Of a stretch of DNA of 55,135 nt, positions 1-55,135 are shown piece by piece; the first letter of the stretch is position 1; the number at the start of each line of letters is the position of its first letter. The stretch spans positions 1-55,135 of the forward strand of contig JAGHVK010000089.1 of the NCBI GenBank assembly GCA_018064345.1. The letters are read 5' to 3'. The DNA is from Candidatus Cacconaster merdequi (GTDB lineage: Bacteria > Bacteroidota > Bacteroidia > Bacteroidales > UBA932). The position numbers and the translations under genes are program-made. The notes beneath the pieces are model-generated. The model saw only the letters and a list, made by a program, of their open reading frames with translations. It had not been told where the DNA came from and made no database searches.

Positions 1-3
1 ACA

Positions 4-72
4 ATATCAACACCATCAATAATAGAATTAAATAGATAATTAAATTATTATTTAATATTGAACGGTTGATAT
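4..72. repeat. AT-rich inverted repeat upstream of ruvB
   Basis: An 8-base perfect inverted repeat (ATATCAAC at 4-11, GTTGATAT at 65-72) flanks a very AT-rich spacer. The spacer itself contains a short palindrome of the form ATTAAAT-TATT-ATTTAAT. This is the only non-coding DNA before ruvB. It could be the end of an upstream transcription unit or a regulatory site; nothing in the window decides between them. Confidence 0.35.
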
Positions 73-99
73 CTCAATTTGAAAAACCTTTTGAATCTG

Positions 100-1119
100 A
101 TGGAGGACAAATTCAATCCAAGAGTTGAACTTATAAACAAAGAGGGTGACCTTGACAAGGTTATCCGTCCGAAGACTTTTGATGATTTTTCAGGACAGGA
201 AAAAGTCCTTGAAAATCTCAAGATTTTTGTAAAGGCGGCTCTGCTCAGAGGGGAAGCTCTTGATCATATATTGTTTCACGGCCCTCCAGGATTGGGAAAG
301 ACAACTCTCGCTCATATTGTAGCATCAGAACTCGGTGTAAATCTTAAAATCACTTCTGGTCCTGTATTGGACAAACCGGGAGACCTTGCCGGCTTGCTGA
401 CTTCTCTGGATACAGGTGATGTGCTTTTCATTGACGAAATTCACAGGTTGAGTCCGGTAGTTGAAGAGTATCTTTATTCTGCAATGGAAGATTACACCAT
501 AGACATAATGATTGACAAAGGTCCTGGAGCGAGAAGTGTGCAGATAACCTTGAATCCTTTCACCTTGATAGGAGCGACAACCAGAAGCGGGCTTCTTACT
601 TCTCCATTGAGAGCTAGATTCGGAATACAGTCACATCTTGAATATTATGATTCTTCAGTACTCTTCAATATAATAAAGAGGAGTGCAGGCATTCTGAACA
701 TAGGAATAGATGACGATGCTGCGTATGAAATAGCTTTCAGAAGCAGAGGGACTCCAAGAATTGCAAATTCTCTTTTGAGAAGGGTGAGGGATTTCGCCCA
801 GGTAAGAGGAAACGGAAAAATAGATTTGGATATTGCCAGAATTGCGCTGAATGCATTGAATATTGACAAGAGAGGACTTGATTCGATAGACAACAAGATA
901 CTGAGTACCATTATAGAGAAGTTTAATGGAGGTCCGGTAGGAGCCGGTACTATTGCAACAGCAATAAGTGAGGATGTGGGGACATTCGAAGAGGTATATG
1001 AGCCTTTCTTGATAAAGGAGGGTTTCATAAACCGTACTCCCCGCGGAAGGGTTGCCACTGAACTTGCATACAAACATCTCGGGATAAATTACAGAAAAGA
1101 TGAAAATACGTTATTTTAG
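100..1119 (+). CDS. ruvB: Holliday junction branch migration ATPase RuvB
   Basis: RuvB is the hexameric AAA+ motor that, with RuvA, drives Holliday junction branch migration in recombinational repair. The 339-residue product has Walker A GPPGLGKT (residues 61-68), Walker B DEIH (112-115), the sensor and arginine-finger stretch ATTRSGLL...RARFG, and a C-terminal winged helix with PRGRVAT. The frame is open from a TTG at 79, but I start at ATG 100 because MEDKFNPR matches the usual short RuvB N-terminus. The 3' end overlaps the next gene by 20 bases. No ruvA or ruvC lies in the window. The family identification is secure; only the start is debatable. Confidence 0.97.
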
Positions 1120-2308
1120 CATTTGTGCCATATTATTGATTCTATTAGAGTCAATACCTTCAATGGCTTGTACTTCAGCAATATTTACAGGAAAATCAAC
1201 TCCTGATGGAAGACCTTTGTTATGGAAACACCGTGATACTGGTGAGTTGAACAATAGAGTTGAATTCTTTCCTGTTTCAAAAGAACGCAAATATTCCTTC
1301 ATAGGACTTGTGAACAGTCCTTCCGAAGGAGGTGAAGTATGGACTGGAACCAATTCTGAAGGTTTTTCAATAATGAACACAGCTTCTTACAATCTTCAGG
1401 AGAAAAATGCGGATATGGAAGATCAGGAGGGTGTCATTATGTACAAGGCACTGTCCTGCTGCAGGAACTTGAAGGATTTTGAAAAACTTCTTGACAGACT
1501 GCCAAAGCCTCTTGGTGTGGAAGCCAATTTCGGTGTCATTGACGTGGAAGGAGGTGCTGCCTATTATGAGGTGAATAATTATGAATGGAGAAAAGTTGAT
1601 GCAAATGACCCTAAGGTGGCACCTGAAGGTTTTTTGATTTATACTAACCATTCATATACCGGACGCATCAATGAAGGAAGCGGTTATATAAGATATGCCA
1701 CAGCCAAATCTTTGATATACAGTAATTGGATTAAAGGTGGTGATTTTTCTCCTCAATGGATTTTCGACAACCTTTCGAGGAGTTTCTACAATTCTATATT
1801 GGGATACGATTTGAAAGATAATCCTTCTGCAGTTATGGGTGGATGGTTTGTAGATCAGGATTTCATTCCGAGAAGAAGTACTAGTGCTTCCATAGTGGTA
1901 AAAGGGGTAAATAAAGGTGAGGATCCTCTTCTTACCGTTATGTGGACTGTCCTTGGATATCCTCCTTGCGGAATAGCTGTTCCTATGTTCGTGGCTGCCG
2001 GTGATAATCAACCTGCACCTATGGTCAAAGGGTCGGAGGGTAATAATTGCAGAATGTGCGATGAAACTTTGCAAAGACGTGCCTCTGTTTTTTCAAATCA
2101 ACGTTCCAATGCGAAGAACTATTTTCATTTCTCTCTTCTTTTCAATTCTGATGGAAACGGATACATTCAAAGATTGAAACCTTTGGAAAAATCTAATTTT
2201 TCTGTCACTGAAGAATTCATGAGCAAGCAATATGAAAATGGAAAGATGGATGCTGCCTCTCTTGTTGAATTGTATAAAAAGATAAGTTTCGGTGACCTCA
2301 TCAAATAA
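1100..2308 (+). CDS. Secreted C45-type Ntn-hydrolase (acyltransferase/amidase-like)
   Basis: The 402-residue product has a hydrophobic signal peptide (about residues 4-23) followed directly by Cys24 in the context [10 protein letters not shown]. In the N-terminal-nucleophile superfamily that includes acyl-CoA:6-APA acyltransferase (peptidase C45) and choloylglycine hydrolase, the cysteine exposed by processing is the catalytic nucleophile. Here signal cleavage after Ala23 would expose it. The downstream pattern ([11 protein letters not shown], a TNSEGFS segment, NHSYTGR) fits this group. The residues before Cys24 (SMA) are a poor lipobox, so a lipoprotein is less likely. The substrate is unknown; bile salts, N-acyl amino acids or peptides are possible. 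The gene overlaps ruvB upstream and mfd downstream, suggesting co-transcription without shared function. Confidence 0.75.
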
Positions 2309-5300
2309 TTCAGCTAACGCTGTTTTGATTGCCAACAGAATAAAGGGTGCTGACAACGGCGCCCTTAATGTTGTATTGTTGGACAATAAGAAGGATGCTT
2401 ATTTTTTTGTGAGCGATCTTGATAATTTCTTTGTTGAGGACAATTTATTCTTTTTTCCTTCCTCAAGTGAAAAAAGTGAGTATAAGCGTGCAACTGCACA
2501 AGTTCAGCGTACATCAGCGCTTGTTGCACTGTCAGAAAATAATTTAATAGACAAGACAGTAGAAGCAAAGGACAACAACTCTTATGAAATATCCCGTTCA
2601 CTTCTCGCTAAAGAAAAGTTAAAATCCAAGATAATAGTAACTTATACAGAGGCTGTAGAAGAGAAGGCATTGAAGCCTGATTTGGTAAGGAAAAGTATTT
2701 TGAAATTTAGGAAAGAGGATTCCGTAGTAAGGGATGAAATAGAGAAAGTACTTTTCAATAATAACTTCCATAAGGTTGATTTTGTAGTTCAACCTGGTGA
2801 ATTTGCTTTGAGGGGAGGAATTGTTGATATTTTTTCTTATTCCGACAATCTGCCATACAGAATTGAATTTTTTGGAAATGAAATAGAATCCGTAAGAAGA
2901 TTCAATCCTGACAATCAGCTTTCAGAATCTTATGAAATTGAAAGTGCTGACATATATCCTGATCTTGATGACAATTACGCTCCAGAAGATTATGTTTCGT
3001 TCAGCAGTATGATTCCTTCTGATGCTGTAATATGGGATTTGAGAGATTCTGACGGCAAGACATACGATTCTGACATATCTCCGCAACCGGTATTCAATAA
3101 GAATTTTGAAATCCTTTCTTCAGACATTACTGCCAGGCAGTCAGAAGGATTCGTTGTTACGATATTGTCTCCAAATGATTCACAGACTCTGCGTCTCAAA
3201 CAGATTATGAGGGACATTGGAGTTACCATGCAGCCATTGTTCCTTCCTGTTTCACTTCATCTTGGATATATAGACAAAAAGGCTCGAAGATGTTATTATA
3301 CTGACCATCAAATATTTGAAAGATATCATAAATTGAAGGTCAGAAGGCAGGTGGAAAGAAGCGGGAGAATGACCATCAATGAGTTGAATGCTATGCAGAT
3401 AGGGGACTATATCGTTCATATTGACCATGGTGTGGGACAGTATGGAGGATTGGTCAAGACTAATGTAGGCGGGAAGAAACAGGAAGCTGTGAAGCTTATC
3501 TACAAGGATGGCGACGTAATATTCGTGTCCATCCACTCTTTGCACAGGATATCAAAGTTCAAGTCACGTGACGGGGAGATTCCCAGGATTTACAAGTTGG
3601 GAACAAAGGCCTGGGATACACTGAAGAACAATACCAAGTCCAAGGTAAAGGACATAGCAAAGGATCTTATAAAGTTATATTCCGAAAGACAGAATTCGGA
3701 AGGATTCGCCTTTTCCCCGGACAGTTACCTTCAACAGGAACTTGAATCGTCTTTCATATATAAAGATACTCCTGATCAGATGAAGGCGACTGAGGCAATC
3801 AAGGCTGATATGGAAAACAGACATCCTATGGACAGGCTTGTCTGCGGAGATGTAGGATTCGGAAAGACGGAAGTGGCTATACGTGCCGCTTTCAAGGCGG
3901 TATGTGATTCGAAGCAGGTTGCTGTGTTGGTTCCTACTACAATTCTCGCACTGCAACACTATGAGACATTCAAGGAAAGGCTTAAGGATTTCCCTTGCAC
4001 GGTGGATTATTTGAGCAGGTTGAGGACTGCGAAGGAAATAAAGGAAATAGAGACAAAGATAGAGAATGGTGGAATAGACATCATAATAGGTACCCACAGG
4101 ATTCTCAACAAAAATATCAAGTTCAAGGATCTCGGACTATTGATAATAGATGAGGAGCAGAAGTTCGGAGTCACTTCCAAGGAGAAGATAAGGCAGATGA
4201 AGAGTACGGTGGACACATTGACTCTTACCGCTACGCCTATTCCGCGTACTCTGCAGTTCTCTTTGCTCGGTGCGAGGGATATGTCAATCATAAACACTCC
4301 TCCTCCGAACAGGATTCCGGTAAGCACTGAAGTTGTCAATTTCAACGAGGAGATGATAGCTGATATCATCAGCCGGGAGATTGAGAGGGGAGGTCAGGTA
4401 TATTTCGTACATAACCGTGTGGAGGACATTCTATCCATCAGGGACATACTTCACAGGATATGTCCGGAGGCCGAAATATGTGTGGCTCACGGGAAAATGG
4501 AGCCGAAAGAGCTCGAAAACAGGGTATTGTCGTTCATAAAAGGCGATTATGACATACTTCTGTCCACTACTATTATTGAGAACGGAATAGACGTGCCGAA
4601 TGCAAACACGATGATAGTGAATCAGGCCCACAGATTCGGCCTTAGCGATTTGCACCAGCTGAGAGGACGTGTGGGAAGAAGCAATGTCAAGGCATACTGC
4701 TATCTCATAGTCCCGTCGGTTTCATCAATGAATGAAGATGCCCGTCGCAGAATCAAAGCTCTCGAGGCTTTCAGTGACCTGGGAAGCGGTTTCAACATAG
4801 CGATGCAGGATTTGGATATCCGAGGTGCCGGCAATCTTCTTGGAGCAGAGCAGAGCGGATTTATGGCCGAAATGGGTTATGAGACCTATATGAAGATAAT
4901 CAAGGAGGCAATCAACGAAATAGTTATTGACGGTGATTTGCCGGAAAAGGCGGGAGTCAGACGGCTCTCCTCGAATAATTCTGTATGGAATATTGATACC
5001 CAGATAGAAACTGACCTGGAGGTTTTCATTCCGGATGATTATGTCAACGTACCTTCTGAGAAAATAAGGCTGTATAAGGAATTGGATGGTATAAACGATG
5101 AAAACAGGCTCAGGACATTCGCGTCCGACATTGCTGACCGTTTCGGGTCCCCTGTGCCTGTCCCTTTGCTTGAACTGATGGATATAGTAAGGCTCAGGCT
5201 TGTTGCGCAGAAGCTTGGACTGGAGAGAATAGTAATCAAGGACAACGTAATGCGGGCATATTTTGTATCCAACAGGCTTTCATCTTTCTACCAAAGCAAT

Positions 5301-5441
5301 ATGTTCGGAGATATATTGAACAAAATCCAGGAGTTCCGGGAATATAACTTGTGTGAGCATAACGACAAGCTGTACATCATGGCTAAGAAAGTCTCTTCTG
5401 TCAGGACTGCATTGGATATACTTAAGCGTTTTTTGGTATAA
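2292..5441 (+). CDS. mfd: Transcription-repair coupling factor Mfd
   Basis: Mfd is a DNA translocase that removes RNA polymerase stalled at lesions and recruits the UvrABC excision system. Domains in order: a UvrB-like N-terminal module (about 1-300), a CarD-like RNAP-interaction domain (IGDYIVHIDHGVGQYGG), a RecG-like helicase with Walker A GDVGFGKT (519-526) and DEEQ (620-623), motif VI QLRGRVGRS, and a C-terminal TRCF domain. The start is GTG 2292. An in-frame TAA at 2283-2285 rules out anything upstream, so the 1049-residue protein begins right at the first module and is shorter than the roughly 1100-1150 residues common in this phylum. It overlaps the preceding gene by 17 bases. Confidence 0.96.
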   Translation: MTSSNNSANAVLIANRIKGADNGALNVVLLDNKKDAYFFVSDLDNFFVEDNLFFFPSSSEKSEYKRATAQVQRTSALVALSENNLIDKTVEAKDNNSYEISRSLLAKEKLKSKIIVTYTEAVEEKALKPDLVRKSILKFRKEDSVVRDEIEKVLFNNNFHKVDFVVQPGEFALRGGIVDIFSYSDNLPYRIEFFGNEIESVRRFNPDNQLSESYEIESADIYPDLDDNYAPEDYVSFSSMIPSDAVIWDLRDSDGKTYDSDISPQPVFNKNFEILSSDITARQSEGFVVTILSPNDSQTLRLKQIMRDIGVTMQPLFLPVSLHLGYIDKKARRCYYTDHQIFERYHKLKVRRQVERSGRMTINELNAMQIGDYIVHIDHGVGQYGGLVKTNVGGKKQEAVKLIYKDGDVIFVSIHSLHRISKFKSRDGEIPRIYKLGTKAWDTLKNNTKSKVKDIAKDLIKLYSERQNSEGFAFSPDSYLQQELESSFIYKDTPDQMKATEAIKADMENRHPMDRLVCGDVGFGKTEVAIRAAFKAVCDSKQVAVLVPTTILALQHYETFKERLKDFPCTVDYLSRLRTAKEIKEIETKIENGGIDIIIGTHRILNKNIKFKDLGLLIIDEEQKFGVTSKEKIRQMKSTVDTLTLTATPIPRTLQFSLLGARDMSIINTPPPNRIPVSTEVVNFNEEMIADIISREIERGGQVYFVHNRVEDILSIRDILHRICPEAEICVAHGKMEPKELENRVLSFIKGDYDILLSTTIIENGIDVPNANTMIVNQAHRFGLSDLHQLRGRVGRSNVKAYCYLIVPSVSSMNEDARRRIKALEAFSDLGSGFNIAMQDLDIRGAGNLLGAEQSGFMAEMGYETYMKIIKEAINEIVIDGDLPEKAGVRRLSSNNSVWNIDTQIETDLEVFIPDDYVNVPSEKIRLYKELDGINDENRLRTFASDIADRFGSPVPVPLLELMDIVRLRLVAQKLGLERIVIKDNVMRAYFVSNRLSSFYQSNMFGDILNKIQEFREYNLCEHNDKLYIMAKKVSSVRTALDILKRFLV

Positions 5442-5465
5442 TCTTTGTTTTTTTATGTACTTTTG
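5432..5465 (+). promoter_or_regulatory. Bacteroidetes-type promoter for the 5486 gene
   Basis: TTTG (5432-5435) and TACTTTTG (5458-5465) are separated by 22 bp and match the Bacteroidetes -33/-7 consensus TTTG...TAnnTTTG. The upstream element lies inside the end of mfd. Transcription would start about 15 bases before the GTG start. Confidence 0.55.
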
Positions 5466-5485
5466 TATCGTAAAATAGGGTTGTT

Positions 5486-6784
5486 GTGAACATTCGAAGG
5501 ATATTTGCCGTATTGTCATCTCTTCTTGTCGCAGGTTGTTTTTCAACTTTCGCACAGACAGGAAATGGAGATACAGGGTTTACCCCATATTCAATTTTCG
5601 GTCTTGGCGATCTTTCCCGTCCGGGTACTGCCTACAATTTGTCGATGGGTGGAATCGGAATAGGGGACAGGAATGCTTCCGTCATCAATGTAGTCAATCC
5701 CGCTTCCATAACTGAAAGGGAACAAAAATCTTTCATGATGGATTTCGGGCTTGGCAACCAAAACTCCGTCTATACTCAAGGAAACTTGAAATCAGCACAT
5801 AACTCCTTTAATATGAGGGATATAGTTGCAACAATGCCTATCACCAGGAAGTCTGCTTTCAAGGTGGGTATCGCGCCTTACAGCACCATTTCCTATAAAT
5901 TCATCAATGAAGAGAAAGATGAGGATGTGTTGGCAAACGTAGGTGACGTTGAATTTGCTGATTATGGGGAAGGTTCAATATACCAGGCAGTTCTTGGCGG
6001 TGCCGTGACTTTGTTCGACAGGCTCAGCATAGGAGTTGACGGACAGTATTATTTCGGAAATATATCACGCCATACCGATGCTGTTTTCACTACTTCTTCG
6101 TATTACAACAACATTACTGCCGGATGGAATTATCTTGTCAGTTCTTTCAGCGCCAAATTCGGATTGCAGTATTCACAGCCTCTCGGAAAAAGACACGAAG
6201 CTGTGATAGGTGCTACATATTCTCTTGGTAACAATATTGGAGGACGCAGGACCAGATATGTGTATGGTGTAAACGAATCAAAGACGGATACACTTTTCCA
6301 TTCTCTTCAGAATATGGATGCATTCAATATTCCGGCGGAGATTGGAGTGGGTATAACTGTCAGGGAGAAGAACAAATGGATGGTCGGTTTCGACTATGTT
6401 ACGCAGGATTGGAGCAAGTCCACTTTTGAAAGCACACCCGGGATCAATTTCACCACTGCCAGACTGCAGAGTTTCCGTGCCGGGTTCGAATTCATTCCGA
6501 ACAGATACGATATACGTTATTATGTCAAGAGGATAACATATCGCGGAGGAGTATATCACGAGAAATCTTATATGTGTCTTGATGGTAATCAGATATCTTC
6601 CACCGGAATAACACTCGGTGCAAGTTTTCCCCTTTCTCCGACTTTGTTCAATGCTATAAGTGTCGGAGTGGATTTGGGACAGAGAGGCTCTTCGAAAGGA
6701 AATCTTGTAAAGGAAAGATATGTGCTTGTGAACGTAAGTTTCAATATTCACGATATCTGGTTCCTGAAACATCTTTACAATTAG
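5486..6784 (+). CDS. Outer-membrane beta-barrel protein, function unknown
   Basis: The 432-residue protein has a signal peptide ending near FSTFAQ (residues 18-24). The mature sequence opens with a segment typical of Bacteroidetes FadL/PorV-like barrels (YSIFGLGDLSRPGTAYN, then a GG-rich turn and NPAS). Alternating hydrophobic and aromatic strands continue to the C-terminus. It probably sits in the outer membrane as a transporter or secretion accessory, but I recognise no specific named member. The start is GTG 5486, placed just after a good promoter. It stands alone between mfd and a separately promoted envelope unit. Confidence 0.65.
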   Translation: MNIRRIFAVLSSLLVAGCFSTFAQTGNGDTGFTPYSIFGLGDLSRPGTAYNLSMGGIGIGDRNASVINVVNPASITEREQKSFMMDFGLGNQNSVYTQGNLKSAHNSFNMRDIVATMPITRKSAFKVGIAPYSTISYKFINEEKDEDVLANVGDVEFADYGEGSIYQAVLGGAVTLFDRLSIGVDGQYYFGNISRHTDAVFTTSSYYNNITAGWNYLVSSFSAKFGLQYSQPLGKRHEAVIGATYSLGNNIGGRRTRYVYGVNESKTDTLFHSLQNMDAFNIPAEIGVGITVREKNKWMVGFDYVTQDWSKSTFESTPGINFTTARLQSFRAGFEFIPNRYDIRYYVKRITYRGGVYHEKSYMCLDGNQISSTGITLGASFPLSPTLFNAISVGVDLGQRGSSKGNLVKERYVLVNVSFNIHDIWFLKHLYN

Positions 6785-6815
6785 GAGCCGAATAGCTCAA
6801 TTATTGCGTCAAACG

Positions 6816-6846
6816 TTTCAAAACAGATTCTAAATTCTTATATTTG
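6816..6846 (+). promoter_or_regulatory. Promoter of the TPR-like gene and lptC
   Basis: TTTC (6816-6819) and TATATTTG (6839-6846) are spaced 19 bp apart. The -7 element is a perfect TAnnTTTG. The predicted leader to ATG 6876 is about 24 bases. The same promoter would serve lptC, which follows with no gap. Confidence 0.55.
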
Positions 6847-6875
6847 CAGACTTTGAAAAAACAAATATCACTATA

Positions 6876-8186
6876 ATGATGAAAAGAATAATCGTAATCC
6901 TTCTGGCTGTTGTCCTTTCAGTACCTGCTTTCGCACAGGGAAAATATGGTAAGGACAGCGTGGAGTGTATCAAGTATCTCTCCTACTATTCTGAACTCGT
7001 AAAACAGAACAACCTTGATGATGCCGCACCATATTGGCGCAAAGCATTTTCTTTGTGCCCGGCAAAGGCAAGCCAGAATATGTTCATCCACGGACAAAAG
7101 ATTATTCGTTATGAAATAAAGAAGAACAGCAAGGATCCTCAGCGTGTTGCACAGCTTGTGGACACTTTGTTCCTTCTCCATGACCTCCGTGCAGAAAATT
7201 TCCCTAAGAATTATGTCAAGAGTTTGGACAGCAAGGCCATTGACTATGTGAACTATGTCAACGACCCTGCAAAGCAGTATGCAACACTTACCGACATTAT
7301 CAGCAAGATTGGTTCTGAAGCCAGCCCGATAGTGTTCGTAAAGCAGATGCAGGCTGCTATGGCTCTTTTCAAGGATGGAAAGCTTGATGCTGATGCCATT
7401 ATGGACAATTACAGCACCATCTCTGCTTATATGGATGCGAAGATTGCTGCAGGCAGTGGGGAAATGGCAGGAGCGAAGCAGGATGTAGAGACATTATTTG
7501 CTGACAGCGGAGTTGCTTCCTGCGACAATCTTGTGGCTTTGTTCACTCCTCGTTTCCAGGCTAATCCTACTGACAAAGCGTCGCTTTCAGGTATGGTTAA
7601 ACTGCTTGCGAAGTCTGAATGCGTAAACACCGAGCTCTTCCTTCAAACAGTTGAAGCTCTCAGCAAGATAGATCCGAGTGCATCCTCTTCATACTATCTT
7701 TACAAGCTTTATTCATCACACGATGAAAATGCAAAAGCTGCTGAAAGTCTTGAGCAGGCAATAAGCCAGCTTACAGAAGAAGAAGGAGCACTCAAAGCCG
7801 AGTACTCGTTCGAACTTGCAACTTTCTATTTCAAGAAATGTGGAAAGAATGCAGCTGCTGTAGAAAAGGCAAAGGCTGTCGCAGAACTCGATCCTTCATA
7901 CGCAGGAAGGGCTTATCTGCTCATCGGTACTATTTGGGGTTCTACGAAATGCTCCGGCAACGAAGTTGAGGTAAGAGCACCTTTCTGGGTTGCAGCGGAT
8001 TATATGGCAAAAGCAAAGAATGCCGATCCTTCACTTGAAGAAGAGGCAAACACACTGCTTGCACAATATCGCCGTTATTTCCCTAATCAGGCTGATGCCT
8101 TCATGTACGATGTAATTGACGGTAACAGTTATACCGTAAGTTGTGGCGGAATGCGCGAAAGCACTATTGTCAGAACAAACAAGTAA
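6876..8186 (+). CDS. Periplasmic TPR-like repeat protein
   Basis: The 436-residue protein has a clear signal peptide (MMKRIIVILLAVVLSVPAFAQ). The rest is helical with tetratricopeptide-like pairs, for example the YLSYYSELVKQNNLDDAAPYW region near residue 31 and a C-terminal run from about residue 290 (ELATFYFKKCGKNAAAVEKA) to 385. No catalytic motif is visible. It is directly followed by lptC with zero spacing, and an unknown TPR protein with an LPS-export lipoprotein suggests an envelope-assembly scaffold. That role is inference from context only. Confidence 0.6.
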   Translation: MMKRIIVILLAVVLSVPAFAQGKYGKDSVECIKYLSYYSELVKQNNLDDAAPYWRKAFSLCPAKASQNMFIHGQKIIRYEIKKNSKDPQRVAQLVDTLFLLHDLRAENFPKNYVKSLDSKAIDYVNYVNDPAKQYATLTDIISKIGSEASPIVFVKQMQAAMALFKDGKLDADAIMDNYSTISAYMDAKIAAGSGEMAGAKQDVETLFADSGVASCDNLVALFTPRFQANPTDKASLSGMVKLLAKSECVNTELFLQTVEALSKIDPSASSSYYLYKLYSSHDENAKAAESLEQAISQLTEEEGALKAEYSFELATFYFKKCGKNAAAVEKAKAVAELDPSYAGRAYLLIGTIWGSTKCSGNEVEVRAPFWVAADYMAKAKNADPSLEEEANTLLAQYRRYFPNQADAFMYDVIDGNSYTVSCGGMRESTIVRTNK

Positions 8187-8831
8187 TTGAGATATAAATT
8201 TCATACAGTGTCATTTATGGCCACCCTTACGGTGGCCATAATGCTTTTGTCCTGCAAGCAGCAGACAGTGGAACCATACGATTTTTCCGTTGTACCGAAG
8301 CAGGTGGTGAACGATATGTCTGTGCTGAAGACAAATAACGGAAATCCGGAAATGCGTATGAAGGCACCTGTGATGCAGGGTTTTGATTACGTCAAGGATT
8401 CTGTACATTGCAGTTATGAGTTTTATCCCGACGGTTTCCACGTTGAAGCATTTACCGATGATGGTGAACTGGAGACCACCATTGACGCTCTTCAGGCAAA
8501 GCATGTAACGTCTAAGGATTGTGAGTCCTGGAGTGCTTTCGGTGATGTGGTTGTGACCAATCACATAAAAGGCGAGTCGCTGTTTACCGATACCATTTAT
8601 TGGAACAGGGAGGAACAGCGGATATATACTGACTGTTACGTGCGGCTGGAGTCTTATTCCGGTATGATGCAGGGATATGGAATGAATTCTGATGAGCGTG
8701 CCCGCAATACTGTAATTCTCCGTCCTTTCGAAAATTACTACATTATGAGGGATTCCGGGGACGTGTTTCTGGATACCCTCAATGCTTTGGGTCCCGTGCC
8801 GAAGCGTTCTGATACGCAGCTTCAAAAATAA
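8187..8831 (+). CDS. lptC: LPS export lipoprotein LptC
   Basis: LptC bridges the LptBFG transporter and LptA in moving lipopolysaccharide across the periplasm. The 214-residue product has a lipobox (LLSC, Cys23) and beta-rich repeats from about residue 70 (an LptC/OstA-like jelly-roll: ITSK-type strands, FGDVVVTN, DTIYWNREEQRIYTD). I keep the TTG start at 8187, which abuts the previous stop codon. The next ATG (8217) would leave a signal peptide with no positive residues and only 12 residues before the cysteine. The gene probably depends on translational coupling to the TPR-like gene. Family assignment rests on the fold pattern and the lipoprotein signal. Confidence 0.75.
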   Translation: MRYKFHTVSFMATLTVAIMLLSCKQQTVEPYDFSVVPKQVVNDMSVLKTNNGNPEMRMKAPVMQGFDYVKDSVHCSYEFYPDGFHVEAFTDDGELETTIDALQAKHVTSKDCESWSAFGDVVVTNHIKGESLFTDTIYWNREEQRIYTDCYVRLESYSGMMQGYGMNSDERARNTVILRPFENYYIMRDSGDVFLDTLNALGPVPKRSDTQLQK

Positions 8832-8832
8832 G

Positions 8833-8863
8833 TTTCAATTTATCTATTTTTTGTGTACTTTTG
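8833..8863 (+). promoter_or_regulatory. Promoter of the ppiD-like gene
   Basis: TTTC (8833-8836), a 19-bp spacer and TACTTTTG (8856-8863) match the same pattern as the promoter at 6816. A leader of about 65 bases precedes ATG 8935. Confidence 0.5.
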
Positions 8864-8934
8864 CAGTCCTTCCGACATTTTGGGAGATTGTATAGAAACA
8901 ACACAAAAATTAATAACTTAAACTTAACAGAACA

Positions 8935-10992
8935 ATGGCGGTATTAGAGAAAATTCGCGTCAAATTAGGTATTCTGATAGCTGTCCTCGTAGGAGTGGCA
9001 TTGCTTTCTTTCATCCTTGACCCTCAGACACTCCGCAGTGCAGTGGAGATGATGTCTTCAGAGAACAAGGTAGGAGAGATGGCAGGTGAATCCATTTCCT
9101 ACAAAGATTTTTACGAAGAATATGACCGTTATCAGAAGATAGCGGAGATCACAGGCCAAAAAGTCAATGACGAACAAGGCCAGAGCGCTGTCCGTGATGC
9201 AGCGTGGCAGTCAATCTTTGACAATCAGGTTTTCATCCCTAAGGCAAAAGCAGCAGGTTTCAATGTGTGTGACGAGGAGTTGATGGACCTTACACAAGGC
9301 TCTTCAATATCCCCTGTACTTTTGCAGCAGGCTAACTTCTATGATGAAAACGGTAATTTCAGCCGTGAAAGGCTTGCCTCATTCATCCAGTCAGTGGATT
9401 TTGATGAGACAGGTTATGCCGGCAGGTATTGGAATTTTCTTGAGGAGACAGTTCTCCGCAGCCAGTATTATGCAAAGTACGGTTCGGTGATTACCAACAG
9501 CTGCGTACCTAATGCAATCGAGAAAGCCCGTATGATTGCAGAGAACAACAACACTTGCGACGTTGATTATGTCTTTGTTCCGCTGGGCTTTGAAAAGGAC
9601 AGCACAGTTACCGTTTCGAAATCAGAAATCAGTGCATATTACAATTCGCACAAGAATCAGATGAAGCAGCCTGCAAACCGCAGTATCGAATATGTGATGT
9701 TTGAAGTTGTCCCTTCAACGGATGATATAAATGCTGCAAGAGAAGAGTTTGACAACCTTTCAGCAGAATTTGCTGTGGCTGACAACCTCAAGAATTTCGT
9801 TGCTCTCAATTCTGACAACAAGTGGGACAGTTTCTATTATACTGAAGATCAGCTTTCTTCTATACCTGAGTTCAAGGATCTGGCCGTTTCTAGAGATAAG
9901 GGTGGTATCAGTGCTGTTCACGTTGAGGAAAACAGTTTCTCAGTTGCACGTCTTGTTGACGAGCGTATGGTAGCTGATTCAGTCAACGTATATTACAAGG
10001 CTTTCCAATTTGCTGAAGAAGAGCAAGCCGATGCTTTTGTGGAGACACTCAAAAAATCTTCTTCAAAGGAAGATCTTACTGAAATGGGCTGGCTCACTCA
10101 GGAAATCCTTGCTGCAAACAACCTGTCGGAATTCTCACCTGTCCTTTACGGAAATGACAAGGTTGTGAAGATTAAGAGCACAGCAAATCAGGCAATATTT
10201 GTTCTCTATGCTGACCAGCGTACTTCACTTCACAAGAAGTACCAGCTTGCTACTTTTGTTAAGAATGTCCTTCCTTCAGAAGAGACCTACCGTGATTTCC
10301 TTATGAAAGCAACGGACCTTTCCGATGGTTCAAAGGGAAAATACGAAAACTTCGCACAGATTGTAAAGGAACAGAATCTTCCTGTAGTCCCTGCCAATGG
10401 CATTGTTGAAAGTACCCGCAGGATTGGTGAAGTAGAGAATGCAAGGGAAGTTGTCCGCTGGGCATTTGAAAAGAACACCAAGGTAGGTAACGTCTCTGAC
10501 GTAATCGTCGTTGACAACAAATATTATTTCGTTGCAGCTCTTACAGAGGCATATAAGGAAGGATATATGTCGTTGAGCCAGGTTTCTGCTCAGATAAGTG
10601 ACTATCTTTATGCGGAGAAGGCAATAAACAACAAGTGCGCTGAAATCAAGGGAAAGATAGCCGGTATGAATTCTATGGAAGAGATTGCGGAAGCACTTAA
10701 CACTACTGTAAGCCACAATACCGGAGTTGCATTCGGAAGTATGCAGAATCAGGTAAGGGATCCTAAGTTCATCGGTGCTGTTGCTGCTGCAAAGCCTGGA
10801 GAACTCAAGACAGTCGCAGGAGTGATGGGCGTGTATGTGTTCAATGTCCTCAACAGCGACAATGGAAGCTTCTTCTCTGAGGAAGATGTCAAGACTGCAT
10901 CTTCAAGGACAACCCAGTATCAGTCAGGCATTCTTCAGAACGTGCTTGCTGAGGAAGCTGACATCAAGGACCACAGAGCGAAATTCTTTTAA
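8935..10992 (+). CDS. PpiD-like periplasmic chaperone (SurA-N family, membrane-anchored)
   Basis: PpiD-type proteins sit in the inner membrane facing the periplasm and help outer-membrane proteins fold after Sec export. The 685-residue product shows the diagnostic N-terminus (MAVLEKIRVK followed by one membrane helix, residues 11-29), then a SurA-N-like helical region (GEMAGESISYKDFYEEYDRY and on). The central parvulin domain is hard to see: only a GWLTQEI stretch near residue 385 recalls the GGDLGWF motif, and the usual catalytic region is missing. It may therefore act purely as a chaperone. The gene has its own promoter and a strong terminator behind it. Confidence 0.75.
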   Translation: MAVLEKIRVKLGILIAVLVGVALLSFILDPQTLRSAVEMMSSENKVGEMAGESISYKDFYEEYDRYQKIAEITGQKVNDEQGQSAVRDAAWQSIFDNQVFIPKAKAAGFNVCDEELMDLTQGSSISPVLLQQANFYDENGNFSRERLASFIQSVDFDETGYAGRYWNFLEETVLRSQYYAKYGSVITNSCVPNAIEKARMIAENNNTCDVDYVFVPLGFEKDSTVTVSKSEISAYYNSHKNQMKQPANRSIEYVMFEVVPSTDDINAAREEFDNLSAEFAVADNLKNFVALNSDNKWDSFYYTEDQLSSIPEFKDLAVSRDKGGISAVHVEENSFSVARLVDERMVADSVNVYYKAFQFAEEEQADAFVETLKKSSSKEDLTEMGWLTQEILAANNLSEFSPVLYGNDKVVKIKSTANQAIFVLYADQRTSLHKKYQLATFVKNVLPSEETYRDFLMKATDLSDGSKGKYENFAQIVKEQNLPVVPANGIVESTRRIGEVENAREVVRWAFEKNTKVGNVSDVIVVDNKYYFVAALTEAYKEGYMSLSQVSAQISDYLYAEKAINNKCAEIKGKIAGMNSMEEIAEALNTTVSHNTGVAFGSMQNQVRDPKFIGAVAAAKPGELKTVAGVMGVYVFNVLNSDNGSFFSEEDVKTASSRTTQYQSGILQNVLAEEADIKDHRAKFF

Positions 10993-11017
10993 TTGATTCT
11001 CGACGTTCAAACAATAG

Positions 11018-11042
11018 GGGAGGCTGACGGCCTCCCTTTTTT
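11018..11042. terminator. Rho-independent terminator between convergent units
   Basis: A perfect 7-bp stem (GGGAGGC at 11018-11024, GCCTCCC at 11030-11036) with a 5-base loop is followed by six T residues. It ends the ppiD-like gene. On the other strand it lies just past the stop of the permease gene and could slow transcription both ways, although its T-run there is poor. Confidence 0.85.
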
Positions 11043-12210
11043 ATTTGTGATTGATTGCGGTCACGGGACTCATCCTTGCTGCTTTCAGAGCTGGAGCCAT
11101 TCCCGCAGCTGCACCGATCATAACGGAAACGATGAGGCCAAGCATCGCATTGGAGAGATTCAAATGTAAGGGTACGGCTCCCTTGGATGCGAATGCAGTG
11201 GCAATTCTTACCAGCGATACTCCTGCCAGACCTCCAATTGATGACAGTACTACCGACTCTTTCAGATATTGCAGCAGGATTCTCCCTTTCTTTGCGCCCA
11301 GAGCCTTTTGAATGCCTATCTCAGGCGTCCTTTCGTGGACTGAGACAAACATTATGTTTGCAATCCCGAAACCGCCTGCAAGGAGAGAGAACGTACCTAC
11401 AATCCATCCGAGAAGGTTCACCAGAGAGAATATCTCACCCATCTCATCAATTATGAAGGATACCCTGTTTATTGCAAAATTGTCCTTGTCAATCGGGGAG
11501 AGTCTTCTGTACTGCCTGACGAGCCTGCGTGTTTCATAAATGAAATCATTTTCAGACACGCTGGGGAGAGGGGACAGGCATATTCTGTTCCTTGCTACGG
11601 AAATATCTGTAAGAGAGCGTGCTGAATGCAAAGGAATGAGTTTTGCGTTATCTATGTCAATGGTACTGACATTGTTTGAGCCCCGTTTATCGAAGACACC
11701 GATGATGGTGAAACTTTTGCCGAGTATGCGGATATTGCGGCCGAGAGGATTAACACCGTGTCGGGACATCTCTTCACTGACATTGTTTCCGATAATCACG
11801 ACAGGTGCACCCCTGCTCAATTCTTTATCTGTAAAGGGCCGGCCCTCACTTATGGGTGTTGATGCAACGGCAGTCCAATCCCCATCTACGGCAGTAACAT
11901 CCCCGAATCCTGTGGTGAAGGAAGCGGCGGCAATGGTCTGTGAATGTTGTCGCAGGTACCGGTATTCGTCGTAGCTGACGTTGGGCCGCGAAACATATTC
12001 CCACCACTTGAAGATGCCATCTTCATTCAAATCCGGCTCAAGCGGCTCTTTTTCAATGAAAACCATATCAGAGCCAAATTCTTCGAAACCATCCCTTATC
12101 GATGATTGAAGAGAATCCACCAATGTAAATACGGCAACTATCGAAAAGATGCCGACGCACACTCCCAAAACAGAAAGGAGCGTGCGGAACCAATCCCTGA
12201 AAAAATCCAT
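11041..12210 (-). CDS. MacB/FtsX-type ABC transporter permease
   Basis: The 389-residue membrane protein has one N-terminal helix (about residues 10-32), a large periplasmic MacB-like domain (about 33-260) and three C-terminal helices (about 262-385). The cytoplasmic-loop motif PEIGIQKALGAKKGRIL is typical of the FtsX fold. Relatives work with a MacB ATPase and a membrane fusion protein to export peptides, lipoproteins or drugs, but neither partner is adjacent. It begins 2 bases after the mutS stop, so it is probably read from the mutS transcript. Its N-terminus is slightly shorter than usual, and no upstream in-frame start fits. Confidence 0.82.
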   Translation of the reverse strand: MDFFRDWFRTLLSVLGVCVGIFSIVAVFTLVDSLQSSIRDGFEEFGSDMVFIEKEPLEPDLNEDGIFKWWEYVSRPNVSYDEYRYLRQHSQTIAAASFTTGFGDVTAVDGDWTAVASTPISEGRPFTDKELSRGAPVVIIGNNVSEEMSRHGVNPLGRNIRILGKSFTIIGVFDKRGSNNVSTIDIDNAKLIPLHSARSLTDISVARNRICLSPLPSVSENDFIYETRRLVRQYRRLSPIDKDNFAINRVSFIIDEMGEIFSLVNLLGWIVGTFSLLAGGFGIANIMFVSVHERTPEIGIQKALGAKKGRILLQYLKESVVLSSIGGLAGVSLVRIATAFASKGAVPLHLNLSNAMLGLIVSVMIGAAAGMAPALKAARMSPVTAINHK

Positions 12211-12212
12211 CC

Positions 12213-14819
12213 CTACAAACCTATCTTCTTTTTCAGTCCCCTGATTGCATCAAAAGCATCCAGCGGGGTCATTTTGTTAATGTCCAGTTTTTTTAGTTCA
12301 TCCCTGATATCGAGAAGCAATGGGTCATCCAACTGATACAGGGACAGTTGGATTCCCTGAGAGGAAGTTTCCCCCTTTTTTCCGGAATCCTTTGCCGAAT
12401 CGGCATCGGATGTCTCAAGTTGTGAAAGTTTGGCTTCTGCGCGCGCAATTACGTCGGAAGGCATACCGGCAAGCCTTGCTACGTGAATACCGAAACTGTG
12501 GGCAACGCCTCCCTTGCAGAGAGTGCGCAGGAAGATGACCTTCCCGTCGGACTCCTTGACAGAGATATGATAATTATGAATCCGCGGGTATATCTCCTCA
12601 AGTTCGTTCAGTTCGTGATAATGAGTGGCGAAAAGGGTCTTCGGATGACAAATATGGTTATGTATGTGCTCTGCTATGGCCCAGGCTATCGACATTCCGT
12701 CGAAGGTACTGGTTCCGCGGCCTATCTCGTCAAGGAGAATCAGGGAACGCTCGGAAAGATTGTTCAGGATAGTTGCGGTTTCGAGCATCTCAACCATAAA
12801 GGTGGATTCTCCCTTTGAAATGTTGTCAGAAGCTCCGACTCTTGTGAAGATTTTGTCCACAATTCCGATTTTCGCGCTGTCTGCCGGGACGAAGCACCCT
12901 GTCTGAGCCAGAAGGCAGATAAGGGCGGTCTGCCTCAGCAAGGCCGATTTTCCGGCCATGTTCGGTCCTGTAAGAATGATGACCTGTTGGGAGGAATTGT
13001 CAAGGTAGATGTCGTTGGCAACATACTGCTCTCCCTCTTCCATCATACTTTCGATTACCGGATGCCTTCCTTGCCGGATATCGATGACAAGTGAATCATC
13101 TATTACAGGCCTGCAATATCTGCATTCCTTTGCCAAAGAAGCAAAGCCTGCAAGGATGTCTATCCTGGCAAGGATTCTTGAGTTGCTCTGTATGATGTTC
13201 ACCTTCGACTGTATGGCTGTCACAAGTTCTCCATATATCCTGGATTCAAGGGCCAGAATCTTTTCTTCAGCTCCTAGAATCGTCTCTTCGTATTGCTTGA
13301 GTTCCTGAGTTATGTAGCGTTCCGCCCCTACGAGCGTCTGTTTGCGGATCCATTCCTCTGGAACTTTGTCCTTGTACATGTTGCGTACTTCAAGGTAATA
13401 GCCGAAAACATTGTTATAACTAACTTTCAGGGAGCTTATTCCTGTCCTTTCCTTTTCCCGTGTCTGAATGTCGAGCAGAATCTGTTTCCCGTTGTGAAGC
13501 GTATTGCGCAGCGAATCGAGTTCTTCGGATACGCCTTTTGCTATCACGTCCCCCTTTCCGAGGGATGATGCGGCATCAGGCAGAAGAGTTGTAGATATTA
13601 GTTCGCAGAGCTGTGTACAGTCATTCAGTACGCGGCTGCATTTGTCAAGTGATGCAGTGTTTTTTATTTTCTCCTTTATGATTGCAGTGCTCTTCAAGGA
13701 TCTGGCCATCTGGAGAGCTTCACGTGGCAGGAGTTTGCCGGCGGCAGCTTTTGCTACTATTCTTTCAAGGTCACCGATGTTTTCCAGCTCTGAACGTACA
13801 TCATCCCTGAGGCAGTCATCATCAATGAATGAATCAATGATATCGTATCTCTCATTGAGTTCGGCAATATCTTTCAGAGGCATTGAAAGCCAATCGCGAA
13901 GCATCCTGGACCCCATAGGGCAGCAGCATCTGTTCAAAACATCGATCAATGAGCGTCCTTCACTTCCGGCAAGGGAATTGAACACTTCCAGATTCCTGAA
14001 TGTAAAGCGGTCCATCCATACGAATTCGCCTTCATCGATTCTGGATATGGATGAGATATGGGCGATGGCATTGTGCCGGGTCATTTCAAGGTAGAAGAGA
14101 ATAGCCCCCGCCGCACATATTCCCAAAGGCAAGCTTTCAATTCCGTACCCTTTGAGAGAATCCACGGCTAATTGTCCGCAAAGTTTATTCCGGCAGGATT
14201 CGTATACGAACGGCCAGCTGTCAAGAGGGGATATGCACCCTTTATGACAGAATTTCTGTCTGAAACCATCAACGAAACTACGCTCCATGAGCACCTCTTT
14301 CGGAGACATTGTCCCAAGCAGAAGGTCTATGTATTCGAAATTTCCCTGTGCCACCTTGAATGTTCCGGTGGATATGTCAAGAAAAGAGACGCCTGCCTTG
14401 TTCCCGTCAAAACAAACAGCGGCCAGATAGTTGTTTTCTCCGGATTTGAGAAGATTGTCATTGTATGCCACTCCAGGTGTAACCAGTTCGGTCACCCCTC
14501 TCTTGACTATTTTCTTTGTCAGTTTCGGATCTTCAAGCTGGTCGCAGACGGCAACCTTGCAACCTGCTGTAACCAGTTTCGGAAGATAGTTGTCAATTGC
14601 GTGGTGCGGTATTCCGGCAAGTTCGGTGAAGGTGCCGTTGCCTGCTGCCTTTTTTGTCAGGACAATACCGAGAATCCTGCTTGCCAGAACAGCATCCTCT
14701 CCGAAGGTTTCATAAAAGTCACCGACTCTGTACAGCAGGATGGAATCAGGGTATTGGGCCTTGATTTCAAAATACTGCTTGAGCATAGGGGTTTCCTGTG
14801 ATGACTTTTTCTCTTTCAT
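12213..14819 (-). CDS. mutS: DNA mismatch repair protein MutS
   Basis: MutS recognises mismatches and recruits MutL. The 868-residue product has the mismatch-binding N-terminus with the Phe-x-Glu-type motif (GDFYETF), core and clamp domains, and a C-terminal ABC-type ATPase with Walker A GPNMAGKS (residues 618-625), the LLDEIGRGTSTFDG segment and a FATHYHEL motif. The frame stays open upstream to ATG 14885, but ATG 14819 (MKEKKSSQETPMLKQYFEIK) fits the family N-terminus. Its length is normal. A TATTTTTG on this strand (14832-14825) lies so close to ATG 14819 that the mRNA may be nearly leaderless. It is the first gene of a two-gene unit with the permease. Confidence 0.97.
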   Translation of the reverse strand: MKEKKSSQETPMLKQYFEIKAQYPDSILLYRVGDFYETFGEDAVLASRILGIVLTKKAAGNGTFTELAGIPHHAIDNYLPKLVTAGCKVAVCDQLEDPKLTKKIVKRGVTELVTPGVAYNDNLLKSGENNYLAAVCFDGNKAGVSFLDISTGTFKVAQGNFEYIDLLLGTMSPKEVLMERSFVDGFRQKFCHKGCISPLDSWPFVYESCRNKLCGQLAVDSLKGYGIESLPLGICAAGAILFYLEMTRHNAIAHISSISRIDEGEFVWMDRFTFRNLEVFNSLAGSEGRSLIDVLNRCCCPMGSRMLRDWLSMPLKDIAELNERYDIIDSFIDDDCLRDDVRSELENIGDLERIVAKAAAGKLLPREALQMARSLKSTAIIKEKIKNTASLDKCSRVLNDCTQLCELISTTLLPDAASSLGKGDVIAKGVSEELDSLRNTLHNGKQILLDIQTREKERTGISSLKVSYNNVFGYYLEVRNMYKDKVPEEWIRKQTLVGAERYITQELKQYEETILGAEEKILALESRIYGELVTAIQSKVNIIQSNSRILARIDILAGFASLAKECRYCRPVIDDSLVIDIRQGRHPVIESMMEEGEQYVANDIYLDNSSQQVIILTGPNMAGKSALLRQTALICLLAQTGCFVPADSAKIGIVDKIFTRVGASDNISKGESTFMVEMLETATILNNLSERSLILLDEIGRGTSTFDGMSIAWAIAEHIHNHICHPKTLFATHYHELNELEEIYPRIHNYHISVKESDGKVIFLRTLCKGGVAHSFGIHVARLAGMPSDVIARAEAKLSQLETSDADSAKDSGKKGETSSQGIQLSLYQLDDPLLLDIRDELKKLDINKMTPLDAFDAIRGLKKKIGL

Positions 14820-14854
14820 ACTGACAAAAATACCGAATTTTTCTCTTTTAGTGC

Positions 14855-14862
14855 TATCTTTG
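14855..14862 (+). promoter_or_regulatory. -7 element for the serine hydrolase-rsmA unit
   Basis: TATCTTTG is an exact TAnnTTTG -7 box about 73 bases upstream of ATG 14936. No good -33 TTG element sits at the usual distance, so support is partial. Confidence 0.4.
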
Positions 14863-14935
14863 TCTGATAAATTGATAATGGGCATATAATCACTTCGTTG
14901 TCAGGTAGAAGCACTTTTTTGTAAAAACATAGCAT

Positions 14936-16078
14936 ATGAAAAAAACTTTCATTTTGTCCGCAATTCTGGCTGTAGTGCTGGTGGCGGGCTGCAAGGATCC
15001 ACAGGAAAAAGCGTTTGAAAAGGAGATAGGCGCATACCTTGATTCTGTTCAGAACGTGGGATTGAGTTGTGTACTCGTAAAGGACAACAAGATTGTCTAT
15101 AACCACAATTTCGGTGTCAAGGACCTTGAAACCAAGGAACCGATAGATGACCAGACCATTTTCCGCATCGCTTCCATCAGTAAATCTTTCACCTGCACTT
15201 CCCTTCTCCAACTGGTGGACAAAGGTGTGCTCAGCCTGAAGGACAATGTCAGCGACCTTGTAGGTTTCCCTGTGGTCAATCCTAACTTCCCGGAAGATAC
15301 CATCACTCTTGAGATGCTTCTTTCCCACACCTCAAGCCTTACTGACCGCGAGGGCTACTATACCCTTGATGTGATCGACCCTGCAACCAATCCTAATTCC
15401 GCCAATTGCTACAGCGACAAAAAGCCGGGTTCCACTTACAGATACTGCAATCTCAACCTCAATCTTTCCGGAACAATCCTGGAGCGTTACAGCGGAGAAC
15501 GTTTTGACCAGTATGTAGTGAACCACGTACTCAAGCCGATGGGCCTTTACGGTGGCTATTGTGTTGACAGCCTTGATGCAAGCCGTTTCGCACAGCTGTA
15601 CGACATAGATGAGAACGGGGAACTTGTGCGTCAGGATGAAGCATACGAACCTCGCAGCGAGAAAATTGCGAACTACATCCAGGGAAGGGACACTCCGGTA
15701 TTCTCTCCTACAGGAGGAATGAAGATTTCCGCTATTGACCTTGCGAAATATATGATGATGCATATGAATTACGGTGCCTGCCCGTTTATGGAAGGAGTCC
15801 GTATCATTCCTGAAGAGCTTTCAAAGGATATGCAGTGCCCTCGCAGCGAATACACACACGAGAACTATTGCCTTACACTCTGGTGGGATGACTCTTTCAC
15901 TCCTGACGTGGAACTGGTTGGCCATACCGGTGGTGCATACGGTTTGAGCAGCGCCATGTTCTTCAATCCAGAAGAGAAGTATGGTTTTGTAGTAATAAAC
16001 AGTGGAGCGAAGGCAGACGGTGTTCATCGTCATATCGTTTCAAGAATGTACGATTATTTCATCAAAGGGGAGAAATAG
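14936..16078 (+). CDS. Class C beta-lactamase-like serine hydrolase, lipoprotein
   Basis: This is a serine hydrolase of the beta-lactamase/penicillin-binding protein fold. The lipobox LVAGC (Cys19) predicts a lipid anchor. The active-site pieces are present: SxxK as SISK (residues 80-83), YxN as Tyr170-Cys-Asn172, and a C-terminal HTG (GHTGGAYG) in place of KTG. The HTG variant is common in esterase, D-aminopeptidase and peptidase relatives. Likely substrates are peptidoglycan-derived peptides or esters; antibiotic resistance should not be assumed from the fold. rsmA follows after only 5 bases, so they are co-transcribed. Confidence 0.85.
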   Translation: MKKTFILSAILAVVLVAGCKDPQEKAFEKEIGAYLDSVQNVGLSCVLVKDNKIVYNHNFGVKDLETKEPIDDQTIFRIASISKSFTCTSLLQLVDKGVLSLKDNVSDLVGFPVVNPNFPEDTITLEMLLSHTSSLTDREGYYTLDVIDPATNPNSANCYSDKKPGSTYRYCNLNLNLSGTILERYSGERFDQYVVNHVLKPMGLYGGYCVDSLDASRFAQLYDIDENGELVRQDEAYEPRSEKIANYIQGRDTPVFSPTGGMKISAIDLAKYMMMHMNYGACPFMEGVRIIPEELSKDMQCPRSEYTHENYCLTLWWDDSFTPDVELVGHTGGAYGLSSAMFFNPEEKYGFVVINSGAKADGVHRHIVSRMYDYFIKGEK

Positions 16079-16083
16079 TCTTT

Positions 16084-16851
16084 ATGCCGGCTGTCAGACC
16101 GAAGAAATATCTCGGACAGCATTTTCTGACCGACCAGTCTGTAGCGCAGTCGATTGTCGCTGCGCTGCAGGGTGGTGGCAGTGTGCTTGAAGTCGGCCCC
16201 GGGATGGGAGTTCTGACCGCATATCTTTTGAAGAGAGAGGATATCCTCCTCAAGGTTGTTGAGATAGATCCGGAATCCGTAAGCTATCTTCTCAGTCATT
16301 TCCCTTCTCTCTCAAGCGGGCTTTATGAGGCTGATTTTCTGAAGTTGCCTCTTGAAAAAGTGTTTGACGGTAAATTCTCAATCATCGGCAACTTTCCATA
16401 CAATATATCATCACAGATTTTCTTCAAGATACTCGACTGTCTTGATTCCGTACCTCAGGTCGTATGTATGATTCAGAAAGAGGTAGCAGAGAGAATTGCT
16501 GCGGAGCCAGGGTCCAAGACATACGGTATATTGTCAGTGCTGCTGCAGGCTTGGTATGATATAGAGTACCTGTTTACAGTGGGGGAGGGTGCATTCAATC
16601 CGCCTCCGAAGGTGAAAAGTGCCGTCATCCGTCTCACACGGAACCAACGTATGGAACTTGGATGCGACGCGTCGTTGTTCAAACAGGTTGTAAAGACAAC
16701 TTTCAATCAAAGACGCAAGACTATACGCAACTCCCTCAAGCCGGTTCTTGCATCCTTGCCCGAGCTGCCGACCTTCATTCCATATCTCGACTGCCGTCCT
16801 GAGCAGCTTTCCGTCGAGGAATTTGTGGAATTGACAAAGAGTCTGTTATAG
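16084..16851 (+). CDS. rsmA: 16S rRNA dimethyladenosine transferase RsmA (KsgA)
   Basis: RsmA uses S-adenosylmethionine to dimethylate two adjacent adenosines in the 3' terminal hairpin of 16S rRNA, a late check in 30S assembly. The 255-residue product has KKYLGQHFL at the N-terminus, the SAM-binding motif LEVGPGMGVLT (about residues 35-45), the catalytic NFPYNISS motif, and the C-terminal NQRRKTIRNSL. Length and motifs are normal for the family. It follows the serine hydrolase by 5 bases and is closed by a strong terminator. Confidence 0.97.
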   Translation: MPAVRPKKYLGQHFLTDQSVAQSIVAALQGGGSVLEVGPGMGVLTAYLLKREDILLKVVEIDPESVSYLLSHFPSLSSGLYEADFLKLPLEKVFDGKFSIIGNFPYNISSQIFFKILDCLDSVPQVVCMIQKEVAERIAAEPGSKTYGILSVLLQAWYDIEYLFTVGEGAFNPPPKVKSAVIRLTRNQRMELGCDASLFKQVVKTTFNQRRKTIRNSLKPVLASLPELPTFIPYLDCRPEQLSVEEFVELTKSLL

Positions 16852-16905
16852 AGAGAGAAACAGCAGGTTTATGATTTAGAACCATTTCAAGACAGGTTCT
16901 TATTT

Positions 16906-16937
16906 GCGAATCTCCTTGCTTGAGATTCGCTTTTTTT
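16906..16937 (+). terminator. Rho-independent terminator after rsmA
   Basis: A perfect 9-bp stem (GCGAATCTC at 16906-16914, GAGATTCGC at 16922-16930) is followed by seven T residues. A weaker hairpin (AGAACC...GGTTCT) lies just upstream of it. This ends the serine hydrolase-rsmA unit. Confidence 0.9.
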
Positions 16938-16991
16938 GTAACTTGACATCCGGAGCCTGTTTTCCAAAAGGTTCTGAATGGAAGGAAAGTT

Positions 16992-17867
16992 ATGAAGGGA
17001 TGGATTTGTGCTGTATTGGGCATTACGGTAATGTTCTGGAATGTGGAGAATTTCTTTGACCCGTTCGATGACCCTCAGAAAAATGATGATGAGTTTACTG
17101 CATCCGGTGCGAAGCATTGGAACTGGAAGCGTTTTGAACGCAAAAGAGACGGTATAGCAAAGACTATAATCTCCACTGCTGACGAATATGGTTCCCTGCC
17201 TTCGCTGGTGGGTCTTGCCGAAGTAGAGAACAGATTGGTTCTAAGCCAGCTTGTTAAGAAATCTCCTTTGGAATCATTTGACTATGGCTACGTTCACAGG
17301 GAATCTCCGGATGAAAGAGGAATTGACGTAGCTCTGCTTTTCAGAAAAGAAGAATTCAATTTGGTCAAAGTTGATTCGTTGCGGGTAGAGTCCTTTCATA
17401 CGAGAGATATATTGTATGTGACTCTCAGACATAGGCTTGGAGATACTCTGCACGTTGTGGTGGTTCATCTTCCATCCAAGCTCGGGGGCCGGAAAGCCTC
17501 TTCTGTCCGTCGTGATTCTGCGTTGTCTATTCTGAACAGATGTGTGGATTCGATAATTGAAGGATCTCACGCTGCAAAGATAGTGGTCATGGGGGATTTC
17601 AATGATGGACCTGTCTCTTCTGACAGCGGTACTATTAAATTCCAGGGAGTATGGGAGACAATAGACAAGTTTGTCACACATAATCTCAATGCCGAATCAT
17701 CGATATACAGTCCGCCGTTCCTTTTGGAGGATGACAGGGCTTATATTGGGAAGAAGCCTCGCAGGACATACATTGGACCAAGGTACAACGGAGGTCTTTC
17801 AGATCACCTGCCGATAATCCTGAAGTCTGGCGACAGTGAAGGCTTTAGGAAATCGTCTGGAAAATGA
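16992..17867 (+). CDS. Endonuclease/exonuclease/phosphatase (EEP) family protein
   Basis: The 291-residue protein shows the EEP fold: FWNVENFF at the start (metal-binding Asn/Glu region), LAEVEN (catalytic Glu), VVHLPSKLGG, the GDFND motif and the C-terminal SDHLP with catalytic His. Many Bacteroidetes homologues are secreted with a 20-residue signal before this motif. Here only about 11 mildly hydrophobic residues precede it, and a stop codon upstream excludes a longer start. Export is therefore uncertain. It may act on nucleic acids, phospholipids or sugar phosphates. The last 23 bases overlap the convergent transporter gene. Confidence 0.8.
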   Translation: MKGWICAVLGITVMFWNVENFFDPFDDPQKNDDEFTASGAKHWNWKRFERKRDGIAKTIISTADEYGSLPSLVGLAEVENRLVLSQLVKKSPLESFDYGYVHRESPDERGIDVALLFRKEEFNLVKVDSLRVESFHTRDILYVTLRHRLGDTLHVVVVHLPSKLGGRKASSVRRDSALSILNRCVDSIIEGSHAAKIVVMGDFNDGPVSSDSGTIKFQGVWETIDKFVTHNLNAESSIYSPPFLLEDDRAYIGKKPRRTYIGPRYNGGLSDHLPIILKSGDSEGFRKSSGK

Positions 17868-19209
17868 ATATGGCGATGATGGCGGCAGGTGCTACGTAAC
17901 GTATAAGGAAAACAATCGTCTGGAGCAGAACGGGAGGCACGCGAAGACTGCCGTCGTTCGTCAGCTCTTCACGAATGACTTTCTTTCCAAGGGCCCATCC
18001 TACGAAGATGGTAAGTAAAAGACCTCCTGCAAGCATCAGTATGTTTGCAGAGATGTAGTCGAACAAATCAAAGATATTCTTGCCGAAAACCAGGACATCG
18101 GAAAGAACACCTTGTGATAGAGAGCAGGCGGCTCCAAGAATCCAGAAAAGGAAGAAGGATATGACTACTGCCCAAGTCCTCTTCAGATGTAATTCTTCAG
18201 TCAAAAGAGCTGTCAATACTTCCAGAAGAGAAATTGATGAGGTCAGAGCGGCTATCAGCAACGAGAAGAAGAAAATAATGGCAACAGGGCCTCCGGCAGT
18301 CATTTGAGAAAAGATATGAGGGAGCGTTACGAACACGAGGCCCGGCCCTTCGGAAGGATTGATGCCGTAAGCAAATACAGCCGGCATTATGGCGCAACCG
18401 GCAAGCAGTGCGAAAATAGTATCAAAGAAGACGGTACCGGCAGAACATTTGAGCAGATTTTCTTTTCTTCCAACGTACGAGGCGTATGTGACCATTGTAC
18501 CGCAACCGAGCGAGAGAGAGAAGAATGCTTGTCCGAGAGCTTTGAGGACTGTTTCTGACGTCACCTTTGAGAAATCAGGCTTGAAAATATAATTGAGCCC
18601 CGCAGAAGATCCGGGAAGAGTTACAGCTTTCACAACGATGATTATAATCATCACAAAGAGCAAGGGCATCACTATCTTTGAGAATCGTTCTATGCCTTTT
18701 TTCACACCGACGGCAACAATCACGGCTGTCATTCCTAAGAAGAGGGTATGGAAAAGCAAAGGCTTGTAAGGATCGGTAACAAAGTTCGAAAACAATGAAG
18801 AAAGATACTCCGGATTGCTGTTTTCACCTGTAAAACTGAAAGATAATGCTTTAAGCAGATAATTGATGCTCCATCCTCCGACTACGCTGTAGAAAGAGAG
18901 AACCAGTATTGGGGCGAGAGTGCAGCAGATGCCTATCAATTTCCAGGGCTTTCCCGGTGCAAGGACTTCAAATGCTCCGTAGATGTTCTTCTGGCTCCTT
19001 CTTCCTATGATAAATTCAACCAGAATTATTGGCAGGCAAATGAAAATGGCCAGTAGAAGGTATATCGCGATGAAAGTTGCACCACCATTCTCCCCCATAA
19101 GGTAAGGGAATCTCCACAGGTTGCCAAGGCCTACTGCAGATCCGGCCATAGCCATAATTGCTGTCATCGAGCCAGCGAATGACTCTCTTTTTTCAGATAA
19201 ATCTTTCAT
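17845..19209 (-). CDS. Neurotransmitter:sodium symporter (SNF) family transporter
   Basis: The 454-residue membrane protein opens with the diagnostic first helix of the LeuT/NSS family (FAGSMTAIMAMAGSAVGLGNLWRFP region, residues 11-35), which carries Na+ and substrate-binding backbone. It continues with about ten to twelve helices. Bacterial members import amino acids such as leucine, tryptophan or tyrosine with Na+; the substrate is not predictable here. It overlaps folA by 17 bases at its start, so it is the third gene of thyA-folA-NSS, and its 3' end overlaps the EEP gene. Confidence 0.92.
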   Translation of the reverse strand: MKDLSEKRESFAGSMTAIMAMAGSAVGLGNLWRFPYLMGENGGATFIAIYLLLAIFICLPIILVEFIIGRRSQKNIYGAFEVLAPGKPWKLIGICCTLAPILVLSFYSVVGGWSINYLLKALSFSFTGENSNPEYLSSLFSNFVTDPYKPLLFHTLFLGMTAVIVAVGVKKGIERFSKIVMPLLFVMIIIIVVKAVTLPGSSAGLNYIFKPDFSKVTSETVLKALGQAFFSLSLGCGTMVTYASYVGRKENLLKCSAGTVFFDTIFALLAGCAIMPAVFAYGINPSEGPGLVFVTLPHIFSQMTAGGPVAIIFFFSLLIAALTSSISLLEVLTALLTEELHLKRTWAVVISFFLFWILGAACSLSQGVLSDVLVFGKNIFDLFDYISANILMLAGGLLLTIFVGWALGKKVIREELTNDGSLRVPPVLLQTIVFLIRYVAPAAIIAIFIFQTIS

Positions 19210-19693
19210 AGGTGAGAAACTCGAATTTCAAGTTGCTTTTTTCATCGCAGAGGATATCTCCGTGTGAGATCTCCCGCCATTTTCCGGGGTCTATTGCAGG
19301 AAAGAAAGTGTCGGCTGAATCAATGACGGTATGGACTTTTGTCAGATAGATTCTGTCAGCTCTGTCTATGGTCTGCCGGTAAAGGGTTCCTCCTCCTATG
19401 ATGAATACTTCGCCGTCGTTTTCACTTGCAGCTAAAGCGTCTTCCAGATTTGAGAAGAATTCGACATCCTCCTTCGGTTTTCCCGAACAGCTTCTGCTTA
19501 CTACTATGTTGCGTCTTCCCGGAAGCGCTTTCGCTCCGATTGAGTCCCAGGTGGCACGGCCCATAATGATTGTATGGCCCATTGTTACGCGCTTGAAGTA
19601 TTTGAAATCCTCAGCGATATGCCACGGAATACTTCCTCCGGAGCCGATCGCAAGATTGTCGGCTGCTGCACATATAAGACTCAGAGTGCTCAT
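19193..19693 (-). CDS. folA: Dihydrofolate reductase
   Basis: The enzyme reduces dihydrofolate to tetrahydrofolate with NADPH, recycling the dihydrofolate made by ThyA next door. The 166-residue product has the family N-terminus (LSLICAAADNLAIGSGGSIPWH), the active-site Asp region (AEDFKYFK), MGRATWDSIG, the dinucleotide motif FIIGGGTLY and a C-terminal FEFLTYER. I use ATG 19693 rather than the upstream start at 19729, which would run back into thyA. The gap to thyA is then 2 bases. Confidence 0.96.
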   Translation of the reverse strand: MSTLSLICAAADNLAIGSGGSIPWHIAEDFKYFKRVTMGHTIIMGRATWDSIGAKALPGRRNIVVSRSCSGKPKEDVEFFSNLEDALAASENDGEVFIIGGGTLYRQTIDRADRIYLTKVHTVIDSADTFFPAIDPGKWREISHGDILCDEKSNLKFEFLTYERFI

Positions 19694-19695
19694 TT

Positions 19696-20490
19696 CTATA
19701 CCGCTACAGGTGCTTTGATTGCCGGCCAAGGGTCGTATCCTACAAGTTCGAAATCTTCGTATTCGAAGCTGAAAATATCTTTCTTTTCCGGATTGATTTT
19801 CATTTCAGGCAAATTCCGGGGAGTCCTGGAGAGTTGAGTGGCAACTTGGTCGAAATGGTTGGTATAGATATGTGCATCACCAAGGGTGTGAACGAAAGTG
19901 CCTGGACGGAGATTACAAACCTGAGCCACCATCATTGTGAGCAGAGCGTATGATGCAATGTTGAATGGAACGCCGAGGAATACGTCACCGCTTCTCTGAT
20001 AAAGCTGGCAGGAAAGTTTTCCATCTGCGACATAGAACTGGAACAGGGAGTGGCAAGGAGGTAATGCCATCCGGTCCACTTCTGCAGGGTTCCACGCGCT
20101 GACAATGAGCCTGCGGCTGTCAGGTGTTCTGTTTATCTGGTTGATGAGGTTCGAAATCTGGTCTATCGTTTTTCCGTCCTGTGCCGGCCAGCTTCTCCAC
20201 TGATGTCCGTAGACAGGTCCGAGATCCCCGTTTTCGTCAGCCCATTCATCCCAAATGCTTACCCCGTGGTCTTTCAGATACTTGATGTTGGTGTCACCGG
20301 CAAGGAACCAGAGAAGTTCATAGATTATCGACTTCAGATGAACTTTCTTGGTAGTGAGCAAAGGAAAGCCTTCGGACAGATCAAAGCGCATCTGGTATCC
20401 GAAGACACTTTTTGTACCGGTGCCTGTCCTGTCGCTCTTGAGAATTCCGTTCTCGTTGATGAATTTCAGCAAATCTAGGTACTGCTTCAT
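19696..20490 (-). CDS. thyA: Thymidylate synthase ThyA
   Basis: ThyA makes dTMP from dUMP with methylene-tetrahydrofolate, giving dihydrofolate. The 264-residue product equals the short E. coli-type length. It shows RTGTGT near the N-terminus, the catalytic cysteine in [12 protein letters not shown], the phosphate-binding [24 protein letters not shown] and the DAHIYTNH motif. It heads the thyA-folA-NSS unit, pairing the two enzymes of the thymidylate cycle. A -7 box lies about 25 bases upstream. Confidence 0.98.
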
Positions 20491-20512
20491 ACCATAATTG
20501 TCAAATAATCAG

Positions 20513-20520
20513 CAAACTTA
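20513..20520 (-). promoter_or_regulatory. -7 element upstream of thyA
   Basis: On the minus strand this reads TAAGTTTG, a TAnnTTTG match that would start transcription about 18 bases before the thyA ATG. The -33 region is not convincing. Confidence 0.4.
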
Positions 20521-20592
20521 CAAAAAATCCTTTTTATTACGGCCATTGGAGGGAATATGATGTAAAATTGATTGTCAAGAATCTCCAAAACA

Positions 20593-20624
20593 GAAGAAGC
20601 GGTACCGTGAAGTACCGCTTCTTC
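20593..20624 (-). terminator. Hairpin terminator after secDF
   Basis: A perfect 13-bp stem (GAAGAAGCGGTAC and GTACCGCTTCTTC) with a 6-base loop lies 22 bases past the secDF stop. On the minus strand it is followed by TGTTTT, a modest U-tract. It separates secDF from the thyA unit. Confidence 0.75.
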
Positions 20625-20645
20625 AGACTCAATATTCAAAGAGTG

Positions 20646-23600
20646 CTATTTTGAAGCCTTTTGTGATTTCTGAATTTTCTTGCGGTTCAAGTCGTACATG
20701 ATAGGAGTACCGATGAAGATTGAAGCATAAGTACCTACACATACACCGAGTGCAAGAGAAACTGAGAATCCGCGAATGCTTTCACCACCGAATATCGCGA
20801 TTGCAACGAGTACAAGCAACGTAGTGAGAGATGTGTTGATTGTACGTGACAGAGTAGCATTCAACGCTTCGTTGATGTTCTGCTCGAGAGGACGTTTCGG
20901 GAAGAGGGTCTTGTATTCACGGATACGGTCGAAGATAACCACGTTGTCGTTGATTGAATAACCGATGATTGTCAATACCGCAGCAATGAATGTCTGGTCA
21001 ACGTCAAGAGTGAAAGGAAGGATACCGCTGAAGATAGAGTAGAAACCAATCACGATTATAGAGTTGTGTACCAAAGATGACACACCGCCGAGACCCCAGG
21101 TCCAGTTCTTGAATCGGATGGCAATGTATCCGAAGATTGCGATGAGGGCAAGGATGACTGCGATGACAGCGTCACGCTGCATTTCGCTTGCGATTGATGC
21201 ATCAACGCGGTCTGAACTTACGATACCGTTAGGATTTTCAAGAGTTGAGGTGAAGTCTGCAAGTGTCAAAGGAGTCGAGAATTTGTCCTTCAAAGCGTTG
21301 TAGAGTTTTGCCTCGATTTCGTGGTCAACTTCAACACTCTGCTCGTTTACGCGATACTTGGTTGTGATACGCATCTGTGATGCACCACCGAACTGCTTGA
21401 CTTCAGCAGCTTCGCCGAATTCTTCAAGAGTTGCTGCGCGAACCTCTTCAGGAGTGGTAGGCTGGTCAAAGCGGACGGTATATGTACGGCCACCGCTGAA
21501 ATCCACACCAAGGCTGAAACCCTTTGTGAAGATTGAAACGAGGCAGATGAGACATACGACACCTGAAACGATGTATGACACCTTTCTTCCCTTAATGAAA
21601 TTGATGTGGGTATGCTGCAGGAATTCGCGTGTAGCAGGGCTGTCGAAGGTGATGTTCTTGTTGCGTTTCAGACGGCTTTCGAATATCAGTCTTGTGATGA
21701 AGATTGAAGTGAGTACTGAGGTGATGATACCTATTACCAGTACGGCAGCGAATCCCTTCACTGAACCTGAACCGAATATGTAGAGGATGATACCGGTGAT
21801 GATTGTTGTTATCTGACCGTCGAGGATTGCGCTGTAGGCATTCTTGTAACCGTCGCTGATAGCGAGACGGAGAGCCTTGCCGGCGCGGAGTTCTTCCTTG
21901 ACACGCTCATAGATGATAACGTTCGCATCCACGGCCATACCCATAGTGAGCACGAGACCTGCAATACCTGAAAGTGTGAGCACTGCACCGAATGATGCGA
22001 GTGAACCGAACAGGAAGAGAACGTTGCACAGGAGTGCGATATCAGCAGCGAAACCTGCCCTGCGGTAGAATACCAGCATATAGATGAGGACAAGCAGGAA
22101 GGCGATTGCAAATGAAATCATACCCTTCTTGATTGATATGCTACCGAGTGAAGGACCTACGACCTGTTCCTGGACGATGCGTGCAGGAGTAGAGAGCTTA
22201 CCTGACTTGAGGACGGTTGCAAGGTCATCAGCTTCACTCTGGGTGAAGTTACCGGTAATCGAGCTGACGCCTGAAATCTTGTTCTGGACATTAGGATATG
22301 AGTAAACCTGACCGTCCATAACGATTGCTATCTGCTTTCCGATGTTCTGTTCAGTAATCACTTCCCACTTGGCTGCTCCGGTGCTGTTCATTGTCATACT
22401 TACCTCAGCAGCTGAGTTGATCTGGTTGTAGTTTACTCTTGCTGATGTGATTACACCACCGTCAAGCACTGCACCCTTGCCAGCTATGCTTTTGAGAGCA
22501 ACGAGTTCGAAATAGGTGTCAGGAGTTACACCGTTACCGTTGAAAGCCTTGAAACTCCAAGCTGGAACGAAGTCAGCCGGGAAAGCGGCCTTGCTGTTTG
22601 CAATCCAGGCATTGATCTGGGCTGTATCACGGTAATGTGCGAGACCGAGGCAGGCACCGTTACCACCGAATGGCTGGAGTTTGCTGAATAGAGGGTTGGC
22701 TTTTGCTATAGCTTCAGCATTGGCATCCTGCTGTGCTGCATCAAGCTGTGCTTCGAGTGAAGTTGAATCGGTTGCGGATTCTTCAACGTTTTCAGCGGCT
22801 TCCCCTTCAGTTTCAGCAGAAGCGATGGCTTCGTTCTGAAGACGGATCTCTTCATTGAGTTCCTGAAGGAACGGAGCGATTTCCTGATAGTTATAGGTCT
22901 GCCAGAATTCGAGGGATGCTGTTCCCTGGAGAAGTTTGCGGACACGTTCAGGTTCCTTGACACCAGGAAGCTCCACAAGGATTCGTCCTGTGCGTGCAAT
23001 CTTCTGGATGTTTGGCTGTGCCACACCGAACTGGTTCACACGGCGTTCAACCACATTGTATGCATTGTCGATGGCGCTTTCAGCTTCCTTTTTGAGAAGT
23101 TCAATGATTTCTTCGTTGGTAGCCTTTGCCTTGCTCTTCACGTCACCGCTGAGTTTGTCGAGGTCAATGTCGAATGAAAGCCTCTGGTTAGGGGCTATCT
23201 GCTCCCACTCCTGAGCGAAGAGAGTGATGAAGTCCTCGTGAGACTGTTCTGCTTTTGCGCGGGCATCGGCCATCGCCTGATTGAACTGGTCGGTGGTCTT
23301 TGTACGGGCGCAGGAGCGTACAAGGTCTGCAAGGTCGAGCTGAAGGGTGATGTTCATACCGCCCTTGAGGTCAAGACCGAGATTCAACTCCTTCTCCTTG
23401 ACATCTTTGTAAGTGTAAGAAAAATAAACTTTCTCGTTTGCTACGCTGTCAAGATAAATCTTGTTGGCTGAAGTGCGGACTGAATCAAGGAAAAATGCCT
23501 TGTCAAGATCTTTCACCTCGGCAAACGAATCTTTCTGCTGCTCGGCCGTAACGACTTGTTCGGCATACTTGGCAGCCTTGTTTTCCTGGATTGCGGTTAT

Positions 23601-23678
23601 TCCTGTGAAGGAAAGTTGGAACACGCAAGCCAGACCGATCAGAATGGCCACAAATGTGATGGCGCCTTTACTTTGCAT
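20646..23678 (-). CDS. secDF: Fused protein translocase subunit SecDF
   Basis: SecDF is a proton-driven RND-type accessory of SecYEG that pulls exported proteins through the membrane on the periplasmic side. The 1010-residue protein carries SecD in the first two-thirds (first helix, LGLDLKGGMNITLQ motif near residue 98, P1 head, then a six-helix block from about residue 520) and SecF at the end (GVDFSGGRTYTVRF near 720, second helix block to the C-terminus). The single-chain form is usual in Bacteroidetes. An acidic, Ala-rich low-complexity insert lies at about residues 285-330. It is monocistronic. Confidence 0.97.
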   Translation of the reverse strand: MQSKGAITFVAILIGLACVFQLSFTGITAIQENKAAKYAEQVVTAEQQKDSFAEVKDLDKAFFLDSVRTSANKIYLDSVANEKVYFSYTYKDVKEKELNLGLDLKGGMNITLQLDLADLVRSCARTKTTDQFNQAMADARAKAEQSHEDFITLFAQEWEQIAPNQRLSFDIDLDKLSGDVKSKAKATNEEIIELLKKEAESAIDNAYNVVERRVNQFGVAQPNIQKIARTGRILVELPGVKEPERVRKLLQGTASLEFWQTYNYQEIAPFLQELNEEIRLQNEAIASAETEGEAAENVEESATDSTSLEAQLDAAQQDANAEAIAKANPLFSKLQPFGGNGACLGLAHYRDTAQINAWIANSKAAFPADFVPAWSFKAFNGNGVTPDTYFELVALKSIAGKGAVLDGGVITSARVNYNQINSAAEVSMTMNSTGAAKWEVITEQNIGKQIAIVMDGQVYSYPNVQNKISGVSSITGNFTQSEADDLATVLKSGKLSTPARIVQEQVVGPSLGSISIKKGMISFAIAFLLVLIYMLVFYRRAGFAADIALLCNVLFLFGSLASFGAVLTLSGIAGLVLTMGMAVDANVIIYERVKEELRAGKALRLAISDGYKNAYSAILDGQITTIITGIILYIFGSGSVKGFAAVLVIGIITSVLTSIFITRLIFESRLKRNKNITFDSPATREFLQHTHINFIKGRKVSYIVSGVVCLICLVSIFTKGFSLGVDFSGGRTYTVRFDQPTTPEEVRAATLEEFGEAAEVKQFGGASQMRITTKYRVNEQSVEVDHEIEAKLYNALKDKFSTPLTLADFTSTLENPNGIVSSDRVDASIASEMQRDAVIAVILALIAIFGYIAIRFKNWTWGLGGVSSLVHNSIIVIGFYSIFSGILPFTLDVDQTFIAAVLTIIGYSINDNVVIFDRIREYKTLFPKRPLEQNINEALNATLSRTINTSLTTLLVLVAIAIFGGESIRGFSVSLALGVCVGTYASIFIGTPIMYDLNRKKIQKSQKASK

Positions 23679-23734
23679 ATGTCAGTAATTTAGATTAATA
23701 TTATTTCAAAGGATATTACTTCGAAAATAGTTTG

Positions 23735-23742
23735 CAAAAATA
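23735..23742 (-). promoter_or_regulatory. -7 element upstream of secDF
   Basis: The minus strand reads TATTTTTG here, an exact TAnnTTTG box that would give a leader of about 50 bases before the secDF ATG. No clear -33 element is seen. Confidence 0.4.
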
Positions 23743-23838
23743 CAATTTTTTTCATTAAAACATTAGAATCATCCCTTAAAATAATTTGGTTTGACCGATA
23801 AACTGAAGTTCCAAGTATGAATATTGCCTCATTTTTGC

Positions 23839-23846
23839 TATTTTTG
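23839..23846 (+). promoter_or_regulatory. -7 element upstream of the PD40 gene
   Basis: TATTTTTG is an exact -7 box, 26 bases before ATG 23872. Its position rules against the upstream TTG at 23824 as the start codon, because that would lie before the transcript begins. Confidence 0.45.
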
Positions 23847-23871
23847 TTACCATATTCGATTGCAACTAAAT

Positions 23872-25104
23872 ATGAGACACGCATCAGGCGCCATATTCTT
23901 ACTTTCACTGATTTGTTTGACCTGTGTCCGGTCCGTGGCACAGAATCTTGATGATGTTGTAAGACTCCACTCCGAGTACCGTTTCTCCGAAGCTTTGGAA
24001 AAGTGTGAGAAACTGCTTTCTTCATCAGCTTCCAAGGAGGAGAAGGAGAATATTTTCAAGCAGATGCTGCTTTCAGAAAACGGGCAGTCGATGCTGCAGT
24101 TTTCCTGCGAACCTCGGGTTTTGGCAAAGAAGACGGTTCCCCGTAAAGATTTTTTCCTTTGGTACAGTCACCTCTCGGAAAAGGGATGGACTGCTGACGG
24201 CAACTGGTTTCCGCACAATGCAGAAAGGTACTATTATTCGGAAGAGGGAGACATATTCACTACCTTCAGAAAAGATTCGCTCGAGTGGAGCGCACCTGTG
24301 CCGCCGGTTCAGGATATGAATTCGAAAGGGACGGAGATATTCCCGTTCGTATCTCCTGACGGCAAGGAACTGTTCTTTTCGTCAGACGGTCTTTTCGGGA
24401 TGGGCGGTTTCGATATATTTGTATCCCGTTGGGATGATGAAGGAGGCAAGTGGGGTCCTGTCCAGAATATGGGCTTCCCGTTCTCTTCAGTCAAGGATGA
24501 CCTGCTGTTCACGTATACTCCGGACAATAACTATATTGTATTTGCATCGAACAGGGAGTGCGGCCCGGAGAATGTCGTGATATATGTAGTCAAATATGAG
24601 AATTATCTCAGGAAAATGATTCCTGAAAGTGAGGCAAAGTCGGTAGCTTCGCTTCCTCTTTCCTCTTCTGATGGCGGAAAGTATGAATTTGTGAAACATT
24701 CATTCGGGGAGAGGCCATCTCTTGCGATGGAGGTTGTCGAACCTGAGATCGACTATACTTTCCGTAGTGGAAAAGAATCGTTCATCGTTCCTGACAATAC
24801 TCTTCCAAAAGGAATCGTTTATCAGGTGAGGATTTATGTCACGACTTCAAAAGTGAAACAAAACCAGCTCAAAGGGTTCAGCCCTGTCTTTGAAGTGCGT
24901 CAGAAAACAGGCAAATACATCTATTACGTGGGGCTCTTCCGTACATACAGCGAGGTTTCATCTGCGTTGAAGCAGGTGAAAGCCAAGATTCCCGGAGCTT
25001 ATGCAGTCGCCTGGCAGGACGGCAAGAGCATAACCGTCCAAAAGGCAAAGGAACTTGAATCAAAGATCAAGGTTGTCGAAGAGCAGGTCAGGATAGTGGA
25101 ATAA
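23872..25104 (+). CDS. Secreted PD40 beta-propeller protein with SPOR-like C-terminus
   Basis: The 410-residue protein has a signal peptide ending at SVAQ (residue 24), a helical stretch (about 25-70), and WD40-like PD40 repeats (TEIFPFVSPDGKELFFSSDG, then LLFTYTPDNNYIVFASNRE). The C-terminal region of about 75 residues (VYQVRIYVTTSKVK...YYVGLFRTYSEVSSALKQVK) resembles SPOR domains, which bind denuded peptidoglycan. PD40 plus a peptidoglycan-binding end suggests a periplasmic cell-envelope protein, perhaps linked to OmpA/PorE-type complexes; that is inference. It ends 4 bases from the convergent DUF2723 gene. Confidence 0.65.
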   Translation: MRHASGAIFLLSLICLTCVRSVAQNLDDVVRLHSEYRFSEALEKCEKLLSSSASKEEKENIFKQMLLSENGQSMLQFSCEPRVLAKKTVPRKDFFLWYSHLSEKGWTADGNWFPHNAERYYYSEEGDIFTTFRKDSLEWSAPVPPVQDMNSKGTEIFPFVSPDGKELFFSSDGLFGMGGFDIFVSRWDDEGGKWGPVQNMGFPFSSVKDDLLFTYTPDNNYIVFASNRECGPENVVIYVVKYENYLRKMIPESEAKSVASLPLSSSDGGKYEFVKHSFGERPSLAMEVVEPEIDYTFRSGKESFIVPDNTLPKGIVYQVRIYVTTSKVKQNQLKGFSPVFEVRQKTGKYIYYVGLFRTYSEVSSALKQVKAKIPGAYAVAWQDGKSITVQKAKELESKIKVVEEQVRIVE

Positions 25105-25108
25105 ACGC

Positions 25109-28100
25109 CTACAAGTTGTCAATCTTTGCCTGAAGTCTGTCGGCCAGTTCCTTTTCCCCTCTATTCTCGCATATACGCACCATATAGAAGTAAAGCTGTA
25201 CCGTAGTTTCGGAATATTTGGCAGACAGGACATCGTTCTCGCCCGGTCCGACAGAGGTGGAGAAGAATAACATCGCATCAATGCATTCATCAGCGAATTT
25301 TTCGGCAAGGTCCGCTGCCTTTTCCTTTTCCCCTAAGATAAGATAACTCTCGAATATTGAGAGAAGAGCCCATTCGTTCATACTGCGCAGCGATGCCAGA
25401 TTGTACGGAAAGTTCTTCTGTGGGAGGACTTCCATACATTTGTCCAGAAGCTGGATAGCCTTGTCTTTCTTTCCGTTGTCAATCAATGCATTTGCTGTTT
25501 CGGCAAAGATATCCCTGATCGGGGAGACGGCGCAGAAAGTATAAATGTTCTGATAATCCACGTAGATGGTGGTATCCTTGAGGGAATCGAAGCGGTAAAC
25601 GTTCATCAGCCTGTCATACATCTCATCTTCATCTATCAGGATGTCTTCATCTTCCATCTTTTCCACAGGAATCAGCTTGTAGGAGAATCCTTCAGAAAGA
25701 AGATAGTTGTCAAGTCCGAGTTTCGTCTCGCCCCTTGAAACGAAATACAGAGGTTTCGACCAGTCGTAATTGGCGAGGAAATCAAGCATTATGAGGTCGA
25801 ATTTTGAAAGATGGTCTTCCTTGATGTTGATGACTATGCTGTCAAGGATTCTGTCCTGATATTTCTCCGGGACAATGCCGTTGCGTATGACGTTCTCCTT
25901 GTTGACAGGAACGATGAGAGTATGTGATGGGATGTAGTCAGATCCTTTGGTAGTGACATACTTCGGATTCTTGAACACGTTGATGGCATCCGACGCGAGG
26001 ATAGGGTAATCCACAGCATCGACCACAGGAACGAAGTCATTCGTACCGTAAAGATACTGCCTGCGAGGGATACTCAGCACAAGAGGATCCGAATCATAGA
26101 ATTTCTGCTGCATCTGGTCTATGTACCAATCAGTTCCAAGCAGTGATGAATTGACTATCCTGATATCGGTGCGAATCTCCTCAACTTCCTGTGCATACCA
26201 CAGAGGGAAGGTGTCATTGTCTCCGTGAGTGACAAGTATGCCGTTCTTGTCCACTGAGGTAAGATAGTTGTATGCAAGGTCTCTTGCAGTATAGCGTCCG
26301 CTGCGGTCGTGGTCATCCCAGTTCTCGCACCCCATGATAACGGGTATTACGAGTCCGAGAGCCGTTGCCGCTGATGCTACCCCGATACTGTTCTCTTTTT
26401 TCAAAAGATTTTCGAACCAGTCCTGTAGTGCGAGTACGCCAAGGCCTATCCACAGTGCGAAGACGTAGAACGAGCCTGCGTAAGCATAATCTCTTTCTCT
26501 TACCTGATACGGAGTCTGGTTGAGATATACGACAATCGCCAGACCGGTCAGAAGGAAAAGGAGGCCTGTCACCCAGCTGTTCCGACTGTCGTGCTTGATC
26601 TGGAAGAACAGACCGATCAGACCGAGAATAAAAGGAAGGAAGAAATAATGGTTCTTTCCCTTGTTGTTGACGAAAATGTCAGGTCCTTCGCTCTGATCTC
26701 CGAGCCTCAGTTTGTCAAGGAATGTGATACCGCTCTCCCAGTTGCCGGAGATGAGGTCTCCAGGAACCTGGCCATGGAAGTCATTCTGACGTCCTACAAA
26801 ATTCCACATGAAATAGCGGACGTACATATAGTTCACCTGATAGTCGAAGAAAAACTTCAGATTATCCTTGAACGCAGGCATCTGTATGTTCTGAGGCTGT
26901 CCGTACAGAACGGCTCTCTTTGTCTTGTAGGAATCGCAGTATGACTTGTAGAAATTGATGTATCTCTGGTCGTTGCCGTTCCACATCCTCGGGAAGAGCA
27001 TCTTGACGGAAGAAGGGTAGGTTGCATCCACGTTCGATGCCTTGAAGTATTTGCCGTCAAGAGGAGTGTAATAGTCCTTTTCCTTGATTTCGTATGGTGA
27101 GAGGAATGACTGTCCGTAAAGCAATGGACTGCTCCCGTACTGTTCTCTGCCGAGATACCTTATGAGTGTGTATGGATTGTCAGGCTGGTATTCGTTGGTA
27201 GGAGTACCTGCGCAGGAACGTATCATTGATATGGCGAAAAGAGAGTACCCGATCACTATCGACGTAAAGCAGAGCAGGATGGTGTGGAGTGCAGCCTTAT
27301 CTTTCCTGCGGCAGATTTTCAGGCCGAGGAAACACAATGCCAGGAAGAGAACCATGAAGACTGTCGCTCCCACGTTGAACTTCGCTCCGAATCCGTTTAC
27401 GAAGATTCTGTCGAAGAATGCGGCCAGATGCGGAAGATAAGGGATGATGCCGAAAAGTATTACGGCAAGGATGACACCGGAAACGCAAAGGATGCCGAAT
27501 GATTTCTTGACAGATATGTTTTCCGGATGTTTCTTGTAGTAATAAATGAACACTATCGCCGGAACGGTCAGGAGATTGAGCAGGTGCACACCTATCGATA
27601 TGCCCATAAGGAAGCAGATGAGGACGAGCCACCTGTTCGCATATTGCCTGTCCGACTGCTCTTCCCACTTGAGGATGGCCCAGAATACGACGGCTGTGAA
27701 AAGTGAAGACATCGCATATACTTCGCCTTCCACAGCGGAGAACCAGAATGTATCCGAGAAGCAATATGCAAGGGCTCCGACCACTCCTGCTCCGAAAAGA
27801 GCGATGGCATTTCCTTTCGTCATCTCCTTTTTCCTTATCTGCATTATCCTGCGTCCGAAATGGACGATTGAAAGGTAAAGGAAGAAAATGGTAAGACCCG
27901 AGCACAGGGCGCTCAAGGAATTCACTGCCATAGCAGCGTGCTCCTTGTCGGTGAACATTGTGAAGAGTCTTGCGAAAAGATTGAATGCCGGGTTGCCGGG
28001 TGCATGTCCTACCTCCAGTTTGTAAGATGAGGCTATGAATTCGCCGCAGTCCCAAAAACTGGTGGTCGGCTCTATTGTTGCAAGATATACGGTGGATGCA

Positions 28101-28159
28101 AAAGCGAGGACTACAATCGAAACGATATGGTTTATCCTGTCGAACAAATTTTTCTCCAT
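25109..28159 (-). CDS. DUF2723 integral membrane protein, glycosyltransferase-like
   Basis: The 1016-residue protein has the DUF2723 signature near the N-terminus: a first helix, then ATIEPTTSFWDCGEFIASSY and GHAPGNP. The acidic residues match the catalytic Asp/Glu position of GT-C protein mannosyltransferases. About ten membrane helices follow to residue 600, then a soluble domain with TPR-like helices. Relatives are thought to O-glycosylate secreted proteins from a polyprenyl-linked sugar, but direct proof is limited. The start is ATG 28159; an upstream frame to 28189 would overlap the -7 box. Confidence 0.8.
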   Translation of the reverse strand: MEKNLFDRINHIVSIVVLAFASTVYLATIEPTTSFWDCGEFIASSYKLEVGHAPGNPAFNLFARLFTMFTDKEHAAMAVNSLSALCSGLTIFFLYLSIVHFGRRIMQIRKKEMTKGNAIALFGAGVVGALAYCFSDTFWFSAVEGEVYAMSSLFTAVVFWAILKWEEQSDRQYANRWLVLICFLMGISIGVHLLNLLTVPAIVFIYYYKKHPENISVKKSFGILCVSGVILAVILFGIIPYLPHLAAFFDRIFVNGFGAKFNVGATVFMVLFLALCFLGLKICRRKDKAALHTILLCFTSIVIGYSLFAISMIRSCAGTPTNEYQPDNPYTLIRYLGREQYGSSPLLYGQSFLSPYEIKEKDYYTPLDGKYFKASNVDATYPSSVKMLFPRMWNGNDQRYINFYKSYCDSYKTKRAVLYGQPQNIQMPAFKDNLKFFFDYQVNYMYVRYFMWNFVGRQNDFHGQVPGDLISGNWESGITFLDKLRLGDQSEGPDIFVNNKGKNHYFFLPFILGLIGLFFQIKHDSRNSWVTGLLFLLTGLAIVVYLNQTPYQVRERDYAYAGSFYVFALWIGLGVLALQDWFENLLKKENSIGVASAATALGLVIPVIMGCENWDDHDRSGRYTARDLAYNYLTSVDKNGILVTHGDNDTFPLWYAQEVEEIRTDIRIVNSSLLGTDWYIDQMQQKFYDSDPLVLSIPRRQYLYGTNDFVPVVDAVDYPILASDAINVFKNPKYVTTKGSDYIPSHTLIVPVNKENVIRNGIVPEKYQDRILDSIVINIKEDHLSKFDLIMLDFLANYDWSKPLYFVSRGETKLGLDNYLLSEGFSYKLIPVEKMEDEDILIDEDEMYDRLMNVYRFDSLKDTTIYVDYQNIYTFCAVSPIRDIFAETANALIDNGKKDKAIQLLDKCMEVLPQKNFPYNLASLRSMNEWALLSIFESYLILGEKEKAADLAEKFADECIDAMLFFSTSVGPGENDVLSAKYSETTVQLYFYMVRICENRGEKELADRLQAKIDNL

Positions 28160-28186
28160 TGTGCGATACTTTCCTTTTGAAAACAA

Positions 28187-28218
28187 CAAAGGTAAGTTTT
28201 TTTGCGAACCATTTCAAA
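28187..28218 (-). promoter_or_regulatory. Promoter of the DUF2723 gene
   Basis: On the minus strand TTTG (28218-28215), 20 bp and TACCTTTG (28194-28187) fit the consensus well. It lies back to back with the plus-strand promoter for the SUI1 cluster, and the two footprints overlap. Confidence 0.6.
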
Positions 28219-28235
28219 ACAACTTCTTAACTTTG
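28201..28235 (+). promoter_or_regulatory. Promoter of the SUI1-DUF4271-hemD cluster
   Basis: TTTG (28201-28204), 23 bp and TAACTTTG (28228-28235) fit the consensus at the upper spacing limit. Transcription would begin about 10 bases before the TTG start at 28252, so the leader is very short. Confidence 0.5.
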
Positions 28236-28251
28236 CACAAAATCAAAGACA

Positions 28252-28605
28252 TTGAGCGAATTGGACTGGAAAGAAAAACTTGCGGATGCTTTCGGGATCG
28301 ATCCTGATGCTATGGCTGTTGTAGAGAATGATGGAACAGATTCCTCTGAGAAGGTTCCTGTCATTCAGAAGACTTCGTTGATTGTTTCAATAGACCGCAG
28401 ACATCGGGCAGGAAAGCAGGTTACTATCGTAAGCGGATTTGTCGGATCAGAATCCAGCCTTGCCGATCTCGGACGTAAGTTGAAGGCCGGTTGTTCTTCG
28501 GGAGGCTCTGTCAAGGATGGAGAGATAATCATTCAGGGAGATTTCCGCAACAAGGTCGTGGATATGCTTCTCAAGATGGGATATAAGGCAAAAAGAGGTA
28601 ACTGA
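28252..28605 (+). CDS. SUI1/YciH-type translation initiation factor
   Basis: The 117-residue protein has the SUI1 (eIF1-like) fold in its second half: TSLIVSIDRRHRAGKQVTIVSGF, then LADLGRKLKAGCSSGGSVKDGEIIIQGD and a C-terminal MGYKAKR. Bacterial YciH-type members bind the 30S subunit and influence start-site fidelity, but their cellular role is modest. The start is TTG 28252, near the promoter. The stop overlaps the next ATG by one base (TGATG), so the two are translationally coupled. Confidence 0.92.
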   Translation: MSELDWKEKLADAFGIDPDAMAVVENDGTDSSEKVPVIQKTSLIVSIDRRHRAGKQVTIVSGFVGSESSLADLGRKLKAGCSSGGSVKDGEIIIQGDFRNKVVDMLLKMGYKAKRGN

Positions 28606-29309
28606 TGTTAGCGGACATAGGATTATTACAGACACCTTGGCCCGGGAGCAGGCTTGTACCTTTTGATTTTTCCTGTTCCGGAGGGGGTCTGTTTCCTTAC
28701 GGGGATATGGCTGTCTTCCATTTTTTGCTGTGCCTGTCCTTTCTTGCGTTAATCTTCTTTTCGAGGATGCTTTCAGGTTTTGTCAGTGCGTGGGGACTGT
28801 TGTTCGTGCCGAACCACGAAAAGGAGGTCGTCAGCAACAAATACAAGACAACATCCCTCATCCTGACCTTTTTCTTCACAGTGCCCCTGTCCGCCTTTTC
28901 CTTTTCTGTAATTTTCCTGCAACATGCAGATTATTGGCTGGTTCTGTCTGTGATGGCCGGGTTTATTCTTTTCAGGCAGACAGCGACAGCGGTTTTGTCG
29001 TGGATAGCTTGCAACAAGGATTTCTATACAGCCATGAAGTATGCCGGCGGTTCCACCGTAATAGTCATAGCTTTGTTTTCCGTTGTGGTGACAATCCTTT
29101 ACATGGCATTTCCTTCCCTTACTGTAAATTTCTTTGTGACAGTTTTCTTCGCAGGTGCACTCATAAGTCTTTCAGCCTATTGGATAAAGAGCATAAAGAT
29201 TTTTATGAATTCAGACTTTTCCATTGTATTGTGGTTTTTGTATCTTTGCAGTTTGGAAATTTTGCCGTTATTTGTCGCGGCAACTGTAATATTGTCAAAT
29301 GGTAATTAA
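28605..29309 (+). CDS. DUF4271 integral membrane protein
   Basis: The 234-residue protein has about six hydrophobic helices starting near residue 37 and matches, by its size and place before hemD, the DUF4271 family common in Bacteroidetes. No catalytic or binding motif is apparent and I do not know a function. It overlaps SUI1 by one base upstream and hemD by 11 bases downstream. A strong -7 box for hemD lies inside its last quarter. Confidence 0.75.
   Translation: MLADIGLLQTPWPGSRLVPFDFSCSGGGLFPYGDMAVFHFLLCLSFLALIFFSRMLSGFVSAWGLLFVPNHEKEVVSNKYKTTSLILTFFFTVPLSAFSFSVIFLQHADYWLVLSVMAGFILFRQTATAVLSWIACNKDFYTAMKYAGGSTVIVIALFSVVVTILYMAFPSLTVNFFVTVFFAGALISLSAYWIKSIKIFMNSDFSIVLWFLYLCSLEILPLFVAATVILSNGN
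29241..29248 (+). promoter_or_regulatory. Internal -7 element for hemD-rnpA-yidD
   Basis: TATCTTTG followed by CAG, identical to the sufB -7 context at 43956, sits inside the DUF4271 reading frame about 50 bases before the hemD ATG. It may give hemD and rnpA independent transcription. It could be chance, since codons for Tyr-Leu also read this way and no -33 element is clear. Confidence 0.35.
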
Positions 29310-30033
29310 GAAAGTACTGATTTCGCAGCCGGAACCCAAAGGAACCTCTCCATATACCGAGATGGTTTCAAAATATAATCTGGAGATAGACTTTCACCCT
29401 TTCTTCAAGGTGGAGGAGGTATCTGTCAGAGATTTCATGTCCCAGAGAGTTAATATTCTGGACTATTCTGCCATTATTTTCACATCGCGCACGGCAATCG
29501 ATGCGTTCTTTTCAATATGCGAGCAGATGAGGGTAGCCGTCCCGGAGACAATGAAGTACTTCTGCCAGAGTGAGGCGATAGCTGTTTATCTGCAGAAATA
29601 CATAGTCTATAGGAAGAGGAAGATATTCTTCGGTTCCGGTACAGTATCATCGATAATTGAAGCAATCGGTACCAAGCACAAGACTGAGAAATTCCTCATA
29701 ACCTGTACAGATTCGCTCAAGCCTGACATTGACAAACTTTTCACTAAGGCAAAGCTTCAGCACGGAAGCGCCGTATTTGTCCATACCGTGAACAACGACC
29801 TCAGTTCACTTGATTTGAACGGGTACGACCTGGTAGTGTTCTACAGTCCGTCAGATGTCAAGTCCCTTCTTGAGAATTATCCTGATTTCAAACAGGAAAA
29901 ACTTCTTTTCGCAACATACGGTCCGTCAACGGCCAAAGCAATGAAGGACGCCAGGATAAAGGTGGAAATACAAGCTCCGTCACCGGAAGCCCCATCAATA
30001 GCGGAGGCTTTGCTTCAATACTTGGCCAAGTAA
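29299..30033 (+). CDS. hemD: Uroporphyrinogen-III synthase HemD
   Basis: HemD closes hydroxymethylbilane into uroporphyrinogen III in tetrapyrrole synthesis. The 244-residue protein shows the two-lobed fold signs: ISQPEPKGTSPYTEM near the start, YSAIIFTSRTAIDAFF (about residues 56-71) in lobe one, and YDLVVFYSPSDVKSLL plus FATYGPSTAKAM in lobe two. Sequence conservation in this family is low, so these motifs and the position before rnpA carry the call. Other haem genes are absent from the window. Confidence 0.88.
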   Translation: MVIKKVLISQPEPKGTSPYTEMVSKYNLEIDFHPFFKVEEVSVRDFMSQRVNILDYSAIIFTSRTAIDAFFSICEQMRVAVPETMKYFCQSEAIAVYLQKYIVYRKRKIFFGSGTVSSIIEAIGTKHKTEKFLITCTDSLKPDIDKLFTKAKLQHGSAVFVHTVNNDLSSLDLNGYDLVVFYSPSDVKSLLENYPDFKQEKLLFATYGPSTAKAMKDARIKVEIQAPSPEAPSIAEALLQYLAK

Positions 30034-30051
30034 GTCAGGACTTTCATTCCG

Positions 30052-30375
30052 ATGCTCAGAAACAACATTCTGTCCCTGTTCAAGAATGGTAAGGTCATTT
30101 ACCGTTATCCTCTGAGGGCAACGTTCATCAGTGGGAAGGGAGATGTCATAGTTTCCGTGCCAAAGAGGCTTTTCAAACGTGCTGTGAAGAGAAATCTCCT
30201 CAAGAGAAGGATCAGGGAGGCATTCAGGCACAATTCTGACATTCTTCGAGGCGCATCATTTGACATTTTTTTCTATTATACCTCACCCCAGATAGAATCA
30301 TATGAAAGAATCTCGGAGAGCGTCAGTGCAATCCTTACTGATATGGTTGCCGGTACGGTTGATAAAGGTATATAA
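30052..30375 (+). CDS. rnpA: Ribonuclease P protein component RnpA
   Basis: RnpA is the protein subunit of RNase P, which with the M1 RNA removes tRNA 5' leaders. The 107-residue product has the arginine-rich RNR motif as [18 protein letters not shown] (residues 43-60). The usual neighbour rpmH is absent; rnpA follows hemD, as in other Bacteroidetes. Its 3' end overlaps yidD by 74 bases, an unusually deep overlap. Confidence 0.93.
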
Positions 30376-30547
30376 GGTTATACTCTCTCCATACCTGGGC
30401 CGGCAGTGCAGGTTTACGCCAACCTGCTCCACCTATGCGCTGGAAGCCTTGGAGAAATATGGGCTGTTCAAAGGCTCCTGGCTGGCAATCAAACGCATTT
30501 TGAGGTGCAATCCTTTTGGAGGGAGCGGTTTTGATCCGGTTCCTTGA
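30302..30547 (+). CDS. yidD: Membrane protein insertion efficiency factor YidD
   Basis: YidD is a small amphipathic membrane-associated protein that assists YidC-dependent insertion. The 81-residue product has the family signature: [27 protein letters not shown] with three cysteines overall, and the C-terminal [13 protein letters not shown]. The only ATG is at 30302, inside rnpA; a GTG at 30326 would reduce the overlap to 50 bases. The 3' end overlaps the convergent acyltransferase gene by 59 bases. The conserved C-terminus shows that the yidD frame is real in the overlap. Confidence 0.93.
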
Positions 30548-32378
30548 GCGAATAGCCGAACCTGTTCAGGATTGCCTCACGTTCAGGAATATTTGTGATG
30601 TCTTTAGTCATCGAGAGAACTTCGAATTTAGGATAATCCGAAAGCTTCAACAGAATGAGTCCGTCAAGAGAGTAGTTGAACAGCGGATCTACGTTGAAGC
30701 AGATGATACGGGCGTTTATCTTGATGTATTTCTTGACAAGTGTAGGCAGACGGTATTGTCCGAGGGAAAGACGGAGCAGGAATCTGTCGAATTTCTCGAT
30801 GTTGTCCATTTTCTTGCGGAGCAGGTCCTTAGGATTGATATGCAAGTAATCGGGTGTGAAAGGAGTTGTCGGATAAGCCGCTTTCTCTATGTCAGTCACT
30901 GAATGCTTGTTGTTGATGAAGTACACCATAAGGCTCTGCAAGAACTTAGGGTAGGAATTGCTGATACTGACAGGTCCTATCAGATACTTGGCATCAGGAT
31001 ATTTCATTACGCTGTACATCAGACCTTTCAGAAGCAACATCAGAGGCAGGGCCTCCTTCTGATATTCCAGACTGACGAAACTTCTGCCAAGTTCGATAGT
31101 GTCAGGCAGATAATCTTTCGCAAATGTAGGGGAATACTTGAAGAGAGTGCTTGTATAGAATCCGTTTACACCTCCGTGTTTCTCGAATATTTCACTCCCG
31201 ATGCCCAAACGGTATGCTCCGGCGATTTTCTTGTGCTTGAAGTCCCACAAAATCAAATGCTTATAGTACTTGTCGCTGTCATCCAGATCAATATCTTTGT
31301 TGCAACCTTCTCCGGTATCTCTGAAAGCTTCCTCACGACGCCGGCCAAGTTCAAAGATAGTGTTTGGGATATCTTCGTAGGATGCAAGGTAGCACCGGAA
31401 AGAGGCAGTTTCAAAGAGCTGCTTTCCGCAAGCCTTGAGTTTCATCATCTCCTTGTAGATAGCTTTCTTGTCCTTAGGCAGGGCAATAGGGACAACACTC
31501 TCCGGAGGAGCGATAAGCTTTTCGTTTGAATTGTTGAACTCGTACTCCATTGCATACACGCGGCTGCGCAGGTAAGCACCGAGTTGCTCGTTATCGGAGT
31601 ATTCTTCAATTTCATTCGGCAGAATAGGCTTTCCTATCCTCATAGGGATTACCTGGCCCTTCTTGTTGAACATCTCCCGGACGAGCCTTGCTGTTCTCAG
31701 CATGGGGTGGATTCTCGCCAGCAGATAGAAGAGCTTGGAGTTGTATGCTTCGAAATAGATAGGGATGACCGGAACGTTTGCGTTGCGGATCATCTTTATC
31801 ATGCTTTCAGGCCAGAAAGGGTCTTCCACAATGTGCCTTTTAAGTGCTGTTTTCTTCTTAGGATACTGATAGGCAGCTACTTCTCCCGCTGGGAACAATC
31901 CGAGACATCCTCCGTTTTCAAGATGTTCCTTGGCAAATCTGAGTCCCTTCAGGCTTGAGTGGGAAGCAAATGAATTTTCAAAAGGGTTTACCGGGATGAA
32001 GTTTTCCTTGAGGGAAGGAATCATCGTGAGCAGGAAATTGGTAAGAATCTTGAAGTCAGGACGCATTGACCCGATTACGGAATTGAGTATCATTCCGTCA
32101 AGACTGCCGATGTGATGGTTGGATATGGTAATGAAAGGGCCATCTTGTGGAATGTTGTCGAAATCCTTGGAGTTGAGGTCGTATTTGACACCGACAGCTT
32201 TTATTATCTGTTCGGAAAATTCAGGTCCCTTGTAATCATGGAACCGGGAGTTCAGTTTGTTGACTTTGTTGAGGCCGAGCAGCCACATTGCAAGAGAGGC
32301 AACAATCCATCCGAGAGGGCCCTTCATTCCAACGGCCTTCATTATGTCGGATTTATTGATTATTTTTGTTTTTTTCAT
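30489..32378 (-). CDS. OlsF-like bifunctional acyltransferase (aminolipid synthesis)
   Basis: The 629-residue protein fuses two acyltransferase modules. The N-terminal half is PlsC-like with the catalytic HX4D motif (His89...Asp94 in NHHIGSLD) and FPAGEVAAY as the later glycine motif. The C-terminal half (about 330-560) resembles the GNAT/OlsB (hemolysin-like) N-acyltransferase: AGAYRLGIG, a GFYTSTLF stretch, TIELGRSFV and [13 protein letters not shown]. This order matches OlsF of Flavobacterium johnsoniae, which makes ornithine lipid, so ornithine or glycine lipid synthesis is likely. ATG 32378 is preferred because a -7 box at 32411-32404 would make the upstream start (32399) leaderless. Confidence 0.75.
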
Positions 32379-32403
32379 AGTCAGGTTGAATTCAGCCAAA
32401 TAG

Positions 32404-32411
32404 CAAAGATA
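32404..32411 (-). promoter_or_regulatory. -7 element of the OlsF-like gene
   Basis: The minus strand reads TATCTTTG, an exact -7 box about 26 bases before ATG 32378. A -33 element is not obvious because uvrC begins immediately to the right. Confidence 0.45.
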
Positions 32412-32421
32412 GTATTTTTAG

Positions 32422-33909
32422 GTGAATGTAAAAGAGAAAATAGAATATTTGCCTCATACGCCGGGTGTTTACAGGTATCTGGATGAGTCCGGAACGGTGA
32501 TATACGTAGGTAAGGCCAAGGATTTGAAACGGCGTGTGCTGCAATATTTTGTACCTCCGGAGCAACTGAACCGGAAAACACGTGCCCTCGTAGAGAAAAT
32601 TGCGGATTTGCAATACACCCTGGTGGAGACGGAGGAAGATGCCCTTCTGCTTGAGAACAATCTTATCAAACAGCTTCAGCCGAGGTACAACATTCTGTTG
32701 AAGGACGACAAGACCTATCCTTGGATCTGTATCCGGAATGAGCATTTTCCAAGAGTGATGCTTACCAGGAGATACGTCAAGGATGGGTCACTGTATTATG
32801 GTCCGTATGCAAGTGTGCAACATGCCAGAAAGATTCTGGATCTGGCAGGGAATCTCTACAAGTTGCGTATCTGTTCCTATTCCCTTGACCCCGACGCAAT
32901 ATCTTCCGGTAAAGTCAAGAGTTGCCTCAATTATCATTTGAAGAGGTGTGCAGCTCCCTGCGAAGGCCTTTTTTCAGAGGAAGAGTATAATGCGCAGATT
33001 GAAGATATCAAGGCTTTGCTGAGCGGCAGAGTCCGTTCACTGATAGCATCCTGCAGGGAGAAAATGATGGAATCTTCCGCTGACCTCCGTTTTGAGGATG
33101 CTCAGATATGGAAAGAACGTATGACTCTGCTTGAAGCACACCACGAAAGGCAGAAAGTGGTCGGGCACGGAATCCTCGATATGGAGACCTACAGACTTCT
33201 CCAGGAAAAGAAGCTGCCACGCAGGATCGAACATAGCGAAAAAGTTATGGAACAGTTGCGCAAGGATTTGGGAATGAGTGAAATGCCGCGTCATATCGAG
33301 TGCTTCGACAACTCCAATATCCAGGGAACCAATCCAGTTGCGGCTTGTGTCGTATTCAGGGATGCGATTCCGAGCAAGAAGGATTACCGTCATTTTCTTG
33401 TCAGGACGGTAGTCGGAGCCAACGACTATGCTTCGATGAAGGAGATAGTCAACAGACGTTATTCCCGGCTTCTCGCAGAAGGGGAGGAACTTCCTCAACT
33501 CATTGTGATTGACGGAGGAAAGGGACAGTTGAAATTTGCTTTGGAAGCCCTTGCGGAACTTGGCATCAGGGACAAGGTCTTCGTTGTCGGCCTTGCGGAA
33601 AGAATGGAGGAAGTGATTGTCCCGGGAGAAAGCGTATCGTTGTTTCTTGACAAGAATTCATCTTCCCTGCGTGTCCTGATGCACATAAGGGATGAGGCTC
33701 ACAGGTTCGGAATCACACATCATCGCAACAGACGTTCAGCGTCACAGGTAGAGAGTGCTTTACGTTCCATACCCGGAGTCGGTGAAATCACGGAACAGAA
33801 ACTCATCAGACATTTCCGCAGTGTGAAGCGGATTAGAGAAGCTACGCTTGAAGAACTCTCTTCTGTGACCGGCCCGGTCCTTGCGAAAAAAATAAAACAG
33901 GCCCTGTAG
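32422..33909 (+). CDS. uvrC: Excinuclease ABC subunit C, internally shortened
   Basis: UvrC makes both incisions in nucleotide excision repair. The 495-residue product keeps the GIY-YIG nuclease (GVY at 15-17, YVG at 28-30), the UVR motif that binds UvrB (about 208-240) and the C-terminal RNase H-like nuclease. Aspartates 296 (CFDNSN), 335 (ANDYASM), 364 (IDGGKGQ) and His427 align with the known catalytic set, followed by two helix-hairpin-helix motifs. Family length is about 600. Only some 56 residues separate the UVR motif from the first catalytic Asp, about 100 fewer than usual. The start is GTG 32422. The frame is intact, so the gene looks functional rather than broken. Confidence 0.93.
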   Translation: MNVKEKIEYLPHTPGVYRYLDESGTVIYVGKAKDLKRRVLQYFVPPEQLNRKTRALVEKIADLQYTLVETEEDALLLENNLIKQLQPRYNILLKDDKTYPWICIRNEHFPRVMLTRRYVKDGSLYYGPYASVQHARKILDLAGNLYKLRICSYSLDPDAISSGKVKSCLNYHLKRCAAPCEGLFSEEEYNAQIEDIKALLSGRVRSLIASCREKMMESSADLRFEDAQIWKERMTLLEAHHERQKVVGHGILDMETYRLLQEKKLPRRIEHSEKVMEQLRKDLGMSEMPRHIECFDNSNIQGTNPVAACVVFRDAIPSKKDYRHFLVRTVVGANDYASMKEIVNRRYSRLLAEGEELPQLIVIDGGKGQLKFALEALAELGIRDKVFVVGLAERMEEVIVPGESVSLFLDKNSSSLRVLMHIRDEAHRFGITHHRNRRSASQVESALRSIPGVGEITEQKLIRHFRSVKRIREATLEELSSVTGPVLAKKIKQAL

Positions 33910-33951
33910 CAATGAGCCTGTCTTTCTCTTGACGGAATACGGAACGTGTTT

Positions 33952-34587
33952 TTAGCCGACCACCCACACCATCACGTGGTTGTCGAACACTTCATATTCA
34001 AGTTCCAACTCTTCCTGTGTGCCGTCCTTATGGATGAAAACGGCGTCAAGTTCACCATCTTCGTGAGGATTGAACTTGTCTATTTCAATCTGTTCCGCAA
34101 AATCAACCCCGAAAATGGACATCCTCTTGTATATGGCCTCCTTGGCGCACCAGTAGATTGCGAGCTGAAGAGTCCTTTTCTTGTCCGAAAGGTCATCACG
34201 TTCCTCCTCAGAGAGAGCCTTCTTCTCTACGGCCGTGAAATCCCTGTCAAGACATTCTATGTCGATTCCAAGGTCCTCGTCAGGATGGACAATGATGGCT
34301 ACAAACCTGTTTGTGTGGGAAATGCTGATTTCAGTTGCACTGTTCTCAAGGTATGGTTTCCCATTCTCGTGATGGCCGAGATAAAGTTTCTCAGGGAATA
34401 TCACATTCAGAAGAGCTCTTGTTGCGAGTTTCTCTTTACGACGGGCCTCGCTCTTTATGAATGTGAGTTCTTCAAGCTCGTCATCAGGAACTGCGGTGTT
34501 CTCCAACAATTCCTTTTCCGTTTCGGTTATTTCCCAAACGTAGATTCTCGCATCGTTTTCAAGTTCTTTTGTAAGATATAGTGCCAT
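33952..34587 (-). CDS. 4'-phosphopantetheinyl transferase superfamily protein
   Basis: These enzymes move phosphopantetheine from CoA to a serine of carrier proteins. The 211-residue product has the Sfp-type features: HENGKPYL, EISISHTNRFVAII, the metal-binding LGIDIE and WCAKEAIYKR, the (W/F)xxKE motif. At this length it is Sfp/HetI-like rather than AcpS-like. Whether it serves fatty acid synthesis or a secondary pathway cannot be told, since no carrier protein gene is near. It is convergent with uvrC (42-base gap). Confidence 0.9.
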   Translation of the reverse strand: MALYLTKELENDARIYVWEITETEKELLENTAVPDDELEELTFIKSEARRKEKLATRALLNVIFPEKLYLGHHENGKPYLENSATEISISHTNRFVAIIVHPDEDLGIDIECLDRDFTAVEKKALSEEERDDLSDKKRTLQLAIYWCAKEAIYKRMSIFGVDFAEQIEIDKFNPHEDGELDAVFIHKDGTQEELELEYEVFDNHVMVWVVG

Positions 34588-34633
34588 ATATGAGGGATTG
34601 GCCCACCGGTCATCCGGCAGGTTGAAGTTTGTA

Positions 34634-34641
34634 CAAATTTA
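34634..34641 (-). promoter_or_regulatory. -7 element upstream of the phosphopantetheinyl transferase
   Basis: The minus strand reads TAAATTTG, a TAnnTTTG match giving a leader of about 40 bases. The rest of the stretch between this gene and the tRNA (34588-34748) holds short imperfect inverted repeats but no gene that I can support. Confidence 0.35.
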
Positions 34642-34748
34642 TATGATTGGTACACCAAGCGGGGAGAGGCTCGGGAGAAGAGCTCTCTTCGTTAAGGAAT
34701 GTATTGCAACTCGGAGGTTCCACAGTTGGTGCAAGTTAGTTGTTTCGT

Positions 34749-34818
34749 TGAGATACCAGGACTCGAACCTGGGCTGACTGAACCAAAATCAGTAGTGCTG
34801 CCATTACACCATATCTCA
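34749..34818 (-). tRNA. tRNA-Gln (anticodon TTG)
   Basis: The minus strand folds as a cloverleaf of 70 bases: 7-bp acceptor stem TGAGATA/TATCTCA, D arm GTGTAATGGCAGCAC, anticodon stem ACTGA/TCAGT around loop TTTTGGT (anticodon TTG, reading CAA), and T arm CCAGG-TTCGAGT-CCTGG. CCA is not encoded. It lies between tadA and the phosphopantetheinyl transferase, with its own -7 box. Confidence 0.95.
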
Positions 34819-34838
34819 AAAACCGATTATATGGGGTG

Positions 34839-34846
34839 CAAATATA
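34839..34846 (-). promoter_or_regulatory. -7 element of tRNA-Gln
   Basis: The minus strand reads TATATTTG, an exact -7 box 21 bases before the tRNA 5' end, in the 40-base gap after tadA. Confidence 0.45.
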
Positions 34847-34858
34847 GGAATAATTTTA

Positions 34859-35293
34859 TTATCGCCGTTTATTTTTGAAAAAATCGGAAACGATGCTGCC
34901 GCATTTCTCCTGCATAACACCTTTGGACACAATGGTCTTCGGGTGGAGCAGAGAAGGGGAGAAGAGAGAGTACCCTCTTTTCGGATCATCGGCGCCATAG
35001 ACAATCTTTCCTATCTGTGCCCAGGACAAGGCTGCCGCACACATCGGGCAAGGCTCAACAGTCACGTACAAAGTACACTTGTCAAGATATTTGCCTCCAA
35101 TCTGCTCGGCGGCCATCCCTATCAGTTGCATCTCTGCGTGGGCGGTGGGGTCCGTGAGAGTTTCTGTCAGGTTGTGGGCCTTCGCTATGATTCTGCCGTT
35201 GCATACCACAACTCCTCCAATCGGAACTTCTCCTTCGCGCAGGGCCTGTTCCGCTTCACGGATTGCCTCCTTCATATAATCTTCGTCGCTCAT
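34859..35293 (-). CDS. tadA: tRNA-specific adenosine deaminase TadA
   Basis: TadA deaminates adenosine 34 of tRNA-Arg to inosine. The 144-residue protein has both zinc motifs: HAE (in PTAHAEMQLIG) with catalytic Glu, and PCPMC (VEPCPMCAAAL). The GEVPIGGVVV strand and the size fit TadA; a guanine deaminase or generic cytidine deaminase is less likely. Its ATG overlaps the stop of the upstream glycosidase gene by one base, so the two are coupled. Confidence 0.9.
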   Translation of the reverse strand: MSDEDYMKEAIREAEQALREGEVPIGGVVVCNGRIIAKAHNLTETLTDPTAHAEMQLIGMAAEQIGGKYLDKCTLYVTVEPCPMCAAALSWAQIGKIVYGADDPKRGYSLFSPSLLHPKTIVSKGVMQEKCGSIVSDFFKNKRR

Positions 35294-36141
35294 CAGCGGA
35301 CAACCAGGATATTGGCAACTTTCCTTTCTCCTTCGTGGTCAAATTTCTTGTTGTCGCAAGGGTAGTTCACAAGGTCGCTGCCAATAATCATTGCAGAGGA
35401 TCCTCCACCGTCAAGGTTGAGTGCATCCTTGCATCCGAGCCATTCCATCACGCTGCGCAGTTCGACGATTGACATTCCTTCGGCATTTCCCTTTGAACGT
35501 CCGTCAACCACAACGAAGACAACTGTTCCGTCAGCTTTCTTTCCGACGGCTGTGCGAGGATGGCGTGTCGTGTTGAATGCAACTTGAGGAATATCCACAT
35601 CTTCACCGCCGATTCTCATAATCGGGCCGGAAGTGAGTACATCTTCAGCCTGGATATATTTCTCCCAGGAAGAGAGGGCATCAGCCTTGACGATGAACAT
35701 CTCTTTTCCATAGGTTGCCACTGCTCCCGTCTGGCGGGTGCTGCGTGACCGGTCTCCGCTGCCCATGTCGTTGCCGTTGCCAGCTACATCTTCATTGTCT
35801 ATCCTGAGGAACATAATTGAGCCGTAAGGTGGTCTCATTCTGAAGAATCCTCCGTTGATTGCCGCTGCGGCGCCAGCTTGTGCAGCAAGTTGGGAAGTCT
35901 TCTGCAAGGTTTCAGCCGGAGCATCTATTATGTCCACCTTCCTTCCTGATACCTCGAGGACGGAGATATATTGGAAAGAGTCAAAGAGATTTCCCTGGAA
36001 CGAGCATTGCTTTAGAACTATGCCGTCACTTACCGTTCTGGTCTCCCAAGCGGCTGAAGAGAAAGTTGAACAATCGTTCTGAGCGGATGCACCGACGATA
36101 CATAGCATCAATGCAACGAGAGAGAAAACAGTTTTTTTCAT
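35293..36141 (-). CDS. Secreted phosphodiester glycosidase (NAGPA-like) family protein
   Basis: The 282-residue protein has a signal peptide (to about residue 20, IVGASAQ). Its body matches the NAGPA/DUF2233 fold of phosphodiester glycosidases: AAAINGGFFRMRPPYGS, the HPRTAVGKKADG segment and ALNLDGGGSSAM near the C-terminus. In eukaryotes this family uncovers mannose-6-phosphate; bacterial members act on cell-wall or lipid phosphodiesters, but the substrate here is unknown. It is the first gene of a unit with tadA and has its own -7 box. Confidence 0.85.
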   Translation of the reverse strand: MKKTVFSLVALMLCIVGASAQNDCSTFSSAAWETRTVSDGIVLKQCSFQGNLFDSFQYISVLEVSGRKVDIIDAPAETLQKTSQLAAQAGAAAAINGGFFRMRPPYGSIMFLRIDNEDVAGNGNDMGSGDRSRSTRQTGAVATYGKEMFIVKADALSSWEKYIQAEDVLTSGPIMRIGGEDVDIPQVAFNTTRHPRTAVGKKADGTVVFVVVDGRSKGNAEGMSIVELRSVMEWLGCKDALNLDGGGSSAMIIGSDLVNYPCDNKKFDHEGERKVANILVVR

Positions 36142-36167
36142 AATTCAATCAAATAAAGTAATTTCTA

Positions 36168-36175
36168 CAAATATA
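36168..36175 (-). promoter_or_regulatory. -7 element of the glycosidase-tadA unit
   Basis: The minus strand reads TATATTTG, 27 bases before ATG 36141. It is part of a divergent promoter pair with the plus-strand box at 36188. Confidence 0.45.
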
Positions 36176-36187
36176 CGAATAGTTGGC

Positions 36188-36195
36188 TATCTTTG
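36188..36195 (+). promoter_or_regulatory. -7 element of the HExxH-propeller-barrel gene
   Basis: TATCTTTG is an exact -7 box just before ATG 36204, with a TTTC at 36162-36165 (22-bp spacer) as a possible -33. The start would lie only a few bases from the 5' end of the transcript. Confidence 0.45.
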
Positions 36196-36203
36196 TAAAC
36201 TTT

Positions 36204-39134
36204 ATGAAGATTATGAACCGGCCGAGATTACTTTTTTGTATCGTTTCTGCGTTACTCTCGCTTCAGTGCGGTTTCGCTCAGTACAATATGACGGGTGACG
36301 ACCCCGGCTCGGCTTCCTGGCGGCAGATAAAAGGTGACCATTACAAAGTGATATACCCTGACGGCACGGATTCCATAGCACGCAGGTATCTGTATCTTTT
36401 TGAGAAGACACACGAGACAAACCGGGCAGAACTCCACGTGGACATTCCGTATATGCCGATTATCATACATCCTTACGAGGTGCGCAGCAACGGTGCGACC
36501 GTCTGGGTTCCGCGAAGGCTTGAGATTTACTCCACTCCTATGTATGACCCTCTCTTCCCGTGCAATTGGGAGACGATGCTCGCACTGCACGAAGGAAGGC
36601 ACGTAGGTCAGATGACGCATTACACCAAAGGAGTGTTCAAGGCTCTTTCATATCTGGTCGGAGAGCAGAGCGCTGCTCCCGGAATGGCATTGTTTTCCGA
36701 TTCGTACATGATGGAAGGCGATGCGGTGCTTCACGAGACTAACTTTACATCTTCGGGACGTGGAAGGAGCGCGTGGTTTCTCAGACATTACAGAACCTCA
36801 TTCATTTCAGGGGAGTACAACTCCTTTACAAAATGGAGGTTGGGCGCTTATGACAAGTACTATCCGAATATTTACACTTTTGGTTATCTTTTTGCGAGTC
36901 ATTTGAGAGATGAAACAGGCAACGTTCACGTAAATGGCGATCTGTTCGAAACCGAGTCCAGATTGTGGTGGAAGACTTTCTGGAATTATGTGGAAAGTCA
37001 TAAGGCAGTGTCCGGACTTGCACCGAGGACCCTGTGGAGCGAGGCAGTATCCGGACAGGCTGACAGATGGATAGCCGATGATGCGATGCGCGCACCGTTC
37101 TCACCCAGGAAGGACCTTGTTTCAAAGAGAGGACGGATGTTTACAAGATATACCGAAATCTTCAGGCAGGACAGCAGCTCGCTTATAATGACAAAGTCAG
37201 GTCTGGGGGATTCACGCCAGCTGGTCAAGGTCGATGCATCCGGAAATCAGAAAAGGCTCAGATACATTTCATCGGAGACCAGCAATCTCAAATATGACGG
37301 CAGGAACAGTATATACTTTGCCGAGATAGTTCCTGATCCGAGATGGACGCTCCGCAGTTTTTCGATATTGCGCAAATATGACATTCCATCAGGCAGGATA
37401 ACGGATATCACAAAGCGCAGCCGTTACTTCAATCCTGCTCTTTCAGATGAAGACGGATATCTTCTTGCCGTGGAGTATATGGTTGAAGGCGGTTCGAGAC
37501 TTGTAAAGGTGAACTGTGAGGATGGAACAGCGGAAAAGGTTGCAGACGCACCCGATGGCGGACAACTGGTCGAAGTTGCCGTATCTGACGGTAAGATTTA
37601 TGCGACAGCCATAATTGAAGACGGAATCGGTATCTATGAAATGAAAGAAGATGGATGGAGGACCATTGTGGATCCCCAGCCTTCGAATATCAATTACCTC
37701 AATTCGGATGGAAAGAAGGGCCTCTCTTTCAACAGTGACCTTGATGGTGTCGATAATGTTTATTTCCTTGACCCGTCCACAGGCAATCTTGACAGGGTGA
37801 CTTCATCCCGGTTCGGAACATCTTCCCCGAGCGTGGACACTGCAACCAATACGCTTTTCTACTCTGACTACGACTTGAACGGATTCGCTCCGGTATCGGT
37901 GTCGCTCGATTCCGTGGTGAAGGTGCGGAAGAGTTTCGCAAATCCGTACAAATACACCCTTGCCGATGAACTGGCGGAACAGTCCCGGCAGGCAGCAAAG
38001 AAGATGTCCGCTGAAGAAGATTCCATTCTGTACAAATCGGTATACGGGAAAGAGAGCAGTCGTTTCAGCAAGATGGCCAATCTTTTTCACATACACTCCT
38101 GGGCTCCTCTCTACGTGAATATTGACCGGGTTATGGAGATGAGTTTCGAGAACATAAACCGGACAGTCGCCCCGGGAGTTATGATGATGTCCCAGAATTT
38201 GCTGGGAACGGCCGTAACGACGGCAGGCTATTCATATCACAACGGTTTCCACGCAGGCCACCTCAATTTCAACTATTCCGGCCTTTATCCTGTCTTTGAA
38301 CTCGCCGTGGATTTCAATGACCGACAGCACACCGTCACCAATCTGGATGCAGTGGACAACATAATCCGGTACAGGGGAAGCAACATAGATTCTCCTTCAC
38401 TGGAAATTGCCGCCAAAGTATATCTGCCGCTGGATTTCAGCCGTTCCGGATGGTCAGTCGGGATAATACCGCAGATACAGTACAACTTCAACAACGACAA
38501 AGTCATATACACAGGTGATATGACCCGCTATCACAGTCTTGGGTGCAGTTTCAGATATTACAGGATGAAGGACTATCCGACATCGTGCGTATATCCCCGT
38601 TGGGGATACGGTGTCAATCTGGGTATGCGCAGCGTATCTTCTCCACTGGCACATTCCGACAGACTGTACTATTTCAATCTGTACGGTTATCTCCCTGGTT
38701 TCACATCGACTCAGGGTCTGAGACTCTCCTGCTCCCGCCAATGGCAGAAGTCCTTGTTCAATTATGGCAGTATCGGAAATATGGTATCGATGCCGAGAGG
38801 CTATGAAGAGAGGGTTCTGACTGATTATTCGCTGCTTTCAGCCGATTATGTGATTCCGATATACGCGGTGAGCGGAGCGGAGTTCCTGATAGGCTACCTG
38901 AAAAGGATGAGAGTGATTCCTTTTGTGGATGCAGCGATTGACCGCTCCCTTCTGCTAGAAGAAGGGATTCTGAAAGATAGAGAGAAAGCTGAGAAGATGC
39001 TTTCGTATGGTTTTGACTGGATGATTGATGGCAACCTGTTCAATATGTCGATGAATCTTTCGGTGGGCTTCAGATACGCAAGGACTCTTGATGGCTCAAA
39101 TTATATGGGAGTGTTGTTCAGCACAGACTTGTAA
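36204..39134 (+). CDS. HExxH peptidase-propeller-outer membrane barrel fusion, function unknown
   Basis: The 976-residue protein has a signal peptide (MNRPRLLFCIVSALLSLQCGFAQ) and three zones. The first, to about residue 290, contains HEGRH (residues 129-133), a gluzincin-type zinc motif, with Glu171 in MEGDA as a plausible third ligand. The middle (about 290-590) has TolB/PD40-like blades (PALSDEDGYLLAVEY and similar). The last about 330 residues are rich in alternating aromatic strands and look like an outer-membrane barrel, ending in FSTDL. It may be a surface-facing metalloprotease, but the substrate is not known. A GTG/TTG-like start at 36183 is excluded by the promoter. Confidence 0.65.
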   Translation: MKIMNRPRLLFCIVSALLSLQCGFAQYNMTGDDPGSASWRQIKGDHYKVIYPDGTDSIARRYLYLFEKTHETNRAELHVDIPYMPIIIHPYEVRSNGATVWVPRRLEIYSTPMYDPLFPCNWETMLALHEGRHVGQMTHYTKGVFKALSYLVGEQSAAPGMALFSDSYMMEGDAVLHETNFTSSGRGRSAWFLRHYRTSFISGEYNSFTKWRLGAYDKYYPNIYTFGYLFASHLRDETGNVHVNGDLFETESRLWWKTFWNYVESHKAVSGLAPRTLWSEAVSGQADRWIADDAMRAPFSPRKDLVSKRGRMFTRYTEIFRQDSSSLIMTKSGLGDSRQLVKVDASGNQKRLRYISSETSNLKYDGRNSIYFAEIVPDPRWTLRSFSILRKYDIPSGRITDITKRSRYFNPALSDEDGYLLAVEYMVEGGSRLVKVNCEDGTAEKVADAPDGGQLVEVAVSDGKIYATAIIEDGIGIYEMKEDGWRTIVDPQPSNINYLNSDGKKGLSFNSDLDGVDNVYFLDPSTGNLDRVTSSRFGTSSPSVDTATNTLFYSDYDLNGFAPVSVSLDSVVKVRKSFANPYKYTLADELAEQSRQAAKKMSAEEDSILYKSVYGKESSRFSKMANLFHIHSWAPLYVNIDRVMEMSFENINRTVAPGVMMMSQNLLGTAVTTAGYSYHNGFHAGHLNFNYSGLYPVFELAVDFNDRQHTVTNLDAVDNIIRYRGSNIDSPSLEIAAKVYLPLDFSRSGWSVGIIPQIQYNFNNDKVIYTGDMTRYHSLGCSFRYYRMKDYPTSCVYPRWGYGVNLGMRSVSSPLAHSDRLYYFNLYGYLPGFTSTQGLRLSCSRQWQKSLFNYGSIGNMVSMPRGYEERVLTDYSLLSADYVIPIYAVSGAEFLIGYLKRMRVIPFVDAAIDRSLLLEEGILKDREKAEKMLSYGFDWMIDGNLFNMSMNLSVGFRYARTLDGSNYMGVLFSTDL

Positions 39135-39149
39135 AATTAAATTGATTTT

Positions 39150-39836
39150 ATGGGAAAGAGTTTCAAATTCAATTTCTTCGATTGGTTCCTGATAGCAGGT
39201 GTGGTGGGGATGAGCATAATTATGGCTGTCGTCAACAAACACATCGACATTCTGGATTTCATAGGGGTGTGCACAGGGATTGTCAATCTGGTGTTGTGCG
39301 CAAAAGGCAACATCTTGAATTACGCGTTCGGAATAATATATAATGCCATATATGCATATACGGCATTTTCGACGTCTCTCTATGCGGACGCTGCAATATA
39401 TGTGGCATATTATCTTCCGATGCAGTTCGTCGGATGGTTTAACTGGAAGAAGAACAGCAACCGGTCAAACGGAACGGTGAATGTGAGACATCTTTCCTGG
39501 AGGATGGCGTTCATCCTTCTGGCGATAGCTGCGGTGCTGCTTCCTCTGCTGGCAAAGATTCTCGCCCTTCCTGTCATAGGCGATGCCCAGCCGTGGACAG
39601 ATGCCGCTACGACAGCAGCTTCGATAATCGCTATGTATATGATGGTCAAGGCAATTGCGGAACAGTGGTATATCTGGCTGATACTGGACATACTCCAAGT
39701 GATAAAGTGGCTGACGGCTACGATATCCGGGACCGAGCATGCAGAGATGTGGCTCATTATGTTCTCCTTCTATACTGCTAACGCAGTGTATGGATTGATC
39801 CAGTGGAACAGAATTGCGAAGACAGAAAATAAATAA
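39150..39836 (+). CDS. pnuC: PnuC-family vitamin transporter
   Basis: The 228-residue membrane protein has about seven hydrophobic helices and the PnuC look: GIVNLVLCAKGNILNYAFGIIYNAIYAY near residue 50, then PMQFVGWFNW and, near the end, a second internally similar helix block (QVIKWLTATISG). PnuC proteins are facilitators for nicotinamide riboside; relatives PnuT and PnuX carry thiamine and riboflavin, and the substrate cannot be assigned here. No NadR or thiamine kinase gene is adjacent. It sits 15 bases after the HExxH gene and 14 bases before galK. Confidence 0.85.
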   Translation: MGKSFKFNFFDWFLIAGVVGMSIIMAVVNKHIDILDFIGVCTGIVNLVLCAKGNILNYAFGIIYNAIYAYTAFSTSLYADAAIYVAYYLPMQFVGWFNWKKNSNRSNGTVNVRHLSWRMAFILLAIAAVLLPLLAKILALPVIGDAQPWTDAATTAASIIAMYMMVKAIAEQWYIWLILDILQVIKWLTATISGTEHAEMWLIMFSFYTANAVYGLIQWNRIAKTENK

Positions 39837-39850
39837 TAATCATCATAATT

Positions 39851-40999
39851 ATGAATACTGAAAAAATACACGAGAAATTTGTTTCCCTCTATGGCGAGGG
39901 GGGCAGAACCTATTCATCAGCAGGGCGTATAAATCTCATTGGAGAACACACAGATTACAACGGGGGCTATGTTTTCCCAGGTGCGATAGACAAATGTATA
40001 GTCGCAGAAATCAAGTTGAACGGCACTGACAAGGTCAGAGCATTCTCACTTGACTATGATGCTTCCGTTGAATTCGGAATGGCCGAGGAGGACAAACCTT
40101 CGGAGCAGTGGGCCTGCTATCTGTTTGGTGTCATCCGGGAAACCATCAAACGGGGCGGTGTAGTGAAGGGCTTCGATACTGTCTTTGCAGGCGATGTTCC
40201 TCTTGGAGCCGGACTCTCTTCCTCCGCGGCTCTTGAAAGCACTTTTGCGTTTGCTATCAACGATATATTTGAAAATGGCATCGACAAATTCACTCTTGCC
40301 AAGATAGGCCAGAGCACCGAACATAATTACTGCGGGGTGAAATGCGGCATAATGGACCAGTTTGCGTCTGTCTTCGGACGGAAGGGAAGTCTGATCCGTC
40401 TCAATTGCAAGACTTTGGAATACAAATATTTTCCGTTTGATCCGAAAGGTTACAAGCTTGTGCTTGTGGATTCCTGCGTAAAGCACGAACTGGCTTCGTC
40501 AGCATACAATGCCCGCCGCGAGTCCTGCGAGAGGGCTGCCGCTGCCATAAAGAAGAATCATCCTGAGGTTGATTTCCTGAGTGACTGCAAACGCGTGTGG
40601 CTTGATGAAGTGCGCGATGAGATTTCCAGTGAAGATTTTCTCCGTGCAGAGTATGTGATAGGTGAAGTTCAGAGAGTACTTGATGTGTGTGATGCCTTGG
40701 AGAGGAACGATTACGAAATTGTCGGTGAGATGATGTACCAGACCCATTTCGGTTTGAGCAAACTTTATGAAGTCAGTTGCGAGGAACTGGATTTTCTCAA
40801 CAAGTTTGCACGTCTCAACGGTGTGACAGGCTCTCGTGTGATGGGCGGAGGCTTCGGTGGCTGCACCATCAATCTCGTGAAAGAAGAGCTGTACAGCCGT
40901 TTTGTTTCAGATGTCAGGGCAGCTTTCGCTGAAAAGTTCGGTCATCAGCCTAAGATATATGATGTTGTGATATCTGATGGAGCAAGAAAGCTTGATTGA
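39851..40999 (+). CDS. galK: Galactokinase
   Basis: GalK phosphorylates alpha-D-galactose with ATP, the entry step of the Leloir pathway. The 382-residue protein has the galactokinase signature GRINLIGEHTDYNGGYV (about residues 24-40), the GHMP phosphate loop PLGAGLSSSAALE (about 116-128), the catalytic Asp in CGIMDQFASVFG and the C-terminal motif GGGFGGCTINL. Length is normal. No galT, galE or galactose transporter is near, so it may be constitutive or controlled elsewhere. Confidence 0.97.
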   Translation: MNTEKIHEKFVSLYGEGGRTYSSAGRINLIGEHTDYNGGYVFPGAIDKCIVAEIKLNGTDKVRAFSLDYDASVEFGMAEEDKPSEQWACYLFGVIRETIKRGGVVKGFDTVFAGDVPLGAGLSSSAALESTFAFAINDIFENGIDKFTLAKIGQSTEHNYCGVKCGIMDQFASVFGRKGSLIRLNCKTLEYKYFPFDPKGYKLVLVDSCVKHELASSAYNARRESCERAAAAIKKNHPEVDFLSDCKRVWLDEVRDEISSEDFLRAEYVIGEVQRVLDVCDALERNDYEIVGEMMYQTHFGLSKLYEVSCEELDFLNKFARLNGVTGSRVMGGGFGGCTINLVKEELYSRFVSDVRAAFAEKFGHQPKIYDVVISDGARKLD

Positions 41000-41056
41000 C
41001 AGGTTCTAAGAATCAGGCAGAGTTTTTGTTTGTTGAATTTAGAATTAGAATGCAAT

Positions 41057-42346
41057 ATGAAGAATTTTGTAAAGGAACTTGAATGGAGGGGTATGATTCA
41101 CGACATTATGCCCGGAACAGAGGAGGAATTGATGAAAGGACCTGCCGCAGCGTATGTGGGCATTGATCCAACAGGGGATTCCCTTCATATAGGCCATCTT
41201 GTAAGTATAATGATACTCAAGCATTTCCAGAATTGCGGCCACAAACCGTACGCATTGGTCGGCGGTGCCACGGGAATGATTGGCGACCCTTCGATGAAGA
41301 GTCAGGAAAGGAATCTTCTGGACGAAGCCACTCTCAGCCATAACGTGGAATGTATAAAGAAACAGCTGAGCAGGTTTCTCGATTTTGAGAGCGATGCTTC
41401 CAACAAGGCGGAACTGGTGAACAACTACGACTGGATGAAAGACTACACTTTCATCAATTTCACACGTGATATCGGAAAGATGATAACCGTGAATTATATG
41501 ATGAGCAAGGATTCTGTGAAGAAGCGCCTTTCGAGGGAATCATCGGAAGGTATGTCCTTCACTGAGTTCACATACCAGTTGCTTCAGGGTTACGATTTCC
41601 TCTACCTTTACGAACATAAGGGAGTCAAGCTGCAGCTTGGCGGTGCGGACCAGTGGGGCAACATCACCACAGGTACGGAACTGATCCGCCGCAGTCTCGG
41701 AGGCGAGGCATACGCCCTCACCTGTCCTCTTATCACAAAGGCGGACGGAGGAAAGTTCGGAAAAACAGAAAAAGGCAATATCTGGCTTGACGCAGAACGT
41801 ACTTCCCCTTACCAGTTCTACCAGTTCTGGCTCAATGTTTCGGACGAAGATGCCGAGAAGTACATAAAGATTTTCACAATGCTTGACCGCGAGACTATCG
41901 AAGCTGCGGTGGCAGAACATTCCCAGTGCCCGGAACGTCGTGTACTTCAGAAGCTTCTTGCAAAGGAGGTGACCATTATGGTTCACGGGGAGAATGAGTA
42001 TGAAAAAGCATTGGCCGCCTCTGAGATGCTTTTCGGAAAAGGCACTGCCGAGGCTCTCAAGTCCCTTGACGAAAAGACATTCCTGTCAGTGTTCGACGGT
42101 GTTCCGCAATATGGTATTCCAAAGGATTCACTGCCTTGCGATATTATCGAAACTCTTGCTGTCACCACCGACGTATTCCCTTCAAAAGGAGAATGCCGCA
42201 AGATGATTCAAGCTGGCGGAGTGAGCGTGAACAAGGAGAAGATAAGTGATATCTCCCTTCAGCTGACTGAAAATCACCTTCTTGACGGAAAATATATACT
42301 TATTCAGAAAGGAAAGAAGAATTATTTTATCCTTAAATTCGAATAG
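41057..42346 (+). CDS. tyrS: Tyrosyl-tRNA synthetase
   Basis: TyrS charges tRNA-Tyr. The 429-residue protein has the class I HIGH motif (LHIGHL), the KMSKS equivalent [17 protein letters not shown] in the tyrosine pocket region, and a C-terminal S4 RNA-binding domain ([17 protein letters not shown]). The frame extends upstream to TTG 41030, but ATG 41057 ([12 protein letters not shown]) fits the family. No T-box leader is seen. rbfA follows 7 bases later. Confidence 0.97.
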
Positions 42347-42353
42347 AAAGGAA

Positions 42354-42698
42354 ATGGAACAGGAAAGTACAAGACAACTGAAAGTTGCAAAACAGATACA
42401 GAAAGATCTTGCTGAAATGATACGTGCCCGTGGAATGGCCGCCTATGGTGGAGCGATGGTTACGGTCAGCGGAGTCAAGATGACGCCTGATCTTTCCGGA
42501 GCGAAGGTGTATGTCAGCATCTTCCCTTCTGCCAAGGCCGCTGAGGTTCTGAAAACGTTGGAAGATGAGAAGGGACGTATCCGTGGGGACCTGGGACGTC
42601 TCGTAGCCAAGCAACTCAGGATTGTTCCGGAACTGACCTTCTTCCTTGATGACTCCCTCGATTATGTGGAGCATATAGACGAACTCCTGAAGAAGTGA
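42354..42698 (+). CDS. rbfA: Ribosome-binding factor A
   Basis: RbfA binds the 30S subunit during late 16S rRNA maturation and cold adaptation. The 114-residue product shows the KH-like pattern: RQLKVAKQIQKDLAEMI at the N-terminus, VTVSGVKMTPDLSGAKVYVSIF in the middle, and the PELTFFLDDSLDYVEHIDELL ending. The upstream start at 42282 lies inside tyrS; ATG 42354 gives the usual N-terminus. It lies 10 bases before the permease gene. Confidence 0.95.
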   Translation: MEQESTRQLKVAKQIQKDLAEMIRARGMAAYGGAMVTVSGVKMTPDLSGAKVYVSIFPSAKAAEVLKTLEDEKGRIRGDLGRLVAKQLRIVPELTFFLDDSLDYVEHIDELLKK

Positions 42699-42708
42699 AA
42701 GTTCCTGG

Positions 42709-43929
42709 ATGAATCTGTCGAATTTCATAGCGAGGCGTTACCTCTTTGCCAGAAAGTCGTTGGGAGTGATTAACATCATTTCGGTCATCTCCGCCTCTGC
42801 GATAGCAATAGGTTGTGCTGCTCTTGTCGTTATACTTTCGATTTATAATGGATTCGACTCGATAGTCCGGGACCTCAACGACACATACGTCCCCGATGTC
42901 CTGATTCTCCCTGCGGAAGGGAAAACGATAGACACTGGATGTGAAGCGTTTGTTTCCATAGCGTCCAATCCGGCAGTAAAGGCTTTCTGCCCTGTGATAG
43001 AAGAGAATGTCTTCATCAGGAATGGTGACAGGACAGCTGTGGCCACAGCAAAAGGAGTGGACAGCCTGTATGCTTCCACTACAGGACTCAATGACCATAT
43101 GGTTGACGGCTCCTTTGAACTTACCTTTGGAGAGGTGAACCAGATAGTGCTCGGGCGGACCCTGGCTTTTCAACTCGGAGCCAATCCCGCATTCATAGAA
43201 CCGGTTGAAGTATATTTTCCGAGCAGGACAGCGGACATAGACCTTCTTGACCCGCTCTCTTCACTGCACAAGGAAAACCTGTACACGGAAGGCATCGTCT
43301 CACTCGAACAGAGTTTTGACCAGAAATATGTGTTCATGCCAATCCGCACTCTGAGGAATCTCCTTGAATATGACACCCAGGCCACCTGTGCGGAAATATA
43401 TCTGAACCAGGAAGGGCTTGACAGGAAGGGCTTTGCAAAAGAGAGCATTACTGAAGAGTTTGAGCGTATTCTTTCAGACAGATTCATTGTCAAGGACAAG
43501 AGGCAGCAGAACCAGATGCTGTACAAGCTACTGAAATATGAGAAACTTGCCATTTACCTGATTCTGATTTTCGTGATGATAATCATCTCTTTCAACATTT
43601 TCAGCTCGCTTTCGATGCTGATGATTGAAAAGCAGGATGATGTCCGCATCCTACGCTCGATGGGAGCGGAAGACAAGCTTGTGCGCAGTATCTTTGTACG
43701 GGAAGGATGGATGATATCTCTTCTTGGAATTGCAGCGGGATTGTTGCTCGGGCTTATGGTGTGCTTCATTCAGCAGAAGTTCGGCATAGTTAAAATGCCC
43801 GGGAATTTTGTGGTGAGCGCCTATCCAGTGGTAATAAAGTGGACTGACACTGTCGCAGTGGTTGCCGGGGTTGGCTTGGTCGGATACATAATATCTCTTC
43901 TGACCAAGTCCGTGGGCGAGCGGTTGTGA
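42709..43929 (+). CDS. LolC/E-type ABC transporter permease
   Basis: The 406-residue protein has the LolC/LolE N-terminus ([38 protein letters not shown] region, first helix about residues 22-46), a large periplasmic domain, and three C-terminal helices with [19 protein letters not shown] between them. LolCDE extracts lipoproteins from the inner membrane for sorting to the outer membrane. No LolD ATPase or second permease is in the window, and Bacteroidetes often have single LolE-like genes after rbfA. The unit is probably tyrS-rbfA-lolE. Confidence 0.85.
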
Positions 43930-43932
43930 CCT

Positions 43933-43963
43933 TTTCAAAAGAAGCATCAAATTTGTATCTTTG
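43933..43963 (+). promoter_or_regulatory. Promoter of the suf operon
   Basis: TTTC (43933-43936), 19 bp and TATCTTTG (43956-43963) match the pattern seen at 6816 and 8833. The leader to ATG 44003 is about 33 bases. No recognisable IscR or Fur operator was spotted. Confidence 0.6.
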
Positions 43964-44002
43964 CAGCGGAAGCCGGTCAGGTTACGAAGGACGACAAAAA
44001 AG

Positions 44003-45442
44003 ATGAAACAGAGCGAGAAGATAATTGAGGATTTCACTTCATCGGAATACGAACACGGTTTTGAAACCATTCTTGAGCAGGATTTCATTCCGAAAGGGCT
44101 CAACGAAGATATTGTCCGCCTGATTTCTTCAAAGAAAGAGGAGCCTGAATGGTTGCTTGAGTTCCGTTTGAAGGCATTACGACAGTGGCAGAAGATGAAA
44201 GTTCCGACCTGGGCCCATCTTGAAATACCTCATATCGATTTTCAGGATATCATCTATTATGCGGCTCCGAAAAGGAATCCGGAAGGAAAACGGGAAGTCG
44301 ATCCTGAAATAGAGAAGACATTTGACAAACTCGGTATTCCACTTCACGAGCGCAGCATGCTTTCAGGTACTGCGGTTGATGCTGTGTTCGACAGCGTTTC
44401 AGTGAAGACAACTTTCAGCACTGCCCTTGCAGAGAAAGGCATCATATTCTGTTCTTTCTCGGAAGCGGTGAAGAATTATCCGGACCTGGTCAGGAGGTAT
44501 CTTGCGAGCGTTGTGCCATCAGGGGATAATTTTTACAGTGCTTTGAACAGTGCCGTGTTCAGCGACGGAAGCTTCTGCTATATTCCGAAAGGTGTCCGTT
44601 GCCCGATGGAACTGTCGAGCTATTTCCGAATAAATGCCAAAGGAACCGGACAGTTTGAAAGAACACTGATAGTAGCGGATGAAGGCTCTTACGTAAGTTA
44701 TCTGGAAGGATGCACCGCACCTCAGAGGAGTGAAGCCCAACTGCATGCCGCCGTAGTGGAGATTGTCGTGGAAAGAGATGCCGAAGTAAAGTACTCTACA
44801 GTACAGAACTGGTATCCGGGGGATGCACAAGGGCGTGGAGGCATATACAATTTCGTGACCAAGAGAGGAATCTGCAAAGGGGAGAACAGCCGCTTGTTCT
44901 GGACGCAGGTTGAAACAGGAAGCGCCATCACTTGGAAATATCCGAGTACGATACTCAAGGGAGACAATTCCGTTTCCGAATTTTACAGCGTGGCAGTCAC
45001 CAACAACTTCCAGCAAGCCGATACCGGAACGAAGATGATTCATATCGGACGCAATACAAGCAGCCGCATAGTCAGCAAGGGTATTTCGGCGGGTCACAGT
45101 CAGAACAGTTACAGGGGAATGGTGAAAGTTCTCAAGGGAGCCACGGGGGCCCGCAACCATTCACAGTGTGACTCCTTGCTTTTGGGAGACAAATGTGGGG
45201 CGCACACATTCCCGGTAATCGAATCCGACAACAGGACAGCATCGGTTGAGCACGAGGCGACGACTTCGAAAATCAGTGAAGACCAGCTGTTTTATTGTCA
45301 ACAGAGAGGGATAACTGCAGAAGATGCCGTGGGACTCATTGTAAACGGTTATGCGAGGGAAGTGCTGAACAAACTTCCTATGGAATTTGCCGTTGAGGCA
45401 CAGAAACTTCTTCAAGTATCCCTTGAAGGCAGCATAGGATGA
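44003..45442 (+). CDS. sufB: Fe-S cluster assembly protein SufB
   Basis: SufB is the scaffold subunit of the SufBCD complex where Fe-S clusters form. The 479-residue protein has normal length and the SufB sequence pattern: [72 protein letters not shown] and the C-terminal [25 protein letters not shown]. The frame runs upstream to TTG 43961, but ATG 44003 starts the conserved part and follows the promoter. The stop overlaps the next gene's start (ATGA). Confidence 0.97.
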
Positions 45443-46026
45443 TGAACCCGTTGGACCTCATATCTTCCGTACTTGGTCTGACCTGCGTTTTCCTTGCGGG
45501 TCGTGGGAGCAAATACAATTTTTGGGTCGGGTATCTCTACACCGCTGCTCTTTTCCTCCTTTTCCGGGAAAAGAATCTTGCAGCATCAATGATGCTCCAA
45601 CCAATATCGTTGGTTATCAATATTTTGGGTCATTACAGATGGACGCATCCGAAAGCAGACGAAGAGAGTTCGGAAAAGGTGGGGGAATTGAAAGTCTCGA
45701 TGCTCTCGTGGACGGGAAGATGTATTGCAGTTTTATCTTTCGCTGCCGTCGCTGTATTGTGGGGAATGGCTCTAAACCATCTGTTTCCTGCCGACCCTCA
45801 CCCTTATCTTGACACTTGCGTTACAGCCCTCATACTTCTTGCACAGCTTCTCGGTGCACTTAAGAAATGGGAATGCTGGATTGTCTGGCTGGTAGTGAAC
45901 GTGACACAGCTGATTCTGCATCTGTCAGTAGGCAACGTTTTCATGCCTTGCGTAAGCGCACTTTACTTGATTAACGGAATAATATCTTTGATAAACTGGT
46001 TCAAACTATATAGGAGAAAAGCTTGA
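45439..46026 (+). CDS. PnuC-family transporter inserted in the suf operon
   Basis: The 195-residue membrane protein has about seven hydrophobic helices and a PnuC-like layout: [31 protein letters not shown] region at the N-terminus, [11 protein letters not shown] near residue 65 and a second similar block ([19 protein letters not shown]). It is clearly diverged from the PnuC at 39150 and more compact. The start overlaps sufB by 4 bases and the stop overlaps sufC by one, so all three are probably translated together. The substrate (nicotinamide riboside, thiamine or other) is unknown; context alone does not link it to Fe-S chemistry. Confidence 0.8.
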
Positions 46027-46784
46027 TGAGTCCGATGTTGAAAATAGAGAATCTGCACGCTTCGGTGGGAGACAAGGAGATACTGAAAGGAATCGACCTT
46101 GAGATAAACGAAGGTGAGGTACACGCCATTATGGGTCCGAACGGTTCAGGAAAGAGCACCCTCTCTGCCGTCCTGGCAGGACGTGATACATTCAAGGTCA
46201 CTGAAGGGAAGATTACATATATGGGTCGCAATCTTTTGGAACTTTCACCGGAAGAACGTTCCTGGACCGGGATATTCCTCGGTTTCCAGTATCCCGTCGA
46301 GATACCTGGGGTGAGCAATGTGAATTTCATCAAGGCTGCAGTGAACGAGCACCGGAAGCAGAAAGGCCTTCCTGCACTTTCCCCCGCCGAGTTCTTGAAG
46401 ATGATGCGTGAGAAGATGGCGTACGTGGAGATGGACAGCAGTTTTTCCGGAAGAGGTGTGAATGTAGGCTTCTCCGGTGGCGAAAAGAAACGCAACGAGA
46501 TATTTCAGATGGCGATGCTCGATCCGCGTCTTGCCATACTCGATGAGACGGATTCCGGCCTTGACGTGGATGCCCTGAGGATTGTAGCCACAGGTGTGAA
46601 CAAGATGAAACGCCCTGACAATGCGACGATTGTGATAACCCACTACCAAAGGTTGCTGGACTATATCGTGCCGGATGTGATACACGTTCTGTACAAAGGA
46701 CGCATCATCAAGACAGCAGGAAAAGAACTGGCTCTCGAAATAGAAAGTAAAGGTTACGATTGGTTGATAAATGGGCAGGCCTGA
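46026..46784 (+). CDS. sufC: Fe-S cluster assembly ATPase SufC
   Basis: SufC is the ABC-type ATPase of SufBCD. The 252-residue protein has Walker A GPNGSGKST, the SufC-type signature FSGGEKKRNEIFQMA, Walker B with ILDETDSGLDVDAL and the H-loop in VITHYQRLLDYI. The ATG at 46026 shares its A with the TGA of the transporter gene. A TTG at 46023 could also serve. It overlaps sufD by 14 bases. Confidence 0.97.
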   Translation: MSPMLKIENLHASVGDKEILKGIDLEINEGEVHAIMGPNGSGKSTLSAVLAGRDTFKVTEGKITYMGRNLLELSPEERSWTGIFLGFQYPVEIPGVSNVNFIKAAVNEHRKQKGLPALSPAEFLKMMREKMAYVEMDSSFSGRGVNVGFSGGEKKRNEIFQMAMLDPRLAILDETDSGLDVDALRIVATGVNKMKRPDNATIVITHYQRLLDYIVPDVIHVLYKGRIIKTAGKELALEIESKGYDWLINGQA

Positions 46785-47775
46785 TTTCATATACGCTCCG
46801 GCACTTGCCGATGAGTTCCGCTGCAAGGTGCCTTTGAAGAATACCCGCCAGCTGTTTGTTGTAAACGGTTCGGTACAGGGGGGAGGTGCACCACTTTCTA
46901 TAAGGATTGAAGATGGGCAGATTATGGACAGTATGCTCCAGGTAATAGGTGTCCGTAACGGGAAGGAGAATCTTGACCTTTCATTCTCAGAGACTTTCGA
47001 TTTCGGAAAGAGGAGCGGCGGAAAGATTGTTCTCTGTTCACACACTTTCACTATGGACAGTTTCAAGACGGACGAGAATGTTCGCATTTCTCTTGATAAA
47101 GATGCCGTAGTGGAGTTCGTGATTATGCAGAACGAGCATAACAGAGCCGTGCACAACACGAAGTTCGACATTCACCTTGCGGAAGGATCGGTTCTCAATA
47201 TGGTATTCCTTTCACTCCACGGAGGAGTCATTCGGAACGATATAAAAGTATCGATGGAAGGAGAACACGCTGAATGTAATTTGAGCGGACTGTATCTTAC
47301 TGACAGTGAACAGTTGATGGACTATTCGACGGAAGTTGTGCATTTGGTTCCTTCCTGCAGGAGCAGTCAGTTGTTCAAAGGTGTACTTGATGACAAAGGG
47401 AAGGCTCATTTTGATGGAATCATCAAAGTGGTGCCGGATGCCCAGAAGAGCGAAGCATACCAGGCAAACCATAACCTGCTGCTTTCAGACGATGCGAAAG
47501 CATTCACGGAACCGCAGTTGGAAATATATGCAGATGACGTGAAATGCAGTCACGGAGCTACCGTAGGCCGTCTTGATGAGGATGAATTGTTCTATATGCG
47601 GACAAGAGGTATACCTGCTTCTGAAGCAGGTCTCCTTCAGCAGATGGCTTTCACTTTTGAAGTGCTTGAAAAAATTTCCGTGCCGGAATTGAGGGAAAGG
47701 CTCCAGTCGCTTGTAGAGAAGCGCCTCAGAGGAGAGTTCGCCCATTGCCGGAACTGCTCGAAAAACTGCTGCTGA
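46771..47775 (+). CDS. sufD: Fe-S cluster assembly protein SufD, short form
   Basis: SufD pairs with SufB and SufC. The 334-residue product keeps the beta-helix core (VVEFVIMQNEHNRAVHNTKF, VFLSLHGGVIRNDI, GLYLTDSEQLMDYST, FDGIIKVVPDAQKSEAYQANHNLLL) and the C-terminal helices (TRGIPASEAGLLQQMAF). It lacks roughly 100 N-terminal residues found in most SufD proteins (about 420-450 total). Its start overlaps sufC, so no room exists for the missing part. The C-terminus ends in CRNCSKNCC, four cysteines in nine residues. No sufS, sufE or sufU follows. Confidence 0.9.
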   Translation: MGRPDFIYAPALADEFRCKVPLKNTRQLFVVNGSVQGGGAPLSIRIEDGQIMDSMLQVIGVRNGKENLDLSFSETFDFGKRSGGKIVLCSHTFTMDSFKTDENVRISLDKDAVVEFVIMQNEHNRAVHNTKFDIHLAEGSVLNMVFLSLHGGVIRNDIKVSMEGEHAECNLSGLYLTDSEQLMDYSTEVVHLVPSCRSSQLFKGVLDDKGKAHFDGIIKVVPDAQKSEAYQANHNLLLSDDAKAFTEPQLEIYADDVKCSHGATVGRLDEDELFYMRTRGIPASEAGLLQQMAFTFEVLEKISVPELRERLQSLVEKRLRGEFAHCRNCSKNCC

Positions 47776-47785
47776 AAGACGGGAA

Positions 47786-48562
47786 CTACCGGTCGAGGCT
47801 TGTCTGGAATGTTGTCTTGTTCACATCCCATCTTATCTTGCACCAATCCAGCAATCTGTCTTCCTGATAATAATTGACGGAGGCATTACCTTTCATATTG
47901 ACGCTGAATGAAATTTCATAGTCGGAGTTTGACTGGAGTGAAAAACTCTTTCCGAAGGATGTGTATATAGCCTTTTCTCCGCTGCTGAATTCAGCCCTGA
48001 AGTTGTTTTGCAATTCTTCATACTTTCCTGTGAATGTCACACATAATTGAGGGTATCCGTCCTTTTCGTCAGGAAAGAGGATCGATTCGAATTCAAGAAG
48101 ACTTACATCATATAATGTAAAATAGCCGTAGTTGTCAGAGTTCGGACAGTTATTCGTCATTTTCCACCCGCCTTCAATGCAGGTCAAGCCGTAGGACAGA
48201 ATAACTTCATTGTCAGAATACGGAGAACAGATGTTCACCTGCCATTCAGTACCCTCCTGGCGTATCGACTGTCCGTCTGTGACCAGATAACCTATGCCGT
48301 CAATGGAATATGTACCGTAGTAGTAATTATAAGATATGGAACTGTACTTTTCCTGATTTTTTCCCGAATCATCCTCTCCGATGAAATCATCGACCAGCAG
48401 CGCCTGGCTCAAGGCAAGTACGGCATAGGATGTAGGGATGGAACATAAATCCTCAGCCATCGAACTTATTTCATAGGAAGTGCGGTGTGACTGTGGCTTT
48501 GGAAGGTAACTGCAACTTGCAAGAAGTGCCACCGACAATGTATATGCTAATATTCGTCTCAT
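47786..48562 (-). CDS. Lipoprotein of unknown function
   Basis: The 258-residue product has a lipobox (LLASC) after a short basic N-terminus. The mature part is rich in Ser, Tyr and beta-strand patterns, with repeated polar turns (SSISYNYYYGTYSIDG) and several Trp and Cys residues. I recognise no family. ATG 48562 is chosen; TTG 48574, directly after the upstream stop, is an alternative. It follows the barrel gene with almost no gap, so the two likely form an operon and may act together at the outer membrane. It is convergent with sufD. Confidence 0.6.
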   Translation of the reverse strand: MRRILAYTLSVALLASCSYLPKPQSHRTSYEISSMAEDLCSIPTSYAVLALSQALLVDDFIGEDDSGKNQEKYSSISYNYYYGTYSIDGIGYLVTDGQSIRQEGTEWQVNICSPYSDNEVILSYGLTCIEGGWKMTNNCPNSDNYGYFTLYDVSLLEFESILFPDEKDGYPQLCVTFTGKYEELQNNFRAEFSSGEKAIYTSFGKSFSLQSNSDYEISFSVNMKGNASVNYYQEDRLLDWCKIRWDVNKTTFQTSLDR

Positions 48563-48574
48563 AACCTTGCTCAA

Positions 48575-49204
48575 TCAGAATCTGTAACCTGCGCCCATCT
48601 GTACTCCGCAATATGACGATCCTGCACCGGTCTCGGCAAAAACGAACCATTTGCGGCCTACTTCAATTCCGAACGGAACAAATTGTCCCTGAATACACAA
48701 TACGGAGCTGTCCATTCCAATCTTGAATCCGAACCCGAGTCCGACCTCTCCATAAAGACGGACCATATCCTTGTTCATATAATTGAGTCTTGCCTCAGGC
48801 ATCAGTATCAGAACTGCCGCACGGTGTTTGTACGAAGTCCCTTGAATTACGTTGAAATTGGTGAAAGACAAAGGCGTGAAACCTATGGAGGTGTTCAACG
48901 TGAACCGTTTGCTGAACGAATATGAGAAATCTGCACCGAACGAGCAATCAGCAGAGATCTCGGAAGAGTAGTCGCAGTATATGTAATTCATTCTCCCGCC
49001 GTCCCAGTGATAATATTCGGAGGACAGGTAGTACTTTGACCCGCCTTTTAACATTAGTGCCTGGTTTGCAAGATAGGTGCTGTACCATACTCTTACGGAG
49101 CGTTTCATCTGTCCGGCAGGTTTATGCTCCTGTCCGTAGGCAAGGGTGCCGGCGGCGGACAGAAAGAGAACGGCAGCCAGTATCAACGAAAAAGAGTGTT
49201 TCAT
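48575..49204 (-). CDS. Outer-membrane beta-barrel protein (OMP_b-brl-like)
   Basis: The 209-residue protein has a signal peptide (to about residue 24, LAYGQ). Its sequence is a series of amphipathic strands (FSYSFSKRFTLNTSIGFTPLSF, RLYGEVGLGFGFKIGM, GIEVGRKWFVFAETGAGSSY) and it ends in GYRF, the terminal aromatic residue of typical barrels. It resembles small eight-strand porin-family proteins of Bacteroidetes. Function is unknown; pairing with the downstream lipoprotein is the only clue. Confidence 0.72.
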   Translation of the reverse strand: MKHSFSLILAAVLFLSAAGTLAYGQEHKPAGQMKRSVRVWYSTYLANQALMLKGGSKYYLSSEYYHWDGGRMNYIYCDYSSEISADCSFGADFSYSFSKRFTLNTSIGFTPLSFTNFNVIQGTSYKHRAAVLILMPEARLNYMNKDMVRLYGEVGLGFGFKIGMDSSVLCIQGQFVPFGIEVGRKWFVFAETGAGSSYCGVQMGAGYRF

Positions 49205-49217
49205 CGTTCCAATGTTT

Positions 49218-50201
49218 TTAGTAACCTTGTGCTTTTATTTCAAGTTCAGCTCCTTCAGGAGTTACAAGTGCCGCTCCTACTTCCGGCTTGGCCAAATGTC
49301 CTATTATATCCCAATCCTGAAAATCCTTGCGTATCACATCGTGTTTTTCGATAGGGACGGTGAAAATGAATTTGTAGTCGTCCCCTCCGTTCATAGCTGC
49401 AGTGACAGCATCCATATTGATTTCCTCGGCCATGGCAAAAGTTTGGGAGGAGATAGGGATTTTCTCGACATACACCTTGGCTCCGAAACCGGTGTCGCGT
49501 GTCAGTTGGAGGATGGCTGCACCCAAGCCGTGGGTGAGGAAATAACCGCGGCCGGGATATACTTCCGCTTCAATGAATCTGCTGATGGTATCCGGCTTTA
49601 TTTCCGGGTTCAGGTAACTTGCCAGAACCGCCTTGTATTTGCTCAGATCTGGCTGTTTTTCGGTTCCCATAAACGCAACTTTCTCTCTTTCAAGAACGTG
49701 CATTCCCATATATGCCGCTCCCAAATGCCCGCTGAGGCAGATGAGGTCCATACTCTTTGAGGCAGGAATCTTCTCCAGAATCCCCCTCTTCTGGACTCCA
49801 CAGGCGCAAAGGCTGATGCACAGACCATTGACGGATGGATTCAGGTCAAGGGAAATGTGTTTTATCGAGTGCTCGTTGCAGGCAGCAGTGATTCCTTCCC
49901 AAAGGGCTTCCGTATCTTCAAAGTACAGTTTTTTGGAAATACCCAGATTCACTGAAAGGGACACCGGAGTGCGGAAAGCAGCATACAAATCACCCAGGAC
50001 GTTCAGTACGGCTTTGTAACCCAAGTGCTTGAGAGGTGTGTAAACGAGGTCGAAATCGATACCTTCCAGCATTATCTTGTGTGCTGCCGCACATTCTCCC
50101 TTTTCGGTTATGGTCAATGGATGTTCGTTTGTGAATCCTGCTTTTTCCAGTAGAGAGGCGATTGCCTTCTGCTTGCCTATCGATGATATTTCAGTACGCA
50201 T
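49218..50201 (-). CDS. ThiL/AIR synthase-fold protein lacking ThiL catalytic residues
   Basis: The 327-residue protein is similar overall to thiamine-monophosphate kinase (ThiL, PurM superfamily): FDLVYTPLKHLGYKAV (50-65), LICLSGHLGAAYMGMHVLEREK (153-174), EKIPISSQTFAMAEEINMD (246-264), GGDDYKFIFTVP (272-283). But the GDDAA metal motif is replaced near residues 30-45 (ITEKGECAAAHKIMLEG), GGD-T by HISLDLNP (115-122) and the DISDGL motif by FLTHGLGA (221-228). It is therefore probably a pseudo-enzyme or has another activity. The upstream frame to 50408 overlaps ispE and is not coding; ATG 50201 follows a -7 box. Confidence 0.8.
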   Translation of the reverse strand: MRTEISSIGKQKAIASLLEKAGFTNEHPLTITEKGECAAAHKIMLEGIDFDLVYTPLKHLGYKAVLNVLGDLYAAFRTPVSLSVNLGISKKLYFEDTEALWEGITAACNEHSIKHISLDLNPSVNGLCISLCACGVQKRGILEKIPASKSMDLICLSGHLGAAYMGMHVLEREKVAFMGTEKQPDLSKYKAVLASYLNPEIKPDTISRFIEAEVYPGRGYFLTHGLGAAILQLTRDTGFGAKVYVEKIPISSQTFAMAEEINMDAVTAAMNGGDDYKFIFTVPIEKHDVIRKDFQDWDIIGHLAKPEVGAALVTPEGAELEIKAQGY

Positions 50202-50218
50202 AGTTGTTGTCGTTTTTA

Positions 50219-50226
50219 CAAAGTTA
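50219..50226 (-). promoter_or_regulatory. -7 element of the ThiL-like-barrel-lipoprotein unit
   Basis: The minus strand reads TAACTTTG, an exact -7 box 18 bases before ATG 50201. It abuts the plus-strand ispE promoter. Confidence 0.5.
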
Positions 50227-50256
50227 TTGAAAAAATGAAGAATTTGGGTATCTTCG
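50227..50256 (+). promoter_or_regulatory. Promoter of ispE
   Basis: TTG (50227-50229), 19 bp and TATCTTCG (50249-50256), one base off the consensus. Transcription would begin about 15 bases before ATG 50277, which argues against the upstream start at 50235. Confidence 0.4.
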
Positions 50257-50276
50257 TACGACCTATTCTCAACAAT

Positions 50277-51014
50277 ATGATTGTATATCCTAACGCAAAA
50301 GTCAATCTCGGGCTTTATGTGACAGAAAAACGTCCTGACGGTTACCATAATATCGAGACATTGTTCGTTCCTGTGCCAGACCTCTGCGATGTTCTCGAAG
50401 TGGTTCATTCCGATACCTTTTCAGTGAAAGTTTACAATCTTGATATAGAAGACACTCTCTGTACAAAAGCGTACAGACTTCTGGCAGATGAGTTTGACCT
50501 TTCACCGGTGGCCATCAACCTCTACAAGAATATTCCCGTCGGCGCTGGTCTGGGAGGTGGTTCCGCAGATGCTGCGTTCACTCTCAAGGCTCTCAATGAG
50601 ATATTTTCCCTCAATCTTTCCGATGAGATTCTTGCCGGGTATGCAGGACGGATAGGAAGTGATTGTCCGTTCTTCATATACAACCGCCCTATGACAGCTA
50701 CCGGTCGCGGGGAGATACTTGATCCTTATGACTTGTCCCTTGCGGGGCGGAGCATAAAGGTATTCCCTCAGGATGTGTTTGTTTCCACTAAAGAGGCTTA
50801 TGCGGGAATCATTCCACGAAAGCCTCAGATTGATTTGAAGACAGCGCTTTCACACCCGATGGAAGAGTGGAAGGATGTACTGTTCAACGATTTTGAAGAG
50901 GGAATATTTGCAAGATACCCTCAATTGGCCTCGGTCAAAGAGCATCTTTACGAAGAGGGCGCGGTGTATGCGGCGATGTCCGGCAGCGGATCCTCTATCT
51001 TCGGAATATTCTAG
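50277..51014 (+). CDS. ispE: 4-diphosphocytidyl-2-C-methyl-D-erythritol kinase
   Basis: IspE is the GHMP kinase that phosphorylates CDP-methylerythritol in the MEP pathway to isoprenoids. The 245-residue protein shows motif 1 PNAKVNLGLYVTEKRPDGYH, motif 2 PVGAGLGGGSADAAF (about residues 83-97) and motif 3 AAMSGSGSSIFGIF at the C-terminus. It is a little short (usual about 270-290) because the C-terminus ends right after motif 3. The last 20 bases overlap the convergent lipoprotein gene. Confidence 0.95.
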   Translation: MIVYPNAKVNLGLYVTEKRPDGYHNIETLFVPVPDLCDVLEVVHSDTFSVKVYNLDIEDTLCTKAYRLLADEFDLSPVAINLYKNIPVGAGLGGGSADAAFTLKALNEIFSLNLSDEILAGYAGRIGSDCPFFIYNRPMTATGRGEILDPYDLSLAGRSIKVFPQDVFVSTKEAYAGIIPRKPQIDLKTALSHPMEEWKDVLFNDFEEGIFARYPQLASVKEHLYEEGAVYAAMSGSGSSIFGIF

Positions 51015-51807
51015 ATAAGATTCTTTCCGGAGGAGCGTCTTTGAGAACAACTCTTTTTTCAGAATCAAGAAGATACAGAGAAGGGACAGCACGCAGATTG
51101 TAAAGCTGCTCCCCAAAGGCGGACGGCTCGTCTATGCCGGGGGCAAAGCCTTTCACCCACTCTTTCGGATAATCTGCTGAACACTTCAGCCAAATGTCGA
51201 TGTCATCATCAGGAAAGATATTGACTATCACAATTTTGCCGTTATCCTGAGCCTGCTTGAGCGCAGCGTCGGACGACAGGAGTTCTGTAATCCGCCGGCA
51301 GTCTCCGCATTCAGGATTGCTGAAAAACAGAATTATGTAATCCGCTTTGATCGAAGAGAGCGAGGAAGTTTGTCCGCTCCTCAATGTGAAGGAGAAATCC
51401 GCTGCCTCTTCTCCTATCCGGTTCAGATTGAACAGTGGAAGGTTAGTTTGGGCTTCAAACTTCTGCTGCTGTGAGGCAAATGGTGATTCAATACAGCTTT
51501 CCAGCACAGGAATCATATACTCTTCATTCCTGTAAGGAGAATTAGGGTTGGAAAAATAGTGATTCTGCAAGGCGAGCTCTTCTTGAAAAAGAGTGGAATC
51601 GTCAATCATCATCCTCTTCCTTTGCCTGTCCAGAGCCTCTTCCGCAGGAAGAGAATCCAATCCAAAGGCATATCTTTCAAAATTGTATGCTCTGCCCGCC
51701 GTAGAAGATGCTGAATACTCGGACAGGGATTTGTCATCACGCCTTTGACAGCAGCCGGACAGAAGTATTACCGGAATCAGAAGAAAGATATAGTGACATT
51801 TTGTCAT
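50995..51807 (-). CDS. Thioredoxin-fold lipoprotein (TlpA-like, DUF5106-like)
   Basis: The 270-residue protein has a lipobox (LLSGC, Cys19), a helical middle region with many polar residues, and a C-terminal thioredoxin-like domain with CGDC as the CxxC motif (FFSNPECGDCRRI) and the cis-Pro segment LRAVPSLYLLD. This places a disulfide-handling protein at the envelope. The helical insert before the domain resembles DUF5106-containing Bacteroidetes proteins. ATG 51807 is chosen over the start at 51861, which would overlap its own -7 box. Confidence 0.8.
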   Translation of the reverse strand: MTKCHYIFLLIPVILLSGCCQRRDDKSLSEYSASSTAGRAYNFERYAFGLDSLPAEEALDRQRKRMMIDDSTLFQEELALQNHYFSNPNSPYRNEEYMIPVLESCIESPFASQQQKFEAQTNLPLFNLNRIGEEAADFSFTLRSGQTSSLSSIKADYIILFFSNPECGDCRRITELLSSDAALKQAQDNGKIVIVNIFPDDDIDIWLKCSADYPKEWVKGFAPGIDEPSAFGEQLYNLRAVPSLYLLDSEKRVVLKDAPPERILSRIFRR

Positions 51808-51836
51808 AATGGGCAGGTTGGCATTTATTTTGCCGT

Positions 51837-51844
51837 TACCTTTG
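51837..51844 (+). promoter_or_regulatory. -7 element of groES-groEL
   Basis: TACCTTTG is an exact -7 box about 40 bases before ATG 51884; TTG at 51818-51820 gives a slightly short 16-bp spacer. No CIRCE inverted repeat (TTAGCACTC-N9-GAGTGCTAA) is present between here and the start. Confidence 0.45.
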
Positions 51845-51850
51845 CGCAAA

Positions 51851-51858
51851 CAAAAATA
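51851..51858 (-). promoter_or_regulatory. -7 element of the thioredoxin-fold lipoprotein
   Basis: The minus strand reads TATTTTTG, an exact -7 box 44 bases before ATG 51807. It lies 6 bases from the divergent groES -7 box, so both polymerases cannot bind at once. Confidence 0.4.
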
Positions 51859-51883
51859 CAAAAACGTTTAAAATTTACATATT

Positions 51884-53804
<1,921 letters not shown>

Positions 53805-53855
53805 CATACGGGATTCGTTCCAACAGGCTCTAAGAAGCCGCGATGCAAATTTGAG

Positions 53856-53890
53856 AAAGGCTGGTCAGATTTTTTCTGGTCAGCCTTTTG
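53856..53890 (+). terminator. Terminator after groEL
   Basis: A 13-bp stem with two G-T wobbles (AAAGGCTGGTCAG at 53856-53868, CTGGTCAGCCTTT at 53876-53888) encloses the loop ATTTTTT and is followed by only TT, so the U-tract is short. It ends groES-groEL. Confidence 0.65.
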
Positions 53891-53948
53891 TAAAGAAATA
53901 TCTGCTCCGGGCTGCAGTTCCCGGACAAGCTCATATTAATCAAGAATT

Positions 53949-54347
53949 ATGGCAAGAAGATTCAGATTCAATACAATCGCTCTGTTTACAAGAGACAACA
54001 GACGAATCGTGGAATTTTATACCAAAGTATTGGGATTCACAACTGATTGGGATGGTGTGCAGCCCAATGTTGAAATGTCACTTGACGGAATGCGCATACT
54101 CTTGTTTCCGCGTAAAGAATTTGAGAAGATGGTGTCAAGAGGCTTTACTTACCCTGAAAGTATCAACGGGACAATGGAAATCTCTCTTGATGTACCTTCT
54201 TTTCCAGACGTTGACAAAGAGTTCCAAAACGCCATAGAAATGGGCGCGACACCTGTATTGGAACCTGTAACCGAGTCCTGGGGACAAAGGACCTGCTATA
54301 TTGCTGACCCCGACGGAAACCTGATTGAGATTTCCTCTTTCAACTGA
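53949..54347 (+). CDS. VOC-superfamily (glyoxalase/bleomycin-resistance-like) protein
   Basis: The 132-residue protein has two beta-alpha-beta-beta-beta repeats typical of the vicinal oxygen chelate fold: FNTIALFTRDNRRIVEFYTKVLGF at the N-terminus, and EISLDVPSFPDVDKEFQNAIEMGA with CYIADPDGNLIEISSF at the C-terminus. The final Glu is a usual metal ligand, but the first-half His ligand is absent (NTIAL), so metal-dependent catalysis is uncertain. Function (isomerase, binding or resistance) is not predictable. ATG 53949 is used; a start in another frame at 53851 is a shadow. Confidence 0.85.
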   Translation: MARRFRFNTIALFTRDNRRIVEFYTKVLGFTTDWDGVQPNVEMSLDGMRILLFPRKEFEKMVSRGFTYPESINGTMEISLDVPSFPDVDKEFQNAIEMGATPVLEPVTESWGQRTCYIADPDGNLIEISSFN

Positions 54348-54359
54348 TGCAGCCGGGAA

Positions 54360-54476
54360 TTGGAGACAAAACGCCTTGTTCTCCGTCCCTGGCTGGAATC
54401 CGACGCAAGAACGCAGTTCAAATATGCCTCCGACCCGGAAGTGATCCCGCGCCTTCTCCCGCTACCGCGAAATTGA
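54360..54476 (+). pseudogene. GNAT (RimJ/RimL-type) acetyltransferase N-terminal remnant
   Basis: A 38-codon frame from TTG 54360 reads [19 protein letters not shown] and KYASDPEV, the hallmark N-terminus of RimJ/RimL-type N-acetyltransferases, then diverges ([10 protein letters not shown]) and stops. The acetyl-CoA-binding part is absent. A second open frame (54445-54519, containing [15 protein letters not shown]) overlaps the end and looks like the tail of an unrelated gene that I cannot name. The remnant suggests a deletion or rearrangement joined two gene ends here. The rest of 54348-54581 holds only a promoter for the next gene. Confidence 0.7.
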
Positions 54477-54506
54477 CAAGGGGATAAAAACCAATGTGGT
54501 CAAACT

Positions 54507-54538
54507 TTTGGATGATTGAAGAAAATTATATAGATTTG
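54507..54538 (+). promoter_or_regulatory. Promoter of the right-edge regulator
   Basis: TTTG (54507-54510), 20 bp and TAGATTTG (54531-54538) match the consensus closely. The leader to ATG 54582 is about 37 bases. Confidence 0.5.
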
Positions 54539-54581
54539 CATTGTTTTAAGGCATAATTAAAACGAAGCAAAACATATTACA

Positions 54582-55135
54582 ATGATAACTGAAATCAGCA
54601 TATTAGGCTCTATTATAAAACTATCCAAGAGAGGAAAAGGACAGTTGAAAGGCATCTCTGTCGGAGATACGCTGTCATACGAATTTTATGACGGAGAGTA
54701 TCGTGGACTTGAGATGGTGTTTCTCGTTCCGAAGGGAAAGAAACCTACACCAAGAGATCTTGCACTCGCAGATACGAGAATCGGAAGTGCCTTAAATCTA
54801 CCTGTTGTATTTATCCTTATGCCTTGCCCTGCATACGAACGTCAGAGGCTGATTGACAAGAACGTATTCTTTGTCATGTCTGACAACTTTGCCAATCTGC
54901 CGATGATTGTAGCCAATGAAAGAATCCGAAAATCGGCTTATGCCAAGCGCCTGACTCCATCTGCGCAGTATCTTCTGTTTTATCATCTTCAAGTGGAAAG
55001 CCTTGAAGGCTTGTCGGCAAGGGATATGGCTGACAATATGCCTTATTCATATGAGAGTGTGTCTTTGGCTCTTACTTGCCTGTCCGATTTAGGGCTTTGC
55101 CGTAAAGTGTCGCGTAATGGAAAGAGCAAGAATGT
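54582..55135 (+). CDS. Winged-helix regulator (MarR/AbiEi-like), cut by the window end
   Basis: An open frame from ATG 54582 runs off the window without a stop (184 codons visible). The first about 110 residues form an alpha/beta region (ISILGSIIKLSKRGKGQLKG, VVFILMPCPAYERQRLIDKNVFFVM, NLPMIVANERIRK). The rest looks like a winged helix: LTPSAQYLLFYHLQVESLEG, SARDMADNMPYSYESVSLAL as a recognition-helix region and TCLSDLGLCRKV as the wing. This arrangement recalls AbiEi-type antitoxins and related transcription regulators of Bacteroidetes, but the match is by eye and moderate. A partner toxin or target gene would lie beyond the window. Confidence 0.5.
   Translation, partial: MITEISILGSIIKLSKRGKGQLKGISVGDTLSYEFYDGEYRGLEMVFLVPKGKKPTPRDLALADTRIGSALNLPVVFILMPCPAYERQRLIDKNVFFVMSDNFANLPMIVANERIRKSAYAKRLTPSAQYLLFYHLQVESLEGLSARDMADNMPYSYESVSLALTCLSDLGLCRKVSRNGKSKN

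Follow-up and report, generated by a model that had tools for sequence, protein, structure and literature searches.

A thiamine-monophosphate kinase relative without most of its metal-site aspartates is retained in one family of Bacteroidales, probably for a non-kinase role

The window analyzed here, a stretch of 55,135 nucleotides from Candidatus Cacconaster merdequi (contig JAGHVK010000089.1), encodes on its minus strand, at 49218..50201, a protein of 327 residues that profile and alignment relate to ThiL. We call it ThiL*, for a ThiL-derived gene without the canonical metal site. The frame contains no internal stop, as the first-pass annotation had said, and its claim that the ThiL scaffold is kept also holds, since the protein is a full-length homologue: it aligns with the intact Bacteroidales ThiL L079 over 336 columns at 39% identity, PF00586 (AIRS) scores 33.8 bits against a gathering cut-off of 24, and the best solved-structure matches by sequence are the ThiL proteins AaThiL (3C9R) and AbThiL (5DD7), whose source organisms, Aquifex and Acinetobacter, are named in PMC6416309. 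The ThiL model TIGR01379 matches residues 31-327 with 118.6 bits, under the NCBIfam cut-off of 184.15. PF02769 (AIRS_C) gives no match at E 1 in the window protein, and among three scanned relatives it falls under its cut-off in two and is absent from the third; PF00586 places the window protein in the PurM/AIR synthase-related superfamily, and PF02769 does not. Among named relatives, Candidatus Cacconaster equi is the nearest, with 80% identity to the ThiL* of the window.

Divergently from ThiL* runs ispE (50277..51014, plus strand), with a start codon chosen in this analysis. The sequence TAACTTTG (50219..50226, minus strand) lies 25 bases upstream of ThiL*, and we take it to be a Bacteroidetes-type -7 box. 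Of 26 loci examined, 22 have a TAnnTTTG box in the 110 bases upstream, 20 of them between -21 and -33, a count made without a chance control. The promoter proposed earlier retains its -7-type box, but the site goes unreported in a scan for paired -33 and -7 boxes, the total of which is at chance level. Downstream, two co-directional genes on the minus strand follow at gaps of 13 and 0 bases and encode a possible outer-membrane barrel (48575..49204, 209 residues, under Pfam cut-offs) and a possible lipoprotein (47786..48574, 262 residues, LPAM_1 under its cut-off). This spacing is compatible with the three genes forming one unit headed by ThiL*, as had been claimed, but the assignment of the barrel stays below the Pfam cut-offs. 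Among the open reading frames of 77 other loci, none clusters with either gene; the neighbors are not conserved, so that the suggestion of a setting informative on function is not supported, and we dropped the operon as a clue.

A gene for a PnuC-family transporter (PF04973; 45439..46026, plus strand) is found inside a suf cluster, whose gene names rest on our reading of the proteins; in many relatives, too, a PnuC gene lies in the suf cluster, and the cluster neighbors ThiL*. The window holds a second PnuC-family transporter at 39249-39812. There are suf genes in the flanks of 27 of 48 ThiL* loci (18 of the 31 with more than 5 kb on each side) and of none of 28 other ThiL loci, flank lengths being uneven, and PnuC adjoins both SufC and SufB/D in 18 loci. 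We dropped this linkage as a clue to function because dnaE and gpmI, also named from reading, are conserved on the opposite side in many suf-linked loci, which makes it look like general synteny. Neither do we count the suf-linked PnuC as a thiamine carrier, since other PnuC paralogues are found near thiD (G010, G016) or at a distance of roughly 2 kb from a TPP riboswitch (two of seven loci scanned); at least three PnuC paralogues are present in 29 of the 37 genomes of the genus. Scans of the window and of 11 relatives found no TPP riboswitch close to ThiL*.

In PaThiL, according to PMC13254938, metals are bound by Asp30, Asp47, Asp75, Asp122 and Asp211, His54 contacts TMP, and the active site is said to include Asp29 and Asp214 as well (see also the AbThiL paper, PMC6416309). 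We placed the window copy on PaThiL numbering in an alignment of 116 rows, 40 of which have all seven of these aspartates. It carries K34 at D29, a deletion at D30, K42 (50076..50078, minus strand) at D47, F221 at D211 and H224 at D214, and retains D71 at D75 and D119 at D122; measured by the seven aspartates of ThiL (D29 D30 D47 D75 D122 D211 D214), the window copy has two. The alteration of the ThiL motifs is thus confirmed by alignment, with corrections of detail. The catalytic aspartates had been reported as gone, and five of seven are lost, but D71 and D119 are still there. SLDLNP had been read in place of GGD-T, and the motif is indeed changed, SLDL (117-120; 49842..49853, minus strand) standing at GGDT, but the aspartate of GGD persists in it as D119, between L118 and L120 that are near-fixed in the clade described below. 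DISDGL had been read as THGLGA; it is changed, but the aligned residues are FLTHGL (221-226; 49524..49541, minus strand), and the earlier reading is two residues off. The first-pass annotation had named metal aspartates retained at shifted positions as evidence that would count against it, and the alignment contains none beyond D71 and D119 at their own columns. Other parts of the protein have been kept. EGIDF (46-50; 50052..50066, minus strand) is intact, its D49 aligned with the His54 of PaThiL (PMC13254938), and NGGDDYK (271-277; 49371..49391, minus strand) preserves the GG-D motif with its terminal E replaced by K. EGxDF, SGxLG and GGDDY are among the features still present in ThiL*. At Ser74-Asp75 stands G70-D71 (49989..49994, minus strand); G70 is fixed in the clade and the D71 position is variable (E, D, P, G and others).

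Scanning one genome per species with a peptide pattern, a method that detects close relatives, we obtained 69 loci. A tree of 103 rows, with the motif columns excluded, was computed by quick search with SH-aLRT support and without bootstrap; in it, 57 rows form a clade of single origin (SH-aLRT 100, branch 1.01) nested inside vertical Bacteroidales ThiL, and Rikenella is its sister with a support of only 81. ThiL* is present in 70 of the 72 clade genomes, the unread ones being assigned by score, and was not found in G009 and G012, which are 65% and 51% complete. Among 119 Bacteroidales genomes, all but the window's own at least 90% complete, the clade profile scores above 400 bits in only three, those of family f1. 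Matches came from 114 of the 119; 80 loci were fetched, 18 were covered earlier in the analysis, and 15, most of them low-ranked, were left out. All seven aspartates are kept in 76 of the 80 fetched loci, and the four exceptions are two f1 genomes that are members of the clade, L209 of family f2, and L202. Loss of the metal site elsewhere in Bacteroidales is rare.

The replacements within the clade follow a consistent pattern. Leaving aside the intact and the Rikenella copies, 67 rows can be compared, among them L078 from outside the clade and the fragment L121. The D30 position is empty in 61 of these; D47 has become K or R in 50 (one of them L078) and D211 has become F in 62, whereas D214 has given way to R or K in 52 and to H in three. 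GGEDYE ends in K or R in 52. The D122 position is D or E in 65. The GDD loop is shortened in most copies. Of the seven metal-site aspartates, D122 is retained in 79% of the 66 clade copies and each of the other six in less than 20%. Key aspartates have been lost preferentially: loss affects six of the seven key columns and, among the remaining conserved columns, 23 of 87 (Fisher p = 0.003). A preferential retention of Bacteroidales-specific residues was not detected (12/24 vs 25/60, p = 0.63). Mean net charge over nine formerly acidic positions goes from -9.0 in 110 intact vertical rows to +0.9 in the 66 clade rows, the window's included; it is -8.7 in seven classical rows and -3 in eight Rikenella rows. 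New residues have also settled: G70, W101, L118, L120, G219 and F221 stand at 94% or more of 64 clade rows, at positions where, by comparison with 34 intact rows, one near-fixed residue has been swapped for another.

Median dN/dS in the clade is 0.078 (20 of 24 chosen pairs, those with dS of 0.05-1.5), to be compared with 0.045 in six of seven chosen intact Alistipes pairs. The pair of the window and L002 is saturated at silent sites and was left out of the median. One ThiL* copy, at 5060-6070 of L121, bears an in-frame stop, a sign either of decay or of an error in that one assembly; none was seen in the remaining copies read, some of them truncated at contig ends. Catalytic residues have been lost under purifying selection, a combination expected of a pseudo-enzyme, and the earlier assertion that this is not simple decay is supported by the single-origin clade, the purifying selection and the fixed replacement residues.

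Thiamine genes have been surveyed in gut Bacteroidetes (PMC5613172), with ThiL given as the last step. The 72 clade genomes divide in how they could make TPP: thiamine pyrophosphokinase (TPK) without a second ThiL is found in 49, a second ThiL without TPK in 20, and neither in three; in no genome are both found. The window's genus (37 genomes, its own included) accounts for 27 with TPK, seven with an over-cut-off ThiL, none with both and three with neither, and the 35 further clade genomes for 22 with TPK, 13 with a second ThiL and none with both. Under independence this lack of overlap would have a chance of 6e-15, a figure that ignores kinship. Of the last 13 second ThiLs, 12 are over the cut-off, those of G091 and G094 only as summed pieces in one frame, and that of G092 is counted from a 55-bit piece of 120 residues on the same contig as its thiE. 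All seven aspartates are present in the seven second ThiLs read, those of the genus; the other 13 of the 20 are assigned from score alone, and the partly degraded Rikenella copies also pass the cut-off (248-261 bits, with unsplit second copies at 289-317).

The second ThiL of the genus forms a separate classical clade (seven rows, support 100), and six of the seven genomes that have it also carry ThiL*. Classical ThiL adjoins thiE in G009 (L072 3276-6471), G002, G006, G010, G016, G021 and G022. In L072 it belongs to a thiM-thiE-thiL-thiD row, thiM being named from reading of the protein, downstream of a TPP riboswitch, and a TPP riboswitch is found at two of the seven classical ThiL loci. In 11 fetched loci (one of family f2) TPK is adjacent to other genes, and the riboswitch is absent. 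The window's genome is 84% complete and 6% contaminated. It has thiE at L071 8125-8763 (contig C98), other thi genes not being adjacent, and a search of this assembly found no thiD, TPK, or classical or intact ThiL, so that the proposed check for a second intact thiL turned up none at this completeness. In G031 (93% complete) ThiE, TPK and any other ThiL are all absent. For TPP, ThiL* would not be needed in 69 of the 72 genomes, where TPK or a second ThiL is present; in the window's own genome, 84% complete, neither was found.

The first-pass annotation had offered a pseudo-enzyme, a regulator or an enzyme with a different reaction. As a set these options are supported, a candidate TPP enzyme being available elsewhere in 69 of 72 genomes. 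We hold with considerable confidence that ThiL* is not a canonical ThMP kinase, and it is very likely that it does something other than produce the active form of vitamin B1. More specifically, we think it probable, judging from the sequences, that ThiL* is a former ThMP kinase, now a pseudo-kinase kept for a non-kinase role. The vertically inherited ThiL of one Bacteroidales family would have lost its chemistry as a thiamine-monophosphate kinase in a single event, with TPK or a second ThiL taking over the kinase job; ThiL*, presumably still folding as a ThiL dimer, would have been retained for something else. The site that formerly received Mg-ATP and the TMP phosphate is now neutral to basic, and this shift of charge, together with the motifs that persist, suggests that it may bind a phosphorylated ligand with no metal involved. 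Since we recognize no new catalytic set, the function of the protein would be ligand binding and not phosphate transfer, most plausibly as a regulator or scaffold. That it is specifically a metal-free ligand-binding regulator is a tentative proposal.

ThiL* shares with ThiL (TIGR01379; AaThiL, AbThiL, PaThiL) full-length homology, the AIRS domain, EGxDF, SGxLG and GGDDY; unlike ThiL, it has lost five of seven metal aspartates in the window copy, has a shortened GDD loop, scores below the curated cut-off, and sits outside a thi cluster; neither the window nor the 11 relatives scanned showed a TPP riboswitch. As in pseudokinases and other dead paralogues, of which the AdoMetDC prozyme is reportedly an example, the fold is conserved and catalytic residues are missing. 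However, ThiL* has the fold of a PurM-superfamily metabolite kinase and not of a protein kinase, and it is without a known partner.

ThiL* could instead be an enzyme with a different reaction, metal-free or one-metal, that employs D49, D51, D119 and D275 together with the new K42, W101 and H111. The near-constant D or E at the D122 position fits this, as do D49, D51, D275 and W101, invariant among the 41 members of alignment A1, and the arrival in the clade of H111 (91%) and W101 (98%). The persistence of D122 as D or E, of EGxDF and of GGDDY may mean that some ligand or even some chemistry remains. However, these residues do not make up a constellation of catalytic type that we recognize, many of the 40 residues common to ThiL* and intact ThiL are glycines, prolines and hydrophobics, and no conserved pathway neighbor hinting at a substrate was found, so that we regard a new reaction as unlikely.

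Dead paralogues sometimes act as partners or activators, and either candidate partner, classical ThiL or TPK, occurs in genomes bearing ThiL*. We find this role improbable for ThiL*. It occurs with TPK alone (49 genomes) or with a second ThiL alone (19 of 20, G009 being without ThiL*), which leaves no single constant partner, and in the loci read it was not seen adjoining either gene.

That ThiL* is still a ThMP kinase with an unusual metal site would account for the five clade genomes with ThiE and TPK and no other ThiL, in which TMP must either lose its phosphate first or serve as a substrate of ThiL*, and for the window's genome, with ThiE and no other ThiL. Nevertheless, the ThiL* copies of those five (L014, L015, L020, L021, L023) all lack D47, D211 and D214, and a second ThiL would be needless in the 20 of 23 TPK-less genomes that have one. 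TMP can also reach TPP through dephosphorylation followed by TPK. The window's genome and the five fit either this route or residual ThiL* activity, and we judge a surviving kinase highly improbable. Slow decay of a dispensable gene, to which the stop in L121 and the slightly higher dN/dS than in intact ThiL could be ascribed, is scarcely credible given a dN/dS far below 1, near-fixed new residues, presence in 70 of 72 genomes and the lack of such a stop in the other copies read, some of which end at contig ends.

Matching ThiL models as they do, ThiL* copies could receive the annotation thiamine-phosphate kinase, and reconstructions of vitamin B1 metabolism could then credit these bacteria with a step absent from them. 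A family of gut and environmental Bacteroidales retains, under selection, a ThiL relative with a rebuilt metal site. This is a clear case of a metabolic kinase whose replacement took two routes, TPK in some genomes and a second ThiL in others, and which selection nonetheless retains, so that a hidden non-kinase function can be put directly to the test. In the literature searched, where coverage of subscription journals is small, we found no description of degenerate ThiL in Bacteroidales.

Partly degraded copies are seen elsewhere in the order. The vertical ThiL of Rikenella/Millionella (L056-L062, L064; eight rows) has lost D47, D75, D122 and D214 and kept GDD and D211; family f2 (L078, L209) has D47K and D211N, the same pattern in both; and L202 (family f53) has D47L, D75S, D211S and D214S. 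Like ThiL*, these are vertical Bacteroidales ThiLs with metal aspartates lost and an open frame, but they keep GDD and part of the site, and the Rikenella copies are above the ThiL cut-off. They are probably separate events, because different aspartates were lost. It is conceivable, if rather doubtful, that Bacteroidales ThiL has an old second, non-kinase role that keeps the gene once TPK or a ThiL of another clade supplies TPP. If so, Rikenella, family f2 and L202 would represent earlier stages, and the window's family would have finished the loss, with a metal-free basic pocket at the Mg-ATP site. All seven Rikenella genomes have ThiE, none has TPK, and six have, by score, an additional over-cut-off ThiL. 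In Alistipes, G103 and G105-G108 have two over-cut-off ThiLs per genome and no TPK or ThiE matches; overall, five of six Alistipes genomes combine two such ThiLs with the absence of TPK, and the sixth has one ThiL and TPK.
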